Shown here one piece after another: positions 1 to 64,000 of a stretch of DNA of 64,000 nucleotides. The notes under the pieces were generated by a model. It was given only the letters and a program-made list of their open reading frames with translations. It was not told where the DNA came from and searched no databases. Numbering within the stretch: position 1 is the stretch's first letter; every line of letters starts with the position of its first letter. A program made the position numbers and the translations under genes. The DNA is from Burkholderiaceae bacterium (GTDB lineage Bacteria; Pseudomonadota; Gammaproteobacteria; Burkholderiales; Burkholderiaceae_E), in NCBI GenBank assembly GCA_023954045.1, contig JAMLIR010000008.1, positions 84,594 to 148,593 of the forward strand. The letters run 5' to 3'.

Positions 1-694
1 CGGTGTCGTCGAACGGCTGCACCGCGTGGACCAGCTCGAAGTCGCCGTTGGCCTCGACCGCGCGCATGAACGCGTCGGTGACCGCCACCGACATGTTGAA
101 GTTCGACAGCGAGCCGTCGTTCTTCGCGTTGATGAACTCCTCGACGTCCGGGTGGTCGACGCGCATCACGCCCATCTGGGCGCCGCGGCGCGAGCCGGCC
201 GACTCGAGGGTCTCGCACGACTTGTCGAACACCCGCATGTAGGAGACCGGGCCGGAGGCGCGCGACAGCGTCCCCTTGACCAGCGCGCCGCGGGGCCGGA
301 TCGACGAGAAGTCGTAGCCGACGCCGCCGCCGCGACGCATCGTCTCGGCGGCTTCCTGCAGCGCCGCGTAGATGCCGGGCGTCCCGTGTTCGTCGTGGCC
401 CCAGACCGCGTCGCCGATCGGCTGCACGAAGCAGTTGATCAGCGTCGCCCGGATGTCGGTGCCGGCCGCCGAGTTGATCCGTCCGGCGGGGACGAAGCCG
501 TTCTCCATCGCCCAGAGGAATTCGCCCTGCCAGTGCTGCTGGCGCTCGGCGGGCTCGACCGACGCGAGGGCGCGTGCCACTCGCACCCGGATGTCCCGCG
601 CGGTGCGCTCGTCGCCCTTGGCGTACTTCTCGCACAGGACGTCGACGGTGACTTCCTGTTCGGGCAGGGCGGCAAGCAGGTCTTCGATTTTCAT
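1..694 (-). CDS. nrdJ: Adenosylcobalamin-dependent (class II) ribonucleotide reductase, N-terminal part
   Basis: The first 231 codons of a gene read leftwards and cut by the window edge; it starts at the ATG complementary to 692-694 ([14 protein letters not shown]...). It contains the segment [20 protein letters not shown], which carries the first redox-active cysteine in the NCFVQP context typical of class II reductases, followed by a glycine-rich [19 protein letters not shown] stretch. Class II enzymes reduce ribonucleotides with a B12 radical and need no oxygen, so the enzyme suits aerobic and anaerobic DNA synthesis. It diverges from ftsH across a 142-bp intergenic region that holds an FNR-like site. 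The catalytic C-terminal part lies outside the window, so class II is assigned from the N-terminal motifs only. Confidence 0.88.
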
Positions 695-768
695 CGGCGG
701 GGTTCCGGTGAGGCGGGTGGAGGGCGGGGCAATGTTCGATTCTAGCGCCGCCGGGCGCCCGCGCGGGC

Positions 769-782
769 TTAATCCGTATCAA
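769..782. promoter_or_regulatory. FNR/ANR-like box between nrdJ and the ftsH operon
   Basis: TTAATCCGTATCAA matches the FNR/ANR consensus TTGAT-N4-ATCAA at 9 of 10 defined positions. It lies in the divergent nrdJ/ftsH intergenic region, 54 bp before the ftsH start, in DNA otherwise rich in G and C, so chance occurrence is unlikely. Three related sites are found before other operons of this island. Binding is inferred. Confidence 0.5.
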
Positions 783-836
783 GACAGCGACGTCAGGGTC
801 GGCGAGAATAGGGGCCCCGTCCGGCCACCCCGATCG

Positions 837-2669
837 ATGCAGAAGCACGTCCAATGGAACGTCTGGTACGTGATCGTCGCGGTTCTCGCGGTGATTGCGT
901 TCAACGACGCGTTGCGCTCCTGGCGCGAGGTCCAGCCGCTCGCCTATAGCGAGTTCCTGGCCCAGCTCGACGCCGGCAACGTCGATGAGATCCGCGTCTC
1001 GAGCGACCGGATCGAGGGCACGCTGAAGCGCCCGCTGCCCGACGGGCGGGCCCGCTTCGTGACGGTTCGCATCGACCCGGAGCTCGCCGACAGCCTGGCG
1101 CACCACCAGGTCAAGTTCAGCGGCGTCATCGAGAGCACGCTGCTGCGCGATGTGCTCGGCTGGGTGATCCCGGCGCTGCTGTTCTTCGGGCTGTGGTCGT
1201 TCCTGCTGCGCCGCTTCGGCGAGCGCGGTGGCATCGGCGGCGGCCTGATGTCGATCGGGCGCAGCAAGGCCAAGGTCTACGTGGAAACCGGCGTCGGCGT
1301 CACGTTCGCCGACGTCGCCGGCGTCGACGAGGCGAAGGAAGAATTGCGCGAGGTGGTCGGCTTCCTGAAGGACCCGCAGCGCTACGGGCGGCTCGGCGCG
1401 CGGATCCCGAAGGGCATCCTGCTCGTCGGCCCGCCGGGCACCGGCAAGACCCTGCTGGCGCGGGCGGTCGCCGGCGAGGCCGGCGTGCCGTTCTTCTCGA
1501 TCAACGGCTCCGAGTTCGTCGAGATGTTCGTCGGTGTCGGCGCGGCGCGGGTGCGCGACCTGTTCGAGCAGGCGCGCCAGAAGGCGCCCGCGATCATCTT
1601 CATCGACGAGATCGACGCGCTGGGCCGCGCGCGCGGCGCCTTCGGCGGCTTCGGCGGCCACGACGAGAAGGAACAGACGCTGAACCAGCTGCTGGCCGAG
1701 ATCGACGGCTTCGATCCCAGCGCCGGCGTCGTGCTGCTGGCCGCGACCAACCGGCCCGAAATCCTCGATCCCGCGCTGCTGCGGGCCGGACGCTTCGATC
1801 GGCAGGTCCTGGTCGACCGGCCCGACCGCGTCGGGCGCGTGCAGATCCTGAACGTGCATCTGAAAAAGGTGCGACTGGACCAGGACGTCGACCCCGAAAA
1901 GATTGCCGCCCTCACGCCGGGCTTCACCGGCGCCGACCTCGCGAACCTGGTGAACGAGGCGGCGCTGCTCGCCACGCGGCGCGGTCGCGAGGCGGTGCGG
2001 CTCGAGGACTTCACCGGCGCGGTCGAGCGCATCGTCGCCGGCCTCGAGAAGAAGAACCGCCTGCTCAACCCCGAGGAGCGCCGCATCGTCGCGTACCACG
2101 AGATGGGGCACGCGCTGGTCGCCTGCGCGCTGCCGGGCGGCGACGTGGTGCACAAGGTGTCGATCATCCCGCGCGGCGTCGGCGCGCTCGGCTACACGAT
2201 CCAGCGGCCGACCGAGGATCGCTTCCTGATGCAGCGCGAGGAGCTGATGAACAAGATGGCGGTGCTGCTCGGCGGTCGCGCGGCCGAATCGCTGGTGATC
2301 GGCGAGCTGTCGACCGGGGCGGCCGACGACCTGGCCAAGGTCACCGACATCGCGCGCACGATGGTCACGCAGTACGGGATGGAGCCGACGCTCGGGCACC
2401 TGGTCTACGAGGCGCCGCGCTCGCCGTGGCTGGCGACGCCGCAGTGGCCGACCGAAGGCCCGCGCTATTCCGAGGAGACCGCGCAGCGCATCGACGCGGC
2501 GGTGCGCAACCTCGTCGAGCAGGCGTTCGAGCGCAGCACGTCGGTCCTGCGCGCGCAGCGTGCGCGGCTCGAAGCCGGCGCCGCGCGACTGCTCGAGCGC
2601 GAGACGCTGAACGAAGATGACCTGCGCGCGCTGATGCGCGAGATTGCCGCGACGGAGCCGACCCGATGA
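837..2669 (+). CDS. ftsH: FtsH-family ATP-dependent zinc metalloprotease (paralogue)
   Basis: A 610-aa membrane-anchored AAA+ protease that unfolds and degrades proteins at the inner membrane. Two N-terminal membrane segments (about residues 7-22 and 105-120) flank a short periplasmic domain. Walker A GPPGTGKT begins at residue 198, followed by Walker [13 protein letters not shown] and the second region of homology. The zinc site is HEMGH at residue 421, where most FtsH proteins have HEAGH; both histidines and the glutamate remain. The ATG at 837 was chosen because hydrophobic FtsH-like sequence begins there; the frame is open further upstream but reads through nrdJ antisense. The stop overlaps the Lon-like start by 4 bp (ATGA), so the two are translationally coupled. 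The setting suggests a stress paralogue rather than the housekeeping copy, which in this group normally sits next to rlmE (rrmJ). Confidence 0.93.
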
Positions 2670-5029
2670 CCCGACTGTCCCCCGAGCAGTTGCTGCGCCG
2701 CTGGCCGGCCGAGGCGTTCGACTTCGAGTCGACCGCCGCGCTCGAGCCACTCGAGGCCGCGGTCGGCCAGCACCGCGCGCTCGAGGCGCTGGAGCTGGCC
2801 GTCGGGGTCGGGCAGCCGGGCTTCAACCTGTTCGTCGTCGGCGCCCCCGAGACCGGCCGTTTCGAGGCGACGATGCGCCGCATCAGGGAGCTCGCCGCGG
2901 CCATGCCGGTTCCCGATCGCTGGTGCTACGTCAACAACTTCCACGACCCGGTCCGGCCGGCGGCGCTGCGTCTCCCGGGCGAGGCGGGCGCGCGGCTGCG
3001 CGACGACATGCGCCAGCTCGTCGAGGAACTGCGCACCGCGATCCCGGCGGTGCTCGAGAGCGACGAGTACCGCTCGCGCGTCGAGCAGATCGAGGCGCAC
3101 TTCGCGTCGCTGCAGGAGCAGGCGTTCGGCGAGCTGGTCGACGACGCGCAGCGCCAGGGGATCGCGCTGCTGCGGACGCCGGCCGGTTTCTCGTTCGCGC
3201 CGGCGCGCGAAGGCGAGGTCATGCCGCACGAGGAGTTCGAGAAGCTGCCGGCCGCCGAGAAGGAGCGCATCGCGCAGGCGATCCGCGCGCTGCAGGAGAA
3301 ACTCGAGCGGATCCTGCGCCAGGCGGTCGGCTGGCGGCGCGAGCATCGCGACGAGATGAAGAAGCTCAACCGCGAGGTCACGACGTTCGCGGTCGGCCAC
3401 CTGGTCGACGACCTGCTGCGCAAGTACGTCGCGCTCCCCGACGTCGTCGCCTACCTCGAGGCGGTCGCGAAGGACGTGGTCGAGAACGCCGACATCTTCC
3501 GCGCGCCGGCCGAAGGCGCGCAGGGACCGTCGCTGCAGGCCGACGAACTGCCGCCGCTGCGCCGCTACCAGGTCAACCTGCTCGTCGAGGACGGTGCGAG
3601 CGGCGCGCCGGTCGTCAGCGAGGAGAACCCGACGTTCCAGAACCTGATCGGGCGCGTCGAGCACGTCGCGCGCTTCGGCGCGCTGATGACCGACTTCGGC
3701 CTGATCCGCCCGGGGGCGCTGCACCGCGCCAACGGCGGCTACCTGCTGCTGGACGCGCGCAAGCTGCTGATACAGCCGCTCGCCTGGGAGGCGCTCAAGC
3801 GCACGCTGCTCACCCGCGAGATCCGCGTCGAGTCGCCGGCGCAGCAGTACGGGCTGATCAGCACCGTGTCGCTGGAGCCGCAGCCGATCCCGCTGGACGT
3901 GAAGGTGGTGCTGTTCGGCGACCGGATGCTGCACATGCTGCTGCAGGCCTGGGACCCGGAGTTCGTCGAGCTCTTCAAGGTCGACGCCGACTTCGAGGAC
4001 GACATCGTCATCGACGACGCCTCGCTGCCGACCTACGCGCGGCTGATCGCCACGCTCGCCCGCGAGGCGAAGCTGCCGCCTCTGGGGGCCGACGCCGTCG
4101 CCCGCGTGATCGAGCACGCCGCGCGCGACGCGGGCGACCGCGGCCGCGTCACGCTGCACGTGCACCGCCTGCGCGACCTGGTCGCCGAGGCTGCCTACCA
4201 GGCGCGACGCAACGGGCGCGAGCGCATCGGCCGCGACGATGTGCAGGCCGCGCTCGACGCGCGCCGCGAACGCACCGGGCGCGTGCGGCGGCGCCTGCAG
4301 GACCAGATCCTCGAGGGGACGATCCTGATCGACACGGCGGGCGCGCGCCCGGGGCAGATCAACGGGCTCTCGGTCTACGTGATGGGCGAGACCGCGTTCG
4401 CGCAGCCCACCCGGATCACCGCGACGACGCGCATCGGCGAAGGCAACCTGATCGACATCCAGCGCGAGGCGTCGCTCTCGGGGGCGATCCATTCGAAGGG
4501 GGTGATGATCCTCTCGGCCTTCCTCGCTTCGCGCTACGCCGCCCGGCAGGCGTTCGCGCTCAACGCGAGCCTGGCGTTCGAGCAGACCTACGGGCCGATC
4601 GACGGCGACAGCGCGTCGCTGGCCGAGCTGTGCGCGATCCTCTCGTCGCTCGCCGGCATTCCGATCCGTCAGGTCTGGGCGGTGACCGGCTCCGTCGACC
4701 AGTCGGGCAACGTCCAGGCGATCGGGGCCGTCAACGAGAAGATCGAGGGTTTCTACGACATCTGCGCCGCGCGCGGCCTCGACGGCCGCCACGGCGTGCT
4801 GATCCCGGCAAGCAACGTGCGCCACCTGATGCTGCGCGAGGACGTCGTCGAGGCGGTCCGCGCGGGCAAGTTCTCGGTCCACGCGGTCGCGAGCGTCGAC
4901 GAGGCGATCGCGCTGCTCACCGGCCGCGACGACGTCGACGCGGTGGTGCGCGCGCGGGTGGCCGAGCTCGGCAAGCTGCGCCAGAAGATCCTCGCGCCGG
5001 CGCAGCGCAACCGCCAGCCGCGCAGTTGA
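2666..5029 (+). CDS. Lon-like AAA-family ATP-dependent protease
   Basis: A 787-aa protein of the Lon-related AAA_32 family (the LonB/YcbZ-like group). The C-terminal third is a Lon protease domain: the nucleophile is S649 in DGDSAS and the dyad lysine is K692 in NEKIEGF, 43 residues apart, the same spacing as S679-K722 in E. coli Lon. The family motif HRANGGYLLLDA is present. The N-terminal P-loop reads GAPETGRF (residues 59-66) and lacks the Walker A lysine, so ATP use is uncertain. A charged, probably coiled-coil region lies around residues 110-230. It starts inside the ftsH stop codon and is followed 16 bp later by a Usp-like gene; the trio looks like a proteolysis and stress operon. Confidence 0.87.
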   Translation: MTRLSPEQLLRRWPAEAFDFESTAALEPLEAAVGQHRALEALELAVGVGQPGFNLFVVGAPETGRFEATMRRIRELAAAMPVPDRWCYVNNFHDPVRPAALRLPGEAGARLRDDMRQLVEELRTAIPAVLESDEYRSRVEQIEAHFASLQEQAFGELVDDAQRQGIALLRTPAGFSFAPAREGEVMPHEEFEKLPAAEKERIAQAIRALQEKLERILRQAVGWRREHRDEMKKLNREVTTFAVGHLVDDLLRKYVALPDVVAYLEAVAKDVVENADIFRAPAEGAQGPSLQADELPPLRRYQVNLLVEDGASGAPVVSEENPTFQNLIGRVEHVARFGALMTDFGLIRPGALHRANGGYLLLDARKLLIQPLAWEALKRTLLTREIRVESPAQQYGLISTVSLEPQPIPLDVKVVLFGDRMLHMLLQAWDPEFVELFKVDADFEDDIVIDDASLPTYARLIATLAREAKLPPLGADAVARVIEHAARDAGDRGRVTLHVHRLRDLVAEAAYQARRNGRERIGRDDVQAALDARRERTGRVRRRLQDQILEGTILIDTAGARPGQINGLSVYVMGETAFAQPTRITATTRIGEGNLIDIQREASLSGAIHSKGVMILSAFLASRYAARQAFALNASLAFEQTYGPIDGDSASLAELCAILSSLAGIPIRQVWAVTGSVDQSGNVQAIGAVNEKIEGFYDICAARGLDGRHGVLIPASNVRHLMLREDVVEAVRAGKFSVHAVASVDEAIALLTGRDDVDAVVRARVAELGKLRQKILAPAQRNRQPRS

Positions 5030-5045
5030 GGCGGGTGTTCCGGCG

Positions 5046-5804
5046 ATGAGCGACACGACTTCGGCCGCGCGGATCTGGATCGCCGTCGACGCGCTCGACC
5101 GTTGCGCCGACGTGCTCGAGGCGGTGAGCAGGCTGGCGACGGGGCGGGCGGTCGAGCTCGCGGGGCTGTTCGTCGAGGACGCCGACCTGCTGCGCCTGGC
5201 GGGCTGGCCGACCGCGACCGAGACGCGCGTGTTCGAGACTTCGCTTCGACCGGTCGGCGGCGCCGAACTCGAGCGGGCGCTGCGCGCGCAGGCGCTCGCG
5301 CTGCAGCGGCGCCTCGACGCGCTGGCACGCTCGATCGGGGTTCCCTGGTCGTTCCGCACGGTCCGCGGGCGGGTGGTCCAGCAGGCGCTCAGCGTCGCCG
5401 AAGGGGGCGACTGGATCGTGCTGGCGAGCGCCGCCAACGCGTTGCGCCTGACGCTGCGCCAGACGGCGCTGCAGGTGCGCCCGGTGATCTGGCTGCTGCC
5501 CGAGGACGTCGAAGGCCTCGAGCGGTTGCTCGCGGCCGCCGAGGGCTACGATCCCCGGGGCGCCGCGGAGCGCCGGCTGGTGCTGCCGCAGGACGCGGCG
5601 CGCGCGGCGGAGCTGCGCGCGTCGCCCCGTGCCGTGGCCGGCGCGTTACGGATCGCGCCCGAGTCCGGCCTGATGGCGCGCATCGCTTGCGGGCCGGGGG
5701 TTCCCGGCGACCTCGTGCTGATGACGCGCGAGTCGGGCGCCGCCGATCCGCAGCGACTCGGGCGGTTGCTCAGGCGCGGCGCCGCGCCGCTCGCGCTGGT
5801 CTGA
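5046..5804 (+). CDS. UspA-like protein, third gene of the ftsH-lon operon
   Basis: A 252-aa soluble protein with no signal peptide. Residues about 10-150 resemble a universal stress protein fold: an opening beta strand (RIWIAVDALDRC), a long helix, and SFRTVRGRVVQQALSVAEGG followed by DWIVLASA, which resembles the Usp 'aDLivlGs' segment. The Usp ATP-binding glycine motif is not obvious. The C-terminal 100 residues are arginine- and alanine-rich and I recognise no domain there. It lies 16 bp behind the Lon-like gene on the same strand. The product call rests on fold-like pattern and company; an unrelated conserved hypothetical is possible. Confidence 0.55.
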   Translation: MSDTTSAARIWIAVDALDRCADVLEAVSRLATGRAVELAGLFVEDADLLRLAGWPTATETRVFETSLRPVGGAELERALRAQALALQRRLDALARSIGVPWSFRTVRGRVVQQALSVAEGGDWIVLASAANALRLTLRQTALQVRPVIWLLPEDVEGLERLLAAAEGYDPRGAAERRLVLPQDAARAAELRASPRAVAGALRIAPESGLMARIACGPGVPGDLVLMTRESGAADPQRLGRLLRRGAAPLALV

Positions 5805-5819
5805 GGGCGCGGCCGCCGC

Positions 5820-6305
5820 TCAGCCGGCCCGCGAGGGGCCGCGGTCGATCCGGTCCGCCAGCTCGCCCACCGAGGCCGAGACCGAGTTTGCCTGCTGCTC
5901 GACGACGATCCTGACCTGCTCCTCGAGCGCGTCGAGCCGGCCGCGCAGCGCAGCGTCGAGTTCGACCTGGCGCGTGGCCTGGCGCGCGAACTCGCCTTCG
6001 AGGAAGCCGCGAAGCTCGGTGAATCGCGAGGCCTCGGCCTGGTCGGCCAGCTGGCGCTGGGCCTGCAGCTCCTTGCCATGGCGGCGCGTCTCGAGCAGTC
6101 CCGACATCTGCAGGTAGACGATGTAGCCGAGGAACAGCACCGTCACCGCGACGATGAAGCCGAGCATCACGACGCCGAGCGGCGCCTGCACGTCGGCGAA
6201 CGCCAGCGACAGGGCCGTCGGGGCGTTGAGCACGGTCCAGTTGACCAGCACGAACGCGGCGAGGGCGCCGAACACGAGCACGAACAGCAGCGAACGCAGG
6301 GTCAT
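5820..6305 (-). CDS. LapA/DUF1049-like inner-membrane protein
   Basis: 161 aa with two N-terminal membrane helices (about residues 5-25 and 42-65) in the arrangement of the LapA/DUF1049 family, whose members help assemble the envelope. A charged, probably coiled-coil cytoplasmic tail of about 90 residues (RHGKELQAQRQLADQAEASR onwards) follows; it is longer than in typical LapA. The gene is convergent with the Usp-like gene, 15 bp from its stop. Confidence 0.6.
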   Translation of the reverse strand: MTLRSLLFVLVFGALAAFVLVNWTVLNAPTALSLAFADVQAPLGVVMLGFIVAVTVLFLGYIVYLQMSGLLETRRHGKELQAQRQLADQAEASRFTELRGFLEGEFARQATRQVELDAALRGRLDALEEQVRIVVEQQANSVSASVGELADRIDRGPSRAG

Positions 6306-6596
6306 CGAAGTGCTCCGGGCCGGGTACGGGTCCGATTCAACGCGATGAGGGCGCCGATGTCAAAGCGGGTGGCTTCGTGCGATGCACTGCGCGGGCAAAG
6401 TCGCGGCCGTCGGCCGCGCCCTTGCTGATACCGTCGTGGCGTTCGCAGGCAACGGCCCCGTCCTCGATGCGTGCGCCACCCGAGGCCGCCCGCAACCCGC
6501 CGCCCGCCCGGCCCGCTGCCGAACGCCGCGACGCGCCGCGTCAACGAAGTGAGCGCAGGAACGGACGGGTCCGGGTCTCGTCGACCTGCCGACGAC
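6306..6596. other. Noncoding gap between dctM and the LapA-like gene
   Basis: No convincing gene. The only structure I see is a GC hairpin at 6402-6418 (CGCGGCC, loop GTC, GGCCGCG) with no U-rich tail. The region should hold the promoter of the LapA-like gene and the 3' end of the TRAP transcript. Confidence 0.4.
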
Positions 6597-7880
6597 TCAG
6601 TAATGCAGCGCGCGAGGCAGCCACAGCGCGAGATCCGGCACCGCGATGATCGCCACCAGCACCAGCAGCATCGCGAACACGAACCAGATCACCCACGGCA
6701 CCGTCTGCTCCATCCGCACGCCGGCGAGCCGCGACGACACCATCAGGTTGACCGCCATCGGCGGCGTGAACTGGCCGATCGCGACCATGTAGGTGAGCAG
6801 CACGCCGAACCACACCGGATCCCAGCCGAAGCCCTTCATCAGCGGCAGCAGCAATGGGACGAAGATCAGGAAGATCGAGATCCCGTCGAGCACCATGCCG
6901 ACGCCGAGCAGCACCACGACGATCGCCGCGAGCGCCCAGCCGCTGCCCATGCCGCTGTCGAGGATGCTCCGTGCCAGCGGATCGACGATGCCCAGCGTGC
7001 TGACCGCGTAGGCGAAGATGCTGGCGAGCGCGACCACCATCATGATCACGCCGGAGATCTCGGAGGCCTCGACGAAGATCCCGACCAGGTCGCGCGGGCG
7101 GATCGTCCGATAGACGACCATGCCGACGAACAGCCCGTAGGCCACCGCGACGACGGCGGCTTCGGTGGGGGTGAACCAGCCGGCGCGCATGCCGCCGAGG
7201 ATCAGCACCGGGGCGAACAGGCCCCAGGTCGCTTCGCGCAATGCCCGCAGGAACGGCGGCCGCGGCTGGGCGCCTTCGCCGGCGCCGAAACCGTGCCGCC
7301 GCGCCATCCAGACTGCAGGCACGATCAGCGCGAGGCCGGCGAGCACGCCCGGCACCATGCCGGCTGCGAACAGCGCCGGGACCGACGCGCCGGGCACCAT
7401 CACCGAGTAGACGATGAACGCGATCGACGGCGGGATCAGGATGTCGGTGGCGGCCGCCGCGCCGATGACGCTGGCCGAATAGGCCGGCGGGTAGCCGGCG
7501 CGCGCCATCGCGGCGAGCATCACGCCGCCGACGGCTGCCGCGTTGGCGGGGCCCGATCCCGAGATGCCGCCCAGGAACATGGCGACGCCGATCGCCACCA
7601 TCGGCAGCATGCCGGGTCCGCGACCGACGATCGCGAGCGCGAAATTGACCAGCCGCTGCGCGACGCCGGAGCGATCGAAGATCGAGCCGACCAGCACGAA
7701 CATCGGCAGCGCGAGGAGCGGGTATTTGGCGATGCCGGCGTAGAAGTTGTTCGGGATCGACAGCCATCCGAGGTCGGCCAGGCCGATGCCGACCGCGCCC
7801 GCCAGCATCAGCGCGACGCCGATCGGCACGCCGGCGAGCATCAGCACGGCGAACGCGACGAAGATCGCGACCCCGATCAT
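6597..7880 (-). CDS. dctM: TRAP transporter large permease (DctM family)
   Basis: A 427-aa very hydrophobic protein with roughly 12 membrane segments, starting MIGVAIFVAFAVLMLAGVPIGVALMLAG as DctM proteins do. The conserved PLLALPMFVLVGSIF and GISGSGPANAAAVGGVM regions are present. It is the channel subunit that couples sodium or proton flow to uptake of a carboxylate delivered by DctP. The ATG at 7878-7880 overlaps the dctQ stop (ATGA); longer in-frame starts read into dctQ and are rejected. Confidence 0.93.
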   Translation of the reverse strand: MIGVAIFVAFAVLMLAGVPIGVALMLAGAVGIGLADLGWLSIPNNFYAGIAKYPLLALPMFVLVGSIFDRSGVAQRLVNFALAIVGRGPGMLPMVAIGVAMFLGGISGSGPANAAAVGGVMLAAMARAGYPPAYSASVIGAAAATDILIPPSIAFIVYSVMVPGASVPALFAAGMVPGVLAGLALIVPAVWMARRHGFGAGEGAQPRPPFLRALREATWGLFAPVLILGGMRAGWFTPTEAAVVAVAYGLFVGMVVYRTIRPRDLVGIFVEASEISGVIMMVVALASIFAYAVSTLGIVDPLARSILDSGMGSGWALAAIVVVLLGVGMVLDGISIFLIFVPLLLPLMKGFGWDPVWFGVLLTYMVAIGQFTPPMAVNLMVSSRLAGVRMEQTVPWVIWFVFAMLLVLVAIIAVPDLALWLPRALHY

Positions 7881-8413
7881 CGCGGCGCACCCCTCAGGTG
7901 GCGCACCAGCAGTTGCGCGCCGCGCGCCGCGATCAGCAGCGCCAGCAGCGGCAGCCAGATCGTGTACCACCACTGGGGCACGCCGATTCCCGGCGAGGTC
8001 ACGTCGTAGCGGTAGTCGTCCCAGAACAGCCGCAGGCCGAGCCCGAACAGCATCAGGAAGGCGAGCGTCGTCGCGAGCGCCGACAGGATGGCGAGGCGCC
8101 GCCGCCGCTGCGGCGAGCCGGACTCGAAGATCGCCTCGATGCGGATGTGGCGGTCGCGCACCACTGCGGCCGAGGCCGCGATCATCGCGAGCACCACCAT
8201 CAGGCTGACCGAGATTTCCTCGGTCCAGGCGAACGACTCGCTGGTGAAGTAGCGCGCGACGACGTTGGCGAACGTGATCAGCGCGAGCAGTGCCATCGCG
8301 GCCGCGCCGATCCAGTCCTCCGGCAGGCGTCGCGGCGCCTCGGCGCCGCTCGGGCCGCCGGCCGCGGGGTCGGGCGCTTCGGGCGCGTCTGGCGCTCGCG
8401 GGGCGTCGGGCAT
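7877..8413 (-). CDS. dctQ: TRAP transporter small permease (DctQ family)
   Basis: A 178-aa membrane protein with four predicted helices, beginning about residue 38 after a proline- and alanine-rich cytoplasmic leader. The DctQ signature NVVARYFTSESFAWTEEIS is clear. I place the start at the ATG at 8411-8413; a TTG further upstream (8473) lies inside the terminator hairpin that follows dctP and is unlikely. The dctM gene overlaps the end by 4 bp. Confidence 0.88.
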   Translation of the reverse strand: MPDAPRAPDAPEAPDPAAGGPSGAEAPRRLPEDWIGAAAMALLALITFANVVARYFTSESFAWTEEISVSLMVVLAMIAASAAVVRDRHIRIEAIFESGSPQRRRRLAILSALATTLAFLMLFGLGLRLFWDDYRYDVTSPGIGVPQWWYTIWLPLLALLIAARGAQLLVRHLRGAPR

Positions 8414-8456
8414 GACGGGCAGGGCGTCGGGATTCGAAGGACGAGGGCGCCGACCC

Positions 8457-8481
8457 AAAAAAAGGCCGGGCAAGCCCGGCC
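8457..8481 (-). terminator. Intrinsic terminator after dctP, before dctQ
   Basis: Read on the minus strand, GGCCGGG and CCCGGCC form a 7-bp GC stem with a CTTG loop, followed directly by seven T residues (A run 8457-8463). It lies 36 nt after the dctP stop and 44 nt before the dctQ start, so it probably reduces read-through and keeps the binding protein in excess over the membrane subunits. Confidence 0.85.
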
Positions 8482-8516
8482 TCGTGCGGCGTGCGGCCGG
8501 CTGGTCGGCTCGCCCG

Positions 8517-9563
8517 TCAGGCCTTCGCGCGCGCAGCGACCGCCGCCTCGGCGCGCTTGACGAGGTCGGCGCCGATCTGCTTCGCCCACTTGTCGTAGAC
8601 CGGCCTGACCGCCTTCTCGAAGGCGCCGCGCTCGGCGTCGCTGAGCTGGGTCACCTTGACGCCGAGCGCCTCGACCTCCTTGACCATCGACATGTCGCCG
8701 CGCGTGAGCCCCTTGCGCGCGATCGCCACCTCCTGCTTGCCCGCCTCGACGGCGGCGGCGCGCACGATCTCGCGGTCGGCCGGGGTGAACGAGTTCCAGA
8801 TGTCGCGGTTGACGACGAAGATCAGCGGGTCGGCGACGTAGTCCCACAGCGTCACGTACTTCTGCGCCAGCGTGTGCAGCTTCGCGGCGGTGAAGATGTG
8901 CAGCGGGTTCTCCTGGCCCTCGACGGCACCCGAAGCCAGCGCGGGCTGCGCGTCGGCCCAGCTCATCTGGGTCGGGTTCGCGCCCAGCGCGGTGAAGACG
9001 TCGTTGAAGATCGGCGAGCCGACGATGCGGAACTTCAGCCCCTTCATGTCGGCCGGCGTGCGGATCTCGTGCTTGGAGTTGGTCAGCTCGCGAAAGCCGT
9101 TCTCGCCCCAGCCGAGCGGCACGACGCCGGCCTTCTCGACGATCTGCAGGATCTGCTTGCCGACCGCGCCCTGCGTGAGCGCGTCGAGCCCGGCGTGGTC
9201 GCGGGCGAGGAACGGCAGCGAGAACAGGTTCAGCTCCTTGACCTGCGGGGACCAGTTGATCGTCGAGCCGAGCGCCATGTCGATCACGCCCTGGCGGATC
9301 GCCGAGAACTCGCGGGTCTGGTCGCCGTTGATCAGCGACACGCCCGGATAGAGCTTCATGTTGATGCGACCCTGGGTGCGCTCGCGCACCAGGTCGATCC
9401 AGATCTGCGCGCCCTTGCCCCACGGGAACGCGGTGGGCACCACCGTCGACACGCGGTATTCGGCCTTGTAGGCCTGCGCGCGCGCGGTGCCGGTGACGAC
9501 GAACGGCGCGGCGATCGCGGCGGAACCGGCGGCGCCGGCTTTGAGCAGGGTACGGCGATCCAT
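8517..9563 (-). CDS. dctP: TRAP transporter periplasmic substrate-binding protein (DctP family)
   Basis: 348 aa. The N-terminus MDRRTLLKAGAAGSAAIAAPFVVTGTARAQA is a signal with twin arginines and a probable AQA cleavage site, consistent with Tat export. The mature part has the DctP arrangement, including RTPADMKGLKFRIVGSP, the segment that binds the substrate carboxylate through its arginine. An AGGAG Shine-Dalgarno element lies just before the ATG at 9561-9563. The ligand cannot be told from sequence; acidic organic or keto acids are usual. It is the first gene of dctP-dctQ-dctM. Confidence 0.93.
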   Translation of the reverse strand: MDRRTLLKAGAAGSAAIAAPFVVTGTARAQAYKAEYRVSTVVPTAFPWGKGAQIWIDLVRERTQGRINMKLYPGVSLINGDQTREFSAIRQGVIDMALGSTINWSPQVKELNLFSLPFLARDHAGLDALTQGAVGKQILQIVEKAGVVPLGWGENGFRELTNSKHEIRTPADMKGLKFRIVGSPIFNDVFTALGANPTQMSWADAQPALASGAVEGQENPLHIFTAAKLHTLAQKYVTLWDYVADPLIFVVNRDIWNSFTPADREIVRAAAVEAGKQEVAIARKGLTRGDMSMVKEVEALGVKVTQLSDAERGAFEKAVRPVYDKWAKQIGADLVKRAEAAVAARAKA

Positions 9564-9685
9564 CTGGAAGCTCCTTCTCGTTCAGGTGTCTGGCGGGTGT
9601 CCGGTGCGAGGTCGGCCGCGCGCCCGCGAGCGCCGCCACCGCGCGTCAGCGCGACATTGTAGCGAAGCGCGTCGCGCGCGCGGCT

Positions 9686-10870
9686 TCACGCCGGCTGCGG
9701 CAGGTAGCGCACCGCGAGCACCCCGTCGATCGACGCGATCGACGCGATCGCCGGCTCGGGGACCGGGCTGTCGACGTCCACGATCGTGTAGGCCATGTCG
9801 CCGCGCGACTTGTTCAGCATGGTGTGGATGTTCAGGCCGGCGCGCGCCATCGCGGTCGAGATCTGCCCGAGCATGTTCGGCACGTTGGCGTTGGCGATCG
9901 CCACCCGGTAGCCGGACTCGCGCGGCGCGACCGCGTCCGGGAAGTTGACCGCGTTGCGCACGTTGCCGTTCTCGAAATAGTCGCGAAGCTGGTCGACGAC
10001 CATGACCGCGCAGTTGTCCTCGGCCTCTCGGGTCGAAGCGCCCAGGTGCGGCAGCGCCGTGGCGCGCGGGTGCGCGTTGATCGCGGGGCTGGGAAAGTCG
10101 CAGACGTAGTGCCGCAGCCGACCGGCGTCGAGCGCCGCCAGCACCGCCGCCTCGTCCACCACGCCGTCGCGGGAGAAGTTCAGCAGCACGGCACCGTTGC
10201 GCATCTGCGGGATCGTCGCGGGGCCGATCAGGTGGCGCGTGGACGACACCAGCGGCACGTGCAGCGTCACGAAGTGGGCCGCCTTCAGGATCTCGGCGAC
10301 CGAGTGGGCCTTCTTCACCTGCGAGGGCAGGCTCCAGGCGGCGTCGACGGTGATCTCGGGGTCGTAGCCGACGACGTGCATGCCGAGCCGGATCGCCGCG
10401 TCGGCGACCAGGCAGCCGATGCGGCCGAGCCCGACGACGCCCAGCGTATGGCCCGCGAGCTCGAAGCCGGCGAACGCCTTCTTGCCGCTCTCGACGGTGT
10501 GCTCCATGTCGGGTGCCGCGGGGTCCAGCGCGGCGACGAAGCGCAGCGCGCCGGGCAGGTTGCGCGCGGCCATCAGCATCCCGGCGATCACCAGTTCCTT
10601 GACCGCGTTGGCGTTGGCGCCCGGCGCGTTGAAGACGGGCACGCCGCGCGCGCTCATCGCGGCGACCGGGATGTTGTTGGTGCCGGCGCCGGCGCGGCCG
10701 ATCGCGCGCACGCTGGCCGGGATCTCCATCGAGTGCATGTCGGCCGAACGCACCAGGATCGCGTCGGGCTGCCCGACGTCCTTGCCGACCAGATAGCGCT
10801 CGGCCGGAAGCCGTTCGAGGCCGTGCTGCGAGATCTGGTTCAGGACCAGCACGCGGATCGCGCCTTGCAT
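9686..10870 (-). CDS. serA: D-3-phosphoglycerate dehydrogenase
   Basis: A 394-aa NAD-dependent 2-hydroxyacid dehydrogenase catalysing the first step of serine synthesis. The substrate-binding segment GRAGAGTNNIPV is followed by the Rossmann motif GVVGLGRIG (about residues 143-151), the catalytic region DGVVDEAAV and PHLGASTREAEDN with the catalytic histidine. The C-terminal 75 residues (NVPNMLGQISTAMARAGLNI) form an ACT domain, likely for serine feedback. The gene starts 10 bp after serC, so the serC-serA pair forms an operon. Confidence 0.94.
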   Translation of the reverse strand: MQGAIRVLVLNQISQHGLERLPAERYLVGKDVGQPDAILVRSADMHSMEIPASVRAIGRAGAGTNNIPVAAMSARGVPVFNAPGANANAVKELVIAGMLMAARNLPGALRFVAALDPAAPDMEHTVESGKKAFAGFELAGHTLGVVGLGRIGCLVADAAIRLGMHVVGYDPEITVDAAWSLPSQVKKAHSVAEILKAAHFVTLHVPLVSSTRHLIGPATIPQMRNGAVLLNFSRDGVVDEAAVLAALDAGRLRHYVCDFPSPAINAHPRATALPHLGASTREAEDNCAVMVVDQLRDYFENGNVRNAVNFPDAVAPRESGYRVAIANANVPNMLGQISTAMARAGLNIHTMLNKSRGDMAYTIVDVDSPVPEPAIASIASIDGVLAVRYLPQPA

Positions 10871-10880
10871 GTCGTGGCCC

Positions 10881-11960
10881 TCAGCCGTTGCGCTTCTCGA
10901 ACTCGCGCATGTACTCGACCAGCGCGCGCACCCCTTCGATCGGCATCGCGTTGTAGATCGACGCGCGCATCCCGCCCACCGAGCGATGGCCCTTGAGTTG
11001 CAGCATCTGGTGCTCCTTCGCGCCCTTCAGGAACGGCTCGTCGAGCGCCGGGTCGCGCAGCGTGAACGGGACGTTCATCCGCGAACGGTCGGCGCGCTCG
11101 ACCGGGTTCCGGTAGAACTGCGTGCCGTCGAGGTAGTCGTAGAGCAGCGCGGCCTTCTCGATGTTGCGCTTCTCGATCGCGGCGAGTCCGCCCTGGCGCT
11201 TGAGCCACTGGAAAACGAGGCCGGCGATGTAGATCGCCCAGGTCGGCGGCGTATTGAGCATCGAGTCGGCGTCGGCCTGGACCTTGTAGTCGAGCATCGT
11301 CGGCGTGCCCTTCGGCGCGTGGCCGAGCAGGTCGTCGCGGACGATCACGATCGTCAGGCCCGCCGGCCCGATGTTCTTCTGGGCGCCGCCGTAGATCAGG
11401 CCGAACTTCGAAACCTCGATCGGCCGCGACAGGAAAGTCGACGAGACGTCGGCGACCAGCGGCACGTCGCCGGTGTCTGGAATCCACGAGAATTCGACGC
11501 CGCCGATCGTCTCGTTCGCGCAGTAGTGCAGGTAGGCGGCGTCCGGCGAGCGCTTCCAGCCGTCCTGCGCCGGCACGTAGGTGAAGTTGCGATCCTCGGC
11601 CGACGCGACGACGTTCACGGCCCCGAACAGCTTCGCCTCCTTGATCGCCTTCTTCGACCACTCGCCGGTGTGCACGTAGTCGGCGGCCTTTCCGCGCATC
11701 AGGTTGATCGGCACCATCGCGAACTGGAGCGTCGCGCCGCCCTGCAGGAACAGCACCTTGTAGTTCGCGGGGATCCCCATCAGCTCGCGCAGGTCGCGCT
11801 CGGCCTGCTCGTGGATGCTCATGTACTCCTTGCCGCGATGGCTCATCTCCATCACCGACTGGCCGCTGCCATGCCAGTCGAGCATCTCGGCGGCGGCTTG
11901 CGCGAGCACCTCTTCGGGCAGGATCGCGGGCCCGGCGCTGAAGTTGAACACCTTTCGCAT
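10881..11960 (-). CDS. serC: Phosphoserine aminotransferase
   Basis: A 359-aa class V PLP enzyme transferring an amino group to 3-phosphohydroxypyruvate; it may also act in pyridoxine synthesis. The start [19 protein letters not shown] at 11958-11960 is diagnostic. [13 protein letters not shown] and the PLP-lysine region [16 protein letters not shown] are present. The start is preceded by a GGGGGAAA stretch. It is followed by serA after 10 bp and diverges from the phosphotransferase-kinase gene. Confidence 0.95.
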
Positions 11961-12015
11961 GGTTTCCCCCGTTTGCGGATCGCGAATTCTAGCCTGCCGG
12001 GGACGGCCTGCCGGC

Positions 12016-12029
12016 TTGAGGGATATCAA
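12016..12029. promoter_or_regulatory. FNR/ANR-like box before the phosphotransferase-kinase gene
   Basis: TTGAGGGATATCAA matches TTGAT-N4-ATCAA at 9 of 10 positions. Its centre is about 60 bp before the ATG at 12083, which would allow an activating position near -41.5 with a short leader. It may also act on serC in the other direction. Confidence 0.5.
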
Positions 12030-12082
12030 CCGGCCGCTTGGGCGGCGCCGGGACAATGGGCCATCCCCCGGGGAACCGCCCG

Positions 12083-13630
12083 ATGCCGCAGCCTGCGCCA
12101 AGCCTTGCCGCCGAGCCCGGTCGCCTCGCCGAGGCGCTGCGCGAGGTGTTGCGAACCACGACCCGGCGCGAGGTGCGGCTGGTCGAGACGCACATCTCGT
12201 GGGTGCTGCTGGACGGCGAGTTCGCGTGGAAGATCAAGAAGCCGGTGCGCCTGGGTTTCCTCGACTTCGCCGAGCTCGCGACCCGGCGTCGCTACTGCGA
12301 GGAGGAGCTGCGGCTGAACCGGCGGCTCGCGCCGCAGCTGTATCTCGACGTGGTGGCGATCCGCGGAACCCGGGACGCACCGCGGCTCGATGGCGCAGGC
12401 GAGCCGATCGAGTATGCGGTGAAGATGCGCCAGTTCGAGCCCGGCGCGCTGCTCAGCGAACGTCTCGCGGCCGGCCGGCTCGACGCCCCCGAACTCGGGC
12501 GGCTCGCGCTGCGGCTCGCGGCGTTTCACGAGCAGGCGCCGGCTGCGGGGCCGGACACGCCGTACGGCAGCCCAGCGCGCATCGAGGCCGACACCGCGCA
12601 GGTGCTCGACGGCCTGTCGCAGCGGATCGGCGCGCCGGCGATCGCGGGGCTGCGCGAACGGCTCGACGCGCGGGCGCGGACGCTGCGGCCGCTGTTCGAG
12701 CGACGCAAGGCCGCGGGTCGGGTTCGCGAGGGACACGGCGACCTTCACCTTGCCAACGCGGTCGTGCTCGGCGACGAGGTCACCGCGTTCGACTGCATCG
12801 AGTTCGACCCGGGCCTGCGCTGGATCGACGTCTGCAGCGACGTCGGCTTCCTGGCGATGGACCTGATGGCGCACGAGCGGCGCGACCTCGCATTCCGCTT
12901 CCTCGACGACTGGCTCGCGGCCAGCGGGGATCACTGGGGACTTCCGGCGCTGCGCTACTACCTCGTCTACCGGGCGCTGGTCCGCGCGCTGGTGGCGCGC
13001 ATCCGCGCGACGCAAGGCGGCGATGCGGGCGGCCCCGACTATTTCGGGCTGGCGCAGCGGCTCGAGCGCGAGCACGATCCGCGCCTGCTGGTGACGCACG
13101 GGCTCTCGGGCTCGGGCAAGAGCTGGCTGTCGCAGCGGCTGCTCGCGCGCGCCGGGGCGATCCGGCTGCGCTCCGACGTGGAGCGCAAGCGGCTGTTCGG
13201 CATGCAGGCGCTGGACGATGCTTCGGCGCGCCCGGGCGAGGGCATCTATGCGGCAGACGCGTCGCAGCGCACCTACCAGCGACTGCTCGAGATCGCAGGG
13301 CATTCGCTCGACGCCGGATATCCGACCATCGTCGACGCGACGTTCCTGCGGGCGCGCGAACGCGAGGCCTTCCGACGCGCGGCCGAGGCGCGGCGGGTGC
13401 CGTTCGCGATCCTCGACTGCCGTGCCGATCCGGCGCTGTTGCGCGAGCGGGTCGCGGCGCGCCACGCGGGGCGCGCCGATGCGTCGGATGCCGACCTCGC
13501 GGTGCTCGAACGCCAGCTGCAGGGGCACGAAGCGCTGGGCGACGACGAGCGCGCCGTCGCCATCGAGGTCGAAACCGGGCAGCAGGTCGACGTCGACGCG
13601 CTCGCCGCACGCTGGCTGGCGGGTCGCTAG
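12083..13630 (+). CDS. Aminoglycoside-phosphotransferase-like domain fused to a P-loop kinase domain
   Basis: 515 aa in two parts. Residues about 30-330 form a kinase-like (APH) domain with [16 protein letters not shown], the catalytic loop [11 protein letters not shown] and a [17 protein letters not shown] segment. Residues about 335-515 form a small AAA_33/zeta-type kinase: Walker [14 protein letters not shown], then [11 protein letters not shown] and a [12 protein letters not shown] segment. The N-terminal half is clearly paralogous to the separate gene at 21753-22847 (shared THx[16 protein letters not shown]). Substrate unknown; drug resistance should not be assumed. The start is uncertain: an in-frame ATG also lies at 12056. 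The stop overlaps the convergent CapA-like stop. Confidence 0.8.
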
Positions 13631-14754
13631 GCTGGCCAGGCCAGTGCCCAGCCGCCGTCCGGGTGCGCCTGATAGCGGATCCCGAAGCCGCGGCCCTCCA
13701 GCGTCAGCAGCTCTTCGAGCCAGCGCCGGGCCTGCGGATCCGGCGCGCCGAGCCGCAGCCGGCGCAACTGGAACGGGACGATGCGCAGGCCGCGCAGCGT
13801 TCCGTCGGCCCGGGACAGCGTGGCGAAGTACAGGCAGCCGAGATCCGAGCGCAGGCCGTCGTGCTCGCCGATGCCCTCGTAGTCGTTGATCAGGTCGCCG
13901 CATCCGTACAGGATCAGGCGGCCGCGGTGGACCTCGGGCGGCAACGGATGGTGCGACGAATGCCCGTGCACCAGGTCGGCGCCGCCCGCATCGATCAGCG
14001 CGTGCGCGAACGCGCGGTGCGCGTGGGGGATCCGGCATCCCCAGTTGCCGCCCCAGTGGATCGAGACGACGACCAGGTCGCCGGCGCGGCGCAACGCGGC
14101 GACCCGTGCCGCGACCTCGGCGGCCGCGCCTGCACCGGGCTCGGCCAGCAGCGCGACGCCCGAGCGCCGGTCGCTCGCGGCCCAGTCGGAGGGCACGCCG
14201 CTGCTCTCGGTCGCCAGCGCGAACACCAGCAGGCGGCCTCCGCCCCGCAGCGGCAGCACGGCCGGCGCGCGCGCGGCCTCGGCGTCGATCCCCGCGCCGG
14301 CCACCCGCAGCCCGGATTGCCCGAGCGTGGCCAGCGTCTCGGCCAGGCCGTCGCGCCCCCAGTCCATCACGTGGTTGTTGGCCAGCACGCAGCAGTCCAG
14401 GCGCGCCGCGGTCAGGCAGCCGACGTTGGCCGGGTGCATCCGGTAGTGGATACCCTTGCGCGGCCAGGGTCGGTCGTGGGCGGTGACCGCCGTCTCGAGG
14501 TTGACGATGCGCAGGTCGGGCGCGGTGCGCTCGAGCTCGGCCAGCGCCTCGCCCCAGACGTAGCCGGGCGCGACCGGGACCGGAATCGGGCCGTTGGCGC
14601 GCTCGGCCAGCTGCAGGTAGTCGCGCGCGTCGCGCACGAACGACTCGTAGAGTTCCGGCGACGACGGATGGGCCAGCGCCTGGTCGATGCCCCGGCCGGT
14701 CATCACGTCCCCGCCCAGGAAGACGAGGACCTCGTCGGCGCGCCGGGCGTTCAT
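13627..14754 (-). CDS. CapA/PgsA-family metallophosphoesterase-like protein
   Basis: 375 aa of the CapA (poly-gamma-glutamate capsule) family. LGGDVMTGRGIDQAL near the start, LETAVTAHDRPWPRKGIHYR, the metal-binding segment LANNHVMDWGRDGLAETL, HWGGNWG and HGHSSHHPL are all present. No signal peptide is visible, so it may act in the cytoplasm rather than in capsule synthesis. The ATG (14752-14754) overlaps the rtcB stop by 4 bp, making it the third gene of an archease-rtcB-capA operon; an RNA-repair or phosphate-ester role is an inference from that coupling. Confidence 0.82.
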   Translation of the reverse strand: MNARRADEVLVFLGGDVMTGRGIDQALAHPSSPELYESFVRDARDYLQLAERANGPIPVPVAPGYVWGEALAELERTAPDLRIVNLETAVTAHDRPWPRKGIHYRMHPANVGCLTAARLDCCVLANNHVMDWGRDGLAETLATLGQSGLRVAGAGIDAEAARAPAVLPLRGGGRLLVFALATESSGVPSDWAASDRRSGVALLAEPGAGAAAEVAARVAALRRAGDLVVVSIHWGGNWGCRIPHAHRAFAHALIDAGGADLVHGHSSHHPLPPEVHRGRLILYGCGDLINDYEGIGEHDGLRSDLGCLYFATLSRADGTLRGLRIVPFQLRRLRLGAPDPQARRWLEELLTLEGRGFGIRYQAHPDGGWALAWPA

Positions 14755-16181
14755 CCCTTGACGCAGACGAGCGGCTCGAGCCGCGCGACCTTGCGGGCGA
14801 GTCCGGCGGCGTCGGTGGCGTCGACCACTTCGGAGACGTCCTTGTAGGCCCCGGGCGCTTCCTCGGCGATGCCGCGCGACGAGGGGCTGCGCACCAGGAT
14901 GCCGCGGGCGGCCAGCTCGTCGACGACCTGCCGGCCGCGCCAGTGCGCTGCGGCTTGGTGGCGACTCATCGCGCGTCCGGCCCCGTGGCACGCCGACGAG
15001 AATGCCAGCGACTCGGACCGCGCGGTGCCCGCCAGCACGTACGATCCGGTGCCCATCGATCCGCCGATCAGCACCGGCTGGCCGGCCTGGCGCAACGCAT
15101 CCGGGAGGTCCGGATGCCCGGGGCCGAGCGCGCGTGTCGCGCCCTTGCGGTGGACGAAGAGCTCGCGCGCCTCGCCGTCGATCCGGTGCGTCTCGAGCTT
15201 GCAGGTGTTGTGCGAGACGTCGTAGAGCAGCGGCAGCCGGGCCGACGGCAGCAGCTCGGCAAAGACGCCGCGCACCAGGTGGGTGAGGATCTGGCGGTTC
15301 GCGAGCGCGCAGTTGATCGCGGCGCGCATCGCGCCGAGGTAGGCCTCGCCGAGCTCCGAGCGGATCGGCGCGCAGGCGAGCTCGCGGTCGGGCAGCGAGA
15401 TCCCGAAGCCCGGCGCGGCGATCGCCATCTCGCGCAGGAACTCCGTGCCGATCTGGTGGCCGAGGCCGCGCGAGCCGCAGTGGATCATCACCACGGCGTC
15501 GTCCACGCGCAGCCCGAACGCGGCGGCGATCGCGTCGTCGAAGACCTCGGTGACGCGCTGCACCTCGAGGTAGTGGTTGCCGCTGCCGAGCGTGCCCATC
15601 TCGTCGCGCTGGCGCTTCTTCGCCATCGCCGACACCCGCGCCGGCTTCGCGTGCGGCATCTGCCCGCGCTCCTCGATGCGGTCGAGGTCGGCGGCGCTGC
15701 CCCAGCCGTTCTCGACCGCCCACCTGGCTCCCCCGGCGAGCATCGCGTCCATCTGCCCGGCGTTCAGCCGGATCGCGCCGGTGCTGCCCACGCCTGCCGG
15801 GATGCGCGCGAACAGCGCATCGGCGAGCGGCCGCTGCACCGCGAGGACGTCTTCGTGGCGCAGCCCGGTGTGCAGGCAGCGCACGCCGCACGAGACGTCG
15901 AAGCCGACGCCGCCGGCCGAGACGACGCCGCCGCGTTCGGCGTCGAAGGCCGCCACGCCGCCGATCGGGAAGCCATAGCCCCAGTGCGCGTCGGGCATCG
16001 CGTACGAAGCGCGCACGATCCCGGGCAGCTTCGCGACGTTGGACGCCTGCTCCATCACCTTGTCGTCCATCGCGGCGACCAGGTCTTCGCTGCCGTAGAC
16101 GATCGCCGGGACGCGCATTGCGCCGCGCATCGGGATCTCCCATTCGCAGGGTCCGCGCCGGACCAGTTCGGCGATGTTCAT
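14751..16181 (-). CDS. rtcB: RNA-splicing ligase RtcB
   Basis: A 476-aa manganese- and GTP-dependent ligase joining 2',3'-cyclic phosphate or 3'-phosphate RNA ends to 5'-OH ends. Family motifs are complete: GVGFDVSCGVRCLHTGL with the metal-binding cysteine, LGSGNHYLEVQ, IHCGSRGLGHQIG, LYDVSHNTCK, GGSMGTGSYVLAG and the guanylylated-histidine region SSACHGAGRAMSR. The ATG at 16179-16181 was chosen for its preceding TGGGAG; an earlier in-frame ATG (16214) lies inside the long hairpin before the gene. Archease, its activator, is directly upstream, with capA downstream. No RtcR regulator is seen here. Confidence 0.95.
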   Translation of the reverse strand: MNIAELVRRGPCEWEIPMRGAMRVPAIVYGSEDLVAAMDDKVMEQASNVAKLPGIVRASYAMPDAHWGYGFPIGGVAAFDAERGGVVSAGGVGFDVSCGVRCLHTGLRHEDVLAVQRPLADALFARIPAGVGSTGAIRLNAGQMDAMLAGGARWAVENGWGSAADLDRIEERGQMPHAKPARVSAMAKKRQRDEMGTLGSGNHYLEVQRVTEVFDDAIAAAFGLRVDDAVVMIHCGSRGLGHQIGTEFLREMAIAAPGFGISLPDRELACAPIRSELGEAYLGAMRAAINCALANRQILTHLVRGVFAELLPSARLPLLYDVSHNTCKLETHRIDGEARELFVHRKGATRALGPGHPDLPDALRQAGQPVLIGGSMGTGSYVLAGTARSESLAFSSACHGAGRAMSRHQAAAHWRGRQVVDELAARGILVRSPSSRGIAEEAPGAYKDVSEVVDATDAAGLARKVARLEPLVCVKG

Positions 16182-16193
16182 CGACGGGCTCCC

Positions 16194-16265
16194 AGTGTCC
16201 TGTTCCGCAGACATCCTGCCTTCGGCGAGACCTGGCGGGGCGAGACGTCCGCGGAACAGGACACT
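16194..16265 (-). repeat. Long inverted repeat between archease and rtcB, an RNA hairpin
   Basis: Perfect 15-bp arms AGTGTCCTGTTCCGC (16194-16208) and GCGGAACAGGACACT (16251-16265). In the minus-strand (sense) transcript pairing continues seven more base pairs inward, two of them G-U wobbles, giving a 22-bp stem around a 28-nt loop. In the plus-strand RNA those two would be A-C mismatches, so the structure fits the rtcB mRNA. The loop side contains GTCTCGCC twice. The repeat spans the archease stop to 13 nt before the rtcB start. No U-tract follows, so it is not a normal terminator. Confidence 0.85.
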
Positions 16266-16683
16266 AGACGTCGACCACGGTCTGCGCGAGCCATCCGCCG
16301 TCGCCGGTCGGCGCGACGCGCAGGCTGGTGTAGGTGGCGCCCTTGACCTCGACCGCCGGCCGGTGACGCTCGACCGAGGTCGGTTCGCCGAACGCCCGGG
16401 CCCGCAGCCGCGTTCCGTCGATCTCGACGCTGTAGCGGCCGAACAGCATGCGCCGAACGGCCATTTCGTAGACGAGGGCGTTCAGCCACTCCGCCAGCAG
16501 CAGTTCCGGGTCGGGCGCCTCGCAGGCGATGTCCACGGTCTCGCGCGCCGCGACGCCCGACGGATCGGTGATGACGGCGGTCAGCGCCAGCGCCGCCTGC
16601 TCGAAGGCGCCGGCCATCGTCGCGCCGATGCCGCGCACGCCGATGTCGGCGCCGTGTTCGTAGTGCTCCCAGTGCTCCCTCAC
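16264..16683 (-). CDS. Archease, RtcB cofactor
   Basis: 139 aa starting at GTG (16681-16683), as no ATG fits the family's N-terminus. REHWEHYEHGADIGVRG resembles the archease opening with its HxAD metal ligand pattern, followed by FEQAALALTAVITDP and LLAEWLNALVYEM. Archease speeds guanylylation and turnover of RtcB. It lies 82 bp upstream of rtcB on the same strand, separated only by the long hairpin that begins within its stop codon. Tandem archease-rtcB arrangements are common. Confidence 0.85.
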   Translation of the reverse strand: MREHWEHYEHGADIGVRGIGATMAGAFEQAALALTAVITDPSGVAARETVDIACEAPDPELLLAEWLNALVYEMAVRRMLFGRYSVEIDGTRLRARAFGEPTSVERHRPAVEVKGATYTSLRVAPTGDGGWLAQTVVDV

Positions 16684-16754
16684 GTTCAGCGCTCGCCCCC
16701 CGGGCCGGCTCCCGTCCCGTCGTCGACTTATCGCCCCTCGAGCCCGCCAACGTG

Positions 16755-16768
16755 TTGATCGGCCGCAA
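16755..16768. promoter_or_regulatory. FNR-like box between archease and the FAAL operon
   Basis: TTGATCGGCCGCAA has one perfect TTGAT half-site and a weaker CGCAA half (8 of 10). It lies 72 bp upstream of archease and 123 bp upstream of the FAAL fusion. The same half-site pattern recurs before the acsA operon at 29498-29511. Confidence 0.35.
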
Positions 16769-16849
16769 CCCGGCGCCGGATACCGCCGATATCGTCGTAC
16801 CGGTGGCCGCGCAGCGGCCGGTGGCGGGGCAGGGGAGCAGAGGTGGCCG

Positions 16850-16894
16850 ATGAGCGCGTTCCACGTCGATGACGGGCCCGGCGAGGCGTCGTGA
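16850..16894 (+). CDS. Putative 14-codon leader ORF coupled to the FAAL gene
   Basis: ATG at 16850 encodes MSAFHVDDGPGEAS and ends in TGA at 16892-16894, overlapping the GTG start of the next gene (GTGA). Purine-rich GGGGAGCAGAGG lies just upstream, a better ribosome site than the one before the GTG. This fits translational coupling through a short leader. No function for the peptide is evident. Confidence 0.4.
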   Translation: MSAFHVDDGPGEAS

Positions 16895-19725
16895 CCGGAC
16901 CTCCCGACGCCCCGGCGCGCCTCATTTCGGTGCTGCGCCAGCTGCTGGCCGAGTTGCGCGGGCGCGCGCCAGCCGGGATCGCGCTCGACGACGACCTCGA
17001 GCGCGGACTGGGCATCGACAGCCTCGCGCGAACCGAGCTGATGCTTCGGCTCGAGCGCGAGTTCGGCGTTCACCTGGACGAGGTGGCCGTCCACGAGGCC
17101 GCCACGCCGCGCGACCTGCTGCGTGCGCTCGCGAGCTCGGCTCCTCCCGGTGCGATCGACGCCGGGGTGCGCGCCCCCGTCGCCCGGAAACGGGCAGGCC
17201 GGCACACCGAGCCGCGCGACGCGGCGACGTTGATCGACGTGCTCGAGGCGCGCGTGCGCGACGATCCGGAGCACGTCCACCTGACGCTGCTCGACGATCC
17301 GGCGCCTGCGACGACGCTGACCACCCGGGCGCTCTTCGAGCGGGCCGCCAGCATGGCAGCCGGGTTGCAGGCGGAAGGACTCGCGCCGGGGGAGTCCGTC
17401 GCGCTGATGCTGCCGACCAGCCTGGCGTTCTTCGAGACCTTCGTCGCGATCATGCTGGCCGGCGCCGTGCCCGTGCCGATCTATCCGCCGTTTCGGGCTT
17501 CGCAGATCGAGGACCACCTGCGCCGCCAGGCACGCATTCTCGACAACGCGCACGCCGTGGTGCTCGTCACCGATGCGCGGACACAGCGATTGGCCAGGCT
17601 GCTGCGCGGCCCCGTGCCGTCGCTGCGCTCGATCGCGACGGTCGAGCAGCTGGCGGCCGGCCACGGCAGCACCGACATCGTGCGCGCCGCGTCGCACGAT
17701 ACGGCGCTGCTGCAGTACACCTCAGGCAGCACCGGACAGCCCAAGGGGGTCGTGCTCAGCCACGCCAACCTGCTGGCCAACATCCGGGCGATGGGCGCGG
17801 CCGTCGAGGCGGGCCCGGACGACGTCTTCGTCAGCTGGCTGCCGCTCTACCACGACATGGGCCTGATCGGCGCCTGGATGGGCAGCCTCTACCACGGCCT
17901 GCCGCTCGTGCTGATGCCGCCGCAGGCGTTCCTCGCACGGCCCTCGCGCTGGCTGTGGGCAGTGCATCGCCACCGCGCGACCCTGTCGGCCGCGCCGAAC
18001 TTCGCGTACGAGATGCTGGCGACGCGAGTCCCCGACGTCGAGCTCGAGGGCCTGGACCTGAGCAGCTGGCGCGTCGCCTTCAATGGCGCCGAGCCGGTGG
18101 CCGCGGCGACGCTCGAGCGGTTCGCGGCGCGCTTCGCGGCACACGGCTTCGATCCGCGCGCGATGACCCCGGTCTACGGGCTCGCCGAGAGCGGGGTCGG
18201 GCTCGCGTTTCCGCCGCTGCGGCGCGGGCCGCGAATCGACTGCATCTCCCGGGATTCGCTGCAGGGCGGCGGCAGCGCACGGCAGATACCCTGCGGGGAC
18301 GAGGGCTCGATGCGCGTGGTCTCGTGCGGCCTGCCGCTCGCGGGCCACGAGATCCGGGTGGTCGACGCGCGCGGCGGCGAGCTGCCCGAGCGGGCCGAGG
18401 GGCGCATCGAGTTTCGCGGGCCCTCGGCCACCTCGGGTTACTTCCGCAATCCGCAGGCGAGCCGCGCACTGTTCGATGGCGACTGGCTCGACACCGGCGA
18501 CGTCGGATACGTGGCGGAGGGCGAGCTGTATCCGACCAGCCGCGTCAAGGACCTGATCATCCGCGGCGGACACAACATCCATCCCTACGACCTCGAGGAT
18601 GCGGTCGGCAAGCTCGCCGGCGTGCGCAAGGGCTGCGTCGCGGTGTTCGGCGCCAGCGATCCGGCCGACGCAACCGAGCGCATCGTCGTGCTGGCCGAGA
18701 CCCGCGACGGCGCGCTCGAGCACGAGCCGCGACTGCGCGAGCGGATCCGCGAGCTCTCGATCGAGCTGCTCGGGGTCCCCGCCGACGACGTCGTGCTGGC
18801 GGGCGCGCACGTGGTGCCGAAGACCTCGAGCGGCAAGATCCGCCGTGCCGCGTGCCGCGAGCTCTACGAGCGTGGCGTGCTGCGCGAGGCCCGCCGCGGC
18901 TTGCCGGCATGGGTCCAGTTGGGTCGGCTGCAGATGTCTGCCCTGGCGGGCAGGGCGCGAAACCTCGCCGGACGCTGCACGGCGGGACTCGACGCGGCTG
19001 CGCTCTGGACGCTGTTTTGCCTGCTCGCCCTGGCCGGCGCGGTGGCGCTCGCGTGCCTGCCCACTCTCCGATGGCGCAGGCGGGCGGTCCGTGCGCTGGC
19101 GCGCGCGATGCGGGGCGCATCGATTCTGCCGCTACAGGTCGAGGGCGCCGCGCATCTGGCCGGCGGCGGCCCGAGGGTCTTCGTCGCGAACCACGCCAGC
19201 TACGCCGACTGGCTGCTGCTGATCGCGACCCTGCCCGCGGACGTCGCGTTCGTCGCCAAGCGCGAACTGGGCCAGCGGCGCGCGCTCGCCTGGCTGCTGG
19301 GGCGCGTGGGAACCCGTTTCGTCGAGCGTGGCGAGTCGCGCCAGGCCGCCGATGACACTCGCCGGCTGGTCCAGGCGGTACGCGCCGGCGAGTCGCTGGT
19401 GTTCTTCCCGGAAGGCACGCTGAGCCGCGCGCCGGGCCTGCAGCCGTTCCACCTGGGCGCATTCGTGGTCAGTGCCCGGAGCGGCGCGCCGCTCGTTCCG
19501 GTGACCCTGCGCGGCACCCGCTCGCTGCTGCGCGACGGCTCCTGGTGGCCGCGCCGCCACCCGCTCGCGGTGCGGATCGACGCGCCGCTTCGACCGCAAG
19601 GCAGCGGCTGGTCCGACGCGCTGGCGCTGCGCGACGCCGCGCGCCGAAGGATCGCGTCGGCGTGCGCCGAGCCCGACATCGGCGAGGCGCCGCCGGGCGC
19701 GGTCGAGGGCATGGGCGGGGGCTGA
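16891..19725 (+). CDS. Acyl carrier - fatty acyl-AMP ligase - acyltransferase fusion
   Basis: 944 aa, three activities in one chain. Residues about 10-85 are an acyl carrier domain with the phosphopantetheine serine S44 in GLGIDSLARTEL. Residues about 105-680 are an AMP-forming acyl ligase of the FAAL/FACL type: LLQYTSGSTGQPKGV, LPLYHDMGLIG, APNFAYEML, TGDVGY and PKTSSGKIRR. After a membrane segment (about 704-725) comes a PlsC-type acyltransferase with NHASYAD and FFPEGTLSR. Activation of a fatty acid, loading on the carrier and transfer to a (lyso)lipid could occur in one protein at the membrane; that route is inferred. The GTG start is forced by an in-frame TGA at 16870-16872. Confidence 0.88.
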   Translation: MTGPPDAPARLISVLRQLLAELRGRAPAGIALDDDLERGLGIDSLARTELMLRLEREFGVHLDEVAVHEAATPRDLLRALASSAPPGAIDAGVRAPVARKRAGRHTEPRDAATLIDVLEARVRDDPEHVHLTLLDDPAPATTLTTRALFERAASMAAGLQAEGLAPGESVALMLPTSLAFFETFVAIMLAGAVPVPIYPPFRASQIEDHLRRQARILDNAHAVVLVTDARTQRLARLLRGPVPSLRSIATVEQLAAGHGSTDIVRAASHDTALLQYTSGSTGQPKGVVLSHANLLANIRAMGAAVEAGPDDVFVSWLPLYHDMGLIGAWMGSLYHGLPLVLMPPQAFLARPSRWLWAVHRHRATLSAAPNFAYEMLATRVPDVELEGLDLSSWRVAFNGAEPVAAATLERFAARFAAHGFDPRAMTPVYGLAESGVGLAFPPLRRGPRIDCISRDSLQGGGSARQIPCGDEGSMRVVSCGLPLAGHEIRVVDARGGELPERAEGRIEFRGPSATSGYFRNPQASRALFDGDWLDTGDVGYVAEGELYPTSRVKDLIIRGGHNIHPYDLEDAVGKLAGVRKGCVAVFGASDPADATERIVVLAETRDGALEHEPRLRERIRELSIELLGVPADDVVLAGAHVVPKTSSGKIRRAACRELYERGVLREARRGLPAWVQLGRLQMSALAGRARNLAGRCTAGLDAAALWTLFCLLALAGAVALACLPTLRWRRRAVRALARAMRGASILPLQVEGAAHLAGGGPRVFVANHASYADWLLLIATLPADVAFVAKRELGQRRALAWLLGRVGTRFVERGESRQAADDTRRLVQAVRAGESLVFFPEGTLSRAPGLQPFHLGAFVVSARSGAPLVPVTLRGTRSLLRDGSWWPRRHPLAVRIDAPLRPQGSGWSDALALRDAARRRIASACAEPDIGEAPPGAVEGMGGG

Positions 19726-19742
19726 GCGTGCACAATGCGGGG

Positions 19743-20786
19743 ATGGACTCGACGGTCACGAGCGCGGACAGCGGACGCGGCGGGCGGCGCTTCGACGTCT
19801 GCAACGGCGACGCCGACGGCCTTTGCGCGGTGGTGCAGTGGCGGTTGCACGAGCCGGCCGACGCGGTGCTGGTCACCGGGCTGAAGCGCGAGATCGGGCT
19901 GCTCGAGCGGGTGCCGGCCGGGGCGGGCGACGAAGTGCTGGTCTGCGACCTGTCGATGGAGCGCAACCGGCCGGCGCTGCTCGCGCTGCTCGCGCGCGGG
20001 GCGCGGGTGCGCTACTTCGACCACCACGCGGTGCGCGAGGTGCCGGACCATCCGGCGCTGGAGGCGCACATCGACCTGGGCAGCGGCGTCTGCACCAGCG
20101 TCCTGGTGGACCGGCACCTCGGCGGCCGCTTCAGGGCCTGGGCGGTGGTCGGTGCGTTCGGCGACAACCTGGGCGGCCTCGCCAGGCGGCTGGCAGGGCA
20201 GATCGGGCTGGACCGCGAGCAATGCGACCTGCTGCGCATGCTCGGCGAGGCGATCAACTACAACGCGTACGGCGACGACGAGAGCGACGTGCGGATCCCT
20301 CCGGCGCAGCTGTACCCGCAGCTCGCGCGCTATCGCGACCCGCTCGAGTTCGTCCGGCGCGAGCCGATCGCGCGCGAGATCGACGCGCTGCGGCGCGCGG
20401 ACCTGGCGCAGGCGCGGCGCGAGGCGCCGTGGTGGGAGGGCGAGGCCGGCGCCGTCTACCTGCTCGCCGATGCACCGTGGAGCCGGCGCGTGATCGGCAG
20501 CCTCGCCAACGAGCTCGCGGTGGCGCAGCCGCGTCGCGCCCACGCGGTGGCGAAGCGCGACCGGCGCGGTGCGCTGGTCGTCAGCGTGCGCGCGCCGCTC
20601 GAGGCGCCGGCCGGTGCCGACGCGCTGTGCCGGCGCTTCGGCGGCGCGGGGCGCGCGTCGGCAGCCGGCATCGACGGCCTGCCCGAGAACCGGCTCGACG
20701 AGTTCGTCGACGCGTTCGCGTCGATGCGCTGGGACGCGCGGCCGCAGGCCGGCGCGGGCGGATCGACCGGAGGGAGTGACCGATGA
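19743..20786 (+). CDS. DHH-family phosphoesterase
   Basis: 347 aa. N-terminal FDVCNGDADGLCAVVQW carries the DxD motif, and VRYFDHHAVREVPDHP gives the DHH signature around residue 92. GRASAAGIDGLPENRLDEF resembles the DHHA1 glycine-rich region. DHH proteins hydrolyse phosphodiesters such as nanoRNA or cyclic dinucleotides; I cannot choose a substrate. It lies 17 bp after the FAAL fusion and overlaps the PRPP synthetase start by 4 bp. Confidence 0.83.
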   Translation: MDSTVTSADSGRGGRRFDVCNGDADGLCAVVQWRLHEPADAVLVTGLKREIGLLERVPAGAGDEVLVCDLSMERNRPALLALLARGARVRYFDHHAVREVPDHPALEAHIDLGSGVCTSVLVDRHLGGRFRAWAVVGAFGDNLGGLARRLAGQIGLDREQCDLLRMLGEAINYNAYGDDESDVRIPPAQLYPQLARYRDPLEFVRREPIAREIDALRRADLAQARREAPWWEGEAGAVYLLADAPWSRRVIGSLANELAVAQPRRAHAVAKRDRRGALVVSVRAPLEAPAGADALCRRFGGAGRASAAGIDGLPENRLDEFVDAFASMRWDARPQAGAGGSTGGSDR

Positions 20787-21745
20787 TGCTGTTTTCGCTC
20801 GAACCCGGCAGCGCGTTCGCCCAGGCGCTCGCGGCCGAGCTTGGCGTGGACTTCGCCGCGCACGAGGAGCGCCGGTTTCCGGACGGCGAGTGCAAGCTGC
20901 GGCCGCTGGTCGACGTTCGCGGCGCCGACGCCTGGGTGGTGCTCGGCCTGCACGGCGGGCCGATCGACAGCCCGCACGACAAGCTCTGGCGGCTGCTCGC
21001 CTTCGTCGCGGCGCTTCGCGACCACGGCGCGCGGCGGGTCGGCGCGGTCGTGCCCTATCTCGCCTACGCGCGCAAGGACCGGCGCACCAAGCCGCACGAC
21101 CCGGTCGGGTTGCGCTACGTCGCGCAGCTGTTCGAGGCCGTCGGCACCGACGCGATCGTCGTTCTCGAGGCGCACAACGTGGCCGCGTTCCAGAACGCGT
21201 TCAGGATTCCGGCGACGAGCCTCGATGCCCATCGCGTGTTCGGGCCGCTGGCTCGCGGGCTCGCGGGCGGCGGCGCGCTGGCAGTCGCCTCGCCCGACCC
21301 GGGCGGCGTCAAGCGCGCGCAGCTCTGGCGCGAGTCGCTGGAGGAGCAGCTCGCCGCGCCGGTCGGCTTCGCGATGGTCGACAAGCGCCGCAGCGCCGGC
21401 GTGATGTCGTCGCTCGGGCTGGTCGCCGGCGACGTCGCCGGCGCGACGGTGCTGCTGCTCGACGACCTGATCGCGAGCGGGGAGACGATGCGGCAGGCGG
21501 CGGTCGCGCTGCGCGGCGCGGGCGCGGCCTCGGTGGTCGCCTGCGCGGCCCACGGCCTGTTCATCGAGCCCGCGGCGCAGGTGCTGGCCGACGACGCGAT
21601 CGACCGGCTGGTCGTCACGGACAGCGTGCCGCCGTTTCGCATGCCGGCGCGGGCGGCCGCCACCGCGAAGCTGCAGCTGCTCTCCTGCGCGTCGCTCTTC
21701 GCCGAAGAGATCCGCCGCCAGGGCGCGGGGACGATCGTAGTGTGA
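20783..21745 (+). CDS. Ribose-phosphate pyrophosphokinase paralogue
   Basis: A 320-aa PRPP synthetase family member. It has the N-terminal RRFPDGECKLRP strand, PYLAYARKDRRTKP (the catalytic loop with K and R), LEAHNVAAFQNAF in place of the usual DLHAxQIQGFF, and the PRPP-binding loop VLLLDDLIASGET. These departures mark a divergent second copy rather than the housekeeping prs. PRPP is the co-substrate of the nicotinate phosphoribosyltransferase encoded about 1.1 kb away on the other strand. ATG ATG at the start; the stop is 7 bp from the convergent phosphotransferase gene. Confidence 0.85.
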   Translation: MMLFSLEPGSAFAQALAAELGVDFAAHEERRFPDGECKLRPLVDVRGADAWVVLGLHGGPIDSPHDKLWRLLAFVAALRDHGARRVGAVVPYLAYARKDRRTKPHDPVGLRYVAQLFEAVGTDAIVVLEAHNVAAFQNAFRIPATSLDAHRVFGPLARGLAGGGALAVASPDPGGVKRAQLWRESLEEQLAAPVGFAMVDKRRSAGVMSSLGLVAGDVAGATVLLLDDLIASGETMRQAAVALRGAGAASVVACAAHGLFIEPAAQVLADDAIDRLVVTDSVPPFRMPARAAATAKLQLLSCASLFAEEIRRQGAGTIVV

Positions 21746-21752
21746 ACACGCC

Positions 21753-22847
21753 CTAGTGCCGCGGGGGCCGGCCGCCGGGCCGGCGCGGATCCTGTTCGTC
21801 GCAGCGATCGAGCGCGTCGAGCGCGAGCGCCGCCTGTGCGAGGTAACGCTTGCCGAGGGGAATCCAGCGCTCCGGCGTGCGCGGCTGCGCGTCGAGCAGG
21901 TGGGCGACCGCGAGGCGGGCGCGCAGCGCCGCCCGGTTGGCCGTGTACAGCTGCACCAGCGAGTCGGGCGGGCGCTCGCCGAGGGCGGCCGCGACGCCGT
22001 CGATCAGGCGCCCGGCGACCCAGGGCGCGCCGGCCATCGCACACTCGAGCCCGAGGAAGGCGAGCTCGTCGAAGGGATCGACCTGCCGCAGCTCGGCGCT
22101 GAATTCGAGGCAGTCGATGACGACCGGGGGACGGTTCAGGCAGACGTGCTCGGGCCGCAGGTCGCCGTGGCCGTCGACGACCCTGGCGCTCGCGACGCGC
22201 TCGCGCAGCGCCGCGGCGCGCGCCGCGTTGGCCGCGTCGAGGCGATCGAGCGTGGCGAGCGCGGCGAGCGCGGCGAAGCGCGGCTGCAGCAGCAGGTCGC
22301 GGTTGATCGCCTGCTCGCGGCGAAAGCGGGCGACGTAGGCGTCGGGCGCCATCGTGCTGCGTTCGGCGCCGCGATAGAAGGCGGCGAGCAGCGCGACGAC
22401 CGCGTCGACGTCCTCGGCCCGCAGTGCGCCGGCCGCGATCACGCGGTCGAGCATCCGGTGCGCGGGCAGGCGCCGCATCAGCACCAGCCAGTCGACGGTG
22501 GCGCCCGGCGCCGGCAGCCGGTCCTCGGGCAGCAGCGCGAAGCGCTCGCCGTCCCACTGCAGCGCGAGCAGGCCCAGATACACCTGCGGTGCGAGGCGCC
22601 GGTTCAGCCGGACCTCTTCGCGGCAGTTGCGCTCGCGAAGTTGCGGCGTCGAGAAGTCGAGGAACGGGTAGCGGACCGGCTTCTTCATCTTCAGCACGCG
22701 ATCGCCGGCGACGATGACCCACGACATGTGCGTCTCGATCAGCTGCGCCGCGGCCGGGTCGGCCCCGTGCGCGGCGCGCGACATCAGGAAGCCGAGCCGC
22801 GCCTCGGTGCCCGGATCGGCGTCGCGTCCTGTCGTCGTCTCGCCCAT
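21753..22847 (-). CDS. Aminoglycoside-phosphotransferase-like protein
   Basis: 364 aa with an APH-type kinase fold: IETHMSWVIVAGDRVLKMKKP (nucleotide lysine region), the catalytic loop VDGHGDLRPEHVCL and VVIDCLEFSAELRQVDPFDEL. It closely matches the N-terminal half of the gene at 12083-13630 but lacks the second kinase domain. It is last in the acsA-pdh-acp-pncB transcription unit, 12 bp after pncB. The substrate is unknown. Confidence 0.8.
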   Translation of the reverse strand: MGETTTGRDADPGTEARLGFLMSRAAHGADPAAAQLIETHMSWVIVAGDRVLKMKKPVRYPFLDFSTPQLRERNCREEVRLNRRLAPQVYLGLLALQWDGERFALLPEDRLPAPGATVDWLVLMRRLPAHRMLDRVIAAGALRAEDVDAVVALLAAFYRGAERSTMAPDAYVARFRREQAINRDLLLQPRFAALAALATLDRLDAANAARAAALRERVASARVVDGHGDLRPEHVCLNRPPVVIDCLEFSAELRQVDPFDELAFLGLECAMAGAPWVAGRLIDGVAAALGERPPDSLVQLYTANRAALRARLAVAHLLDAQPRTPERWIPLGKRYLAQAALALDALDRCDEQDPRRPGGRPPRH

Positions 22848-22859
22848 CGCGGATCGGCC

Positions 22860-24188
22860 TCAGCGCGTGGCGGCGTCGACCTCGCGCGCGAGCGCGCGAA
22901 GCGCTTCCGAAATCTCGACCGGGTAGGGCGCGGCGGCGGGCTCGAGCCCGCGCAGCGCGTCGGGCAGTCGCGCGAGCTGCGCGGCGCAGTGCGCGCGCGA
23001 TTCGCCGAGCTTCGGCAGGCCCGGCAGCCGCCGCCCCGCGCGCATGACGGGCTGCAGCAGCGGGTCGCCGTCGCACGCCTCGTCGGCCCGGCCGACGTGG
23101 TCGCCAGCCATGCGACCGCGCGCGTCGTGGCGCCGCCAGACCTGCTTGACCCCGGGCCAGGTGGCCTTGCCTTCGGAGCGCTTGCGCCGCGCGATTCCGG
23201 CGTAGGACTGCAGCTTGTAGACGGCGTCGAGCGTCGGGGCATCGCTCGACGTGTCCAGCGCGGTGCCGACGCCGAAGCCGTCGATCGGCGCGCCGTCGGC
23301 GAGCAGCCCGGCGATCCGGTGCTCGTCGAGATTGCCGCTGGCGAAGACGATCACGTCCTTCAAACCGGCGGCGTCGAGCATGGCCCGCACCGCTTTCGAG
23401 TGCGCAGCCAGGTCGCCGCTGTCCAGCCGCACGCCCCCGACCAGGATGCCGTCGGCGGCGAGCACCGGATACAGGTCGATCACCTTGGCGACCGCCGCCT
23501 CGGTGTCGTAGGTGTCGACCAGCATCACCGGCCGCCTCGGTCGTGCGCGCGCGAAGGCCTCGAACGCCGCGCGCTCGTCGGCGTGGGCCTGGACGAACGA
23601 GTGCGCCATCGTGCCGAACACCGGGATCCCGTAGCGCAGCCCCGCTTCGGCGGTCGCCGTCCCGTCGAAGCCGGCCAGCCACGCGGCGCGCGCCGCGAAC
23701 AGCGCAGCCTCGGCGCCGTGCGCGCGACGCATCCCGAAGTCCACCAGCTGGCGCCCGGCGCCGGCGAGGACGATGCGCGCGGCCTTCGACGCGATCAGCG
23801 TCTGCAGGTGGACGATGTTCAGCAGCCGGCTCTCCACCAGCTGCGCCTGGGGCAGCGGCGCGCTGACCCGCAGGATCGGCTCGTCGGGAAAGAACACGCC
23901 GCCTTCGGGGACGGCGTCGACGTCGCCGGTGAAGCGCAAGCCGCGCAGCTCGTCGAGCAGGCGGGCGGAGAACCCGCCCTGGTCCTCCAGCCAGTCGATC
24001 TCGCCCTCGGTGAACGCCAGCGACTCCAGGAAATCGAGCGCCTGCTCGAGCCCGGCGGCGACCATGAAGTTGCGCTGGGCAGGCAGCTTGCGGACGAACA
24101 GCTCGAAGACCGCAGGCTCCTGCATCCCTCGTTCGAGGTAGGCCTGCATCATCGTCAGCTGGTACAGATCGGTGAGGAGGGCGCTCAT
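22860..24188 (-). CDS. pncB: Nicotinate phosphoribosyltransferase
   Basis: 442 aa. MSALLTDLYQLTMMQAYLERGM is the family opening; QRNFMVAAGLEQAL, GVFFPDEPILRVSAPL, VDFGMRRAHG, GIPVFGTMAHSFV (the phospho-histidine region) and VGGVRLDSGDL follow. It makes nicotinate mononucleotide from nicotinate and PRPP in NAD salvage. It lies 5 bp after the acyl carrier gene inside a 2-oxoacid dehydrogenase operon, so NAD supply may be tied to this NAD-consuming enzyme. Confidence 0.92.
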   Translation of the reverse strand: MSALLTDLYQLTMMQAYLERGMQEPAVFELFVRKLPAQRNFMVAAGLEQALDFLESLAFTEGEIDWLEDQGGFSARLLDELRGLRFTGDVDAVPEGGVFFPDEPILRVSAPLPQAQLVESRLLNIVHLQTLIASKAARIVLAGAGRQLVDFGMRRAHGAEAALFAARAAWLAGFDGTATAEAGLRYGIPVFGTMAHSFVQAHADERAAFEAFARARPRRPVMLVDTYDTEAAVAKVIDLYPVLAADGILVGGVRLDSGDLAAHSKAVRAMLDAAGLKDVIVFASGNLDEHRIAGLLADGAPIDGFGVGTALDTSSDAPTLDAVYKLQSYAGIARRKRSEGKATWPGVKQVWRRHDARGRMAGDHVGRADEACDGDPLLQPVMRAGRRLPGLPKLGESRAHCAAQLARLPDALRGLEPAAAPYPVEISEALRALAREVDAATR

Positions 24189-24193
24189 CTCCG

Positions 24194-24451
24194 TCAGTGC
24201 GCGTCGAGGCGCGCGGCCAGGTAGCCCAGCAGCGCCTCCAGCGTTCCCACCTTGCCGTAGTCGGCCTCGGGGATCTCGACGCCGAGCCGCGCGTGCAGCT
24301 CGATCAGCACGTTCAGGAAGTCGAACGAGTCGATGTCGAGCTCCTCGCGAAACGGCCGGCGCGGATCGAGCGCGGCGAAGTCGGCCTCGGGGGCGATCGC
24401 CTGCACGCTTTCGATCACGGCCTGCCGGATTCCGGCCAGCGTTGCGCTCAT
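24194..24451 (-). CDS. Acyl carrier protein
   Basis: 85 aa with the phosphopantetheine attachment serine in REELDIDSFDFLNVL (about residue 42) and the usual four-helix pattern (VGTLEALLGYLAARL at the end). The ATG (24449-24451) overlaps the E2 stop. It is not the fatty-acid-synthesis AcpP neighbourhood. A carrier in a dehydrogenase operon suggests acetyl or acyl transfer onto a carrier, possibly linked to the ACP-FAAL-PlsC fusion; this is inference. Confidence 0.88.
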   Translation of the reverse strand: MSATLAGIRQAVIESVQAIAPEADFAALDPRRPFREELDIDSFDFLNVLIELHARLGVEIPEADYGKVGTLEALLGYLAARLDAH

Positions 24452-25723
24452 GAGGCCTCCGGGTCTTCGAATCGTGCCCGCAGCGCGGCGAGGAAGCGCG
24501 CGCCGGTGAGTCCGTCGGTGACGCGGTGGTCGCCCGACAGCGTGGCGTTCATCGTCCGCGAGGCGACGATCGCGCCGTCGCGCACCGCGGGCCGCGCGGC
24601 CACGCGGCCCAGGCCGACCAGCGCGACCTGCGGCGGGTAGATCACGCCGAAGACGGTCTCGACGCCCAGGTCGCCCAGGTTGGTGACCGTGATCGTCGAG
24701 TCGGCGAGGTCGGAACTGCGCAGCCGGCCGCTGCGGGCGCGCGCGAGCACGTCGCGCAGCGCCGCCATCAACTCGGGCAGCGCGAGCCGGTCGGCATCGT
24801 GGACCGCCGGAACCACGATGCCGCCGCCTCTCAGCGAGGTGACGACGCCGACGTGAATCGACTCGGAGCGCCGGAAGCGCCCGTCGACGAACTGGCCGTT
24901 GAGGTCGGGGACCTCGCGCAGCGCGAGGGCCACGGCGCGCAGCGCGAAAGCCGCGAACAGCACGCGCCCGGCCAGCGGCCGCGCCTCGTTGAAGCGCTCG
25001 AGCCACTGCAGCGCCCGCTCGACGTCGATCTCGCTGCCGAGGTAGTAGTGCGGGATCTCGCGCTTGGAGCGCGTCATCGCGGCGGCGATCGCGGCGCGCA
25101 TCGCCGCTTCGGGGCTCGGTGCGGGGCCCGGCGCAGCGGGCGGCGCCTGGGCGGCGGCGGGTTGCGGCGCGGCGGGCGTCTGCGGCGCGGCCGCCGCCGC
25201 GGCGCGCTCGACGTCGGCGACGTTGATCGGCGCGCCCCGGCGGCGGCCGCCAGCGCGTCCAGGTCGACCCCCAGCTCGGCGGCGCGCCTGCGCGCGGCGG
25301 GCGACGCGCGCGGCGGCAGCGCGAACCGCGCGCCGGCCCGCGGGGCGGGTGCCGCTGCGCCGGCCGGCGCGGGCGCGGCGCGGCTCCGGTCGCCGCGGGG
25401 GCTGGTACCGGCGCCGGCCCGGCTCCGGCGGGCGCAGGCGGTGCGCCGGCCGCTTCGCTCGCCGCGGCGAGCGCCTTCCATTCTTCGCCCTCGGCGGCGA
25501 CGATCGCCATCGTCCGGCCGACCGGGATCCGCTGGCCGGGTGCGGCGAGCAGCCGTGCCACGGTTCCCGTGTCCCAGATCTCGACCTCGATCGCGCCCTT
25601 CTGCGTCTCGACGACGCAGGCGACCTGCCCGCGCTCGACGCGCTCGCCGGGGGCGACGCGCCACTCGACGAACACGCCGTCCTCCATGTCGGCGCCCAGC
25701 GAGGGCATGCGGAACTCGATCAT
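24448..25723 (-). pseudogene. Dihydrolipoamide acyltransferase (E2), interrupted by two frameshifts
   Basis: Parts of one E2 lie in three frames. Frame one, from the ATG at 25721-25723, encodes the lipoyl domain with K42 in VVETQKGAIEVE. The peripheral subunit-binding domain (PPRASPAARRRAAELGVDLDA) is in a second frame; the shift falls near 25378. The catalytic domain with DHRVTDG near its C-terminus is in a third frame after a shift near 25236. Each shift is explained by one missing G in alanine/proline-rich linker DNA. Either the gene is inactivated or the assembly lost bases in GC runs; intact neighbours and intact domains favour recent events or error. It is coupled by 4-bp overlaps to E1 beta and the acyl carrier gene. 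Confidence 0.8.
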
Positions 25724-26706
25724 CGGCCCACCACCTCGCGCGCGGCGGCGACGATCCTTCCGACCTGCGGCAGCGCCGCGTCCTCGAGGTGCTTCGGATA
25801 GGGAATCGGCACCTCGGCGCTGCAAACGCGCGCCAGCGGCGCGTCCAGGTCGTAGAACGCGTGCTCGACGATCGTCGCCATGATCTCGGCGGCGAGGCTG
25901 CACGTCTTCCAGCCCTCGTCGACGACCAGCGCGCGGCGCGTCTTCGCGACGCTGGCGACGATCGTCTCGACGTCGAGCGGCCGAAGCGTGCGCAGGTCGA
26001 GCACCTCGGCATCGATCCCGTCGCGCGCGAGCGCCTCGGCCGCTTCCAGGCACTTGAACAGCGAGCCGCCGTAGGTGATCAGCGAGAGTTGCGTGCCGGG
26101 TCGCCGGACCGCCGCGCGGTCGATGTCCACCGCGCCGGCGTCGGCCGCGAGCTCGCCCTCCATCGGCAGCAGCATCGCGTGCTCGAAGACGATCGTCGGG
26201 TCGGGATCCTGCAGCGCGGTCCACAACATGCCGCGCGCGTCGGCGAGGGTGGCGGGCGCGACCACGCGCAGCCCCGGCACGTGCGCGTACCAGACCTCGA
26301 GGCTGTGCGAGTGCTGCGCCGCCAGCTGCCGGCCGGCGCCGGTCGTCATGCGGATCACCAGCGGCACCTCGATCTGACCGCCCGACATGTGGCGCAGCGT
26401 CGCCGCGTTGTTGACGATCTGGTCGAGCGCGAGCAGGCTGAAGTTGACCGTCATCACCTCGACGATCGGCCGCATCCCGTTGATCGCCGCGCCGATGCCG
26501 GCGCCGACGAACCCCGACTCGGACAGCGGGGTGTCGCGCACGCGCGCGTCGCCGAACTCCTCGAGCAGGCCCTTGCTGACCGCGTAGGTGCCGCCGTAGC
26601 GGCCGACGTCCTCGCCCATCAGGAACGCGCGCTCGTCGCGGGCCAGCGCGTCGCGCAGGCCGGCGCGGAGCGCCTCGCGATAGGTGGTGCGGATCGTCGC
26701 GCTCAC
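25720..26706 (-). CDS. pdhB: 2-oxoacid (pyruvate) dehydrogenase E1 beta subunit
   Basis: 328 aa of the transketolase-like beta subunit. [58 protein letters not shown] and [13 protein letters not shown] are typical. With E1 alpha it decarboxylates a 2-oxoacid using thiamine diphosphate and acylates E2. It starts at GTG (26704-26706), overlapping the E1 alpha stop (GTGA). This alpha/beta E1 differs from the single-chain AceE usual in Burkholderiales, so it is probably an extra complex. Confidence 0.9.
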
Positions 26707-27688
26707 GCCGGCGCTCCGGGTGCCGCCGGCGGGCGGGCGTAGACGTCGCGCGCGAGATCCTCGATCGGCTCCCAGCTTCCCGCCTCGGCGAACGCGACCG
26801 CGGCGTCGATCTCGGCGGCGACCTCCCGCTCGATCGCCGCGACGTCGGCCTCGGCCAGCCAGCCGGCCTGCGACGCGGCGCGCGTGAAACGCTCGATCGG
26901 GCAGCGCTTCTTCCACTCGGCGACCTCGGCCTTGTCGCGATAGAGCTCGGGATCGAACATCGAGTGGGCGCGGAAGCGGTAGGTGCGGAACTCGACGAAC
27001 ATCGGGCCTTCGCCGCCGCGGACCGATCCGGTCGCGCGCCGCGCCGCCTCGCGCACCGCGAGCACGTCCATGCCGTCGACCGACAGCGCGTGCATGCCGT
27101 AGCTGTGCGCCTTCTCGCAGAGGTCGACGTTCGACTCCGAGCGTCCGATCGCGGTGCCCATCGCGTACAGGTTGTTCTCGCACAGGAACAGCACCGGCAA
27201 CTTCCACAACGCGGCGAGGTTGGCCGCCTCGTGGAACTCGCCCTCGGCGACCGCGCCCTCGCCGAAGAAGCAGGCCGCGATGCGGTCGGTGCCTCGCAGC
27301 TGTTCCGCCAGTGCGAAGCCGCTGGCCATCGGCAGCGCGCCGCCGACGATCGCGTTGCCGCCGAAGAAGCGCCGCGAGACGTCGAACAGGTGCATCGAGC
27401 CGCCGCGGCCGCCGCTGCACCCCTCGCGCTTGCCGAACATCTCGGCCATGATCGCTGCGGCGGGCACGCCGCGCGCGAGCGCGTGCCCGTGCTCGCGATA
27501 GGTCGCGAGGATGCTGTCGTCGTCGCGCAGCTCCGGCATCGCCCCGGCAGCGATCGCTTCCTCGCCGATGTAGAGGTGCAGGAAGCCGCGGATCTTGCCC
27601 GCGCTGTAGAGCTGCGCGCACTTCTCTTCGAAGCGCCGGATGCGCAGCATCTGCCACAGCAGCCGGCGCGCCTCGTCGCGCCCGACGC

Positions 27689-27692
<4 letters not shown>
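26703..27692 (-). CDS. pdhA: 2-oxoacid (pyruvate) dehydrogenase E1 alpha subunit
   Basis: 329 aa. [30 protein letters not shown], the HGHALARGV region and the thiamine diphosphate motif [33 protein letters not shown] (GDG-like, split here) are present. It starts at GTG (27690-27692), overlapping the ligase stop. Pyruvate, acetoin or branched-chain 2-oxoacids are all possible substrates; the adjacent acetate-CoA ligase favours acetyl groups. Confidence 0.9.
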
Positions 27693-29446
<1,754 letters not shown>

Positions 29447-29497
29447 GCGTGTCTCGGTGATGCCCCGCAGGCTATCGCCCGGGGCGCGAGGGTCGCA

Positions 29498-29511
29498 TTG
29501 CGTCGGATCAA
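29498..29511. promoter_or_regulatory. FNR-like box before the acsA operon
   Basis: On the minus strand TTGATCCGACGCAA has a perfect TTGAT half and a CGCAA half (8 of 10), the same form as the site at 16755-16768. Its centre is about 58 bp before the ligase start, and a GATAGC -10-like element lies about 31 bp downstream of it. Confidence 0.35.
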
Positions 29512-29522
29512 TGCGCGACTGT

Positions 29523-30167
29523 TTATCGCTGTCGCGCCTGCTCCATCCGGGTCGCGCTCCAGGTGGCGCCGTAGTCGATCGAGCGGGTCACTGCGCCGGC
29601 CGACCCGGCGACGACGATCAGCCCGCGACCGTCGGTGCAGCTCTCCGACAGCGCGTACTGGCCGTCGGGCAGGCCGGAGTCGACGGGGCGCCAGCTTTCG
29701 CCCCATTCGGTCGAGCGGATGAACGTTGCGCGGTCGAGTGTCGCCACGATCACGCCGTCGCCCGCGGCGACCATCGAAGCGGCCTCGAGCGAGGTGCGCG
29801 GAATCGTCCGGTTCGCGGCGCCCCGCCATCGGCGGCCGGCATCGCCCGAGACCAGCACCACGCCCGACGACGTCAGCGCCACGAGGCGGCCGCGAGCGTT
29901 GCCGGTCAGCGCCACGACGCGACCGGCCCGGAAGGCGGCGGGAACGCTCCAGGTACTGCCGCCATCGTCCGAGCGGTACAGGTGCGTGCTCATTCCGTGC
30001 CATTCGAGTTCGGCGGCGTCGTAGGCGATCAGCGTTCCGTCGGGGCGGCGATACAGGCGCAGGTCGCGGCTCGCCGGCGCGGGCAGGAAGGCTTCGGCCC
30101 AGGTCGCTCACGAGTCGCCGGACCACAGGATGGCCCCCGCGTCGCGCGCGAGGCCTGCCATCGCCAT
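29523..30167 (-). pseudogene. BNR/YCF48-like Asp-box repeat protein with an in-frame stop
   Basis: One frame carries a run of Asp-box repeats (SxDxGxTW): YRSDDGGSTW, LVSGDAGRRW, IRSTEWGESW and [10 protein letters not shown]. The same frame is open upstream and encodes ILWSGDS, a TGA at 30108-30110, then ATWAEAFLPAP. The stop falls exactly where the Asp-box glycine is expected, so GGA to TGA is the simplest explanation. The 5' part has no signal peptide and runs up to the tRNA terminator, so the beginning is probably lost. The 156-codon part from ATG 29993 could still be translated, but its ribosome site is weak. Confidence 0.55.
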
Positions 30168-30240
30168 CCGGCCACTCGAGTCGGCAACGGCGGGGCACTC
30201 CCCGCAGCGTATACCTGCGTCGCCGCCGCAGCGATGCGCA

Positions 30241-30277
30241 AGAAGAAAGGCCGGCGCGCTTCGTGCGCGCCGGCCTT
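30241..30277 (-). terminator. Intrinsic terminator of the tRNA-Asn transcript
   Basis: Arms AAGGCCGGCGCGC (30247-30259) and GCGCGCCGGCCTT (30265-30277) form a 13-bp stem with a 5-nt loop. On the minus strand the 3' side runs into TTTCTTCT. It starts 5 nt after the tRNA CCA end. Confidence 0.88.
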
Positions 30278-30282
30278 CGGAT

Positions 30283-30591
30283 TGGCTCCCCGACCTGGGC
30301 TCGAACCAGGGACCTGCGGATTACAAGTGCCCGGAAGTTTCCAACCGGCTTGGACTTTCTCTTCGCCTTGGCGAACGATTCGCTTGCGCGCTTCGACCAC
30401 GTTAGGCGCACCCCGTAAAGTCTCTACACATGCCCGGCGTCGGTCTGGGACCTGAGCCTGCTTGCTCGGGATTGCCTTAGCGCACTGCGCCTTAGGGTTC
30501 CCCGAATTAGGGGTGTTTTCACCACACGGTTTCCCGCGTGGGCTGCCATCAAGTTAACAGTCCGTCGCTCTACCGACTGAGCTATCGGGGA
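30283..30591 (-). tRNA. tRNA-Asn(GUU) interrupted by a group I intron
   Basis: The exons are 30591-30557 (35 nt: acceptor TCCCCGA, D arm GCTC/GAGC, half of the anticodon arm) and 30323-30283 (41 nt: rest of the anticodon arm, T arm CCTGG-TTCGAGC-CCAGG, acceptor TCGGGGA, G73 and encoded CCA). Joined they make a 76-nt tRNA with anticodon loop CTGTTAA, hence GUU. The intron lies between U35 and U36. Unspliced, the gene is unreadable by simple tRNA patterns, and the 3' half alone falsely suggests a UGU anticodon. The first anticodon-stem pair is A27-C43. No promoter is seen in the 13 nt separating it from the nuclease gene, so transcription must begin upstream. Confidence 0.95.
30324..30556 (-). 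ncRNA. Group I intron (tRNA IC3-like), 233 nt, no internal ORF
   Basis: The intron begins after exon U35 and ends in G (30324), as group I requires. P1 forms from exon GGACUGU and the internal guide GCAGCCC, with the U-G pair at the splice site. P2 is CACGCGG-GAAA-CCGTGTG. P3 pairs CACCCC with GGGGTG; P4 pairs TCGGG with CCCGA; P5 is GCGC-AGT-GCGC; P7 pairs GACTTT with AAAGTC. Core segments AATTCGGGGAACCCTAAGG and GTGTAGAGACTTTACGG closely resemble the Azoarcus tRNA-Ile intron. It is small, like other bacterial tRNA introns, and should self-splice. Confidence 0.93.
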
Positions 30592-30604
30592 ATAATCTGC
30601 AATT

Positions 30605-31057
30605 CTAGCTTGAGATGCCTGCGCGTGTCGAATCGTCGGACGCGCCCAGGAGGAAGCTCGCCGCCATGCGCGTCCGTTTCACCTGACCATTTCGCGCCTG
30701 TCCAACACGAAGACGAGCTTCCCGTCGACATCCCTCCAATGCACCGATGGGGACCAGGTAGACGGAGTCGGTCTCGGGACAATAGACGCCAAACGCATCG
30801 ACGTCTCCGTGGTAGTCGCGCCGCCCGAGTCCGCGGTGGTTTGCGCACGAACATACCGGGAATGCGATGGAGCCCTTGTCGTCCAGTCGCCCAGTCTTGC
30901 ACTGGACGCGCAAGAGGCACTGCCCATCGTCGACGACCAGGTCGTAGCGAAGGTTGTCGCCGAACGGAAGGCTTACGGCGTAGCCGCTCTCGAGCAGGCG
31001 CGTGAGGGTTCGCGCGACGCCCAGTTCGCCGATCGATTTCGTGTTCGCGCGCGGCAT
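30605..31057 (-). CDS. PD-(D/E)XK homing endonuclease, group I intron-associated type
   Basis: 150 aa. NTKSIGELGVARTLTRLLES, PFGDNLRYDLVVDD and LLRVQCKTGRL match the intron-associated PD-(D/E)XK family whose founder is I-Ssp6803I of a cyanobacterial tRNA-fMet intron. Probable active-site residues are E11, D39, Q52 and K54 (the Q-x-K variant of D/E-x-K). C-terminal RRDYHGDVDAFGVYCPETDSVYLVP is also conserved in that family from memory. Unlike the founder it is not inside the intron: it ends 13 nt before the tRNA-Asn gene on the same strand. No Shine-Dalgarno is visible; the start codon lies in the arm of a LexA-type palindrome. Confidence 0.85.
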   Translation of the reverse strand: MPRANTKSIGELGVARTLTRLLESGYAVSLPFGDNLRYDLVVDDGQCLLRVQCKTGRLDDKGSIAFPVCSCANHRGLGRRDYHGDVDAFGVYCPETDSVYLVPIGALEGCRREARLRVGQARNGQVKRTRMAASFLLGASDDSTRAGISS

Positions 31058-31059
31058 GA

Positions 31060-31079
31060 TACTGAAAATGCATACAGTA
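31060..31079. promoter_or_regulatory. LexA/SOS box at the endonuclease start codon
   Basis: The minus strand reads TACTGTATGCATTTTCAGTA. It matches TACTG-(TA)5-CAGTA fully in both arms and fits CTG-N10-CAG. The palindrome extends to 10-bp arms CATGATACTG and CAGTATCATG (31055-31084), so the ATG is in one arm. It lies in the 39-bp gap after the aminotransferase. A bound repressor would block transcription or its start. No -10 and -35 pair is clear. Confidence 0.82.
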
Positions 31080-31096
31080 TCATGCGCGCCCGCAAG

Positions 31097-32308
31097 TCAC
31101 CCCTTGATCACCGCCGCCATCGCCTTCGCGACGTAATCGATGTTGCGGCTGTTCAGCGCCGCGAGGCAGATGCGGCCGGTGCTGACCACCGCGTAGATGC
31201 CGAACTCGTCGCGCAGGCGCTCGACCTGCGCCGGGTTCAGCCCGGAGTACGAGAACATCCCCCGCTGTCGCGCGACGAACGAGAAGTCCTGCGTGACGCC
31301 GTTCTCGCGCAGCTTGCGCACCAGGTCTTCGCGCATCGTGCGGATGCGATCGCGCATGCCCGCGAGCTCCTTCTCCCACAGCTGGCGCAGCTCGGGTGTC
31401 GACAGCACCGCCGCGACGATCGCGGCGCCGTGCGTCGGCGGGTTCGAATAGCTGGTTCGGATCACGCGCTTGACCTGGCTGACGACCCGCGCGGTCTCGT
31501 CGCGATCGGCGGTGACGATCGACAGCGCGCCGACGCGCTCGCCGTACAGCGAGAACGACTTCGAGAACGAACTCGAGACGAAGAAGTCGAGGCCGGAGTC
31601 CGCGAACTTGCGCAGCGCCAGCGCGTCGGCGTCGATGCCGTCGCCGAAGCCCTGGTAGGCCATGTCGAGGAACGCGACCAGGTCGCGCTCGCGCACCGCG
31701 TCGACGATCGCGTCCCAATGCGCGGCTTCCAGGTCGACGCCGGTCGGGTTGTGGCAGCACGCGTGCAGCACGACCACCGAATGCGCCGGCATCGCCCGCA
31801 GCGTCGCGAGCATCGCGTCGAACTTCACGCCGTGCGTGGCGGCGTCGTAGTACGGGTAGGCCTTGACCTCGAAGCCCGCAGCCTCGAACAGTGCGCGATG
31901 GTTCTCCCAGCTCGGGTCGCTGATCCAGGCCTTCGCGTCCGGGTGCAGCCGCCGCAGGAAATCGGCGCCGATTCGCAGGCCCCCGGTCCCGCCCAGCGCC
32001 TCGAAAGTCGCCACGCGGCCGGCCGCCAGCAGCGCGGAATCGGCGCCGAACAGCAGTTTCTGGACCGCCTGGTTGTACGCCGCGAAGCCCTCGATCGGCA
32101 GGTAGCCGCGCGCCGGCGCGCTGACGATGCGTGCCTTCTCGGCCTCGCGCACTGCAGCAAGCAGCGGGATGCGCCCGTCGTCGCCGCAGTAGACGCCGAC
32201 GCCCAGATTCACCTTCCCGGGGCGGGTGTCAGCGTTGAAAGCTTCGGTGAGGCCCAGGATCGGATCCCGGGGCGCCATTTCCACGGTGGCGAACATCGAC
32301 TGGCTCAT
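31097..32308 (-). CDS. Aspartate/aromatic aminotransferase
   Basis: A 403-aa class I PLP enzyme of the AspC/TyrB group. MFATVEMAPRDPILGLTEAFNAD is the usual opening. HACCHNPTGVD and the lysine region SSSFSKSFSLYGERVG are complete, and TSYSNPPTHGA with the substrate arginine further on (STGRICLAALN) follows. It makes aspartate, tyrosine or phenylalanine from their 2-oxoacids. Two starts are possible, at 32308 and 32296. It diverges from uvrB and its stop lies 39 bp from the endonuclease start. Confidence 0.92.
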   Translation of the reverse strand: MSQSMFATVEMAPRDPILGLTEAFNADTRPGKVNLGVGVYCGDDGRIPLLAAVREAEKARIVSAPARGYLPIEGFAAYNQAVQKLLFGADSALLAAGRVATFEALGGTGGLRIGADFLRRLHPDAKAWISDPSWENHRALFEAAGFEVKAYPYYDAATHGVKFDAMLATLRAMPAHSVVVLHACCHNPTGVDLEAAHWDAIVDAVRERDLVAFLDMAYQGFGDGIDADALALRKFADSGLDFFVSSSFSKSFSLYGERVGALSIVTADRDETARVVSQVKRVIRTSYSNPPTHGAAIVAAVLSTPELRQLWEKELAGMRDRIRTMREDLVRKLRENGVTQDFSFVARQRGMFSYSGLNPAQVERLRDEFGIYAVVSTGRICLAALNSRNIDYVAKAMAAVIKG

Positions 32309-32613
32309 GGCGATCGGACAAGTCCTTGTTTTTCGGGGGAAGGGGCGTCGAAAGATTAGGTGCGTTGCACAAATTCCGTGCAGAACACTGGATTTTCGGG
32401 GGCGGCGCGGCGATAATTTGGGTTTGTCCGAAAGGCCAGCGGAAGCCTTCCGGTGACAGATCCTCGTACCCTGCAGGGAACCCGTCGACCGGTTCCCGGA
32501 TCGTCCGATCCGGGCGCCAAGCTGCGATTGTGCGGTGCAGCGACACGGGGACGGCAGGCCATCCGAAAACGCGCCGAGTTTAGCACGCCGACCTGGGCCT
32601 CCCGACCGACACG
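32309..32613. other. Divergent aminotransferase/uvrB intergenic region with overlapping hairpins
   Basis: No gene. Two hairpins share bases: GGGAACC (32476-32482) with GGTTCCC (32491-32497), and CCCGGATCG (32495-32503) with CGATCCGGG (32506-32514). They cannot form together. I looked for a CTG-N10-CAG LexA site ahead of uvrB and found none. AT-rich GATAATTTG around 32414 may belong to a promoter. Confidence 0.45.
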
Positions 32614-34701
32614 ATGACCGATCTCGCGCTCGAACGCCCGCCGTTCGCCAGCTTCCCAGGCAGTCCGTTCCAGCTGCACCAGCCGTTCGCCCCGGCAGGC
32701 GACCAGCCGGAGGCGATCGAGCGCCTGGTCGAGGGGATCCGCGACGGGCTGAGCTTCCAGACGCTGCTCGGCGTCACCGGCTCGGGCAAGACCTACACGA
32801 TGGCCAACGTCATCGCCCGGATCGGGCGGCCGGCGCTGGTGCTCGCGCCGAACAAGACGCTGGCCGCGCAGCTGTACGCCGAGATGCGCGAGTTCTTCCC
32901 GAACAACGCGGTCGAGTACTTCGTCTCGTACTACGACTACTACCAGCCCGAGGCCTACGTTCCGCAGCGCGACCTCTACATCGAGAAGGATTCGTCGATC
33001 AACGAGCACATCGAGCAGATGCGGCTGTCGGCGACGAAATCGCTGCTCGAGCGGCGCGACACCGTGATCGTCGCGACCGTGTCGTGCATCTACGGGATCG
33101 GCAACCCGCGCGACTACCACGAGATGATCCTCGTGCTGCGTGCGAAGGACCGGCTGTCGCAACGCGAGATGCTGCAGCGGCTGGTGGCGATGCAGTACAA
33201 GCGCAACGAGACCGAGTTCGTCCGTGGCACCTTCCGCGTTCGCGGCGACACGATCGACATCTTCCCCGCCGAGCACGCCGAGCTCGCGGTGCGGGTCGAG
33301 CTGTTCGACGACGAGGTCGAGAGCATCCAGCTGTTCGACCCGCTCACCGGGCGCGCGCGCCAGAAGGTTCCGCGCTTCACGGTGTATCCGTCGTCGCACT
33401 ACGTGACGCCGCGCGAGACGGTGATGCGCGCGCTGGGCACGATCCGCGAGGAACTCGCCGACCGGCTGAAGTTCTTCTACGACCAGGGCAAGCTGGTCGA
33501 GGCGCAGCGGCTCGAGCAGCGCACGCGCTTCGACATGGAGATGCTGCAGGAGCTCGGATTCTGCAAGGGCATCGAGAACTACACGCGCCACCTGTCGGGG
33601 GCGCGTCCCGGGGATCCTCCGCCGACGCTGGTCGACTACCTGCCCGCCGACGCGCTGATGATCGTCGACGAGAGCCACGTCACGATCGGGCAGCTCGGCG
33701 GCATGTACCGCGGCGATCGCTCGCGCAAGGAGACGCTGGTCGAATACGGGTTCCGGCTGCCGTCGGCGCTGGACAACCGGCCGCTGAAGTTCGAGGAGTT
33801 CGAGGCGAAGGTGCGCCAGTGCATCTTCGTGTCCGCGACGCCGGCCGACTACGAGGCCAGTCACTCCGGGCAGGTGGTCGAGCAGGTCGTGCGCCCGACC
33901 GGGCTGGTCGATCCGCAGGTGATCGTGCGGCCGGCGTCGACGCAGGTCGACGACGTGCTCTCGGAGATCCACGAGCGGGTCGCGCGCTCCGAGCGGGTGC
34001 TGATCACGACGCTCACGAAACGGATGGCCGAGGATCTGACGGATTTCCTCGCTGACCACGGGGTGAAGGTGCGATACCTGCACTCCGACGTCGACACTGT
34101 CGAGCGCGTCGAGATCATCCGCGACCTGCGGCTCGGCGTGTTCGACGTTCTGGTCGGGATCAACCTGCTCCGCGAGGGGCTCGACCTTCCCGAGGTGGCG
34201 CTGGTGGCGATCCTGGACGCCGACAAGGAGGGGTTCCTGCGATCCGAGCGCAGCCTGATCCAGACGATCGGGCGCGCTGCGCGCAACCTCAACGGCTGCG
34301 CGATCCTGTACGCCGAGCGCGTCACCGACTCGATGCAGCGGGCGATCGACGAGACCGAGCGGCGTCGCGCCAGGCAGATGGCGTTCAACCTCGCGCACGG
34401 CATCGTGCCGCGCGGGGTCGTCAAGCAGGTGCGCGAGATGATCGACGGTGTCTACGACCCGCACCAGGCGCGGCAGGAGCTGCGGGCGGCCGAGCGGCAG
34501 TCGCAGTACGAGACGATGAGCGAGAAGGGGATCGCGCGCGAGATCAGGCGCCTCGAGAGGCAGATGCTCGATTACGCGAAGAACCTCGAGTTCGAGAAGG
34601 CCGCGCAGGCGCGCGACCAGCTCGCCGCGCTCAAGGAGCGGTTTTTCGGATCGGATGGGGGCGCCAACGTGGTTCCGATCGTGGCTGGAAAGGCTGCGTA
34701 G
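32614..34701 (+). CDS. uvrB: Excinuclease ABC subunit B
   Basis: A 695-aa DNA-repair helicase that verifies damage and recruits UvrC. Walker [34 protein letters not shown] (the beta-hairpin region), [39 protein letters not shown] and QTIGRAARN are all present. The C-terminal UvrC-binding UVR motif [22 protein letters not shown] is intact. Length is typical. Confidence 0.97.
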
Positions 34702-34765
34702 GACCGGCTTGCAAAGCGGCGGGGCGACCCAAACCAGGGATTTTGTGACTCAGGCGGATACGAAC

Positions 34766-35287
34766 ATGGCAAAACGAGAACCGATTTCGCTGGCGATGAA
34801 CACCCGCGTGCTCTTCGTCTGCATGGGCAACATCTGCCGCTCGCCGATGGCCGAGGGGGTGTTCCGGCACCTGGTGCGGCAGTCAGGGCTCGACGAGGTG
34901 GTCCGGGTCGCGTCGGCGGGCACGCATGCCTTCCACCTCGGCGAGGCGCCCGACAAGCGCGCCCAGGCGGTGGCGGCGCGGCGCGGCTACGACATCTCCG
35001 ACCTGCGCGCGTCCCGGGTCGACGGGCGCGACTTCGAACAGTTCGACATGATCCTCGCGATGGACTGGGACAACCTCGCGCAGTTGCAGCAGCTCGCGCC
35101 CAAGGCCTCGCACCACAAGCTGCAGTTGCTGATGCGCTTCGCGACCGAGCACGAGACCGCGACGATCGCCGACCCGTATTACGGCAACGCGCAGGGCTTC
35201 GAGCAGGCGCTCGACTACATCGAGGATGCCTGCAACGGGCTGCTCGAGCTGGCCAAGCGCCGCGCGACCCAGGTCGCCGCCGCCTGA
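34766..35287 (+). CDS. Low-molecular-weight protein-tyrosine phosphatase
   Basis: 173 aa. The P-loop VCMGNICRSPMAEGVF (CX5RS) and the general-acid segment IADPYYGNAQGFEQALDYIE define the family. It dephosphorylates phosphotyrosine in small bacterial signalling proteins, or polysaccharide-export kinases in capsule operons; no kinase partner lies nearby. Start at ATG 34766 or 34796; neither has a strong ribosome site. It follows uvrB by 64 bp and precedes the iscR control region. Confidence 0.9.
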   Translation: MAKREPISLAMNTRVLFVCMGNICRSPMAEGVFRHLVRQSGLDEVVRVASAGTHAFHLGEAPDKRAQAVAARRGYDISDLRASRVDGRDFEQFDMILAMDWDNLAQLQQLAPKASHHKLQLLMRFATEHETATIADPYYGNAQGFEQALDYIEDACNGLLELAKRRATQVAAA

Positions 35288-35372
35288 GCGGCCGGCCCGC
35301 GCCGCGCGGAACCGGTCCGCGCGGCCGCGGCGGCCCGCGGCAGTAAGGCCCGCACGCTGGAGGCGACAATGC

Positions 35373-35484
35373 CCGAGTAGGGTGCTCGGTTGTTTTGTCT
35401 TGGACAAAATGCCGGCACGGACCTGATTGCCGAGTAAAAAACTCGGAAATCGGGTATACTTGAGCAACCGAGTCAGGTACTCGC
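35373..35484. promoter_or_regulatory. Three tandem operator-like palindromes upstream of iscR
   Basis: CCGAGT-N5-ACTCGG occurs three times: 35373-35389 (CCGAGT, AGGGT, GCTCGG), 35430-35446 (perfect, spacer AAAAA) and 35468-35484 (last base C). Between the first two lies another palindrome, TTTTGTC-TTG-GACAAAA (35393-35409). A -10-like TATACT (35455-35460) sits between copies two and three. IscR represses its own operon through palindromes of similar size, so these are probable autoregulatory IscR sites. Confidence 0.6.
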
Positions 35485-35503
35485 CCGTTCGGACGGAGCC
35501 AAC

Positions 35504-36034
35504 ATGCGACTGACGACCAAGGGACGGTTCGCCGTCACCGCGATGATCGACCTGGCCTTGCGCCAGCACCAGGGCCCGGTGACGCTTGCCGGCATCAGCC
35601 AGCGCCAGAAGATCTCGCTGTCGTACCTCGAGCAGCTGTTCGGCAAACTGCGCCGGCACGAGCTCGTCGAGAGCACCCGGGGCCCGGGCGGCGGCTACAC
35701 GCTGGCGCGGCCGATGAAGAGCATCACCGTCGCCGACATGATCTTCGCGGTCGACGAGCCGCTCGATGCGACGCAGTGCGGCGGCAAGGAAAACTGCCAG
35801 GACGAGAACGGCCCGTGCATGACGCACGAGCTCTGGACGAACCTGAACAAGCGGATGATCGAGTACCTCGACTCGGTCACGCTGGCCGACCTGGTCGAGC
35901 AGCAGAAGGGCCGCGAGACGCGGGCGCAGCCGAAGGAGATCTCGGTGCTCAAGGAGCACCGCGCAGCCCTCGAGTTCCCGACCTCGACGCTGCAGCCGAT
36001 CAAGATCGAAAAGGGCCGCATCACGACGGTCTGA
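35504..36034 (+). CDS. iscR: Iron-sulfur cluster regulator IscR
   Basis: A 176-aa Rrf2-family repressor. [19 protein letters not shown] and the helix-turn-helix [19 protein letters not shown] with the wing [11 protein letters not shown] are typical. The cluster ligands C92, C98 and C105 lie in [18 protein letters not shown], with a following histidine. Holo-IscR represses Fe-S assembly genes. The tail after residue 150 ([20 protein letters not shown]) is longer than in E. coli. It is followed 19 bp later by iscA rather than iscS. Confidence 0.95.
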
Positions 36035-36053
36035 CCAAGGGGAGCAACGACGA

Positions 36054-36377
36054 ATGGCAGTGAATCTGACGGAACGGGCGGCGAACCACATCGCGCGCTC
36101 GATCGAACGGCGGGGCAAGGGCGTGGGGCTGCGCGTCGGCGTCAAGGCCTCGGGCTGTTCCGGCATGTCGTACCAGCTCGAGTTCGCCGATGCGCGCAAC
36201 GCCGACGACCTCGAGTTCGAGAGCCACGGCGTCAAGGTGTTCATCGACCCGAAGAGCCTGCCCTATCTGGAAGGCATCGAGCTCGATTTCGTTCGCGAGG
36301 GCCTGAACGAGGGGTTCAGGTTCAACAACCCCAACGTCAAGGGAACCTGCGGCTGCGGGGAGTCGTTCTCGGTCTGA
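36054..36377 (+). CDS. iscA: Iron-sulfur cluster assembly protein IscA
   Basis: A 107-aa A-type carrier with all three conserved cysteines ([22 protein letters not shown]) and the [11 protein letters not shown] motif. It receives clusters or iron and passes them to targets. It lies directly behind iscR, where most proteobacteria have iscS and iscU in between. ATG at 36054 with a GGGGAGCAACGACGA stretch upstream. Confidence 0.94.
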
Positions 36378-36431
36378 AGGCCGAAGCGCCGGAGTCCGGT
36401 CAGGCGCGGCGGGACCGCCGCACCTGCAGCG

Positions 36432-37643
36432 TCATCGGGGCGGCGGCGGGGCAGCGCGCCGCACCAGCCGCACGACCGCCGCGATCGAGGCGAGCGCGCC
36501 GAAGGCGCAAGCCGCCAGCAGCGCCAGTCCCGCGCGCGGCCCGGCCGCCTCGACCAGCGCCGACAGGGCGACCGGTGCGGCCGCCGCGGCGAGCATCCCC
36601 GGCCCGGCGATACGTCCGAGCAGCTCCGCATAGCCACGGCTGCCGAACACCGCCAGCGGCAGCACGCCGCGCACGATCGTCATCAGGCCGTTGGCGCAGC
36701 CGTACAGCATCACGAACAGGGCCGCCGCCCACGGCTGCGCGGGCAGGGCGAGGGCGGCGACGAAAGCCACCGGCATCAGCACGATCGACGGCACTGCGAC
36801 CGTCACCGCACTGAAGCGCCGCTGTAGCGACATCTCGGCCACGCGCGCGACGACCTGCGCGGGCCCCATCAGCGAGGCGGTCGCGACGACCACCGCGGCC
36901 CCGTACCCGAAGCCGCCCAGCAGCATCACCAGGTGAGCCCCGATCGCGGAGTTGATGAAAGCGTGCAGCGTGAACCCGACCGCGAGCAGCGCGAGCGCGC
37001 GCCGCGCGCCCTCGGCCGGCAGCGGCGCTGTCGAGGCCGGGGCGTCGCCGCCCGCGCCGGCGCCGACCGGACGACGGCGCGGCCCGCCGGCGAAGCGGGC
37101 GTGAAGCAGCGCGCAGGGCAGCAGGTTAAGCAGCGCGTAGACCTGCAGGGCGCCGCGCCAGCCGAACGACGCATCGAGCCAGGCACCGATCGGCCAGAAC
37201 ACGCTCGAGGCGAAGCCGCCGAACAGGGTCACCAGCGAGATCGCGCGACGCGCGCCGTCCCCGGCCAGGACCGTCAGCGCCGCGAAGGCGCCGTCGTACA
37301 GGATCGAGCGCATTGCCAGGCCGATCAGCGTCCAGCCGGCGAACAGAGCCGGCCAGCCGCGCGCCAGCGAAATCGCCAGCAGGCCGGCCCCGGCCAGCAT
37401 CGACGCGAGCATCATCACGCGCCCGGCGCCGTGACGATCCATCAGCCGGCCGCTCGTCCTCGCGCTCGCGCCGGCCACCAGCAGGCCCCAGGAGAATCCG
37501 CCGAGCACAGTCGTCGGGCTCAGGCCGAGCCCGTCGGCGATAGAGCCCGCGAGGATCGCCGTCATGTAGTGGGTGGTGCCCCAGCCGACGATCTGGGTCA
37601 CCCCCAGCGCGGCAATCGCGGCGCCGATCGACCGGGACGACAC
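36432..37643 (-). CDS. Major facilitator superfamily transporter
   Basis: 403 aa with about 12 membrane helices and a loop in the middle (around residues 185-210). After helix two comes GRLMDRHGAGRVMML, the MFS loop 2-3 motif. Substrate unknown. The start is GTG at 37641-37643, since no earlier ATG is available in frame. It lies 31 bp after lysS on the same strand and is convergent with iscA. Confidence 0.82.
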   Translation of the reverse strand: MSSRSIGAAIAALGVTQIVGWGTTHYMTAILAGSIADGLGLSPTTVLGGFSWGLLVAGASARTSGRLMDRHGAGRVMMLASMLAGAGLLAISLARGWPALFAGWTLIGLAMRSILYDGAFAALTVLAGDGARRAISLVTLFGGFASSVFWPIGAWLDASFGWRGALQVYALLNLLPCALLHARFAGGPRRRPVGAGAGGDAPASTAPLPAEGARRALALLAVGFTLHAFINSAIGAHLVMLLGGFGYGAAVVVATASLMGPAQVVARVAEMSLQRRFSAVTVAVPSIVLMPVAFVAALALPAQPWAAALFVMLYGCANGLMTIVRGVLPLAVFGSRGYAELLGRIAGPGMLAAAAAPVALSALVEAAGPRAGLALLAACAFGALASIAAVVRLVRRAAPPPPR

Positions 37644-37674
37644 GCCCGACCGCCCGATTCTCGCGCGCGACGCG

Positions 37675-39213
<1,539 letters not shown>

Positions 39214-39216
39214 GGC

Positions 39217-40321
39217 TCAGACTCCCTGTTTGAGGCTGGCGACGATGAACTCGTCGAGGTCGCCGTCGAGGACCGACCGGGTGTTGCTGATCTCGACGCT
39301 GGTGCGAAGGTCCTTGATGCGTGACTGGTCGAGCACGTACGAGCGGATCTGGTGGCCCCAGCCGATGTCGGTCTTGCCGGCCTCGACCTTGTCCTGCTCG
39401 GCCTGGCGCTTGCGCAGCTCGAGCTCGTAGAGCCGCGCGCGCAGCATGCCCATCGCCTCGTCGCGGTTGCGGTGCTGCGAGCGGTCGTTCTGGCACTGCA
39501 CGACGATTCCGGTCGGGTTGTGCGTGATTCGCACCGCCGATTCGGTCTTGTTCACGTGCTGGCCGCCGGCGCCCGACGCCCTGTAGACGTCGATGCGCAG
39601 GTCGGCCGGGTTGATATCGACCTCGATCGAGTCGTCGACCTTCGGATAGACGAAGACCGACGCGAACGAAGTGTGACGGCCGCCGCTGGAGTCGAACGGG
39701 GACTTGCGCACCAGCCGGTGCACGCCGGTCTCGGTGCGCAGGTAGCCGTACGCGTACTCGCCTTCGACGCGCACCGTCGCGCCCTTGATGCCCGCGACGT
39801 CGCCCGGCGATTCCTCGAGGACCTCGGTGGCGAAGCCCTTGCGCTCGCAGTAGCGCAGGTACTGGCGCAGCAGCATCGCCGCCCAGTCCTGCGCCTCGGT
39901 GCCGCCTGCGCCGGCCTGGATCTCGATGAAGCAGGGGTTCGGGTCGGCCGGGTTCGAGAACATGCGCCGGAACTCGAGTTCGGCGACCTGCGCCTCGATC
40001 GCGTGCGCGTCGGTCTCGACCGCGACCAGCGCGTCGTCGTCGTCCTCGGACGATGCCATCGAGAACAGCTCGGCGACGTCGGAGAGTGCCGCATCGATGC
40101 TGCCGATGCGGTCGACGACGCCCTCGAGCATCTTCTTCTCGCGGCCGAGTTCCTGCGCGTGCTTCGCGTCGTTCCAGACGTCGGGAGCCTCGAGCTCCCG
40201 GTTGATCACTTCGAGACGGGTCTTCTTCGTCTCGTAGTCAAAGATACCCCCGAAGCTCTTCGACGCGCCTGCGCAGGTCGGCGATCAGCGATTCGAGTTG
40301 GTTCAGGCGCTCGGCTTCCAT
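39217..40321 (-). CDS. prfB: Peptide chain release factor 2 with programmed +1 frameshift
   Basis: The ATG at 40319-40321 opens a 27-codon frame ending RGYL and TGA (40238-40240). A +1 shift at CTT-TGA continues into [20 protein letters not shown] and the rest, giving about 367 aa. The release factor has the GGQ loop [20 protein letters not shown] and the SPF tripeptide ([11 protein letters not shown]) that reads UGA and UAA. An attractive TATAAT lies 30 bp upstream. Followed by lysS. Confidence 0.96.
40237..40252 (-). promoter_or_regulatory. prfB autoregulatory frameshift site
   Basis: The minus strand reads CGGGGGTATCTTTGAC: an internal Shine-Dalgarno-like G run, the slippery CTT, and UGA followed by C, a poor stop context. 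When RF2 is scarce, ribosomes pause on UGA and slip forward. The site matches the well-known prfB element, with CGGGGG where E. coli has AGGGGG. Confidence 0.95.
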
Positions 40322-40350
40322 GACGGGGCGATCCTTCGGTCAAACCGACA

Positions 40351-40356
40351 ATTATA
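40351..40356 (-). promoter_or_regulatory. Probable prfB -10 element
   Basis: A perfect TATAAT on the minus strand, in the 44-bp gap between recJ and prfB, 30 bp before the prfB start. No good -35 hexamer is found at 16-18 bp, so a weak or activated promoter is likely. Confidence 0.45.
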
Positions 40357-40365
40357 CGGTTCGCG

Positions 40366-42108
40366 TCACTCGACACGCGCCGCGGGCGCTGCGGGCTCGA
40401 CGGCCTCGATCACGAGCCGCACGCTGGCGAGCCCCTGGTACTCGTCGCGGATCAGCCGGTAGGCGACGCGCGCCGGCGAGGGCAGCGGCTCGACCCTGCC
40501 GAATGCGATCGCCTCGAGCGCCCGCCCGGCGCCCGCGCGAAGCTGCGCCTTCAGGTGGCGGCCCGCGACGATCGACTGGCGCGCGACGACGAACTCGTCG
40601 CAGAACAGCGGGGCGGCGAAGCCCTGGCCCCAGACCTCGGCTTCGATCGCGTCGACCAGCGCCAGGTCGATCTCGTCCGGCCCGAGCGGCCCGTCGGTCA
40701 GCAGCGCGGGGGCGAAACAGGCCGGATCGGCGAACTCGTCGACGGCCTGCTCGAGCAGCGACGCGAACTCCTCGAGCCGCGCCGCCGGCAGCGTGAGGCC
40801 GGCGGCCATCGCGTGGCCGCCGAAGCGCAGCAGCAGCCCCGGCGCGCGCTTGTCGACGAGGTCGAGCACGTCGCGCAGATGCACGCCGGCGATCGATCGC
40901 CCCGATCCGCGCAGCAGCGCCGGATCCGACGCGGATGCGGCCAGCGCGAACGTCGGCCGGTTGACCCGCTCCTTCACGCGGCTCGCGACCAGCCCGATCA
41001 CGCCCTCGTGCCAGCCTTCGCGGTGCAGCACCACCGACTTGCGGCCGGTGCCGGCCTCGGGCAGGGCGTCGAGCGCCGCGATCGCCTCGTCGCGCATCGC
41101 GCCCTCGATTCCGCGGCGCTCGCGGTTCATCGCATCGAGCGCCGCGGCCAGCTCGGCTGCACGCGCCGCATCGTCGGCGAGCAGGCACTCGATGCCGAGC
41201 GAGATGTCGGCGAGCCGGCCGGCCGCGTTGATCCGAGGCCCCACCGCGAACCCGAGATCGTTGCTTCCGGCACGCCGCTCGTCGCGTCCGGCCACGCGCA
41301 GCAGCGCGCGCACGCCGGGGCAGGCGGCGCCGGCGCGGATCCGCTGCAGCCCCGCGGCCACGAGCAGTCGGTTGTTGGCGTCGAGCCGGACGAGGTCGGC
41401 GACGGTTCCGAGCGCGACCAGGTCGAGCAGCCGCTGCAGCGGCGCGCGCGCGGCGGGGCCGGCCGGGTCGCGGCGGCGCAGCTCGGCGCGCAGCGCGAGC
41501 AGCAGGTAGAACATGACGCCGACGCCGGCCAGGTTCTTGCTCGGAAACGCGCAGCCGGGCTGGTTCGGATCGACGATCGCGTCGGCCTGCGGCAGCGTCG
41601 CGGCGGGCAGGTGGTGGTCGGTGACGATGACGCGCATGCCGGCGGCCCGGGCCGCGGCGACGCCGTCGTGGCTGGCGATGCCGCTGTCGACGGTGATCAG
41701 CCAGTCCGGGTGCCCGAGCCGCGGGTGCCGTGCGGCCAGCGCGACGACCGGCTCGGTGAGGCCGTAGCCGTGCTCGAAGCGGTTGGGCACCAGGAAGTCG
41801 ACCTGGCCGGGCGCGGCGCCGAGCGCCCTCAGGCCGCGGATCGCGACGGCGCAGGCGGTCGCGCCGTCGCAGTCGTAGTCGGCGACGATGCACAGGCGCT
41901 CGCCGCGAGCGAGCGCATCGGCTAGCAGGCGCGCGGCCGCGTCGATCCCCTTCATCGTGTCGGGCGGCGCGAGCCTGGCGAGGTCGCGCGACATCTGGGC
42001 GGCGTCGTCGATGCCGCGCGCGGCGAGCAGTCGCGCGATCACCGCAGGCACGCCGGCCTGCAACAGCCGCGCGAGCGCGATCGGCGAGACTTCGCGGATC
42101 GCGATCAC
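40366..42108 (-). CDS. recJ: Single-stranded-DNA exonuclease RecJ
   Basis: 580 aa, a DHH-family 5'-3' exonuclease of recombination and mismatch repair. Motifs IVADYDCDGATACAVAI (DxD), VIVTDHHLPA (DHH) and VDPNQPGCAFPSKNLAGVGV are followed by the DHHA1 motif LRFGGHAMAAGLTL. Start at GTG 42106-42108, overlapping the upstream gene's stop (GTGA). It differs from the shorter DHH protein at 19743. Confidence 0.95.
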   Translation of the reverse strand: MIAIREVSPIALARLLQAGVPAVIARLLAARGIDDAAQMSRDLARLAPPDTMKGIDAAARLLADALARGERLCIVADYDCDGATACAVAIRGLRALGAAPGQVDFLVPNRFEHGYGLTEPVVALAARHPRLGHPDWLITVDSGIASHDGVAAARAAGMRVIVTDHHLPAATLPQADAIVDPNQPGCAFPSKNLAGVGVMFYLLLALRAELRRRDPAGPAARAPLQRLLDLVALGTVADLVRLDANNRLLVAAGLQRIRAGAACPGVRALLRVAGRDERRAGSNDLGFAVGPRINAAGRLADISLGIECLLADDAARAAELAAALDAMNRERRGIEGAMRDEAIAALDALPEAGTGRKSVVLHREGWHEGVIGLVASRVKERVNRPTFALAASASDPALLRGSGRSIAGVHLRDVLDLVDKRAPGLLLRFGGHAMAAGLTLPAARLEEFASLLEQAVDEFADPACFAPALLTDGPLGPDEIDLALVDAIEAEVWGQGFAAPLFCDEFVVARQSIVAGRHLKAQLRAGAGRALEAIAFGRVEPLPSPARVAYRLIRDEYQGLASVRLVIEAVEPAAPAARVE

Positions 42109-43232
42109 GCGTCCCCGGCGAGCAGGGGTTCGACGCGCAGGCGCCGCCAGGCCTTCCAGCGATCGGCAGGGGCGCGCAGCAGCTCGACGGTGCTGCGCTC
42201 GCCGGTCATCACCAGCCGCAGCTCGCCGGCGAGCAGGCGCGGGGACGCGGCCTGCAGCGCCTCGAACCAGCGATCGAAGGCTCGCCAGGCGTGCGCCCAA
42301 CCCTCGAGATCGCCCTCGCTGATCGCGGCGCGCCAGAAGTCGGGCGCCAGCAGCAACGTGCCTTCGGGGGCACGCGCTTCGGCGGCGATCGAATCGATCC
42401 ACTGGCTCCACCCGTCCGCCGGCACGCCGTCGGTGTCGCCAGTCGCGACCAGCCGCGCCTCGGCGCCCGCGCGCTGCGCGAGCCCGGCGACGGTCGGGTC
42501 GGCGGTGACGACACGGGCGAACGGGCGTGCGCGGGCGACGCCCGCGCGTCCCTCGAGCCACAGCGCGTTGATCGTCGGCCGGCCTTCGGCCTCGCGCGCG
42601 GCGTTCAGCGGGTGGTCGAACCAGGCCATCTGGACCAGGTTGGCCAGCTGCCGCCAGCGCCGCGCGGCCGGCCCGCTGGGAAGGTAGGCGTCGATGTTGC
42701 GCCCGGCTGCCATCCGCGCGCTTCGCGCGAGTAGCTGCGCGAGCCCGGCGAGGTCGGCGGCTCCCCGCTGCGCGTCGAGCGCCTCGAGCCGCCAGAGGGC
42801 CGGCTCGGCGACGTGCAGCCGCAGCCCCTCGTCGACGAGCAGCGCATTGGCGCGCGCCGCGAGCACTTCGGCCTCGTCGCGCCCGGCGTCGAGCGCGTGC
42901 GGCGGCGCGAGCACGACGTGGTCCGGCGCCAGGTGCAGATGGACCGGGCGCACCAGGAGGTCGGGCACTTGCGCGCCGCGGGCCGGAAGCGCGCAGGCCG
43001 CCACGGCGCCTTCGAGCGCGAAGCGCTCGCGCAGCCAGGCCTCGTCCGGCAACTCGTCGGGCAGCAGTGCAGCCTGGCGCCGGCGCGCGGCGACGCGCGC
43101 GCGGCGGAACGCGCGCGAGAACGCGGCGACTTCGAGCGGGAAGTGCAGCGGCGCGCCGGTTTCGGGCCCAAAGTCCGGCGCCGCGGAGTGCGGACGGGCG
43201 AGCGCGCCGGCGCACAGGATCGTGATGGTCAC
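42105..43232 (-). CDS. Conserved hypothetical protein upstream of recJ
   Basis: 375 aa, no signal peptide or membrane segment. The C-terminal half has [17 protein letters not shown] and [18 protein letters not shown] but I recognise no active site. Homologues at this place in Burkholderiales genomes are, as far as I recall, sometimes labelled as phosphoglycerate-mutase-like regulatory proteins; the sequence here does not settle that. It overlaps the recJ start by 4 bp and diverges from lolC. Confidence 0.7.
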
Positions 43233-43266
43233 CGGGGGATTCTATGGCAAACTGCCGGCGTCCCAG

Positions 43267-44523
43267 ATGCCACTGCCCTACGAACTCTTCATCGGCCTTC
43301 GCTACACCCGAGCCAGCAGGCGGGCGGGGCGGCGCAACGGCTTCATCTCGTTCATCTCGGCGCTCTCGGTCGCGGGAATCGCGCTCGGCGTGGCGGCCCT
43401 GATCACCGTGCTCTCGGTGATGAACGGATTCCAGAAGGAGGTGCGCGACCGGATGCTGTCGGTGCTCGCGCACATCGAGGTGCTGGCCGGCCGAACGCCG
43501 ATGACCGACTGGCCTGCGGTGCTCGCGCAGGCCCGGCGCAATCCGGCCGTCATCGGCGGCGCGCCCTATGTTGCGGGACAGGCGATGCTGACCCACGAGG
43601 GCAGCGTGCGCGGCGTGCTGGTGCGGGGCATCGATCCGGCGCTCGAGCCCGAGGTCGCCGATTTCGCGCGACAGATGCAGCGCGGCAGGCTCGCCGACCT
43701 TCGGCCCGGGGAATTCGGCGTCGCGATCGGCAGCGAGCTCGCCGACCAGCTGTTGCTCGACGTCGGGTCGAAGCTGACGCTGATCGCGCCGCAGGGCACC
43801 GCCACGCCGGCAGGTCTCGTGCCGCGGCTGCGGCAACTCACCGTCGTCGCCGTGTTCCGGGCGGGGCACTACGAGTACGACTCGAGCCTGCTGCTGATGA
43901 ACATCGACGATGCCGCGAAGCTGTTCCGGGTCGAGGGCGTGAGCGGCGTCAGGCTGAAGACGCGCGACATGCTCGCCGCGCCCGAGGTCGCCAACCAGCT
44001 CGCGCGCACGATGAGCGGAGACCTGCTGATCCGCGACTGGTCGGCCGAGAACCGCAACTGGTTCGCGGCGGTGCAGATCGAGAAGCGGATGATGTTCATC
44101 ATCCTCACGCTGATCATGGCGGTGGCGGCGTTCAACCTGGTGTCGATGCTCGTGATGACCGTGACCGACAAGCAGTCGGACATCGCGATCCTGCGCACGC
44201 TGGGTGCCACGCCGGCGAGCATCATGCGCATCTTCGTGGTCCAGGGCGCCTCGGTCGGCCTGCTCGGCACGCTGCTCGGTGTCGTGCTGGGCGTGCTGCT
44301 GGCGCTCAACATCGGTCCGGTCACTGCCTGGGTCGAGTCGGTGTTCGGTTTCCAGGTGCTGCCGAAGGGCATCTACTTCATCAGCTACCTCCCCAGCGAC
44401 CTGCGGCTGCCCGACGTGGTGGCGATCGGCGGCACCGCGTGCGCGCTCGCGCTGGCCTCGACCCTCTATCCGAGCTGGCGCGCGTCGCGCGTCCGGCCCG
44501 CCGAAGCGTTGCGCTACGAATGA
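43267..44523 (+). CDS. lolC: Lipoprotein-releasing system transmembrane protein LolC/LolE
   Basis: 418 aa. [19 protein letters not shown] then [22 protein letters not shown] is the LolC/E opening; a periplasmic domain (residues about 50-270) precedes three membrane helices (about 275, 325 and 385) and the closing [18 protein letters not shown]. With LolD it extracts outer-membrane lipoproteins from the inner membrane for LolA. Only one LolC/E gene is present, as is common in Burkholderiales where it forms a dimer. Confidence 0.94.
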
Positions 44524-45269
44524 GCGGCCCGCCCCGGAGGGATCCGCCATCTGCGTCGCGCGAGGCGTCGGGCGCAACATCGGGCGCCGTCGTCGGAGCG
44601 CGCGGCTTGCGCAAGGTCTACGGCAGCGGCGCGCTGGCGGTGCCCGTGCTCCACGGCGTCGACATCGAGATCGGCGTCGGCGAGCGTGTCGCGATCATGG
44701 GCGCGTCGGGCTCGGGCAAGAGCACGCTGCTGCACCTGCTCGGCGGCCTCGACGAGGCCACCGGCGGCGAAGTGCTCTGGCAGTCGCAGCCGATCGCCGG
44801 CCTGTCCCAGGCCGAACTGGGCGCCCGGCGCAACCGCCTGCTCGGCTTCGTCTACCAGTTCCACCACCTGCTGCCCGAATTCAGCGCGCTGGACAACGTC
44901 GCGATGCCGTTGCGCATCCGCCGGATGAGGCCCGACGAGGCCCGGCGGCTGGCCGCCGCAATGCTCGAGCGGGTCGGCCTCGCCGCGCGTCTCGAGCATC
45001 CGCCCGGGCAGCTGTCGGGCGGGGAGCGCCAGCGCGTGGCGTTGGCGCGGGCGCTGGTCACCGAGCCGCGCTGCGTGCTGGCCGACGAGCCCACCGGCAA
45101 TCTCGACAGCGCCACTGCCGCCCAGGTCTACGCGTTGCTGGAAGCGCTGTCGCGCGAGCTGGGCGTGTCCTTCGTCATCGTCACGCACGATCGCGATCTC
45201 GCGGCGCGCGCCGATCGCGTGCTGCAGTTGCGCGACGGGCGCATTCTGGCGGACGATCGCAGCCGATGA
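44520..45269 (+). CDS. lolD: Lipoprotein-releasing system ATPase LolD
   Basis: A 249-aa ABC ATPase. Walker [21 protein letters not shown]-loop [16 protein letters not shown], signature [15 protein letters not shown], Walker [12 protein letters not shown] and the H-loop THD are complete. The ATG overlaps the lolC stop. The first 25 residues ([16 protein letters not shown]) are unusually long and polar, so the real start could be later. Confidence 0.94.
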
Positions 45270-45303
45270 ACCGTTTTCTCCAACCCGAACCGTCGAGCCG
45301 AAG

Positions 45304-46299
45304 ATGAAGAAATCGCTGCACCGCCCGATGGGCGCCTTGCTGGCGGCCGTTGCCGCCCTGTCGCTGGCCGCGAGCGCCGCCGCGCAGGGCGCCGATCCGG
45401 CCTGGCCGAGCCGCCCGATCAAGGTCGTCATTCCGTACGGCGCCGGATCCTCGCCGGACGTCTTCGCGCGCATCGTCGGCGAGCGGCTGCAGCAGCGGCT
45501 CGGCCAGCCGGTGCTGATCGAGAACCGCGCGGGCGCGGGCGGCAACCTCGGCACCGGCGCCGTTGCGAAGGCCCCCGGCGACGGCTACACGTTCCTGGTC
45601 AGCACCAACGGGCCGCTGGTCTACAACACGGTGCTGTACAGGAAGCTCCCCTACGATCCGTTCACCGAACTGCGCCCGGTCGTCCTCGGCGGCGGCCAGG
45701 CCAACGTCTGCGCAGTTCGGGCCGATTCGGGCATCACCTCGCTCAAGGGGTTGGTCGACGCGATGAAGGCCAATCCGGGCAAGTTCAACTTCTCGTCGAC
45801 CGGCGTCGGCAGCCTCTCGCACCTCGGCATCGAGCTGTTGAAGGCGAAGACGGGCACCTACGCGGTGCACATCCCGTACCCGTCGTCGCCGCAGGCGATC
45901 ATGTCGATCCTCCAGGGCGACGTCCAGTTCGCCTGCGTGCCCGCGGTGGCCGTGATCCCGCAGGTCAAGGCGGGCAAATTGCGCGCGCTGGCGGTGTCGA
46001 CCGGCAAGCGCAGCGCGCTCACGCCCGACATTCCGACGATGAAGGAGGCCGGCCTGCCTGAGATCGAGAACATCGCGTGGATGGCGTACATGGCCCCGGC
46101 GTCGACACCGACGCCGATCGTCGAGCGGATGAACCGCGAGATCAACGCGGTGCTGGCGATGCCGGAAGTCCGCGAGAAGCTGCATGCCCAATACATGGAG
46201 CCGATCGGCGGCTCGATCGAGGACCTGCGCAAGTTCATGCTGAAGGAGCGCGAGGTGATGACGCCGGTGATCCGGCGCAGCGGGGCGACGATCGACTGA
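45304..46299 (+). CDS. Bug-family (TctC-like) periplasmic binding protein
   Basis: 331 aa with a cleavable signal (LLAAVAALSLAASAAAQG). WPSRPIKVVIPYGAGSSPDVFARIV, LIENRAGAGGNLGTGAVAKA and the family's PDIPTMKEAGLPEIE are typical. Bug receptors bind carboxylates and other small molecules; hundreds occur per Burkholderiales genome, mostly without TctA/TctB, as here. The ligand is unknown. It lies 34 bp after lolD, probably not functionally linked. Confidence 0.93.
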   Translation: MKKSLHRPMGALLAAVAALSLAASAAAQGADPAWPSRPIKVVIPYGAGSSPDVFARIVGERLQQRLGQPVLIENRAGAGGNLGTGAVAKAPGDGYTFLVSTNGPLVYNTVLYRKLPYDPFTELRPVVLGGGQANVCAVRADSGITSLKGLVDAMKANPGKFNFSSTGVGSLSHLGIELLKAKTGTYAVHIPYPSSPQAIMSILQGDVQFACVPAVAVIPQVKAGKLRALAVSTGKRSALTPDIPTMKEAGLPEIENIAWMAYMAPASTPTPIVERMNREINAVLAMPEVREKLHAQYMEPIGGSIEDLRKFMLKEREVMTPVIRRSGATID

Positions 46300-46357
46300 G
46301 CCATCGCGTCGCCTCCCGGCGCGGCTCTTCGGGCGCGCCGCATTTCGCCCGGCGCCG

Positions 46358-47155
46358 ATGCTGATCGACACGCATTGCCACCTCGACGCGGCCGAGTACG
46401 ACGGCGATCGGGACTCGGTGCGCGAACGCGCGTTCGCATCGGGCGTCGCAGCAATCGTCGTGCCGGCGGTCGAGGTCGGCAACTTCGACGCGGTGCGCGC
46501 GCTGGCGGCCGGGGATCGGCGCATTGGCTACGCGCTGGGCATTCATCCGCTCTACGTCGACCGTGCGCGCGAGGACGACCTCGAGCGGCTGCGCGCGGCG
46601 CTCGAGGCGTCGATCGACGATCCCGCGCTGCTGGCGATCGGAGAGATCGGCCTCGACTTCTTCGAACCGGGCCTCGAGCGGGCGCGCCAGGAACGGTTCT
46701 TTCGCGCGCAACTCGAAATGGCCCGCGAATTCGGGTTGCCGGTGCTGATGCACGTGCGGCGCTCCCAGGACGCGATGCTCAAGCAGCTGCGGATCGTGCG
46801 GCCGCCCGGCGGAATCGCGCACGCATTCAACGGCAGCCTGCAGCAGGCCGCGCAGTTTCTCGGGCTCGGCTTCGCGCTGGGATTCGGTGGCGCGATGACC
46901 TTCGATCGCGCGCTGCAGATCCGCAGGCTGGTGCGCGAGCTGCCGGGCGATGCGCACGTCCTCGAGACCGACGCGCCCGACATTCCTCCGGCGTGGATCG
47001 CGCGCCGCCGCAACGAGCCGGCGCAGCTCGCGCGCATCGCGCAGGTGTTCGCGCAGTTGCGCGGCGAGTCGCTCGGGTCCGTCGTAGAGCGCACGGCCGC
47101 CAATGCAGCCCGTGCCGTGCCGCGGCTGTCGGCGCTGCTCGAACGGCGCGGCTAG
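46358..47155 (+). CDS. TatD-family metal-dependent hydrolase
   Basis: 265 aa. MLIDTHCHLDAAEYDGDR (metal HxH), AIGEIGLDF, LPVLMHVRRSQDAML, AHAFNGSLQQA and ETDAPDIPPAW mark the TatD deoxyribonuclease family. The middle metal residue context HVRRSQDA replaces the usual HxRxA. Function in DNA quality control or D-aminoacyl-tRNA handling depends on the subtype and is not resolved. Confidence 0.9.
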   Translation: MLIDTHCHLDAAEYDGDRDSVRERAFASGVAAIVVPAVEVGNFDAVRALAAGDRRIGYALGIHPLYVDRAREDDLERLRAALEASIDDPALLAIGEIGLDFFEPGLERARQERFFRAQLEMAREFGLPVLMHVRRSQDAMLKQLRIVRPPGGIAHAFNGSLQQAAQFLGLGFALGFGGAMTFDRALQIRRLVRELPGDAHVLETDAPDIPPAWIARRRNEPAQLARIAQVFAQLRGESLGSVVERTAANAARAVPRLSALLERRG

Positions 47156-47188
47156 GAGGGCGCGGAAGCGCCGACTCCGACGCCCTCC
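47155..47188. terminator. Possible bidirectional terminator between tatD and the DUF1513 gene
   Basis: GGAGGGCG (47155-47162) pairs with CGCCCTCC (47181-47188), with a shorter inner stem CGGA/TCCG. It begins at the TatD stop and faces the convergent gene. No T-rich tail on either side, so the role is uncertain. Confidence 0.35.
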
Positions 47189-47213
47189 CGGGTCGCGCGA
47201 CTCGCGCGGTCGC

Positions 47214-48383
47214 TCAGCCGGCCCGCGGTGCGAGCGGCGTCCAGTGGCTGCCCAGCGCGAGGGGCTGCGGCCATGCGAGCAGCAGGGCGGGCTCGGACGG
47301 GTGCCAGCGTCCCACGCCCTTCGCGCCGGCGATCACGACCGCGCCTTCGCCGATCCGGCCGAGCGCGCACGCCTGCTGCATCCGCGCGATGAGCGTCAGT
47401 TCCGACGGCGCGTCGTGGCGCCAGAGCATGGCCTGCCCGGTGGTCTGGCAGCTGACGACGAAGCCGCCCTCGGCGGGCGCGATGTCGCCGGCGTAGCCGG
47501 CGCCGCCGCCGCCGAAAGTCGGCACGTTCAGCGCGCGCCCGTCCCAGAGCGCGAACAGCGGCGCGTCGGCGCGGCGCGCCGGATCCTCGTGCTCGGCCTG
47601 CAACGCGAGACCCAGTGCGGGTCGCGCCAGGCCGGGCAGCGTGCTCCAGGCCATGTGCCGCACGCTCAGGCGTCGATCCGGCAGGCGCCATTGGCCACGC
47701 AGCACGCCGCTGCGGCCGTCGAGCAGCACGAGCGACGAATCCATCCGGTCCAGGTCGCGCTTGCGTCCGTCGGGGGTGCGCAGCACGCTGCCGTTGGCCA
47801 CGACGATCCCGCCGTCCGGGTCGACGAGCAGTTGATGCGGCTCGGGGCCGTGGCTGCGCCATTCGTCGAGCTTGCGCAGCGTGCGCCGGTCGCGCACGCC
47901 GATCCAGCCTTCGCCGCTGTCGGCGTCGAACTCGGTCGTCAGCAGCGCCTCGCCGCCGGGGTGGACGATCACGTGTCCCGCGAAGCGACGGTTGCCCGGC
48001 TCGTCGGTCGTCGAGACGCTGCGCATCGGGCGCCCGTCCGCGTCCACGCGCCAGAGCCAGGTGCCGTAGCGGAACGCGGCCGCGACGAATCCGCCGTCTT
48101 CCTCGGCCTGCAATCCATGGCCGCGTCCCGGGACCTGCACCTCGGACGCGACGCGGACCGCGCGCCGCTCCCAGTCGATCTCGATGATGCCGACCTGCTG
48201 CGCGCTGTCGGCGGCCGCGCCCCGCCAGGTGGCGCCGAGCCGGGTCGTGCGCGGATCCGCGGGCTGGGTGGCATCGGTTTGCGCGGCGAGACGCGGCGCG
48301 AAGTCGCCCGCGCCGGCCACGGCAGCGAAAGGAGACGCCGCGACCGATGCCGCGGCGAGCACGATGAACTCGCGTCGGTCCAT
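47214..48383 (-). CDS. DUF1513 periplasmic protein
   Basis: 389 aa. The N-terminus MDRREFIVLAAASVAASPFA has twin arginines and a hydrophobic stretch, suggesting Tat export. The rest has repeated short beta motifs (GLQAEEDGGFVAAAFRYGTWLW, VDPDGGIVVANGSVLRTPDGR) like a beta-propeller, matching DUF1513, found beside iron-uptake genes (EfeUOB-type loci). It is 14 bp after the TonB receptor in a Fur-controlled operon; an iron-related role is inferred. ATG at 48381-48383. Confidence 0.8.
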   Translation of the reverse strand: MDRREFIVLAAASVAASPFAAVAGAGDFAPRLAAQTDATQPADPRTTRLGATWRGAAADSAQQVGIIEIDWERRAVRVASEVQVPGRGHGLQAEEDGGFVAAAFRYGTWLWRVDADGRPMRSVSTTDEPGNRRFAGHVIVHPGGEALLTTEFDADSGEGWIGVRDRRTLRKLDEWRSHGPEPHQLLVDPDGGIVVANGSVLRTPDGRKRDLDRMDSSLVLLDGRSGVLRGQWRLPDRRLSVRHMAWSTLPGLARPALGLALQAEHEDPARRADAPLFALWDGRALNVPTFGGGGAGYAGDIAPAEGGFVVSCQTTGQAMLWRHDAPSELTLIARMQQACALGRIGEGAVVIAGAKGVGRWHPSEPALLLAWPQPLALGSHWTPLAPRAG

Positions 48384-48397
48384 GTCGATGCTCCCGA

Positions 48398-50680
48398 TCA
48401 GAACCGGTAGGAGACAGTGGCCTGCAGCGTGCGCGGCCGCCCCGGGATGTAGTGTCCGCGGTACAGGAAATCGGCGTAGTGCCGATCCGCGAGGTTGAAC
48501 AGGTTGAGCTTGAACGCGAAGTCGCCACGGACGTACTCGGCCATCAGGTCGACCGACACGAAGCCCGGAGCCTCGATCGGGCTCGTCGCGGCGAGGCCGA
48601 CCGGCTTGTCGTGGCTGCGCGCGGTGAGGCCACCACCGACCCGCCATTCCGGAGTCAATCGGTAGGTGCTCCACAGCGACGCGGTGTGCCTCGGCGTCAG
48701 GCCCGGTCGCGAGCCGACGGGCTCGGTGCCGGGAGCTCCGCTCGAGCTGTCGACCCGCGCGACCGGGATGAACGCGTACGAAACGAACGTCTCCCAGCGT
48801 GGCGTGATGCGCCCGGCCACGTCGATCTCGAGGCCGGCGGCGTGGCGTTTGCCCGAGAGCACGTAGTTGCACGCGTTCACCGTATCGGCGTCGCGATTGC
48901 GCTCGTTGTACTTGGTCGAGTGGAACAGCGCGAAGCGCGTCGACAGCCGGCCGCCCGCCGCCTCGATCCGGCCGCCGAGTTCGACGTTTCGGCTCTTCTC
49001 GGGGTCGACGTCCGCGGTGCCCGCATCGTACTGGTACGCGTCGCCCGACGTGTTGAACGAGGTGCCGTACGACAGGTGGTACGACTGGTGCGGCGTGGGC
49101 TGATAGAGCAGGCCCAGCCGCTGGCTGAGCAGCGAGTCGCTGCGGCCGATCGTGGTCGCGGGCGTGACGGCGCACGGGTTGTTGGCGTTCGCCGCCACTG
49201 CGATGTTGTGGTACGTGCCGTCGAAGCGATCCCAGCGCAGGCCGCCGAGCAGCTTCCACGACGGCGCGATGGTGACGAGGTCCTGGGCGTAGACGCCGAG
49301 CGCCTGCGCTTCGAAGATGCGGTTCTTCGTGAGCGTGCGCGTCGCCTCGCTGACGCGAGCGCCGTCGTCGGGCGTGCCCACCGTGGTCGTCGGCTTGGCC
49401 AGCGAGACGCCGGCCGGCACGGTCGCGGCGAAGTTCTCGAACGCCTCGTCGGCCAGGTCCACGCCCGCCTGCACCGAATGCTCGAGGCCGAACCAGCGGT
49501 GCTTGCCGCTGTAGTCGCTCTGCAGGTAGCGGGTGTCCATGTTCATGATCTTGTTGTTCGTTCCCCGCGTCAGCACCGTCGCGTCGCCGAACGTGTCGGC
49601 GTTGACCGCCAGGCCGGTGGGCTGCATAGCTGCACCCGCGAAGCGGATCGCGCTGGCGCGCTGGTCGCGCTCGTATTCGGCGATGCGCACCGCGGTGCGC
49701 AGTTCGGCGTCGTCGCCGAAGCGGAACACGTGCGAGAAGTGGCCCTGCGTGGTGCCGGTCTTCGCGTAGTCGCTCGCCATCCCGTAGTAGTTCTTCGGAT
49801 CGGTCTTCCACAGGTAGTTGCCGCCCGAAACCGGGCCGGGGGCCAGCCACGGCAGGCCGTAGTGGATGCCGTTGTCGTTCTGCAGGTGATACAGTCCGGC
49901 GGCGAACTCGTGCCGGGTGCCGATGCCCCAGCGATACGTCGGCGCGACGCCGTAGTTGTCCAGGGGCACCCCGTAGTTGTCGGCGCGCGTCACGACCATG
50001 TTCAGCCGCAGCGCCGCGTCCTGGCCGGTGCGCTTGTTGAAGTCGCCGAGCGTGCGCAGGTATTCGCCGGTGCCGAAGGTGACGCCCACCTCGTTCTGGT
50101 CGACGAGCAGGGGCCGCTTGCTGACCTGGTTGACGGCGCCGCCGGTGGAGCCGCGACCGAACAGCATCGAGGCCGAGCCGCGCAGCACCTCGAGGCGATC
50201 CCAGTTGAAGCTGTCGCGCTCGTAGAACGCCGGATCGCGCATGCCGTCGATGAAGATGTCGCCCGAGGCCTGCAGCGAGAACCCGCGCAGGCGGATGTCT
50301 TCCTCGGCACCCTCGGCCGCCTGGAAGCTGACCCCGGACGTGTGTTTGAGCGCCTCTTTCAGCGTGTCGAGGTTGCGGTCGTCGATCAGGCGTTCGGTGA
50401 TCACGGTGACCGACTGGGGAATGTCGCGCAGCGGCTGGTTGCCCTTGCCGATCGCGGTCGTCGTCGCGCGCAGCGTTTCCTTGCCGGTGGTTGTTTCGGG
50501 CGACGCTGTCGCGCGAACCGCGGGCATCACGGCCTCGGTCGCGGCCTTGCCCCGGCCGTCGGCGTCGATGGCGGGCTGTGCAGGCGTGGCGTCGATGGCT
50601 CCGAGCCCGGCCACCAGCGCCGCGATCGGCGAGAGTCGGGGGAACGAGGCGCGGGCGCGGGCGGCGGGAGTGCAGTGCAT
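48398..50680 (-). CDS. TonB-dependent siderophore receptor
   Basis: 760 aa outer-membrane receptor. The N-terminus has a hydrophobic segment (LSPIAALVAGLGAIDATPAQ) serving as signal. The plug is clear: GNQPLRDIPQSVTVITERLI, GFSLQASGDIFIDGMRD, LEVLRGSASMLFGRGSTGGAVN. It ends in LQATVSYRF with a terminal aromatic for barrel assembly. It most resembles the catecholate (Fiu-like) group; the ligand is a guess. The mRNA leader before the ATG (50678-50680) lacks a clear Shine-Dalgarno and carries a pyrimidine tract. Confidence 0.93.
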   Translation of the reverse strand: MHCTPAARARASFPRLSPIAALVAGLGAIDATPAQPAIDADGRGKAATEAVMPAVRATASPETTTGKETLRATTTAIGKGNQPLRDIPQSVTVITERLIDDRNLDTLKEALKHTSGVSFQAAEGAEEDIRLRGFSLQASGDIFIDGMRDPAFYERDSFNWDRLEVLRGSASMLFGRGSTGGAVNQVSKRPLLVDQNEVGVTFGTGEYLRTLGDFNKRTGQDAALRLNMVVTRADNYGVPLDNYGVAPTYRWGIGTRHEFAAGLYHLQNDNGIHYGLPWLAPGPVSGGNYLWKTDPKNYYGMASDYAKTGTTQGHFSHVFRFGDDAELRTAVRIAEYERDQRASAIRFAGAAMQPTGLAVNADTFGDATVLTRGTNNKIMNMDTRYLQSDYSGKHRWFGLEHSVQAGVDLADEAFENFAATVPAGVSLAKPTTTVGTPDDGARVSEATRTLTKNRIFEAQALGVYAQDLVTIAPSWKLLGGLRWDRFDGTYHNIAVAANANNPCAVTPATTIGRSDSLLSQRLGLLYQPTPHQSYHLSYGTSFNTSGDAYQYDAGTADVDPEKSRNVELGGRIEAAGGRLSTRFALFHSTKYNERNRDADTVNACNYVLSGKRHAAGLEIDVAGRITPRWETFVSYAFIPVARVDSSSGAPGTEPVGSRPGLTPRHTASLWSTYRLTPEWRVGGGLTARSHDKPVGLAATSPIEAPGFVSVDLMAEYVRGDFAFKLNLFNLADRHYADFLYRGHYIPGRPRTLQATVSYRF

Positions 50681-50698
50681 CGGTCGGTCCGTGGCGTG

Positions 50699-50745
50699 AG
50701 GGAAGCGGGAGAGAAGAAGGAGGAGAGAAGAACGAGGGAAGAAGC
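50699..50745 (-). other. Pyrimidine-rich tract between exbD and the TonB receptor
   Basis: Minus-strand RNA over these 47 nt is almost all C and U with very few G, inside a G-rich genome. Such C-rich, G-poor segments are where Rho loads. It may lower expression of the receptor relative to tonB-exbBD or protect the leader; no hairpin is seen. Confidence 0.4.
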
Positions 50746-50783
50746 GGGTGCGCCGGTGTGGTCGCGAGCGTCGGCCCGGCGCT

Positions 50784-51203
50784 TCAGCGCGATTCGGGCT
50801 CGCTCACGAAGCCGATCCGGGTCAGTCCGGCGCGGGCGGCGTCGGCGAGCGTCTCGGCCACGAAGCGGTAGTCGGTCGACTGGTCGGCGCGCAGGTGGAT
50901 CTCCGGCTGCGGCTCGCGCCCGCCCGCGGCGACCATGCGCTGCGCCGCTTCCTCGCGGGTGATCGATTCGCCGTTCCAGTAGCGGCCGCCGTTCGCGTCG
51001 ATCGCGAAGTCGATCCGCTGCGGCTCCAGGCGGTCGACCTGCGAATCCGCCCTGGGAAGTTCCAGCTTGACGGCGTGAGTGAGCAACGGCGCGGTGACGA
51101 TGAAGATCACGAGCAGCACCAGCATCACGTCGATCAGCGGCACCATGTTGATGTCCGACATCGGTGCCGACCCGCTCTTGCGGTCGAACGAGGCGAAGGC
51201 CAT
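50784..51203 (-). CDS. exbD: Biopolymer transport protein ExbD
   Basis: 139 aa. APMSDINMVPLIDVMLVLLVIFIVTAP is the conserved membrane helix with the proton-carrying aspartate in PLIDVML. A periplasmic domain follows. Together with ExbB and TonB it uses the proton gradient to drive TonB-dependent uptake. Starts 15 bp after exbB. Confidence 0.95.
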   Translation of the reverse strand: MAFASFDRKSGSAPMSDINMVPLIDVMLVLLVIFIVTAPLLTHAVKLELPRADSQVDRLEPQRIDFAIDANGGRYWNGESITREEAAQRMVAAGGREPQPEIHLRADQSTDYRFVAETLADAARAGLTRIGFVSEPESR

Positions 51204-51218
51204 GACGATGTTCCCCGT

Positions 51219-51968
51219 TCAGGCGCCGGCGACGGCGTGCAGCGGCTGCACGGCGCCCTGCGGCTGGCGCTCGGCCGATTGCAGCGCCTGTCCCATCGAC
51301 AGGAAGGTGAGCAGTTCGAACGCGAACGCGTCGAGCTTGCCGTTGAGCACGCGGTTGCTGCGGGTGAACGCGTTGTAGGCGACGACCGCGGGCACCGCGA
51401 CGCCGAGGCCGATCGCGGTCATGATCAGCGCCTCGCCGACCGGGCCCGCGACCTTGTCGAGCGTGCCGGCCCCGGAGATGCCGATCGCCACCAGAGCGTG
51501 GTAGACGCCCCAGACCGTGCCGAACAGTCCCACGAACGGCGCGGTCGCGCCGATCGTCGCGAGCGTGGTCAGGCCGTTTTCGAGCCGGGTGTTCTCCTCG
51601 TCGAGCACCTTCTTGATCGTGCGCGTGACGAAGTCCTGTGCGCTGCCGGCCTCGGAGAGCCGGGCGGCACCGTACTTCGCGTGATGCGCCTGCGCGTGCA
51701 TCGCGTGCGCGGCCAGGTGCGAGAACGGGTCGCGCGCACCGTGCGTGGCGATCTCGGCGTTCACTTCCTCGAGCGAGCGTGCGTTCCAGAACAGGCGCAG
51801 GAACTGCTCGCTGCGGCGCGCCCGGATCGCCTGCGACAGGCCCTTGATCGCGATCAGCACCCACGACGCCAGCGACATGGCCAGCAGCAGGAGCAGCAGG
51901 GTCCTGCCGACGGAATCGGTTTGGGCGAGGAAATGGGAGATCCCCAGCGAGACTTGCGGTTCCTGCAC
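51219..51968 (-). CDS. exbB: Biopolymer transport protein ExbB
   Basis: 249 aa starting at GTG (51966-51968), preceded by GGAGAGCTGATC. Three membrane helices: LLLLLLAMSLASWVLIAI, then TTLATIGATAPFVGLFGTVWGVYHAL and VGEALIMTAIGLGVAVPAVVAYNAF, which carry the family's glycine, threonine and proline positions. A much longer upstream reading frame runs through tonB and comEC antisense and is rejected. It begins 2 bp after the tonB stop. Confidence 0.94.
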   Translation of the reverse strand: MQEPQVSLGISHFLAQTDSVGRTLLLLLLAMSLASWVLIAIKGLSQAIRARRSEQFLRLFWNARSLEEVNAEIATHGARDPFSHLAAHAMHAQAHHAKYGAARLSEAGSAQDFVTRTIKKVLDEENTRLENGLTTLATIGATAPFVGLFGTVWGVYHALVAIGISGAGTLDKVAGPVGEALIMTAIGLGVAVPAVVAYNAFTRSNRVLNGKLDAFAFELLTFLSMGQALQSAERQPQGAVQPLHAVAGA

Positions 51969-51970
51969 GA

Positions 51971-52723
51971 TCAGCTCTCCAGTTCGAAAATCAGCGGCAT
52001 CACGACCCAGAACGGCATCGCGACGCCGTTCTCGGTGTAGGGCTTGAAGCGGGTGGCGCGGACCGTGGCGAGCGCCGCCTCGTCCAGGCGGGGGTAGCCC
52101 GACGAACGCACGATCACGGCTTCGCGCGGTGCTCCGCGGGCGTCGACCAGCACCCGGACGTCGACCCGCCCCTCCTCGAGCAGGCGGCGCGACGCCGACG
52201 GGTAGCGCAGGACCGGCAGGGTCAGGTACTCGACCGCGCGGATCGAGATGTCCTTCGGCGCGGGGCGGGGGGCGGGCGCGGCCGGCGGCGGCGCGACCGC
52301 GACCGACGTCTGCGGATCCGGGTCGCGGGCGGGAACGGCCGGCGCGGGCTCGATCGGGGCGGGCGCCTGCTGGGCGAGCTTCTCCGGCTTGGGCGGTTCG
52401 GGCGGGGCGACGACGGTGGGTTCGACGGGCTTCGCCGTCTTCTTCGTCGCGATCACCGGGCGCGGCCGCGGCGGCGCGACCGCGGGCGACGGAGGGGGTG
52501 GCGGCGGCGGCGCGACCCTCGGCGGCTCGGGGGCGGGGGGTGCGACCAACTCGGCGAAGATCGGGGCGGGCGCGCCGGCAGATGTTCGTGCCGGCGCGAG
52601 CCGCATCAGGCCGTGGATGGCCAGCGCGTGCAGCGCGACCATCGCGAGTGCGACCGCGGCCCGCGCCGGGCGGGGCAGCGGGGCGGTCGGGTGCGGCGCG
52701 GGCTTCGAGAGGCTGGTCGACAC
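51971..52723 (-). CDS. tonB: Energy transducer TonB
   Basis: 250 aa from a GTG at 52721-52723. An N-terminal helix (AAVALAMVALHALAIHGLM) is followed by a long proline-rich spacer (APPPPPPPSPAVAPPRPRP, PPEPPKPEKLAQQAPAPIEP) and the C-terminal TonB domain VLRYPSASRRLLEEGRVDVR ... SSGYPRLDEAALATVRATRF. It spans the periplasm to energise outer-membrane receptors. An upstream in-frame ATG at 52786 lies ahead of the -10 box and is rejected. First gene of tonB-exbB-exbD-receptor-DUF1513. Confidence 0.93.
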   Translation of the reverse strand: MSTSLSKPAPHPTAPLPRPARAAVALAMVALHALAIHGLMRLAPARTSAGAPAPIFAELVAPPAPEPPRVAPPPPPPPSPAVAPPRPRPVIATKKTAKPVEPTVVAPPEPPKPEKLAQQAPAPIEPAPAVPARDPDPQTSVAVAPPPAAPAPRPAPKDISIRAVEYLTLPVLRYPSASRRLLEEGRVDVRVLVDARGAPREAVIVRSSGYPRLDEAALATVRATRFKPYTENGVAMPFWVVMPLIFELES

Positions 52724-52748
52724 GTCGTGCGTTCTCGGCGAATTCGTC

Positions 52749-52794
52749 GCGAATGATAATTGGTCGCAAATAGAAATACAACGCATTCGTATTG
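52749..52794 (-). promoter_or_regulatory. Fur-controlled tonB promoter
   Basis: On the minus strand -35 TTGTAT (52776-52781) and -10 TATCAT (52753-52758) are 17 bp apart. Fur-like sequences cover both: CAATACGAATGCGTTG (52779-52794) over the -35 and CAATTATCATTCGC (52749-52762) over the -10. The first closely resembles the Fur box at 58304-58321. Confidence 0.65.
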
Positions 52795-52883
52795 GAATGT
52801 CCGGCCGGCATTCCGGAAACGACGCATCGGCCTAGCACGCCCGTCCAATGGCCGGACGCGCCGGGCTCGCCTAGCATCGGCCG

Positions 52884-55517
52884 ATGCAAGCGATCGGCGC
52901 ACTCGTCGGGTCCGTGCCCCTGCCGGCGGCGATCGTGTTCGCGGCCCTGCTCGTGCACCGGCTGGCGGCGCTGCCCGGGCCGATCGTCGCCGTGGTGCTG
53001 CTGCTCGCGGGGCTGGCCATCCTCGGTGTCGCGTCGGGGCGCCGCTCGCACCACGGATGGCGGCTGATCGCGGTCGCGTTGGCTGCCGCTGGCTGGACCC
53101 TGCAGGTGGCAGAGCGCGCGCTGTCCGAGCGGCTCGAGGCCTCGCTCGAAGGACGCGACTTCGTCGTCGTCGGTCGCATCGCTTCGATGCCCGTCGCATC
53201 CGATCGCGGGATCCGTTTCGCGTTCGACGTCGAGCGCTGCCTGGCGCCGGATGGCGCTTGCCCGGCCCCACGCCGCGTGCGGCTGTCGTGGCAAGGCCAC
53301 GCAGCGGCCGCGACCGCGGAGGGTCCGCCCGGGCGTGACGGGACGTCTGCGCCGCTGCCCGGCGAGCGTTGGCAACTCAACGTGCGGCTCAAGCGGCCGC
53401 ACGCACTGCACAACCCGGGCGCCTTCGACGCGGAGCTGCGCGCGCTCGAGGAAGGCATCGCCGCGACCGGCTACGTGCGCGCCTCGCGCCGCCAGCCGAT
53501 CGGCAACGAGCGACTCGACGACGGGTTCACGCCGGGCACCGCCTTCGAGCGCGCGCGCGCCCGCATGCGGGCGGCGATGCTCGGCGCGCTCGCGGATTCG
53601 CGCGAGGATGCCGCGAGCGTGCTGGTCGCGCTGGTCGTCGGCGACCAGGCGGCCATTCCCTCCCGCTGGTGGGAGATCTTCAACAAGACCGGCGTCGGGC
53701 ACCTGATGAGCATCTCGGGGCTGCACATCACGATGCTCGCCGGACTGGCCGTGCTGGCCAGCCGCCGCTTGCTGCGAACGCAGGTCGTCGCACGCACCGG
53801 CGTGTTGCTGCGCTGGCCCGCGGGTCGCATCGCCTGGCTGGCCGGTGTCGCCACGGCCTTCCTCTATGCCGGGCTGGCGGGCTGGGGAATCCCGGCGCAG
53901 CGCACCTGCTGGATGCTGCTGGTGGCAGGCGTCGCGCTGATTGCAGGGCGTTCGCGATCGACCCTGCACGTGCTGGCGCTGGCGGCAGGCGTCGTCACGC
54001 TGCTCGATCCGTGGGCGCCGCTGGCGGCGGGATTCTGGCTTTCGTTCGCGGCCGTCGCCGCGATCACGCTGCGTGGCTCGGCTCGACGGGCGCGCGCGGC
54101 GCCGGCGGTGCGAGCGGCTGGTGCCGCCGCGTCGCCGTGGGGGACCGGCGGTCGTGCAGGGCGTGCGCGCGAGTTCCTGATCGAGGCGGCGCGCACGCAA
54201 TGGGCCGCGACGCTCGCGCTCGTGCCGCTGGGGGCGCTGTTCTTCTCCTCGGTGTCGCTGGTCGGCCCGCTGGCCAACGCGTTCGCGATTCCGCTGGTCT
54301 CCGGGCTGATCACGCCGATCGCGATGCTGGGCGCCGCGTGCGCCCCGCTGGCGCCGGCGCTCGGCTCAGGGGTCCTGGCGCTCGCTGCGCTGGCGACCGC
54401 GGCGATGCTCGACCTTCTGGAGCCGCTATCGCGCTCTGCGTGGGCGACGCTCGTCATCGCCCAGCCGGAAGAAGCCGCACTCGCGCTGGCGGCGGCCGCG
54501 GTGGCCCTGATGCTGTGGCCGGTCCCGCTGCCGGGCCGGCGCGTGGCGTTCGCCGGCCTGCTGCCGCTGGCCGCGCAGTCGCCCGGCCTGCCGCCCGCGG
54601 GCTCGTTGCGCGTGACCGCGTTCGACGTCGGCCAGGGGATGGCGGTGCTCGTGGAGACGCCCGAGCGCCGCCTGCTCTACGACACTGGCCCGCTCTACGG
54701 CGGCGACTCCGAAGCCGGCGCGCGCGTCATCGTGCCGTGGTTGCGCGCGCGCGGGATCGACCACCTCGACGCGGTGATCGTCTCGCACCTCGACTCGGAC
54801 CACTCGGGCGGCCTGCCGAGCGTGTTGCGAAACCTGCACATCGATTGGCTCGCCGGCTCGCTGCCGCACGACCATCCGGCGCGCGAGGCGGGCCGTCCGT
54901 TTCACGATTGCCGCCGCGGGCACGCCTGGCGCTGGGGCGAAGTCGGATTCGAGATGCTGCACCCCGGGCTGGATCCGGTGCGCGGCGCGAAGTCGGCGAC
55001 CAACGCGTCGAGCTGCGTGCTGCGGATCGTCGCGCCGGCGGCGCGCGTGCTGCTGACCAGCGACATCGAGGCCGCGCAGGAGCGGGCGCTGGTCGCCACC
55101 TACGGGGCCGAAGGCCTGCGCTCGGACCTGATGCTCGCCCCGCACCACGGCAGCAGCACGTCGTCGAGCGCCGAGTTCCTCGAGGCGGTCGCACCGGCCT
55201 TTGCGATCGCGCAGGTCGGCTTCCGCAACCGCTACGGGCACCCGGCGCAGCGGGTCGACGCGCGCTATCGCGCGGCGGGCATCGCGCTGCTGCGCAGCGA
55301 TCGCGACGGCGCGATCGGGCTCACCTTTGCGCCGGCGAGCGCGCCCCGCGTCGAGCGCTCGCGCATCGACGACCGGCGCTACTGGCGGGTGCGCCTGCCC
55401 GACGACCCGGTCATTGCGCGGTCCAGCCCCCGTCCATCGCCCATGCCGCGCCGCGGACCTGCCCGGCGGCAGGCGAGCACAGGAACACGGTCAGCTCGCC
55501 GAGCTGCTCGGGCGTGA
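52884..55517 (+). CDS. comEC: ComEC/Rec2 DNA-uptake channel
   Basis: 877 aa. An N-terminal DUF4131 region and OB-like part precede the Competence domain (VALVVGDQAAIP, GHLMSISGLHITMLAGL, multiple helices about residues 275-560). The C-terminal metallo-beta-lactamase-like domain has FDVGQGMAVLVETP, SHLDSDHSGG and APHHGSSTSSSAEFLEAV. It transports single-stranded DNA across the inner membrane during transformation. The last 107 nt overlap bdhA on the other strand; the natural protein-like sequence ends near RRYWRVRLPDD and the tail is antisense read-through. Confidence 0.93.
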   Translation: MQAIGALVGSVPLPAAIVFAALLVHRLAALPGPIVAVVLLLAGLAILGVASGRRSHHGWRLIAVALAAAGWTLQVAERALSERLEASLEGRDFVVVGRIASMPVASDRGIRFAFDVERCLAPDGACPAPRRVRLSWQGHAAAATAEGPPGRDGTSAPLPGERWQLNVRLKRPHALHNPGAFDAELRALEEGIAATGYVRASRRQPIGNERLDDGFTPGTAFERARARMRAAMLGALADSREDAASVLVALVVGDQAAIPSRWWEIFNKTGVGHLMSISGLHITMLAGLAVLASRRLLRTQVVARTGVLLRWPAGRIAWLAGVATAFLYAGLAGWGIPAQRTCWMLLVAGVALIAGRSRSTLHVLALAAGVVTLLDPWAPLAAGFWLSFAAVAAITLRGSARRARAAPAVRAAGAAASPWGTGGRAGRAREFLIEAARTQWAATLALVPLGALFFSSVSLVGPLANAFAIPLVSGLITPIAMLGAACAPLAPALGSGVLALAALATAAMLDLLEPLSRSAWATLVIAQPEEAALALAAAAVALMLWPVPLPGRRVAFAGLLPLAAQSPGLPPAGSLRVTAFDVGQGMAVLVETPERRLLYDTGPLYGGDSEAGARVIVPWLRARGIDHLDAVIVSHLDSDHSGGLPSVLRNLHIDWLAGSLPHDHPAREAGRPFHDCRRGHAWRWGEVGFEMLHPGLDPVRGAKSATNASSCVLRIVAPAARVLLTSDIEAAQERALVATYGAEGLRSDLMLAPHHGSSTSSSAEFLEAVAPAFAIAQVGFRNRYGHPAQRVDARYRAAGIALLRSDRDGAIGLTFAPASAPRVERSRIDDRRYWRVRLPDDPVIARSSPRPSPMPRRGPARRQASTGTRSARRAARA

Positions 55518-56193
55518 CGAACTCGTGCGAGGGCTGCTTCTCGGAGACGAGCGCGATCTTCGCCTGCTCGACGGTCTGCCCGGACTGTGCCGCGCGCGCG
55601 TCGATCTGCTTCTGCACCAGCGGCGTCAGCACCCAGCCGGGGCAGATCGCGTTGCAGGTGATGCCGGTGCGCGCGTTCTCCAGCGCGACGACCTTGGTCA
55701 GCCCGACGATGCCGTGCTTGGCGGCGACGTAGGCCGACTTCTCGACCGATGCGACCAGTCCGTGGGTCGACGCGATGTTGACGATGCGCCCCCAGTTGCG
55801 CTGCTGCATCGCCGGCAGCGCGCAGCGCGTCGCGTGGAACGCGGCCGACAGGTTGATCGCGATCACCGCATCCCAGCGCTCGGTCGGGAAGCGCTCGACC
55901 GGCGCGACGTGCTGGATCCCGGCGTTGTTCACCAGGATGTCGACCGCGGCGCCGCGCGCGGCGATCCTCGCGAACATCGCCTCGATCTCGGCGGGCTTCG
56001 AGAGATCGGCGCCCTCGTAGCTCACCTCGACGCCGAACGACGCGGCCAGCTCGCCGCGCAACCGCTCGATCTCGGCGGGCTCGCCGAACCCGTTCAGCAC
56101 CAGGTTGGCGCGCTGGCGTGCCAGCGCGCGCGCGATACCGAGCCCGATCCCGCTGGTCGAACCGGTGACGAGTGCGAGCTTTCCTTCGAGCAT
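55411..56193 (-). CDS. bdhA: 3-hydroxybutyrate dehydrogenase
   Basis: A 260-aa short-chain dehydrogenase. NAD motif VTGSTSGIGLGIA, NNAGIQHVAPVE, catalytic S-Y-K in NIASTHGLVASVEKSAYVAAKHG, NAICPGWVLTPLVQKQI and the C-terminal GAAWAMDGGWTAQ match bacterial BdhA. It oxidises 3-hydroxybutyrate from polyhydroxybutyrate breakdown to acetoacetate. ATG at 56191-56193, 13 bp from a palindrome shared with the divergent hydrolase gene. Confidence 0.94.
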   Translation of the reverse strand: MLEGKLALVTGSTSGIGLGIARALARQRANLVLNGFGEPAEIERLRGELAASFGVEVSYEGADLSKPAEIEAMFARIAARGAAVDILVNNAGIQHVAPVERFPTERWDAVIAINLSAAFHATRCALPAMQQRNWGRIVNIASTHGLVASVEKSAYVAAKHGIVGLTKVVALENARTGITCNAICPGWVLTPLVQKQIDARAAQSGQTVEQAKIALVSEKQPSHEFVTPEQLGELTVFLCSPAAGQVRGAAWAMDGGWTAQ

Positions 56194-56206
56194 GATCCCT
56201 CCCTGT

Positions 56207-56227
56207 ACAATTCCCGCGGAATTGTAG
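56207..56227. promoter_or_regulatory. 21-bp palindrome between bdhA and the alpha/beta hydrolase gene
   Basis: Arms TACAATTCC (56207-56215) and GGAATTGTA (56219-56227) are separated by CGC. Each arm carries TACAAT, a good -10 hexamer, one reading towards each gene. A dimeric repressor here would control both promoters. The regulator is not in the window as far as I can tell. Confidence 0.6.
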
Positions 56228-56254
56228 CGGCTCCCAACACAGCGCCTTGCACCG

Positions 56255-57124
56255 ATGCTCGAACCCCGCCTGCGTCACGTCACCTGCGCCAGTCCCAAGG
56301 GGCTGCACCGCCTCGCGTACTGGGAGTGGCTGCCGTCCGCGGCGAATCCGGTCGGCGCTCCCACGGTGATCTGCGCGCACGGCCTGACCCGCAACGGGCG
56401 CGACTTCGACGCGCTGGCTGCGCGGCTCTCGAAGCAGTGGCGCGTCGTCTGCCCCGACATGGCCGGACGCGGGCGCTCCGACCGGTTCGCCGATCCGTCC
56501 CTCTACGCGCTGCCGCAGTACGTCGCCGACAGCGTGACGCTCGTCGCGCGGCTCGACGTCGAGCGCGTGGCGTGGGTCGGCACTTCGATGGGCGGCCTGA
56601 TCGGGATGTTTCTGGCGGCCATGCCCGGCACGCCGATCGGCCGGCTGCTGCTGAACGACATCGGGCCGGTGGTCGATGAAGCGGGTCGCGGGCGGATCGG
56701 CGGCTACGTGGGCCAGGATCCGCGCTTCGCGACCGAGGCCGAGGGCGTTGCCGCGCTGCGCGAGCTGATGCGCGATTTCGGACCGCACAGCGACGATCAG
56801 TTCCGCCTGCTCACCCGCAACTACCTGGTGCAGCGCGAGGACGGCTGGACCTTCGCCTACGATCCGGCGATCGCGGTCTCGTTTCGCGAGCAGCAGGCCG
56901 CGCCGGCGCCCGATCTCTGGGCCGTCTACGACGCGATCCGTTGTCCGACGCTGGTGACCCGGGGTGCACAGTCCGACATCCTGTCTGCTGCGACCGCGGC
57001 GCAGATGACGCAGCGCGGCCCGAAGGCGCGTTGCGTCGAGTTCGACGGCGTTGGCCATGCGCCGACGTTCATTGCCGACGATCAGATCGACACGGTCGAG
57101 CGTTTCCTCGCCGCGCAGGCCTGA
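56255..57124 (+). CDS. Alpha/beta hydrolase
   Basis: 289 aa. VICAHGLTRNGRDFDALAARL, CPDMAGRGRSDRF, the nucleophile elbow WVGTSMGGLIGMFLA (Ser in GTSMGG) and the closing GVGHAPTF with the catalytic histidine. Possible substrates include esters or 3-hydroxyalkanoate oligomers in view of the bdhA neighbour; that is inference. It shares the palindromic control region with bdhA. Confidence 0.87.
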   Translation: MLEPRLRHVTCASPKGLHRLAYWEWLPSAANPVGAPTVICAHGLTRNGRDFDALAARLSKQWRVVCPDMAGRGRSDRFADPSLYALPQYVADSVTLVARLDVERVAWVGTSMGGLIGMFLAAMPGTPIGRLLLNDIGPVVDEAGRGRIGGYVGQDPRFATEAEGVAALRELMRDFGPHSDDQFRLLTRNYLVQREDGWTFAYDPAIAVSFREQQAAPAPDLWAVYDAIRCPTLVTRGAQSDILSAATAAQMTQRGPKARCVEFDGVGHAPTFIADDQIDTVERFLAAQA

Positions 57125-57172
57125 ACTGCGGGACGGGCGGGCACCGCGACCGCGGCGCCGCCCTGGGCACGA

Positions 57173-58219
57173 TCAGCGCCAGCCGGTGCGGTCGATGATC
57201 TTCGCTGCGGTGACCTGGGCGCGCCCGACCGAGGCGATCGGCAGCGAGTCCGCCTTGAAGGGACCGAGCGACTCGAGCTCCCGGTTGTTCAGCTTGACCG
57301 AGCTGACCACCGGCCACTCGTTGTTCCCGCCGGCGAAGTAGGCCTGCGCCGAATCGCTGGCGAGGTATTCGATGAATCGCACCGCGGTTTCGCGATGCGG
57401 CGCGTGCCGGGCCACCGCCGCGCCCGAGACGTTGACGTGGGTGCCGAAGCTCTTCTGGTTGGGCCAGACGACGCCGATCCGCTCGACCACCTCCCTGTCG
57501 GCGGGCTTGTCCGAGCGCATCAGACGCACCAGGTAATAGGTGTTGGTCAAGGCGACGCCGCACTCGCCCGTCGCGACCGCGCGGATCTGGTCGGTATCGC
57601 CTCCGCGCGGCTTGCGCGCGAAATTGGCCACGACGCCGCTCGCCCATTGCTCGGCGCCTGACTCGCCGAGGTGCTCCGACATCGCGCCGATCAGCGACAG
57701 CATGTAGGGGTGCGCGCCCGAACGGGTGCACACCTTGCCGCGCAGTTCGGGCCGTGCGAGGTCCTCGTAGTTCTGCACCTGCGCAGGGTCGACCTTGCGC
57801 TTGTTGTAGACGATCACGCGGGCGCGCGTCGAGATCCCGAACCACTCCGCGCCCTTGCCGTCGTCCTTCGCCCGCAGGGTCGCGGGGATGCGGGCCTCGA
57901 GCGTCGCGGACTTCACCGGCTGGAACAGGCCTTCGACCTGCGCTCTCCAGAGCCGCGCGGCATCGACGAGCAGGACGACGTCGGCGGGGCTGTTCGCGCC
58001 CTCGCTGCGCAGCCGCTCGAGGAGCGCCTCGTCGCCGGCCTCGATCCGGTTGATCCGGATGCCGGTCTGGCGGGTGAAGTCGGCGTAGAGCGCCTCGTCC
58101 GTCTGGTAGTGGCGGGCCGAATAGAGGTTCAGTACGTTCTCCTGCGCCCGGCCGGGGGCCGCGGTCGCGGCAGCCAGTGCGGCCGCGGCGAGGAGAAGGT
58201 ATGGCTTGAATTGCTTCAT
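57173..58219 (-). CDS. Fe(III) ABC transporter periplasmic binding protein (FbpA/FutA-like)
   Basis: 348 aa. Signal peptide LLLAAAALAAATAAPGRAQE, then NVLNLYSARHYQTDEALYADF, the usual FbpA/FutA opening. Later TNTYYLVRLMRSD holds the tyrosine pair that binds ferric ion. No permease or ATPase gene follows; tonB and receptor genes are in the same region. ATG at 58217-58219; longer in-frame starts run into the Fur box. TTGCAA and TAGACT 17 bp apart form a probable promoter at 58262-58288. Confidence 0.9.
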   Translation of the reverse strand: MKQFKPYLLLAAAALAAATAAPGRAQENVLNLYSARHYQTDEALYADFTRQTGIRINRIEAGDEALLERLRSEGANSPADVVLLVDAARLWRAQVEGLFQPVKSATLEARIPATLRAKDDGKGAEWFGISTRARVIVYNKRKVDPAQVQNYEDLARPELRGKVCTRSGAHPYMLSLIGAMSEHLGESGAEQWASGVVANFARKPRGGDTDQIRAVATGECGVALTNTYYLVRLMRSDKPADREVVERIGVVWPNQKSFGTHVNVSGAAVARHAPHRETAVRFIEYLASDSAQAYFAGGNNEWPVVSSVKLNNRELESLGPFKADSLPIASVGRAQVTAAKIIDRTGWR

Positions 58220-58293
58220 CGAAGAGTCCTGGCACAGAGCGTGATTCCCGGAAGGCGGCAGTCTATGCGAAACGAGAACCAGTTGCAATTGGC

Positions 58294-58322
58294 TTGATTT
58301 GCTCAATGCGAATGCGTATTGT
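58294..58322 (+). promoter_or_regulatory. Promoter and Fur box between the Fe(III)-binding protein and DUF2325 genes
   Basis: On the plus strand -35 TTGATT (58294-58299) and -10 TATTGT (58317-58322) are 17 bp apart. The Fur-like element CAATGCGAATGCGTATTG (58304-58321) covers the spacer and the -10. It probably serves both divergent genes under iron repression. Confidence 0.65.
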
Positions 58323-58377
58323 TTATATACAAGAGGCGCCCCGCCCCGGGGCGCCGTCCTCCGGGTGTACTGCGACG

Positions 58378-58695
58378 ATGAAGGCTCTGGTGGTGGGCGC
58401 CGACCGACTCGGCAACATTCCGCAGCTTCTGAACGAATACGGGATCTCGGTGATGCGGCACGTCTCCGGCAGGGACCCCGCAGCGCAGCGCGCCGACCGG
58501 TCGGTGCCGGCGGGAGCCGACGTGCTGATCCTCTTCACCGACTTCCTCGGCCACAACGTGATGCGCGGGTATCGGGACGCCGCACGCCGGCAGGGCCTGC
58601 CGGTGCTCGCCTGCAGACGCTCGGTCTGCAGCCTGCGGGGTGCGCTCGAAACCTGCGCCTGGTGCACGCGGCCCGCGGGCTGCGTCGCTCAGTAG
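58378..58695 (+). CDS. DUF2325 protein
   Basis: 105 aa. KALVVGADRLGNIPQLLNEYGI, HVSGRDPAAQR, ADVLILFTDFLGHNVMRGY and VLACRRSVCSLRGAL match DUF2325, small Rossmann-like proteins of unknown function. The C-terminal CAWCTRPAGC adds several cysteines. The Fur-box promoter suggests an iron-starvation role. The stop overlaps the convergent NlpC/P60 gene by 7 bp. Confidence 0.82.
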   Translation: MKALVVGADRLGNIPQLLNEYGISVMRHVSGRDPAAQRADRSVPAGADVLILFTDFLGHNVMRGYRDAARRQGLPVLACRRSVCSLRGALETCAWCTRPAGCVAQ

Positions 58696-59402
58696 TAGGC
58701 TGCGCCCGGCGAAATCGCGTCGCGCGCGCTCGGGGACGCGCCGGGGAACTGCGCAGGTTCGAGCGCTGTCGCGCGGCCGAAGCTGGCGCTCGTCAGGACG
58801 TCGGGCGGCGCGTCGGCCGCGGCGATGCGCCGCGCGCCGTTGAAACGGCGCATCCAGTACCGGTTGTCGATCTGCTCGACGCGGACCTGCCCGCCGCGCG
58901 AGGGCGCGTGCACGAACCGGTTGTCGCCGATGTAGATGCCGACGTGCGAGAACGCGCGCCGCAGCGTCCTGAAGAAGACCAGGTCGCCCGGACGCAGCTG
59001 GTCGAGCGCGACCGATTCGCCCTTGCGGCTCATTTCCTCGGAGCGACGCGGCAGCACCAGCCCCAGCGCCCCTTCGTAGACGTGCCGCACCAGCCCGCTG
59101 CAGTCGAGCCCGGTGTCGGGCGAATTGCCACCGAAGCGATACCGAACCCCGAGCAGGGACAGCGAGCGGATGACGAGTTCCGCGCCGAGTCGCGTTCCTT
59201 CGCGCGCTGCCTCGGCGCCATGCGAGTGGGGCGGCGGCGCATCGGCCGCCGGCTCGTCGTCCGCGCGCGCCGGCGCAGATGCCGCCAGCGCCGCAACCAG
59301 CGCCAGGCCCGCCACGACCCGCGCAGGAAGCGGCGCTCGGCGATGCGTGCCGCGCCCGCGAACGGTGCGCGCCATGCTGGCGGAGGGGGTTCGCGGCGGC
59401 AT
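58689..59402 (-). CDS. NlpC/P60-family cell-wall hydrolase (C40 peptidase)
   Basis: 237 aa with an arginine-rich start and a signal helix (VVAGLALVAALAASAPARAD). The catalytic cysteine is in GLDCSGLVRHVYEG; the histidine in FRRAFSHVGIYIGDNRFVHAP (around VFFRTLRRAFSH). It cleaves peptidoglycan peptides (gamma-D-Glu-diaminopimelate). Start at 59402 or the second ATG at 59375. Confidence 0.9.
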   Translation of the reverse strand: MPPRTPSASMARTVRGRGTHRRAPLPARVVAGLALVAALAASAPARADDEPAADAPPPHSHGAEAAREGTRLGAELVIRSLSLLGVRYRFGGNSPDTGLDCSGLVRHVYEGALGLVLPRRSEEMSRKGESVALDQLRPGDLVFFRTLRRAFSHVGIYIGDNRFVHAPSRGGQVRVEQIDNRYWMRRFNGARRIAAADAPPDVLTSASFGRATALEPAQFPGASPSARDAISPGAAYY

Positions 59403-59525
59403 CGCGCGAGCGTAGGAGAATTGCCCCGAGGTGTCAAAGCGGCCGTAAGGCGGCTGTCAGGGGTGGTCGTAGAATGCACGCGGACACCGGAGCAGCGCAA
59501 CGGCACGACCGAAGGAGGGCGGGGC

Positions 59526-61448
59526 ATGGGGGCAGGCGACGCAACGAAGGCCACATCGCTGAAGGAGTTCCATGCGCGGTCGATCGCCGATCGCGAGGGC
59601 TTCTGGGCCGAGCAGGCAGCGCTGATCGACTGGCACGAGCCGTTCCGGCGCGTGCTCGACTACACCAATCCGCCGTTCACGCGCTGGTTCGTCGGGGGAC
59701 GGACCAACCTGTGCCACAACGCGGTCGACCGGCACCTGGCGAGCCGCCGCGATTCGCCGGCGCTGATCTTCGTGTCGACCGAGACCGGCGCCGAACGCAC
59801 CTACACCTTCGGCGAGCTCCACCGCGAGGTCGTGCGGATGGCGGCGATCATGCGCGAGCTCGGCGTGCGCCGCGGCGACCGCGTGCTGATCTACATGCCG
59901 ATGATCCCCGAGGCGACGTTCGCGATGCTCGCCTGCGCGCGAATCGGCGCGATCCACTCGGTGGTGTTCGGCGGTTTCGCGTCGCACAGCCTCGCCAGCC
60001 GCATCGACGACGCGAGCCCGGTGCTCGTCGTCAGTGCCGACGCGGGCTCGCGTGCCGGCAAGGTGGTGCCGTACAAGCCGCTGCTCGACGCCGCGATCGG
60101 GATGGCGCGCAACAAGCCGGCCAACGTCGTGATGGTCGATCGCGGCCTGGCGCCGTTCGAGCGCGTGGCCGGGCGTGACCACGACTACGCCGCATTGCGC
60201 GAGCGGCACCTCGACGCCGAGGTGCCGGTCGAGTGGCTCGAGTCCAACGAGGTCAGCTACACGCTGTACACGTCGGGGACGACCGGGGTGCCGAAGGGCG
60301 TGCAGCGCGACGTCGGCGGCTACGCGGTCGCGCTGGCCGCGTCGATGAAGTACATCTTCTGCGGCAACGCCGGCGAGACCTACTTCTCGACGAGCGACAT
60401 CGGCTGGGTCGTCGGGCATTCGTACATCGTCTACGGCCCGCTGATCGCCGGCATGGCGACGATCATGTACGAGGGCACGCCGCTGCGTCCCGACGCCGGG
60501 ATCCTCTGGAAGCTGGTCGAGAAGTACCGCGTCACCGTGATGTTCTCGGCGCCCACCGCGATCCGCGTGCTGAAGAAGCAGGACCCGTCGTGGCTGACCC
60601 GCTACGACCTGTCGTCGCTGCGCGCGCTGTTCCTCGCCGGCGAGCCGCTCGACGAGCCGACGGCGCGCTGGATCGGCGAGGCGCTGGGCAAGCCGATCGT
60701 CGACAACTACTGGCAGACCGAGACCGGCTGGCCGATCCTCACCGTCGCCCACGGCATCGAGAAGACGCCGACGCGGCTGGGTTCGCCGGGCATGCCGATG
60801 TACGGGTACGACCTGCGGCTGCTGCACGAGCAGACCGGCGAGGAGGTCGGCGTCGACCAGAAGGGCGTCGTCGCGATCGTGCCGCCGCTGCCGCCGGGAT
60901 GCATGCAGACGGTCTGGGGCGACGACGATCGCTTCGTGCGGACCTATTTCTCGACGATCCCGGGCCGGCTGGTCTACTCGACCTTCGACTGGGGAATCCG
61001 CGACGCCGACGGCTACTACTTCATCCTCGGGCGCACCGACGACGTGATCAACGTCGCGGGCCACCGGCTCGGCACCCGCGAGATCGAGGAGAGCCTGTCG
61101 AGCCATCCGGCCGTGGCCGAGTGCGCGGTGGTCGGCGTCGCCGATTCGCTGAAGGGGCAGGTCGCGATGGCGTTCGTGGTGCTGAAGGATCCGGCGCAGG
61201 CCGCCGCGCAGGACGCGAGGCTGGCGCTCGAGGGCGACTTGATGGCCACCGTCGACCGGCAACTCGGCGCCGTCGCGCGGCCCGCACGCGTGCACTTCGT
61301 GACGCTGCTGCCGAAGACGCGCTCGGGCAAGGTGCTGCGGCGCTCGATCCAGGCAATCTGCGAGGCGCGCGATCCGGGCGACCTCACCACGATCGAGGAT
61401 CCGGGGGCGCTCGACCAGCTGCGCCAGGCACTCGGCTCGCGCACCTGA
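59526..61448 (+). CDS. prpE: Propionate-CoA ligase
   Basis: 640 aa. Adenylation motif YTLYTSGTTGVPKGVQRDVGGYAVAL is the PrpE form. FSTSDIGWVVGHSYIVYGPL, DNYWQTETGWPI, STFDWGIRDADGYYFILGRTDDVINVAGHRLGTREIEE and the acetylated lysine in [16 protein letters not shown] follow. It activates propionate for the methylcitrate cycle; the rest of that pathway is absent here. AGGAGGGCGGGGC precedes ATG 59526. Confidence 0.95.
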   Translation: MGAGDATKATSLKEFHARSIADREGFWAEQAALIDWHEPFRRVLDYTNPPFTRWFVGGRTNLCHNAVDRHLASRRDSPALIFVSTETGAERTYTFGELHREVVRMAAIMRELGVRRGDRVLIYMPMIPEATFAMLACARIGAIHSVVFGGFASHSLASRIDDASPVLVVSADAGSRAGKVVPYKPLLDAAIGMARNKPANVVMVDRGLAPFERVAGRDHDYAALRERHLDAEVPVEWLESNEVSYTLYTSGTTGVPKGVQRDVGGYAVALAASMKYIFCGNAGETYFSTSDIGWVVGHSYIVYGPLIAGMATIMYEGTPLRPDAGILWKLVEKYRVTVMFSAPTAIRVLKKQDPSWLTRYDLSSLRALFLAGEPLDEPTARWIGEALGKPIVDNYWQTETGWPILTVAHGIEKTPTRLGSPGMPMYGYDLRLLHEQTGEEVGVDQKGVVAIVPPLPPGCMQTVWGDDDRFVRTYFSTIPGRLVYSTFDWGIRDADGYYFILGRTDDVINVAGHRLGTREIEESLSSHPAVAECAVVGVADSLKGQVAMAFVVLKDPAQAAAQDARLALEGDLMATVDRQLGAVARPARVHFVTLLPKTRSGKVLRRSIQAICEARDPGDLTTIEDPGALDQLRQALGSRT

Positions 61449-61451
61449 GCG

Positions 61452-62258
61452 GTGTCTCCCGAGCTCGCGGTAGGGGTCAAGCGCAGCCTCGAGCTGTTGC
61501 TGCTCCCGCCTGCCGGACCCCTCTGGCTCGTGCTGCTGGGGCTCTGGGTCGGGCGCACCCGTGCGGCCACGGGGCGCGCGATCGCCGTGCTCGGGGTCGT
61601 GCTGGCGCTGGCGCTTTCGACGCAGGGCGTCGGCCGGCGACTGGTTGCGCCGCTGGAGCGCGAGGCCGGGCCTGCGCTCGACGAAGCCGCGTTGCGAGCG
61701 CTGATGGCGCGCAGCGACGCTCCGCAGGCGATCGTGATCCTCGGCGGTGGCCTGCGCTCGGATCGGCACGAGCGCCCGCACCGGTACCGGCCGCATCCGC
61801 GCACCACCGAGCGGATGCTCTACGGCGCGTGGGCCGCGCGCGTCACCGGGCTGCCCGTGCTCGTGAGTGGCGGCGTTCCGCGTGGCGCCGAGATCAGCGA
61901 GGCCGCGCTGATGAAGCGATCGCTCGAGACGCAGCTGTCGACCCGGGTGAGGTGGGTGGAGGACCGCTCGCTCGACACTGCCGACAACGCACGGGCGTCG
62001 GCCGACCTGCTGCTCGCGGACAAGCGCCGCCGCGTCCTGCTCGTGACCCACGCGGTGCACATGGTGCGGGCGCGAGCGGCCTTCGAGCAGGCGGGACTCG
62101 AGGCGGTGGCTGCGCCCACCGGTTTCCTGGGCGCGCCGGTGCACAGCGACTGGCTCGAGTGGCTGCCCAGCGCCGACGGCGCCGCGACCTGCTGGCTCGC
62201 GCTGCACGAGATCGGCGGACGGCTGTGGTACCGTCTGCGCGGCCTGAATCGACCCTGA
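61452..62258 (+). CDS. YdcF/ElyC-family (DUF218) protein
   Basis: 268 aa. Two N-terminal membrane helices (PLWLVLLGLWVG and AIAVLGVVLALALST) are followed by AIVILGGGLRSDRHERPHRY, GLPVLVSGGVP, SLDTADNARASAD and VLLVTHAVHMVRARAAFEQ. The family includes ElyC/SanA-like envelope proteins. It starts at GTG 61452, 3 bp after prpE. Confidence 0.88.
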   Translation: MSPELAVGVKRSLELLLLPPAGPLWLVLLGLWVGRTRAATGRAIAVLGVVLALALSTQGVGRRLVAPLEREAGPALDEAALRALMARSDAPQAIVILGGGLRSDRHERPHRYRPHPRTTERMLYGAWAARVTGLPVLVSGGVPRGAEISEAALMKRSLETQLSTRVRWVEDRSLDTADNARASADLLLADKRRRVLLVTHAVHMVRARAAFEQAGLEAVAAPTGFLGAPVHSDWLEWLPSADGAATCWLALHEIGGRLWYRLRGLNRP

Positions 62259-62268
62259 CGGAGACCCC

Positions 62269-62679
62269 ATGAAATCGAAGCCCGTGCTCGGCGCCGCCGA
62301 AGTGAAGACCATCGCTGCCGCCGCGGAAGCCGAGGCGCTGCGCAACCAGTGGGCGGTGTCGATCGCGATCGTCGACGACGGCGGACATCTGCTGTGGCTG
62401 CAGCGACTCGACGGTGCGGCGCCGATCTCGACCCGGATCTGCCAGGCGAAGGCGCGCACCGCCGCGCTGGGCCGACGCGAGTCGCGGGTCTACGAGGAAA
62501 TGATCAACGGGGGGCGCACCTCGTTCCTGTCGGCGCCCTCGCTCGAGGGGATGCTGGAGGGCGGGGTGCCGATCGTCTCGGACGGTCACTGCGTCGGGGC
62601 CGTCGGCGTCTCCGGCGTGAAGTCCAGCGAGGACGCGCAGATCGCGCGGGCGGGGATCGCGGCGCTGTCCGCAGGCTGA
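62269..62679 (+). CDS. GlcG/HbpS-family (Haem_degrading) protein
   Basis: 136 aa. AEALRNQWAVSIAIVDDGGHL, RLDGAAPISTRICQAKARTAA and GGVPIVSDGHCVGAVGVSG are the family signature. Members bind haem or corrinoid ligands or accompany glycolate genes; with no partner here the role is open. ATG 10 bp after the YdcF-like gene. Confidence 0.9.
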   Translation: MKSKPVLGAAEVKTIAAAAEAEALRNQWAVSIAIVDDGGHLLWLQRLDGAAPISTRICQAKARTAALGRRESRVYEEMINGGRTSFLSAPSLEGMLEGGVPIVSDGHCVGAVGVSGVKSSEDAQIARAGIAALSAG

Positions 62680-63972
<1,293 letters not shown>

Positions 63973-64000
63973 CTTCCGAGCACAGTTGCTGCGCTGCTCG

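Follow-up and report, generated by a model that had tools for sequence, protein, structure and literature searches.

The locus described here lies in a 64-kb stretch of DNA (the window, which is the whole stretch that was analysed), and it raises the question of whether LexA, the host SOS repressor, controls a nuclease gene of the homing endonuclease family, and whether that nuclease serves the group I intron beside it. A palindrome at positions 31055-31084 reads CATGATACTG-TATGCATTTT-CAGTATCATG on the minus strand (31084->31055) and features perfect 10-bp arms with 10 nt between them. The final three bases of the palindrome are the ATG (31057-31055) of the open reading frame at 30605-31057. 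The original prediction had described such a palindrome, with 10-bp arms that take in the start codon, and it is present as described. The candidate LexA operator within it is the 20-base box TACTGTATGCATTTTCAGTA (31060-31079, minus strand), which is proposed from its matrix score and from the boxes of orthologous genes. This box ends 2 nt before the nuclease ATG, and its core, CTGT-N8-TCAG, has a single deviation from CTGT-N8-ACAG, the palindrome of beta- and gamma-proteobacterial LexA operators.

The gene downstream of the box (30605..31057, minus strand) encodes 150 aa and was assigned as a free-standing PD-(D/E)XK nuclease gene of the I-Ssp6803I family (PDDEXK_5) from PF11645, the structure 2OST, Foldseek, and dN/dS. 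The match to PF11645 scored 126.1 bits (E 1.3e-36) with a cut-off of 26.1. The best solved relative by sequence profile is 2OST (I-Ssp6803I) with an E of 2.4e-10, and the next matches are CysN/CysC chains (8e-4). A structural model of the nuclease was predicted from 14 sequences with a mean pLDDT of 81.9, and was used in place of an earlier 5-sequence model that was poor (mean pLDDT 63). Foldseek searches with this model also gave 2OST as the best match (E 4.3e-10, TM 0.69), and Holliday-junction resolvases and SPARDA nucleases are among the weaker fold matches. Residues D39 and Q52-x-K54, which we take to be the catalytic residues of the family, are present in the window nuclease and are conserved across the copies, with the exception of K54, which is an arginine in the Zeimonas arvi nuclease locus (L021). 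That nuclease (L021:1408-1908) features QCR at the Q-x-K motif, and its LexA box is intact. Taken from sequence and model, the predicted product of the window gene is an I-Ssp6803I-family (PDDEXK_5) nuclease.

The nuclease gene lies between an aminotransferase gene and an interrupted tRNA gene. The upstream neighbour (31097..32308, minus strand) is a class I/II aminotransferase gene (Aminotran_1_2, 274.1 bits), which we take to be of the aspC/tyrB type. Downstream, ARAGORN found no tRNA in the window when introns were disallowed and found a tRNA-Asn(GTT) at 30591-30283 when they were allowed. The 5' exon of 35 nt (30557..30591, minus strand) and the 3' exon of 41 nt (30283..30323, minus strand) were assigned from this search and from relatives, three of which have an uninterrupted tRNA-Asn. 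The exons are separated by an ORF-less, probable group I intron of 233 nt in the anticodon loop (30324..30556, minus strand), which was assigned from RF00028 and from intronless alleles in the genus. Group I introns are spliced with a U at the 5' site and an omega-G at the 3' end, and the intron was placed by this rule between tRNA nucleotides 35 and 36, the exact site being inferred. RF00028 aligns along the whole of the window intron at 45.8 bits (E 3e-10), which does not reach the gathering score of 50. At that score, the introns of three genus loci (L037, L040, and L044) gave no match, and introns from outside the genus in L028 (58.2 bits) and L094 (64 bits) matched. The nuclease frame ends 13 nt before the tRNA gene (30283-30591) and lies outside it. 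No frame that could encode a nuclease of this length is present in the 233-nt intron, and the nuclease is free-standing. The original prediction had taken the gene for the nuclease of a group I intron, and an intron-encoded nuclease is ruled out by this arrangement, in which the gene stands outside both the tRNA gene and the ORF-less intron.

The tRNA gene appears to have a promoter of its own. A promoter was assigned by eye at 30602..30631 (minus strand), with a -35 hexamer TCGACA (30626-30631) and a -10 hexamer TAGAAT (30602-30607). This -10-like TAGAAT opens with the nuclease stop codon, whose three bases (TAG, 30605-30607) make up its first half, and TCGACA lies 18 nt upstream. By eye, a TATAAT-like hexamer is found 8-12 nt before the tRNA in 15/15 genus loci and TCGACA in 11/15. 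The presence of these hexamers before the tRNA gene suggests that tRNA-Asn is most likely transcribed from a promoter of its own, and its supply should therefore be independent of LexA. The loci L020 and L021 feature a -10 without the TAG, and their nuclease reading frame continues into the tRNA.

Whether the box is a LexA site was assessed with several motifs. The bare CTGT-N8-ACAG core with one mismatch occurs 4 times in the window versus 10.5 expected and is not significant alone, and the E. coli LexA consensus with up to 3 mismatches gave no match in the 64-kb window. A matrix was built from the 15 distinct 20-mers of the lexA and recA promoters of the genus, with the nuclease sites excluded. 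These 20-mers come from the best core site in the 200 nt that precede the matched start of the gene, in 15 lexA and 17 recA loci. The lexA set leaves out L066 and L067, which are weak matches in G072, and the recA set leaves out the C-terminal pieces L081 and L082 and the weak matches L086-L093; of the 18 genus genomes, 3 gave no lexA and 1 gave no recA. A site that keeps 7 or more of the 8 core bases is present in all of the lexA (15/15) and recA (17/17) genus loci, and the CTGA/TCAG half that sets the window box apart is common to all 17 recA operators. With this matrix, taken from lexA and recA promoters only, the window box scores 22.2 bits and the runner-up in the 64 kb scores 5.9. When the window was simulated 200 times with a first-order Markov model, 0 of 12,796,200 positions reached 17.5 bits, and the highest scored 15.3. 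The full genus motif is significant because of the gap between 22.2 and 5.9 bits and because no simulated position reached 17.5 bits. The original prediction had proposed that the box be scored against the LexA motif of its own genome, and the motif fits the box.

A pattern written from the box was also searched across the genome (4.02 Mb). The window box ranks first with 0 mismatches, and next come the sites that precede an error-prone DNA polymerase gene (1 mismatch), recA (2 mismatches), and a PA0069-family radical SAM gene (2 mismatches). The lexA site of the genome has 3 mismatches to this pattern and is level with four unrelated places. Up to 3 mismatches, the search gave 12 rows versus 17 in a reversed control, which is no excess, and only its first entries are informative because the total matches are no commoner than in the control. 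In 252 kb of genus loci, which overlap and were partly selected for such sites, those of at least 17.5 bits lie at lexA, recA, the error-prone polymerase gene, the PA0069-family gene, the nuclease gene, and one place in G072. The G072 site (L067, 1426-1445) is a LexA-type site of 22.1 bits that adjoins a weak LexA-like match, which may represent another repressor or a phage regulator. At 32309-32613 of the window, uvrB, which is an SOS gene in E. coli, has no LexA site upstream. A LexA site serving uvrB is ruled out, since no second site in the window scores above 5.9 bits.

The box is conserved with the nuclease gene in the genus of the window genome, to which Zeimonas arvi belongs; Zeimonas is a betaproteobacterium of the Burkholderiaceae. 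Among 74 genomes of the family, 7 gave a PF11645 match, and 6 of these 7 belong to the genus. Five of the genus copies are intact, namely those of the window genome (G000), Zeimonas arvi CC-CFT501 (G057), Lautropia sp. SCN 69-89 (G060), and two MAGs (G069 and G073), and one is truncated (G068). The loci L024-L027 come from the same contigs as L018-L021 and were counted once. The box is found at the start codon in 5/5 intact genes. Its 20-mer reaches into the nuclease ATG by a single base, the A, in L018, L020, and L021, and stops 14 nt short of that codon in L019; these are the two extremes of its position. The orthologous boxes score 32.5 bits in L018, 29.9 in L019, 27.6 in L021, and 17.5 in L020, which is the weakest. 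In G068, the N-terminal part of the nuclease and the box are both gone. Synonymous divergence among the nuclease genes is near saturation (pS 0.54-0.76), and dN/dS values of 0.08-0.19 in 9 of 10 pairs where they were computable point to purifying selection on the protein. The spacers that follow the aminotransferase stop codon are unalignable by eye across the copies. We infer from the sequences that the box is maintained by selection, because 5/5 intact copies have it despite this synonymous divergence and the unalignable spacers.

These comparisons also bear on whether the palindrome is a LexA site at all. A chance palindrome, an aminotransferase terminator, or an RNA hairpin could be read from the 10-bp arms, which lie just past the aminotransferase stop codon, and from a chance-level match of the palindrome to an Rfam microRNA family (E 0.42). 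However, the 10-bp arm extension is peculiar to the window genome, and the other four copies repeat the LexA arms only. Two of the boxes feature symmetric outer arms (AAC..GTT and TGC..GCA), in which the dyad is kept. No T-run follows the palindrome, the matrix score is beyond that of the simulation, and the box stays at the nuclease start in copies that differ in how far it lies from the aminotransferase stop codon. A microRNA or other RNA hairpin and an aminotransferase terminator are ruled out as candidates on the ground that the long arms are not conserved in the orthologues, and this group of explanations as a whole, chance included, is exceedingly improbable. The palindrome at 31055-31084 is very probably a LexA operator. 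The claim that a homing endonuclease gene begins with a LexA operator can be kept in the form of an operator at the start of a gene of that family, as indicated by the motif and by 5/5 orthologues, and the conservation check proposed with it bore this out; the part that does not stand is that the gene is intron-encoded.

The distribution of the parts in the genus shows how the nuclease and the intron are associated. The tRNA-Asn gene was found in 15 of the 18 genus genomes and was not found in the other 3. It is interrupted by the intron in 12 of the 15 and uninterrupted in 3 (G058, G061, and G064). It always follows the aminotransferase gene, as judged by an 8-base marker of the 3' end of that gene, which lies 72-604 nt upstream in 15/15 loci. 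The nuclease gene adjoins an intron-bearing tRNA-Asn, directly upstream of it, in 6/6 genus copies, one of which is truncated. Among the 15 genomes with a tRNA-Asn, the nuclease is intact in 5 and is found as a remnant in at least 2. G071 has a C-terminal remnant of 48 aa (58% identity, E 1e-12) beside an intact intron, G068 has the truncated nuclease beside an intact intron, and G059 perhaps has a short nuclease tail. The intact nuclease is missing from 7 of the 12 intron-bearing genomes. PF11645 gave no match in the three intronless genomes, and the statement that the nuclease is absent from them is based on this profile. Searches of these genomes with L021 as the query gave short or weak matches only (30 aa in G058, 17 aa in G061, and 30% identity in G064), which were rejected as nuclease remnants, since the tail of L021 reads through the tRNA promoter and the 5' exon.

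Vertical inheritance explains most of the genus pattern, because the locus never changes in the genus and 7 of the 12 intron-bearing genomes are without an intact nuclease. One case points to movement of the intron. By the aminotransferase gene, G073 pairs with the intronless G064 (support 1.0), whereas the G073 intron (L051) is 95% identical to the introns of G057 (L037) and G059 (support 0.98). The aminotransferase genes of G057 and G059 are 80-81% identical to that of G073, and other pairs at about the same aminotransferase distance have introns that are 81-88% identical. The nucleases of G073 and G057 share 75% amino acid identity, which is far below the 95% of the introns, and for this reason the intron and the nuclease were not clearly transferred together. 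The result is consistent with a likely horizontal transfer of the intron, without an equally recent transfer of the nuclease. Another genus of the family has a tRNA-Asn intron (L122, in G025) that is 79% identical to that of the window, and this genome has no PF11645 match.

These features suggest that the putatively LexA-controlled, free-standing nuclease and the ORF-less tRNA-Asn intron probably form a two-part homing element under host SOS control in Zeimonas. Another explanation accepts the LexA operator as real and holds that the nuclease is now a host SOS enzyme of repair, recombination, or defence that no longer takes part in homing. SOS regulons consist mostly of repair genes, the nuclease is under purifying selection at one fixed locus, and the weaker fold matches to Holliday-junction resolvases and SPARDA nucleases would also fit such a role. 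However, the nuclease always sits beside an intron-bearing tRNA-Asn in the genus, is decaying in at least two sister genomes, was not found in most, and has relatives in or beside other tRNA genes, and its best match by both sequence and fold is the homing enzyme I-Ssp6803I. This explanation is improbable, and the two-part homing element is the preferred reading.

The operator suggests how such an element would work. LexA bound at the nuclease start would block transcription and keep the gene silent, and DNA damage, or single-stranded DNA that enters by conjugation, would remove LexA so that the nuclease is made. The free-standing nuclease is presumed, from the adjacency of the two, to target the insertion site of the intron, and it would probably cut intronless tRNA-Asn alleles at the anticodon region. 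Repair from an intron-bearing chromosome would then copy the intron, and conversion of the flanks would bring the adjacent nuclease gene with it, while the intron would shield its own allele from the nuclease. The further proposal is that homing of the intron by a trans-acting nuclease is timed by SOS, that damage or incoming single-stranded DNA couples cutting to recombination capacity, and that this is the first LexA-controlled homing endonuclease; we hold this proposal to be evenly balanced. The SOS response could be used as a cue for the recombination peak or for incoming single-stranded DNA, or LexA could simply be a convenient silencer, and sequence cannot separate these three.

The closest known system is I-Ssp6803I of Synechocystis (2OST), which is of the same family, has the same fold as that predicted here, and is likewise associated with a tRNA group I intron. 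We take I-Ssp6803I to be encoded inside a tRNA-fMet group I intron, for which it is the homing endonuclease; its specificity for tRNA-fMet was reportedly the subject of Bonocora and Shub (2001). To our knowledge, an intron-encoded location is not true of all PDDEXK_5 members. The window differs from the Synechocystis system in that the gene lies outside the intron and upstream of the tRNA, the tRNA is tRNA-Asn, and a LexA box lies over the start. The timing of homing nuclease production has, as far as we know, been studied in few systems, and a literature search from which subscription journals were mostly absent found no homing endonuclease under LexA or SOS control. Collaborative homing has been reviewed, and SOS and LexA are absent from the main text of that review (PMC3984707). 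As in the window, collaborative homing involves a free-standing nuclease beside an ORF-less intron with a presumed common target site, whereas the window features a bacterial chromosomal tRNA gene and apparent control by the host SOS repressor. In phage T4, the homing endonuclease I-TevI is reported to repress its own transcription (PMC3943268). Its operator is at the start of a homing endonuclease gene, as in the window, but I-TevI is its own repressor and in the window the host SOS repressor would act. Integron integrases are reported to be controlled by LexA, with a box that can overlap the -10 in beta- and gamma-proteobacteria, and this control has been read as SOS-timed recombination (PMC3108266). 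These integrases are also DNA-mobility enzymes under a LexA box, but they are site-specific recombinases and not homing endonucleases. An ISCR transposase has been reported to be SOS-regulated (PMC13393415); it is a mobile-element enzyme induced by SOS, but it is a transposase and no intron is involved. A conserved LexA operator, if true, would tie intron homing to the peak of homologous repair, as has been proposed for integron integrases. Across sister species, one of which is the cultivated Zeimonas arvi, the locus is found intact, decayed, and empty, and it is suited to testing.

Relatives of the nuclease outside the genus show a similar arrangement without the box. L028, L029, and L094, from betaproteobacteria or the order of the window, feature a nuclease gene followed by an intron-interrupted tRNA gene and have no box. 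ARAGORN calls tRNA-Asp in L028 and L094, whereas the U/omega-G splice reads tRNA-Asn, and L029 is cut by the contig end. In 17 relatives outside the genus, no LexA box was found from 200 nt upstream to 50 nt downstream of the start of the nuclease match, the best site scoring 11.9 bits. These 17 had a defined match start, and one of them (L030) had 4 nt upstream only; L104/L107 and the phage regions L108-L111 were left unscored by the matrix. Three loci (L023, L101, and L103) have no site of at least 17.5 bits anywhere. Sites of this strength do occur away from the match in AT-rich relatives, with one each in L099 and L106 (about 800 nt off), two in L036, and one in L105, and the specificity of the matrix is limited to GC-rich genomes because of such chance sites. 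L100 has a 7-of-8 core 134 nt before the nuclease match. SOS control as a family-wide trait is unsupported, given that the 17 relatives reach 11.9 bits or less at the nuclease start, and in the sample examined the predicted LexA box at the nuclease is a genus trait.

That relatives outside the genus do without the box agrees with an explanation in which the main benefit of the LexA site is the silencing of a costly nuclease, for which LexA is a ready-made repressor, and in which SOS induction is a side effect with no role in homing. However, the intron already blocks the target on the chromosome, so little standing toxicity is to be expected; a conserved operator is compatible with either reading. 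Silencing as the main benefit is unlikely.

Beyond the genus, the PDDEXK_5 gene is found with several other tRNA genes. In four loci of the wider class (L099, L100, L101, and L104), a PDDEXK_5 frame is apparently inside a tRNA-Arg(TCT) intron. ARAGORN spans three of these introns, the one in L100 was read from the sequence, and the frame in L104 is broken; none of the four introns reaches the Rfam gathering score for group I. No tRNA was found near the nuclease match in L030, L095-L098, L105, and L106, and no relative of the nuclease was found on plasmids. Proximity to tRNA genes is common in the PDDEXK_5 family on the evidence of these gene neighbourhoods. The nuclease gene of L103 ends just before an uninterrupted tRNA-Arg(TCT), and together with the intron-borne loci this gives both states of one tRNA. 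In the haloarchaea L032 (2765-3622) and L033 (2786-3565), the PDDEXK_5 gene is bordered by a tRNA-Asp gene on each side, an arrangement that looks like the duplication or flanking of a tRNA target by a free-standing homing nuclease. The viral contigs L035 and L036 and the phages L108-L111 (4 of the 23 phage records that matched) have a PDDEXK_5 gene in tRNA-rich stretches, and in the four phages a tRNA gene adjoins it, overlaps it, or is 25-70 nt away.
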